A DNA stretch of 14,315 bases from Deltaproteobacteria bacterium (GTDB lineage Bacteria > Bdellovibrionota_F > JAHFAK01), in the NCBI GenBank assembly GCA_023250585.1, contig JAHFAK010000014.1, positions 11,650 through 25,964 of the forward strand. The letters are read 5' to 3'. The notes beneath the pieces are model-generated. The model was not told where the DNA came from. It worked only from the letters and a program-made list of their open reading frames with translations, and searched no databases. Every line of letters begins with the position of its first letter. Position 1 is the first letter of the stretch. This document shows positions 1 through 14,315 of the stretch, one piece after another. Position numbers and translations under genes: made by a program.

Positions 1-45
1 AAAAAAAGAACATATCGCTGCTCGCTCGAGGAGTTTTGAAAAGAT

Positions 46-1395
46 ATGATTGAAATAAAGAATTTAACACCACGAGATATAGTCAAAGAACTTGATCGTT
101 ATATTGTTGGTCAGCAAGAAGCAAAACGTGCGGTAGCAATTGCACTACGAAATCGATGGAGACGTCAACAAGTTCAAGGAAATCTTCGAGAAGAAATTTC
201 TCCAAAAAATATTATAATGATTGGGCCAACAGGGGTTGGAAAAACCGAAATTGCCCGACGACTTGCCAAGCTTGCTAATGCGCCATTTATTAAAGTTGAA
301 GCAACAAAATACACCGAAGTTGGATATGTAGGAAAAGATGTAGAATCAATGGTTCGTGATCTTGTTGAAGTTGGCTTTAAATTAGTCAAAGATGAAGAAA
401 CAAAAAAAATTCATAAAAAAGCTGAAAAAATTGCTGAGGAGAAATTGATTGATATGCTTCTTCCGAGTCATGTTCAAGCACAGGTAAGCAGTACGGGAAT
501 AGTGCAAGATGCAAGTGCTGAAACACGAAATAAATTACATATGCTTCTTATGGAGGGAAAACTGGATGAGCAGCTAATCGAGTTGGATGTTCAAGAAAAA
601 GGAATGCCTTCAGTTGAAGTTTTTTCTGGAGCTGGCTTTGAATCGATGAGTTTTGATATGCGAGAAGCATTAGAAGGAATGTTTCCCAAAAAGAAGAAAA
701 AAAGAAAAGTTCAGGTTAAAGAAGCATTTGATATTCTCATCGTTGAAGAAGCCAATAAACTCATAGATATTGAAAAAGTAAAAAAAGAAGCACTCAATAG
801 AGTTGAACAATTGGGAATTATTTTTCTTGATGAGATTGATAAAGTTGCTGGCCGCGATGGAGTTCGTGGAATAGATGTTTCCCGAGAAGGCGTACAGCGG
901 GATATTTTACCTATTGTTGAAGGATCAAATGTTGCTACTAAATATGGCATGGTAAAAACCGATCATATTCTTTTTATTGCAGCGGGTGCTTTTACGATGT
1001 CAAAGCCTTCTGATCTCATTCCAGAATTACAAGGCCGGTTCCCCATCAGAGTTGAACTTAAAAAATTAACAAAAGAAGATTTTGTACGGATATTAACAGA
1101 ACCAGATAATTCTTTAATAAAACAATATCAGGCTCTTTTAAAAACTGAGGATATTGAACTTGAATTCACTGATAGCGCTCGTGAGAAGATCAGTGAAGTT
1201 GCGGCATATGTTAATGATAGAACAGAAAATATAGGAGCACGAAGACTTCATACAGTTATGGAAAGACTTCTCGATGAACTTTCATTTAATGCTTCGGAAA
1301 TATCCGAACGCACTATAGTGATTGATCCTAAATATATTGATGAAAGATTAAGTGATCTTGTCAAAGATGAAGATTTAACACGATATATTTTATAA
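46..1395 (+). CDS. hslU: HslU, ATPase/unfoldase subunit of the HslUV protease
   Basis: HslU is the AAA+ ring that unfolds proteins and feeds them to the HslV peptidase in the cytoplasm. The 449 residues match the family's usual length. Visible motifs are Walker A GPTGVGKT (60-67), the pore loop GYVG (93-96), the inserted I-domain (about 110-240), Walker B IIFLDE (258-263), the sensor region FIAAGAF (310-316), the arginine-finger region GRFP (330-333) and the sensor-2 region GARR (397-400). The C-terminus DLTRYIL is the type of tail that docks into HslV. A GAGGAG at 28-33 lies 12 bases before the ATG, a somewhat long spacing. hslV normally sits directly upstream and would lie just outside the left edge. 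The lysine-rich run near residues 215-221 is in the I-domain and is not a targeting signal. Confidence 0.98.
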
Positions 1396-1404
1396 AGTAT
1401 TATG

Positions 1405-1521
1405 GCAAAGCGGCAGATATTTCTTTTTTTTATTATATATCGACGTCGCTTCCATAATAATTTTAAGAACAAGAAAGCGCGCTCGATATATAATAAAAAA
1501 AAGAAATATCTGCCGCTTTGC
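1405..1521. repeat. 39-bp perfect inverted repeat forming a giant intergenic hairpin
   Basis: Positions 1405-1443 and 1483-1521 are exact reverse complements over 39 bases, separated by 39 bases. After a 3-by-3 internal mismatch, pairing resumes inside the spacer (1447-1451 with 1475-1479). The stem contains an eight-T run in the left arm and the matching eight-A run in the right arm. It starts nine bases after the hslU stop and ends 24 bases before the purA ATG. It could end hslU transcription, act as an RNase III substrate between the two messages, or be a pair of terminal repeats from a tiny element. It is not a textbook intrinsic terminator, because no U-tract follows the right arm. Confidence 0.9.
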
Positions 1522-1530
1522 TGAAGTTAA

Positions 1531-4453
<2,923 letters not shown>

Positions 4454-4473
4454 AAACTTATATACATTGAACT

Positions 4474-7400
4474 GTGAATAATTTAGTAACGGTATTTGAA
4501 AGTTATTTAAAAAAATCAGGAAAGAGTCTTCATACCCAGGCTTCGTATCTTCAAAACGCTAAAAATTTTTTTGAGTATTTACAAGAAAGGCCAATCGAAA
4601 AAATTTCTACTGCTGATATTGAAGCCTATTTAGAAGAACGGAAAAAAGAAGGAATTGGCAATAAAACATATAATTTAATAATAACGTCACTACGCTTTTT
4701 TTATAAGTATTATTCTGAAAAAGAAAATATCCAAAATCCTACTCTTACGCTTCTTCCTATAATTATTGTCCCTCAATCGAGGGCGAGTGAAGACCTTACC
4801 AAACGCGTTGATCGATTTATTGATTTTGTTAGGAAAAGTAAAAAGATTCCTCTCCGAGATAAAGCTATTATTCTCTGCATGGGGTATCTTTCTCTTTCTA
4901 CAACAGAAGTTTTAAGTATCGAACTTAAGAATATTAAAATTGAAAAAAACATAATTACTATTAAATTTTTTTCAGTTCGTGAAAAAGAGAGTGTTTCATT
5001 AGAAATTAAGCAAATATGGGCGCTGCGAGATTTTGTTCGTATACTCCATGACTATCTGGCGATACGTTTAGCTATAAAGACGACCAATCAATTTCTTTTT
5101 ATTACTGAAAAAAATTCAACTATCGAAAGATTTTATTTCAATAAAATATTTAAAAGAATTAAGGAGTATGCCCATGTTACAGACATTCGTAGTTCTGATC
5201 TGAGGTTTTCACATTACAATATACATATAAAGAAATTGATTAGCAAAGCATATCCAACTGAAATTCTTTTTAATCGTTTCAAAATTGAAAAGAAACAGGA
5301 CTCCCATGCTCTTTTTGAAACATATGATGCATACGATTTTGAATTGAAACAAAGAGTTATACTTAAAAAATATTTTCTCAGTAAGAAAAAAAATATTACC
5401 CAAGAACTTATTAGAAATATACTTTCCTTACAGACAATCGTTCAAGATAAGAAAGTGGTCTTTCCGTATGTGGTTCATTTTGTCTTACCCAAACATGCGT
5501 ACCTTATCTATACATCGACAAGCACTCGTGCTCAATTCATCGTTGAAGAATTTCTAACATCACTTTTTTTTAATGTACATACAGACTGTGTAAAAAATCA
5601 GTGGTATATACCCGTTAAAGAGACTGAACCAGCTGTTATCCCTCAGAAAGAAATTAAAATGGCATATGAATCAGTTTTCAGCGAAAATGAGAGCCATCAC
5701 TATTTTTCTGAAGTTGGCATCATAAAAGCTAATCAATCGAGCGAGGTTATACGATTCTTATATCGATGTATTTCTAAAACCCAAACTAAGCTTGTTTATT
5801 ATAAAAAAGATTCTCTTGAGTATCCTCTTTATATAGAATTTCTTCAAAAATATTCAGTTCCTGTTGAAAAGAAACTCGTGGAAGATAATAGTCCTTCTTT
5901 TGATTTTAAGGACCTTTTTACTCACTTTTCAAAACGTAGTATAGAAAAAATGAGTAACTCACTCGTGCTGATTCATTGCAATGAATTGCATCCAGATGAT
6001 GAACGTTTTTTTACAATCTTTTTCTCTGTTCTGAGAGAGGTTCTTAGCAAAAAAATATTGATACTTTGGGTAACTCATAATGAGGAAACTATTAATTTTT
6101 TGATGAAACATAATGCATTTTTGGTTGGAACAGTGAAAAATCATCCTAAACATACGGTTACGATTGAAAAAAATGATCATAAACTTTTTAAAATTTTTGT
6201 TACATACCGAAGACCATTTCCTCTCACGAGTCTTATGAACATTATGGAATCACCGGTTTTTTTACCGAGGCTTTTTTTCTATGTTCGCGAAGGCCTCCTT
6301 GTCTTTTCACAAGAAGATAACTCTATGTGTGTTTCTATAAAAGATACAGCACTTATCACTCCACTGCTTTCCTATGAAAAAGGTGAATTAAGAAAAATAC
6401 ATAAACGTATCTTGTTTTTGGTAAAACAAAAAAATTCGAGAGAAGATAGTTTAAAACTTTTATTTCATCTGACAGAGGCGAAGAGAAAGAAGCTTGCTTT
6501 TAAACATTTTAAAGACAGTATTAATGATTTGAAGGCTGTCGGTTTAGCCAGTTCAATTCTGACCTATATTGAATCTCTTAAGTATCTTGCTGCCAAAGCT
6601 GGAGATAAAGAGTATCTCCAAGAACTTGCTTTATTTTGCTACATCTTTCGAAATGATTATGAAAAAGCGATACGCCTTTGTCTTGAATTACGAGAACATT
6701 CAAAAGAAACAAAAAAGGAATTGAATCTTTATATCCTTTTGAGCCGCATTTATAAGCTTTTGTTGCTTATGGAACAAGCCGCACTGTATTTAGAGAAAGC
6801 AGAAGATCTTGCACGAAAGCTTGATGATAAAGCTAAACAAGAAGAAATCGGACGTGATCTTAAAGGTCTCATGAAAATCAAAAAAGAAAAGGCGCAAGAT
6901 ATTTTTCTTACTTCACTCGAACAGGATTACGCAACTATTATGGATTTTTATAATAAAGGAGAACATATCATTACCTTTGATATGATTTCTTTTTTCTTTG
7001 AAAAACATGATGCAAAAATAAAACGTATGTCTTTGCAGGAACAGTATCGATTAATTATTGATCCAAGAATACTTAACCTTTTTGGAATAAAAAATAGGTT
7101 AGCAAAAATTTTACATAAAGAAGAGCCGCAGAAAACATCAATTGATAGAGTCTTTTCCATCATGTATTCCTCATTATTTTTTGAACGAATAAAAAATTCT
7201 TCAGAAAAAGATTCTCTATGGAATATTCTCAGCGAAGAAATCTTGCATCAGTTATCCATTGGAGAAGTCGAGGTAGTGCTCAATAATTTTGGTTTATTAG
7301 AAAAACTCTACGGTACGCTTTCGCCCGAAGTTCTTTTTATAGTAAAAAAGCTTCTCTATACTCGGGAACGTTTCATATATAATGATAATTACCTTGCAAT

Positions 7401-7533
7401 TACAACGCGACTTTTTAAAAAAGAAATAATATTTGTGTTTCCTAAAGGAGAACCGGAACAATGGCTTCAATGTTTACGCTTTATTGATCTTATCGAGCAT
7501 TTCCTGGAGGTGAGCCAAATAAAGCTTGAGTAA
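4474..7533 (+). CDS. Degenerate recombinase / kinase-like / STAND-TPR fusion, unknown function
   Basis: The 1019 residues seem to combine several families, none intact. Residues 1-95 look like the SAM-like core-binding domain of XerC/D-type tyrosine recombinases (SGKSLHTQASYLQNAKNFFEYL). Residues 105-255 follow the recombinase catalytic fold, but the first Arg of the xGLRxSEL box is Ser142, the HxLRH box reads SDLRF (241-245), and no tyrosine box follows. Residues 266-350 resemble a protein-kinase N-lobe, with a VILKKY strand (Lys298/299) and a helix containing Glu311, but no HRD or DFG follows. Residues 405-580 resemble a STAND/AAA_16 ATPase. The Walker-B-like stretch is SLVLIHCNELHPDD (496-509), and the expected P-loop near 439-450 has no GxxGxGK. 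Residues 640-800 are helical and TPR-like. Residues 885-1019 may be a GAF relic. The GTG start has no clear ribosome site and lies 20 bases after nadE, so coupling is likely. The order resembles PknK/COG3899-type signalling proteins. A binding scaffold or regulator is an inference. Confidence 0.75.
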   Translation: MNNLVTVFESYLKKSGKSLHTQASYLQNAKNFFEYLQERPIEKISTADIEAYLEERKKEGIGNKTYNLIITSLRFFYKYYSEKENIQNPTLTLLPIIIVPQSRASEDLTKRVDRFIDFVRKSKKIPLRDKAIILCMGYLSLSTTEVLSIELKNIKIEKNIITIKFFSVREKESVSLEIKQIWALRDFVRILHDYLAIRLAIKTTNQFLFITEKNSTIERFYFNKIFKRIKEYAHVTDIRSSDLRFSHYNIHIKKLISKAYPTEILFNRFKIEKKQDSHALFETYDAYDFELKQRVILKKYFLSKKKNITQELIRNILSLQTIVQDKKVVFPYVVHFVLPKHAYLIYTSTSTRAQFIVEEFLTSLFFNVHTDCVKNQWYIPVKETEPAVIPQKEIKMAYESVFSENESHHYFSEVGIIKANQSSEVIRFLYRCISKTQTKLVYYKKDSLEYPLYIEFLQKYSVPVEKKLVEDNSPSFDFKDLFTHFSKRSIEKMSNSLVLIHCNELHPDDERFFTIFFSVLREVLSKKILILWVTHNEETINFLMKHNAFLVGTVKNHPKHTVTIEKNDHKLFKIFVTYRRPFPLTSLMNIMESPVFLPRLFFYVREGLLVFSQEDNSMCVSIKDTALITPLLSYEKGELRKIHKRILFLVKQKNSREDSLKLLFHLTEAKRKKLAFKHFKDSINDLKAVGLASSILTYIESLKYLAAKAGDKEYLQELALFCYIFRNDYEKAIRLCLELREHSKETKKELNLYILLSRIYKLLLLMEQAALYLEKAEDLARKLDDKAKQEEIGRDLKGLMKIKKEKAQDIFLTSLEQDYATIMDFYNKGEHIITFDMISFFFEKHDAKIKRMSLQEQYRLIIDPRILNLFGIKNRLAKILHKEEPQKTSIDRVFSIMYSSLFFERIKNSSEKDSLWNILSEEILHQLSIGEVEVVLNNFGLLEKLYGTLSPEVLFIVKKLLYTRERFIYNDNYLAITTRLFKKEIIFVFPKGEPEQWLQCLRFIDLIEHFLEVSQIKLE

Positions 7534-8548
7534 ATTCATGCGGATTAAAAGGTTTAAGATGTTCGAGTTGTTCACCAATGCCAATATAGTTTATAGGAAT
7601 TTTTAACTCATGCGCGATTCCAATTATGACCCCACCTTTAGCAGTTCCATCGAGTTTAGTAAGAATAATTCCCGTAAGTCCTAAAGCCGCATTGAATTCG
7701 CGCGCTTGATTTATTGCATTTTGTCCCATAGTTGCATCGAGAATTAAAACTGTTTCATGGGGAGCTTCAGGATTAAATTTCTGTATAACTCGTTTACATT
7801 TTTTTAATTGTTCCATGAGATTCAGATTAGTATGTAATCGTCCTGCTGTATCGGCGATAAGAACATCATAATTTTTTTGGGTCGCTTCTTTCATGGCATC
7901 AAAAAGTATGGAGGATGGATCTGTTCCCGGATCTTTTTTAATGATATCTACATTGGTTTTTTTGGCCCAAATTTCAAGTTGCTCAATGGCTGCTGCACGA
8001 TACGTATCACCTGCGGCCAGAAGAACTTTTTTCCCATGCGTATGATATGAATGAGCCAATTTTCCAATCGTCGTTGTCTTACCTGAACCATTTACTCCTA
8101 CAACCATAATAACAATTGGTTTGGCAGATGGGATAGGAGCATTTTTTTTATTGAAGGTTAGTATTTCTTGTATTTTTTCTTGTAAAAAAATTTGATATGC
8201 TGATGCAGGAATATTTTTTTCTTCAGTAATTTTTTTTTGAATATCAGCAAGAAGCATACTTGTGGTTTTTACTCCAACATCAGAAGTCAGCAGTATTTCT
8301 TCAAGCTTTTGAATGAGAGATGGATCAAGCATAGATCCTGTAAAGAGAGACTGCAATTTACCAATGAAACCTTCTCGTGTCTTCTTTAAGCCTTCCTCTA
8401 ATGCAGATGGTTCTTTCTGTTTAAGTTTTTCAAGTGGAGGAAGAATGATTTTTTGAATTTTTTTCCTTCGTGAACGAGTATAGTTTAGGATCAATATAGT
8501 ACAACAAAGAGAAAGAAGTATTAGTAAAATAATATCAATTGTATTCAT
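7490..8548 (-). CDS. ftsY: FtsY, signal recognition particle receptor GTPase
   Basis: FtsY receives SRP-ribosome complexes at the inner membrane by forming a GTPase pair with Ffh. The 352 residues begin with one hydrophobic segment (about 4-22) followed by a basic stretch RSRRKK, so the protein is membrane-anchored and lacks the long acidic A domain of E. coli FtsY. The N domain covers about 50-130. The G domain shows GVNGSGKTT (151-159), DTYRAAAIEQL (181-191), DTAGR (233-237), TKLDGTAKGG (297-306) and the closing GIGEQLEHLKPFNPHEF. A GGAG (complement of 8557-8560) lies eight bases before the ATG. Its last 44 bases overlap the 3' end of the convergent fusion gene on the other strand. Confidence 0.98.
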   Translation of the reverse strand: MNTIDIILLILLSLCCTILILNYTRSRRKKIQKIILPPLEKLKQKEPSALEEGLKKTREGFIGKLQSLFTGSMLDPSLIQKLEEILLTSDVGVKTTSMLLADIQKKITEEKNIPASAYQIFLQEKIQEILTFNKKNAPIPSAKPIVIMVVGVNGSGKTTTIGKLAHSYHTHGKKVLLAAGDTYRAAAIEQLEIWAKKTNVDIIKKDPGTDPSSILFDAMKEATQKNYDVLIADTAGRLHTNLNLMEQLKKCKRVIQKFNPEAPHETVLILDATMGQNAINQAREFNAALGLTGIILTKLDGTAKGGVIIGIAHELKIPINYIGIGEQLEHLKPFNPHEFTQALFGSPPGNAR

Positions 8549-8581
8549 TGCATAAGCTCCAAATTCTATCAGCCTTCATAG

Positions 8582-8720
8582 AGCCCCACGACTAAAGCCG
8601 TGGTACCATTTATTACCCTCCTTCGCCAAGGCTAGGGAGGGGTATACGCCTGCAAGTCCTGAGGCGACATCCGCCCCTGAAGCTCCCACGCATTCACCCA
8701 CGGCTTTAACCGTGGGGGCT
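8582..8720. mobile_element. MITE-like element with palindromic inverted ends (IS200/IS605-type or omega-RNA relic)
   Basis: The two ends, 8582-8603 and 8698-8720, form an imperfect inverted repeat: about 20 of 22 positions pair, with one bulge. Each end is also a small hairpin by itself. The left one pairs CCACG (8586-8590) with CGTGG (8599-8603). The right one pairs CCCACGG (8697-8703) with CCGTGGG (8710-8716) around CTTTAA. Between them lie CCCTCC (8616-8621) pairing with GGAGGG (8636-8641) and CGCCT (8647-8651) pairing with AGGCG (8662-8666), so the middle also folds. Its bases are more G+C-rich than the surroundings. Palindromes built on CACGGCTTTAGCCGTG are typical of IS200/IS605-family ends and of the guide RNAs of TnpB or IscB. 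No transposase ORF remains, and I see no sure target duplication. The family link comes from memory of such ends and is tentative. Confidence 0.5.
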
Positions 8721-8833
8721 GCATGTTTCAATTGGCACGCACCCTGCTTCGCTTCTTAATCTATAAGTTCAATGTATACAAATGTATTACAGCATAACAA
8801 AATTTTACTACAAATTCTAAAAAGCTACGCAGG
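8721..8833. other. A+T-rich spacer between the palindromic element and the tRNA 3' hairpin
   Basis: Together with the element and the hairpin, this makes up the 331-base gap between ftsY and tRNA-Ser. It has no convincing coding frame or RNA gene. The minus-strand T run (complement of 8819-8823) could help end tRNA transcription. Confidence 0.6.
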
Positions 8834-8880
8834 GTCCAAGAGCTTCTACGCTCACATTTGTTCGCTAGAATCTCTAGGAC
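8834..8880 (-). terminator. Possible stem-loop terminator / processing hairpin of tRNA-Ser
   Basis: Read on the minus strand, the sequence just after the tRNA folds into a stem: 8866-8880 pairs with 8834-8848 over 15 positions with two mismatches and a 17-base loop. A short T run (complement of 8819-8823) follows about ten bases after the stem, too far for a classic intrinsic terminator. The stem includes the discriminator base of the tRNA. It may be a weak terminator or a structure guiding 3' processing. Confidence 0.45.
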
Positions 8881-8967
8881 GGAGAGACGGGGATTCGAAC
8901 CCCGGGTCCCACACTGTGGAACAATTGATTTCGAGTCAACCGCTTTCGACCACTCAGCCATCTCTCC
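8880..8967 (-). tRNA. tRNA-Ser (anticodon CGA)
   Basis: The minus strand gives a full serine tRNA of 88 bases. The seven-pair acceptor stem GGAGAGA/TCTCTCC is followed by discriminator G, the usual base for serine tRNAs. U is at position 8, and the D arm contains GCTGAGTGGTCGAAAGC. The anticodon loop CTCGAAA has anticodon CGA at 8931-8933 and reads UCG. A long variable arm pairs GTTCCAC with GTGGGAC, as expected of a class II tRNA. The T arm is CGGGG-TTCGAAT-CCCCG. The CCA end is not encoded and must be added enzymatically. The U at position 8 is the site that ThiI, encoded nearby, would thiolate. Confidence 0.98.
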
Positions 8968-8975
8968 ATCGATTT

Positions 8976-9004
8976 CTTTAACGGTCAGAGGAGGTTTTTG
9001 TCAA
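8976..9004 (-). promoter_or_regulatory. Candidate sigma-70-type promoter for tRNA-Ser
   Basis: On the minus strand a perfect TTGACA (complement of 8999-9004) is followed 17 bases later by TTAAAG (complement of 8976-8981), a weak -10. Transcription would begin within a few bases of the tRNA 5' end. The position supports it; the -10 matches only half of the consensus. Confidence 0.45.
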
Positions 9005-9012
9005 GTCACTGG

Positions 9013-9040
9013 TTGACAAATCCAACATTTTATATAGATT
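9013..9040 (+). promoter_or_regulatory. Candidate sigma-70-type promoter for the desulfurase-thiI operon
   Basis: TTGACA (9013-9018) is followed 16 bases later by TAGATT (9035-9040), which keeps four of six -10 bases. The predicted start near 9047 leaves a leader of roughly 11 bases before the ATG at 9058, with no Shine-Dalgarno sequence in it. Translation would then start from a very short leader. Confidence 0.45.
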
Positions 9041-9057
9041 CACGGTCACTATTTCTT

Positions 9058-10209
9058 ATGATTTACCTAGACAACAATGCAACAACGCCACTTGATCCGA
9101 GGGTACTTGAGGAAATGATGCCTTATTTTAAGGATCATTTTGGTAACCCATCAAGTCTTCATCGCTTGGGTCTTGAAGCAGAGCGCGCAATTAAAAAAGC
9201 TCGCGAGAGAATTGCAGCGCCACTGAAAGCAAAACCCCATGAATTGGTCTTTACCAGCGGAGCTACTGAAAGCATTAATTGGGGCATACGAGCTGCAGCA
9301 AAAATTAATAAGCGTAAGGGAAAGCATATCATAACAAGTGCGATTGAACACTCTGCTGTTCTTGCTACGTGCAATGCTCTTAAAGAAGACGGTTATCAAA
9401 TAACCTATCTCAAACCTGATGCTTATGGAAAAGTTTTTACTTCGCAAGTTTTAGAAGCACTTCAATCTGATACGGTTCTTGTTGCTCTAATGCATGTAAA
9501 TAATGAACTTGGTGTCATCTATCCATATGAAGAGCTTGGTAAAAAAATAAAAGTACAAGATCCTTCTATTTTATTTTTTGTGGATGGTGCGCAAGGATTT
9601 GGGAAAATGCCGGTTGATCTTACTTCAGTTGATTTATATGCAATGAGTGGCCAGAAGATTCATGGCCCAAAAGGAGTGGGGGCGCTTTATATTAAATCAG
9701 GGATTCATATCCAGCCATTGCTTTATGGAGGAGGGCAAGAAAATACGCTTCGATCTGGCACTGAAAATGTTCCTGCAATTGTTGGTTTTGGAAAGGCTGC
9801 TGAACTTGCGTATGCTAATGTGGAAGAAAAGAGAGCTCATATCAAAAAACTTCATGAAGCATTACGAAAGGGCATTCATGGAATTGATAACACCCATATA
9901 AATTCTCCTATAGACGGAATTGAGACAACACTTAATTGTGCATTTTTAGGAATTCCAGGAGAAGTATTATTACATCAACTTGAAGAAGAAAATATTTTTG
10001 TTTCAACAGGCGCATCTTGCAAATCAGGCAAGAAGAATATAAGCCATGTTCTTGAAGCACTTCCAATTTCTAACGCCATAAAAAAATCAAGTATTCGTGT
10101 TGGTCTCTCATATTTAAATACTATGGATGAGGTAGAGCAAAGCATAGAAGTATTCAAACGAATTGTGCCTCAACTGCGTAATGTAATTCCACGAGATTCA
10201 CGCACATGA
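9058..10209 (+). CDS. iscS: Cysteine desulfurase, NifS/IscS family (class I)
   Basis: This PLP enzyme removes sulfur from cysteine to make a persulfide for iron-sulfur clusters or tRNA thiolation. I start it at ATG 9058, giving 383 residues, because the family's N-terminus is MIYLDNNATTPLDP and the longer frame from TTG 8998 adds 20 residues unlike any family member and overlaps the likely promoter. Visible residues are His98 (AIEHSA), Asp176 and Gln179 of the PLP pocket (DGAQG), Lys200 as the Schiff-base lysine (SGQKIHGPKG), and Cys321 in the catalytic loop STGASCKSGKKNISHVL, which has class I length. Gln199 stands where most family members have His before the lysine. The gene overlaps thiI by four bases (ATGA), so its sulfur most likely goes to ThiI. 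General iron-sulfur assembly remains possible. No iscU or other cluster gene is nearby. Confidence 0.95.
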   Translation: MIYLDNNATTPLDPRVLEEMMPYFKDHFGNPSSLHRLGLEAERAIKKARERIAAPLKAKPHELVFTSGATESINWGIRAAAKINKRKGKHIITSAIEHSAVLATCNALKEDGYQITYLKPDAYGKVFTSQVLEALQSDTVLVALMHVNNELGVIYPYEELGKKIKVQDPSILFFVDGAQGFGKMPVDLTSVDLYAMSGQKIHGPKGVGALYIKSGIHIQPLLYGGGQENTLRSGTENVPAIVGFGKAAELAYANVEEKRAHIKKLHEALRKGIHGIDNTHINSPIDGIETTLNCAFLGIPGEVLLHQLEEENIFVSTGASCKSGKKNISHVLEALPISNAIKKSSIRVGLSYLNTMDEVEQSIEVFKRIVPQLRNVIPRDSRT

Positions 10210-11363
10210 AAGAAGTTATCCTGATTAAATATGGTGAAATTGCATTAAAGGGCAATAACCGGTCATATTTTGAAAAATTTTTAGAGGAAAATCTCCGGAA
10301 AGCCACATTGCTCGGAAGAGAATGTGTTAAGCGAGAACGAGGAAGAATTTATCTTATACCTTCTGAAAGTGAAGTCATGAATGTTTTTGATAGAGCATCA
10401 AAGGTTTTTGGGGTACATGAAGCATTACGGGCGTTGCAAGTTCCGAAAGAATTGTCTTCAATCTATGAAGCTTCTCGGATGATTATCAAGCACGTTCAAC
10501 CTATAAAAACTTTTAAAGTTGAAACAAGAAGATCTGATAAGAAGTTTCCGTATACATCAGATAAAATCAATGAATTAGTTGGGGCGTATATTCTTGAACA
10601 GTTTCCTCTAATAAAAGTTAATTTGAAAGAACCTGAATGTACTCTGGGTATTGAAGTTCGCACTGATTTTGCATTCATTTATTTAGAGACGAAAGAACGG
10701 CAGGGTTATGGTGGATTTCCCGTAGGGACTGCGGGACGTGGATTACTTTTATTATCAGGTGGTATCGATAGTCCCGTTGCAGGGTGGATGGCAATGAAGC
10801 GAGGGATATCAATTGATGTAATTCATTTTCATAGTTTTCCTTTTACGGGAGAAAAATCAAAAGAAAAAGTTTTTGATCTTGCTAAGCGCCTTGCGACATG
10901 GAATCTAAAACCTCTTCGCGTCATCGTTGCTCCCTTTACGGTTATTCAAAAACATATTGTGAATAATGCCCATGAAGGATATTGGACGATTCTTTTTCGA
11001 CGTTCTATGCATCGTATTGCAGAAAAAATCGCAATGAGAGATTCTTATGATACGCTTGTCACGGGTGATAATCTTTCTCAGGTTGCCAGTCAAACGCTCA
11101 AGAATATTAATACCATTGATCAAGCAACTTCGATTTATATTCTTCGTCCACTTATTAGTTTTGATAAACTTGAAATAATTAATTATGCAAAAAAAATAGA
11201 TACATTTACGCTTTCAATAGTACCTCACGAAGATTGCTGTACGGTTTTTACTCCTTCGCAACCACATACAAGAAGTAAACCTGAGCAGCTTCTTGCTATT
11301 GAAGAAAAGCTCAATTTAAAAATTCTCGAAGATGAAACAATTTCTCGAATCGAAATAATATAA
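10206..11363 (+). CDS. thiI: ThiI, tRNA uridine 4-sulfurtransferase (rhodanese-less form)
   Basis: ThiI activates U8 of tRNA with ATP and replaces its oxygen with sulfur to form 4-thiouridine, a near-UV sensor in some bacteria. In others ThiI also serves thiazole synthesis. The 385 residues hold an N-terminal ferredoxin-like part (VILIKYGEIALKGNNRSYFEKFL), a THUMP domain (about 60-165) and a PP-loop ATPase with SGGIDSP (184-190). The region HEDCCTVFTPSQPHT holds Cys344/345, matching the conserved active-site cysteine. The C-terminal rhodanese domain of E. coli ThiI is absent, as in Bacillus ThiI, which works with a dedicated NifS-like partner. The gene begins inside the stop of the preceding desulfurase, which fits such a pair. 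It ends 16 bases before the next gene. Confidence 0.97.
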   Translation: MKEVILIKYGEIALKGNNRSYFEKFLEENLRKATLLGRECVKRERGRIYLIPSESEVMNVFDRASKVFGVHEALRALQVPKELSSIYEASRMIIKHVQPIKTFKVETRRSDKKFPYTSDKINELVGAYILEQFPLIKVNLKEPECTLGIEVRTDFAFIYLETKERQGYGGFPVGTAGRGLLLLSGGIDSPVAGWMAMKRGISIDVIHFHSFPFTGEKSKEKVFDLAKRLATWNLKPLRVIVAPFTVIQKHIVNNAHEGYWTILFRRSMHRIAEKIAMRDSYDTLVTGDNLSQVASQTLKNINTIDQATSIYILRPLISFDKLEIINYAKKIDTFTLSIVPHEDCCTVFTPSQPHTRSKPEQLLAIEEKLNLKILEDETISRIEII

Positions 11364-11379
11364 ATTAAGGAGAATTGAT

Positions 11380-12144
11380 ATGGATGTATTATATGGAATA
11401 GTAATGATTTTATTTGCATCTCCTAATGCAGAATTTTTTCTTCAAAAAAACTGTGTAAGTCGAATTGAAGAATTGAAAACACTAGATGTCGATGAACTTA
11501 TGAAAACATCAAAAGATAATGAGAAAGTGAAAGAATTAATTGATAAACAATATTCGAAATTTGAGGGAGCGTGCCTTAAAGAAAAAATTACTATGGAAAC
11601 GCTCGTGAATTTTATTTGGGATTTTGAAAAATATACTCAGTGGGAAAAGGACATTATTAGAGCAGTTCAAGTTATAAGTAGCGATCAAGATCATGCAGAT
11701 GTGAGACTATATTACGATTATCTTCGAAAAAATGGAGAGCATGAATTATTAGATTCCCAATTAGTTTTTGACAAAAAGAAGCTTTCTGATAACGAAATTT
11801 ATATTAAATGGACTCTTTCAGAAGATGACCATAAAAACGACAAAAAAGATGATCAAGGACCTTATAAGCAAAAAGGTTTTGATATTCATTCTGGAATATG
11901 GTATTTTATTAAATTAGCAGAAAATGAAACACTTGTCTTTCATTTTACTCGTATAGATTTACATAAAAAATATAAAGTCGGATTTATTCCTATACCGGAG
12001 GGAATCGTCAATGGAAAGGCCATTGAGAAGACAGTTATAAAGACATTAACTGATTTACATAATGTGATACAGCACAATATCAATGGAGATTTTGTGGGGA
12101 AAGAAAATAGAGCTACCGAAACTCAGCTCACTAAAAATCATTGA
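11380..12144 (+). CDS. START/SRPBCC-like (polyketide cyclase fold) protein, function unknown
   Basis: The product has 254 residues. A short hydrophobic start (about 3-13, then ASPNAE) may be a signal peptide or anchor, although it lacks the usual N-terminal positive charges. A charged helical region follows (25-65). From about 70 to 235 the pattern fits the START-like helix-grip fold: the helix TMETLVNFIWDFEKYTQWEKD is the typical 'W..l.DfenYpeW' opening, followed by strands such as VRLYYDYL, IYIKWTLSE, IWYFIKLAENETLVFHFTRID and a long C-terminal helix (VNGKAIEKTVIKTLTDLHNVIQ). Proteins of this fold bind lipids or other hydrophobic ligands. AAGGAG (11367-11372) lies seven bases before the ATG. 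It follows thiI by 16 bases and may share its transcript, but no function links them. Lipid or hydrophobic-ligand transfer in the envelope is a guess. Confidence 0.7.
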   Translation: MDVLYGIVMILFASPNAEFFLQKNCVSRIEELKTLDVDELMKTSKDNEKVKELIDKQYSKFEGACLKEKITMETLVNFIWDFEKYTQWEKDIIRAVQVISSDQDHADVRLYYDYLRKNGEHELLDSQLVFDKKKLSDNEIYIKWTLSEDDHKNDKKDDQGPYKQKGFDIHSGIWYFIKLAENETLVFHFTRIDLHKKYKVGFIPIPEGIVNGKAIEKTVIKTLTDLHNVIQHNINGDFVGKENRATETQLTKNH

Positions 12145-12257
12145 GACACGTTTTAGCGTTTAGTGAAAAGCTTGGGAGAAGCTCTTTATTTTTATCTTTT
12201 AGATATACATAAAATAAAGTTCATCATGCTAAACGCTAAAACGCATATGTAATCTCA
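12142..12257. terminator. Long stem-loop between convergent genes
   Basis: A perfect 15-bp inverted repeat pairs 12149-12163 with 12229-12243, with a 65-base loop. The stem resumes outside with TGAGA (12142-12146) and TCTCA (12253-12257). Inside the loop, AGCTT and AAGCT (about 12169-12183) form a small hairpin followed by T-rich sequence (to about 12200) that could stop plus-strand transcription of the START-like gene. The long stem lies where a terminator serving both strands would be expected, though no clean T-tract follows either arm. The remaining bases to 12338 are A+T-rich and show no gene. Confidence 0.55.
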
Positions 12258-12338
12258 CAAGAGATATACATAAACTTGATTTAATTTTATCATAAAAAAA
12301 TAATAAATGAAAGATTTGGGCTTAATACATTAATATTA

Positions 12339-14315
12339 TTAGAAAATGGTTCGATATCTTTTTAATTCAGTCACATTATAGACCGTAATTGAACTCGATT
12401 CAGTATTCAAGATATATGCATAGAGCTTATCTTCATAGCTTTTAAAAATGATTTTTGTTGGATTATTTCCTACTAACATATCACTTGCAGCCTCAGTAGT
12501 ATTCAATGAAAAGAAATCATCTTTCGTCGTTTGGCTTAACATGGAAGAAAAAATTTTAAAGGATATTTCATGAGCATCACTTGCGTAGTTTTGATTTTCT
12601 AAAGCGCGATTTGTTTGATAGCCAGATTTAGATCCATAGACAACATATGATTTTTGCGCTTTAATACTATAGTCCAGATTTGTATTTTCTTCAAGTGTAC
12701 TTCCTTCAGGAATTTCAACTGTTAGCGTAGTATTATTAATGATCTCGACTAGAGAGAGATTTACATCTTTACTTTGTATATAATCATAAAAAGTCGGTTC
12801 GGTGCTTTTGACTTTTAACTTCATAGTTGAGAAGTTTTTTGTTGTGTCAGTGAAAGAAGTTCCTGAAAGTACACCCGCACTACTTATTGAATCTGGAATA
12901 ACGCCTTCATAAGTTATTGTCCATTTTTCGGTTTTCGTTGCGCTATCATCTGTCTGAAGATTTTTTAAAGTAGGTGAACTTTCCGCGCCAGAATTAACGA
13001 AAAGGACAGAATTCGCGCTACTTTTTACTTTCTGATTGGATGGTGACGCATCGATGAAAACACTATTTTGATTGAGAATATCGAAGGTATCAATAATGCG
13101 TACATTATTTGATAAGAGCCCCGCAAACATGAGTCCTCGAGTACTTGTACTGCGTTCTTGCAGTGATTCATGAGAAAGCGCCTGTGGATCATACGTCACA
13201 TCCAATGTAGAAACAGGCTCGTATACATCGAGCGTTTTTTGTACTTCTTTAGTTTCAAAATTAATAATAGTTATTTTTCCATCTTTTTGATCGGTAAGAT
13301 ACAAAAGATCAGCAGTGGAGTCATATAATGCAAAATTTACGAGAGTAGATACCGTAAACGAACTTATGTCATTCGTTGTAAAGAGTTTATTATCGGTAAC
13401 ATCAATAATGTATATTTTAAAAAGATCTGATTCCCCATTTCCATCGCTGTCAGTTCCTGTATTTTCTGGAGCAATCAAAAGTGTTCGGTTATTTCGTGTA
13501 ATTACATTTATTCGTTGCAGTTCTTCAGTAAATGAAACATCTCCTAACAGAAGCAGTGATTCTCCATTGAATTCATATACAGAAACTTTTGATTGTAGAG
13601 TAGAATCAACGGTGAGAATATAAAGAAATGAACCAACTGAAGTTATGTTTCGTATGGAAGAATCAAATTTGAGAGGTTTTGATTGAGATGAATGAAAAAG
13701 AAAATAATCATTCTTCGTAGTTTTAGCTGTTCCCGATTCAACAAAAAAAGATAGATTGGAAAGGGACGTTTGCGCATTTTCAGTTATTTCCTCAGTAATC
13801 GGCACAGCTGTTTCTGTATAATCAGGATATGATTCTAGACGATAACTATTTTTTTCGTATGTTAATTTCCATAATGTATTTTTTGAATCCATGGAATTAA
13901 TCTTAATATCCTTAAGACGTGGATTGGAAGTATTTCCTTTATTAAAGAATTCGGGTTTGCTTGCAACGATTAATGTTTCTAGACCAATATCAATCAGCTC
14001 ATATCGAGGCGGCACTGATGGAGTAACTTTAACAGCAAAAAGATATGAACTCCCGTCGATAGTGCTTGTTATAAAAAGAAACTCTGTATCATTGATAAGA
14101 ATTGACTCTATTTCATTTAAGATGCCACCAACAAAGAATGCTTGGTTTTTATCAACAGCATCAAGATAGTCTAGAATTTTGAAGTCAGCAAAATTCAGTG
14201 TTGAAAGAGTCCCTGTATTTTTATTAATGATATATCCGTAATCGCTCAGGGAAGACTGAGTAGAATTTATAAAATCACTTGGAATAAAGAGTTTTCGTTC
14301 GAGATCAGAGCCTCC
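12339..14315 (-). CDS. Large beta-rich, propeller-like exported protein (5' end cut by window edge)
   Basis: The frame runs open from the right edge to a TAA at 12339-12341, giving at least 658 residues. The codon at 14013-14015 is an internal GTG, since the frame upstream is open and similar in character, so the true start lies outside. The protein is rich in Ser, Thr, Asp and Asn, with repeated strand-turn-strand units of YVTN/NHL propeller type (LYILTVDSTLQSKVSVYEF; LLYLTDQKDGKITIINFETK; LYAYILNTESSSITVYNV). A DSDGNGESD loop resembles a calcium-binding turn. Two copies of an inserted module are recognisable, with matching SNPRLKDI/SSPTLKNL and WKLTYE/WTITYE stretches. A GVLSGTSFTDTTKNFS segment resembles beta modules seen in large surface proteins. 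No cysteine or membrane helix stands out. An envelope or surface role is inferred from composition. No enzyme family is recognised. Confidence 0.8.
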   Translation of the reverse strand, partial: GGSDLERKLFIPSDFINSTQSSLSDYGYIINKNTGTLSTLNFADFKILDYLDAVDKNQAFFVGGILNEIESILINDTEFLFITSTIDGSSYLFAVKVTPSVPPRYELIDIGLETLIVASKPEFFNKGNTSNPRLKDIKINSMDSKNTLWKLTYEKNSYRLESYPDYTETAVPITEEITENAQTSLSNLSFFVESGTAKTTKNDYFLFHSSQSKPLKFDSSIRNITSVGSFLYILTVDSTLQSKVSVYEFNGESLLLLGDVSFTEELQRINVITRNNRTLLIAPENTGTDSDGNGESDLFKIYIIDVTDNKLFTTNDISSFTVSTLVNFALYDSTADLLYLTDQKDGKITIINFETKEVQKTLDVYEPVSTLDVTYDPQALSHESLQERSTSTRGLMFAGLLSNNVRIIDTFDILNQNSVFIDASPSNQKVKSSANSVLFVNSGAESSPTLKNLQTDDSATKTEKWTITYEGVIPDSISSAGVLSGTSFTDTTKNFSTMKLKVKSTEPTFYDYIQSKDVNLSLVEIINNTTLTVEIPEGSTLEENTNLDYSIKAQKSYVVYGSKSGYQTNRALENQNYASDAHEISFKIFSSMLSQTTKDDFFSLNTTEAASDMLVGNNPTKIIFKSYEDKLYAYILNTESSSITVYNVTELKRYRTIF

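Follow-up and report, generated by a model that had tools for sequence, protein, structure and literature searches.

A predicted catalytically dead Xer recombinase domain fused to a TPR-containing region in a deltaproteobacterial genome

The window, a stretch of 14,315 nucleotides, carries a gene whose product joins an Xer-type recombinase domain to a long C-terminal region (Table 1). Its neighbors are housekeeping genes (purA, nadE, ftsY, a cysteine desulfurase gene, and thiI), and no nuclease, toxin, or mobile-element gene was found among them. The fusion gene begins 21 bases after the nadE stop codon, and its 3′ end converges with that of ftsY on the opposite strand in an overlap of 44 bases (window 7490–7533). 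Because a TGA lies in frame just upstream (4468–4470), GTG 4474 is the sole start that includes the first helix. Two further observations concern nearby genes. HslU (window 46–1395) contains a lysine-rich PKKKKKRKV in its inserted domain that resembles a nuclear localization signal, probably by chance. Two large adjacent exported-type proteins are encoded on the minus strand at window 12339–14315 and at positions 189–1424 of locus L050; Pfam and PHROG return no match for the first, and the second resembles a YVTN-type β-propeller lipoprotein.

Table 1. Features of the fusion gene and its product, in window coordinates
Feature	Residues	Position	Strand	Remarks
Whole fusion gene		4474..7533	+	1019 aa; GTG start; ORF uninterrupted
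Core-binding SAM-like DNA-binding domain of Xer recombinase	1–88	4474..4737	+	Pfam PF02899, E 3e-11
Recombinase catalytic-fold domain	103–246	4780..5211	+	Ends after box II; Pfam PF00589, 2e-8
Ser142 for catalytic Arg I (box I)	142	4897..4899	+	Arg in 34/34 relatives
Ser167 for catalytic Lys, GKG loop (β2-β3)	167	4972..4974	+	Lys in 34/34 relatives
Degenerate box II, SDLRF for HxLRH	241–245	5194..5208	+	Only Arg244 kept
Protein-kinase N-lobe-like segment (β1-β3)	264–301	5263..5376	+	hhalign E 0.006; without glycine loop
Stretch with Walker-B-like string SLVLIHCNELHPDD (residues 496–509, 5959–6000)	346–566	5509..6171	+	
Possible winged-helix segment of STAND layout	567–655	6172..6438	+	Expected register; score not above decoys
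TPR region	721–817	6634..6924	+	hhalign to STAND-TPR profile, E 5.6e-5
C-terminal tail	850–1019	7021..7533	+	Without Pfam match

The 1019-codon open reading frame is a real gene, with a coding-like signal over its whole length. A preliminary description of this DNA had reported it as uninterrupted, and it was recovered with exactly the same coordinates. Scored by the contig's own codon usage, this frame ranks highest in each 100-codon block except for the last 19 codons, a block too short for judging the coding frame. The synonymous bias is 0.235 (neighbors, 0.205–0.383), and a stop-free run of 1019 random codons of the same composition has a chance of ∼1e-35. The proposal that the gene is under selection is supported only insofar as the frame and the synonymous codon usage are maintained. 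In most blocks, GC at codon positions 1 and 2 lies below that of the neighboring genes, and the amino acid composition has drifted toward AT-rich codons; the low GC at these positions suggests a relaxed or weak constraint on the protein.

Residues 1–246 can be assigned securely to the XerC/D-type tyrosine recombinases. The SAM-like N-terminal domain and the recombinase catalytic fold that had been described are borne out by Pfam, the XerD family model, profile alignment, structure prediction, and comparison with solved structures. The Pfam, NCBIfam, and PHROG models concur on an Xer recombinase N terminus, for which the XerD model scores best (3e-19). Against a profile of 95 Xer-like recombinases, hhalign matched residues 2–246 (E 4.2e-16), the match ending at box II. 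AlphaFold modeled residues 1–270 with 34 Xer relatives at a pLDDT of 83. Residues 1–88 form four helices in the model, and residues 1–97 match 3nrw with a Z score of 12.5. The best solved structural relatives of the N-terminal domain are XerH on difH DNA (Z 16.9), lambda Int, and Cre, and it also matches the repressor MrpR (Z 10.3) and DNA-bound SroF, annotated in the PDB as a phage repressor (Z 11.7). The net charge of residues 1–250 is +13 (14.5 ± 5 in 95 active Xers), and the conserved non-catalytic residues T21, Y25, F32, R128, and F209 are retained.

The recombinase domain is predicted to be catalytically dead. Of seven core catalytic positions, five are substituted or absent; comparison with 34 relatives shows that Glu145 and Arg244 persist. 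The replacement of Arg by Ser142, the change of HxLRH to SDLRF, and the loss of the tyrosine box had all been noticed before and were confirmed; the exchange of the catalytic Lys for Ser167 comes in addition. Both box II histidines are gone (His241 to Ser, the second His to Phe), as is the GKG loop that active Xers conserve. Downstream of box II, the alignment with the 34 relatives offers no clear counterpart of the LGH box or the tyrosine box. An alternative alignment pairs His247 with the LGH-box His if a deletion follows box II, but the conclusion is unchanged because neither alignment restores Arg, Lys, or Tyr. A continuation of the Xer domain past residue 246 with Tyr284 as nucleophile, derived from a MAFFT alignment, was rejected: residues 248–330 are off-register with Xer, and 5 of 80 shuffles scored as high. 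The same residues are in register with a kinase N-lobe, a score that none of 80 shuffles equaled.

At E ≤ 0.001, the genome contains exactly three Phage_integrase matches, which are an intact XerC, an intact XerD, and the fusion protein. The contig that bears the fusion gene also carries the intact xerC, which sits just upstream of the window in the gene order xerC-hslV-hslU. Given these two enzymes, chromosome-dimer resolution is independent of the fusion protein, and the dead copy would have been free to lose catalysis. In the tree, the recombinase domain sits on a very long branch (4.67 changes per site), and neither of the two intact Xers of the genome, XerD (p-AU 0.665) or XerC (p-AU 0.298), is rejected as sister of the domain.

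The C-terminal part was compared with profiles built from the kinase/cyclase-STAND-TPR proteins of the genome and their relatives in other genomes. Residues 264–301 align in register with residues 1–40 of the kinase domain. None of 200 shuffles scored as high; 4 of 400 natural decoys did, although none of the 400 in the same register. The kinase-N-lobe-like segment of the preliminary description, a putative relic of a protein-kinase N-lobe, thus has moderate support. No kinase C-lobe follows it: the protein has no Pkinase match, and neither HRD nor DFG occurs in its sequence.

Residues ∼721–817 form a TPR region, in line with the TPR-like helices noticed before. The profile match was equaled by none of 40 shuffles and, in a further test, by 2 of 200 natural decoys and none of 100 shuffles; Pfam adds weak matches to TPR_12 and TPR-S. 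The STAND NTPase claimed for the region between kinase segment and TPRs found no such backing. No P-loop (G....GK[ST]) occurs anywhere in the fusion protein, residues 385–560 fit NTPase profiles no better than shuffles or decoys, and a search with a nine-sequence profile, a larger profile from other genomes, and MalT-like paralogues returned no signal, as did Pfam at E ≤ 10. The term “Walker-B-like” describes an appearance; the position of residues 346–566 suggests a degenerate NTPase, which none of these tests supports. Winged helix and TPR together (residues 567–796) align in register (E 3.8e-5), whereas the winged-helix part by itself was equaled by 3 of 100 shuffles with the small profile and did not rise above decoys with the larger one. 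A STAND identity is suggested by the layout and not established by these results. For the proposed GAF-like tail, Pfam searches to E 10 matched nothing in residues 850–1019, and a single-sequence AlphaFold model of residues 255–1019 (pLDDT 36) is uninformative on STAND or kinase folds. The suggested fusion of a pseudo-enzyme recombinase with a signaling/TPR module consequently holds at both ends of the protein, whereas its STAND and GAF parts had been assigned by eye only.

The same genome encodes at least seven kinase- or cyclase-AAA_16-TPR (STAND-TPR) proteins of 1115–1351 amino acids (L093–L099, on contigs C160, C67, C102, C63, C91, C61, and C162), some of which are cut by contig ends. This kinase-STAND-TPR and cyclase-STAND-TPR set could have donated the C-terminal part of the fusion. 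Since the members on C160 and C102 begin at a contig end, the assembly breaks within this repeated family. A separate STAND-TPR-Trans_reg_C (MalT/SARP-like) family is represented by L104 (1872–5387, minus strand), L305, and L306. Related genes lie on contigs C149 (a close pair) and C51, and the family was found in none of 240 other genomes searched.

Homologues sharing the fusion, whose existence the preliminary description had left to be checked, did not emerge. The C-terminal region has no homologue among the 386 genomes searched, the phylum's only other genome being one of them, and none among plasmids, phages, and the viral and species-genome collections, where the scans pick up close relatives only. 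A whole-protein search of 59 genomes gave N-terminal matches outside the own genome that were all ordinary frames of 173–432 amino acids. Literature searches brought up no recombinase-STAND or recombinase-TPR fusion. The fusion described here is a single known instance.

Like XerC and XerD (TIGR02224 and TIGR02225; XerH, PDB codes 5jk0 and 5jjv), the fusion protein possesses a SAM-like core-binding domain and a catalytic fold through box II, together with the charge and many conserved non-catalytic residues. In contrast to them, it carries other residues for the RI Arg, the Lys, and the box II His, lacks box III and the tyrosine region, and is fused to ∼770 further residues. A parallel to the loss of RI Arg and box II His is MrpR (PDB code 8a0a), the DNA-binding master repressor of prophage SPbeta, which has a recombinase fold without catalysis and carries Val/Ser for the RI Arg and Asn for the box II His (PMC10516654). 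SroF of phage phi3T (PDB codes 9rd5 and 9rgl) is likewise described as a repressor in its PDB entry. MrpR keeps Lys and Tyr, whereas the fusion protein keeps neither; both phage repressors are stand-alone proteins of ∼320 amino acids, whereas the fusion ends its Xer part at box II, adds TPRs, and occurs in a non-phage setting.

In STAND proteins, effectors, including nucleic acid-binding ones, are found at either end and adjoin a switch that binds nucleotides and a sensor made of repeats (PMC4381067). The fusion protein resembles MalT and PknK (PMC4381067) and COG3899-type kinase-STAND-TPR proteins in its TPRs at the expected place, the kinase-N-lobe-like segment, and a terminal effector. It differs from them in having no P-loop, no detectable NTPase, and no kinase C-lobe, and its effector would be a dead recombinase. 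Crypton-derived animal DUF3504 proteins are domesticated tyrosine recombinases that have lost most of the R-H-R-Y tetrad and occur in regulators (PMC3212892), but they are eukaryotic, of unrelated origin, and without a TPR/STAND layout.

Taken as a whole, the protein probably acts as a DNA- or protein-binding regulator and not as an enzyme. Our preferred, still tentative reading, to which we give somewhat less than an even chance, is a regulator derived from a retired Xer, in which a non-cutting DNA-binding effector would be governed by the C-terminal TPR signaling region. Because MrpR-type folds repress without catalysis, such an effector is the most likely function. The dead Xer part would still recognize and hold a particular DNA site, which might be dif-like, but leave it uncut; the retained core-binding domain is one that contacts DNA in active Xers, and the basic charge of the Xer part as a whole is compatible with binding. 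The C-terminal region would represent a decayed kinase/STAND-type signaling protein whose TPRs bind a partner or ligand and which either controls DNA binding by the Xer part or recruits other proteins to the bound site. An MrpR-like fold would thereby sit where MalT-type STAND regulators have their DNA-binding effector. We infer DNA binding, signal, and target alike. In favor of such a regulator we count the Xer fold, the kept charge and non-catalytic residues, and the maintained frame and codon usage; against it count the lack of a homologue that could show a conserved binding surface, the undetected NTPase, the lost GKG loop, the long branch, and the low GC at positions 1 and 2. It is doubtful whether the protein goes as far as a chromosomal, non-phage signaling regulator in which a TPR/STAND-derived module controls a dead Xer effector and which might, at dif, link a signal to dimer resolution.

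The main rival is that the gene is a fast-evolving relic, a 3′-truncated xer fused to a decayed kinase-STAND-TPR gene that is translated without a selected function and is heading for loss. Degenerate catalytic motifs in every module, the very long branch, the absence of a copy from any other genome searched, the AT-rich amino acid drift, and the undetectable NTPase would all fit. However, a reading frame of 1019 codons free of stops and frameshifts, a neighbor-like codon bias throughout, and a recombinase fold that is still confidently predicted and has kept its charge make this account unlikely.

Xer recombinases act as heterotetramers, and the C-terminal part of an Xer monomer contacts its neighbor and FtsK γ. 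The dead Xer domain might pair at dif with XerC or XerD so as to block or time dimer resolution, with the TPRs as a partner dock. The intact XerC just upstream of hslVU on the same contig, the presence of XerD, the XerD model as the best-scoring one, and the unrejected sister relation to the own XerD are consistent with such a role. It is nonetheless distinctly improbable, because precisely the contacting C-terminal part of the monomer is missing and an origin from XerC is likewise not rejected.

STAND/TPR layouts are common in defense. Inactive STANDs (iSTAND) are present in conflict systems (PMC7159879), and the protein could accordingly be a STAND-style defense sensor whose Xer domain recognizes foreign DNA. 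This is very unlikely, as the protein matches no PADLOC defense family, its NTPase is undetectable, and it lies among housekeeping genes without a nuclease, toxin, or mobile element. An assembly chimera of two genes, conceivable in a 164-contig assembly with the fusion seen once, is hardly credible given the frame kept over all junctions, the uniform codon usage, and the absence of a separate intact copy of either half from the genome.

The finding carries limited weight, since the protein is known from a single copy and its middle part is without assignment. From MrpR and similar phage repressors it is clear that a recombinase fold can turn into a DNA-binding regulator. If the fusion protein is indeed a regulator on a retired Xer, a chromosomal Xer serving as the effector of a signaling protein would extend this route to cellular signaling and would raise the question of whether a dead Xer can tune dimer resolution.
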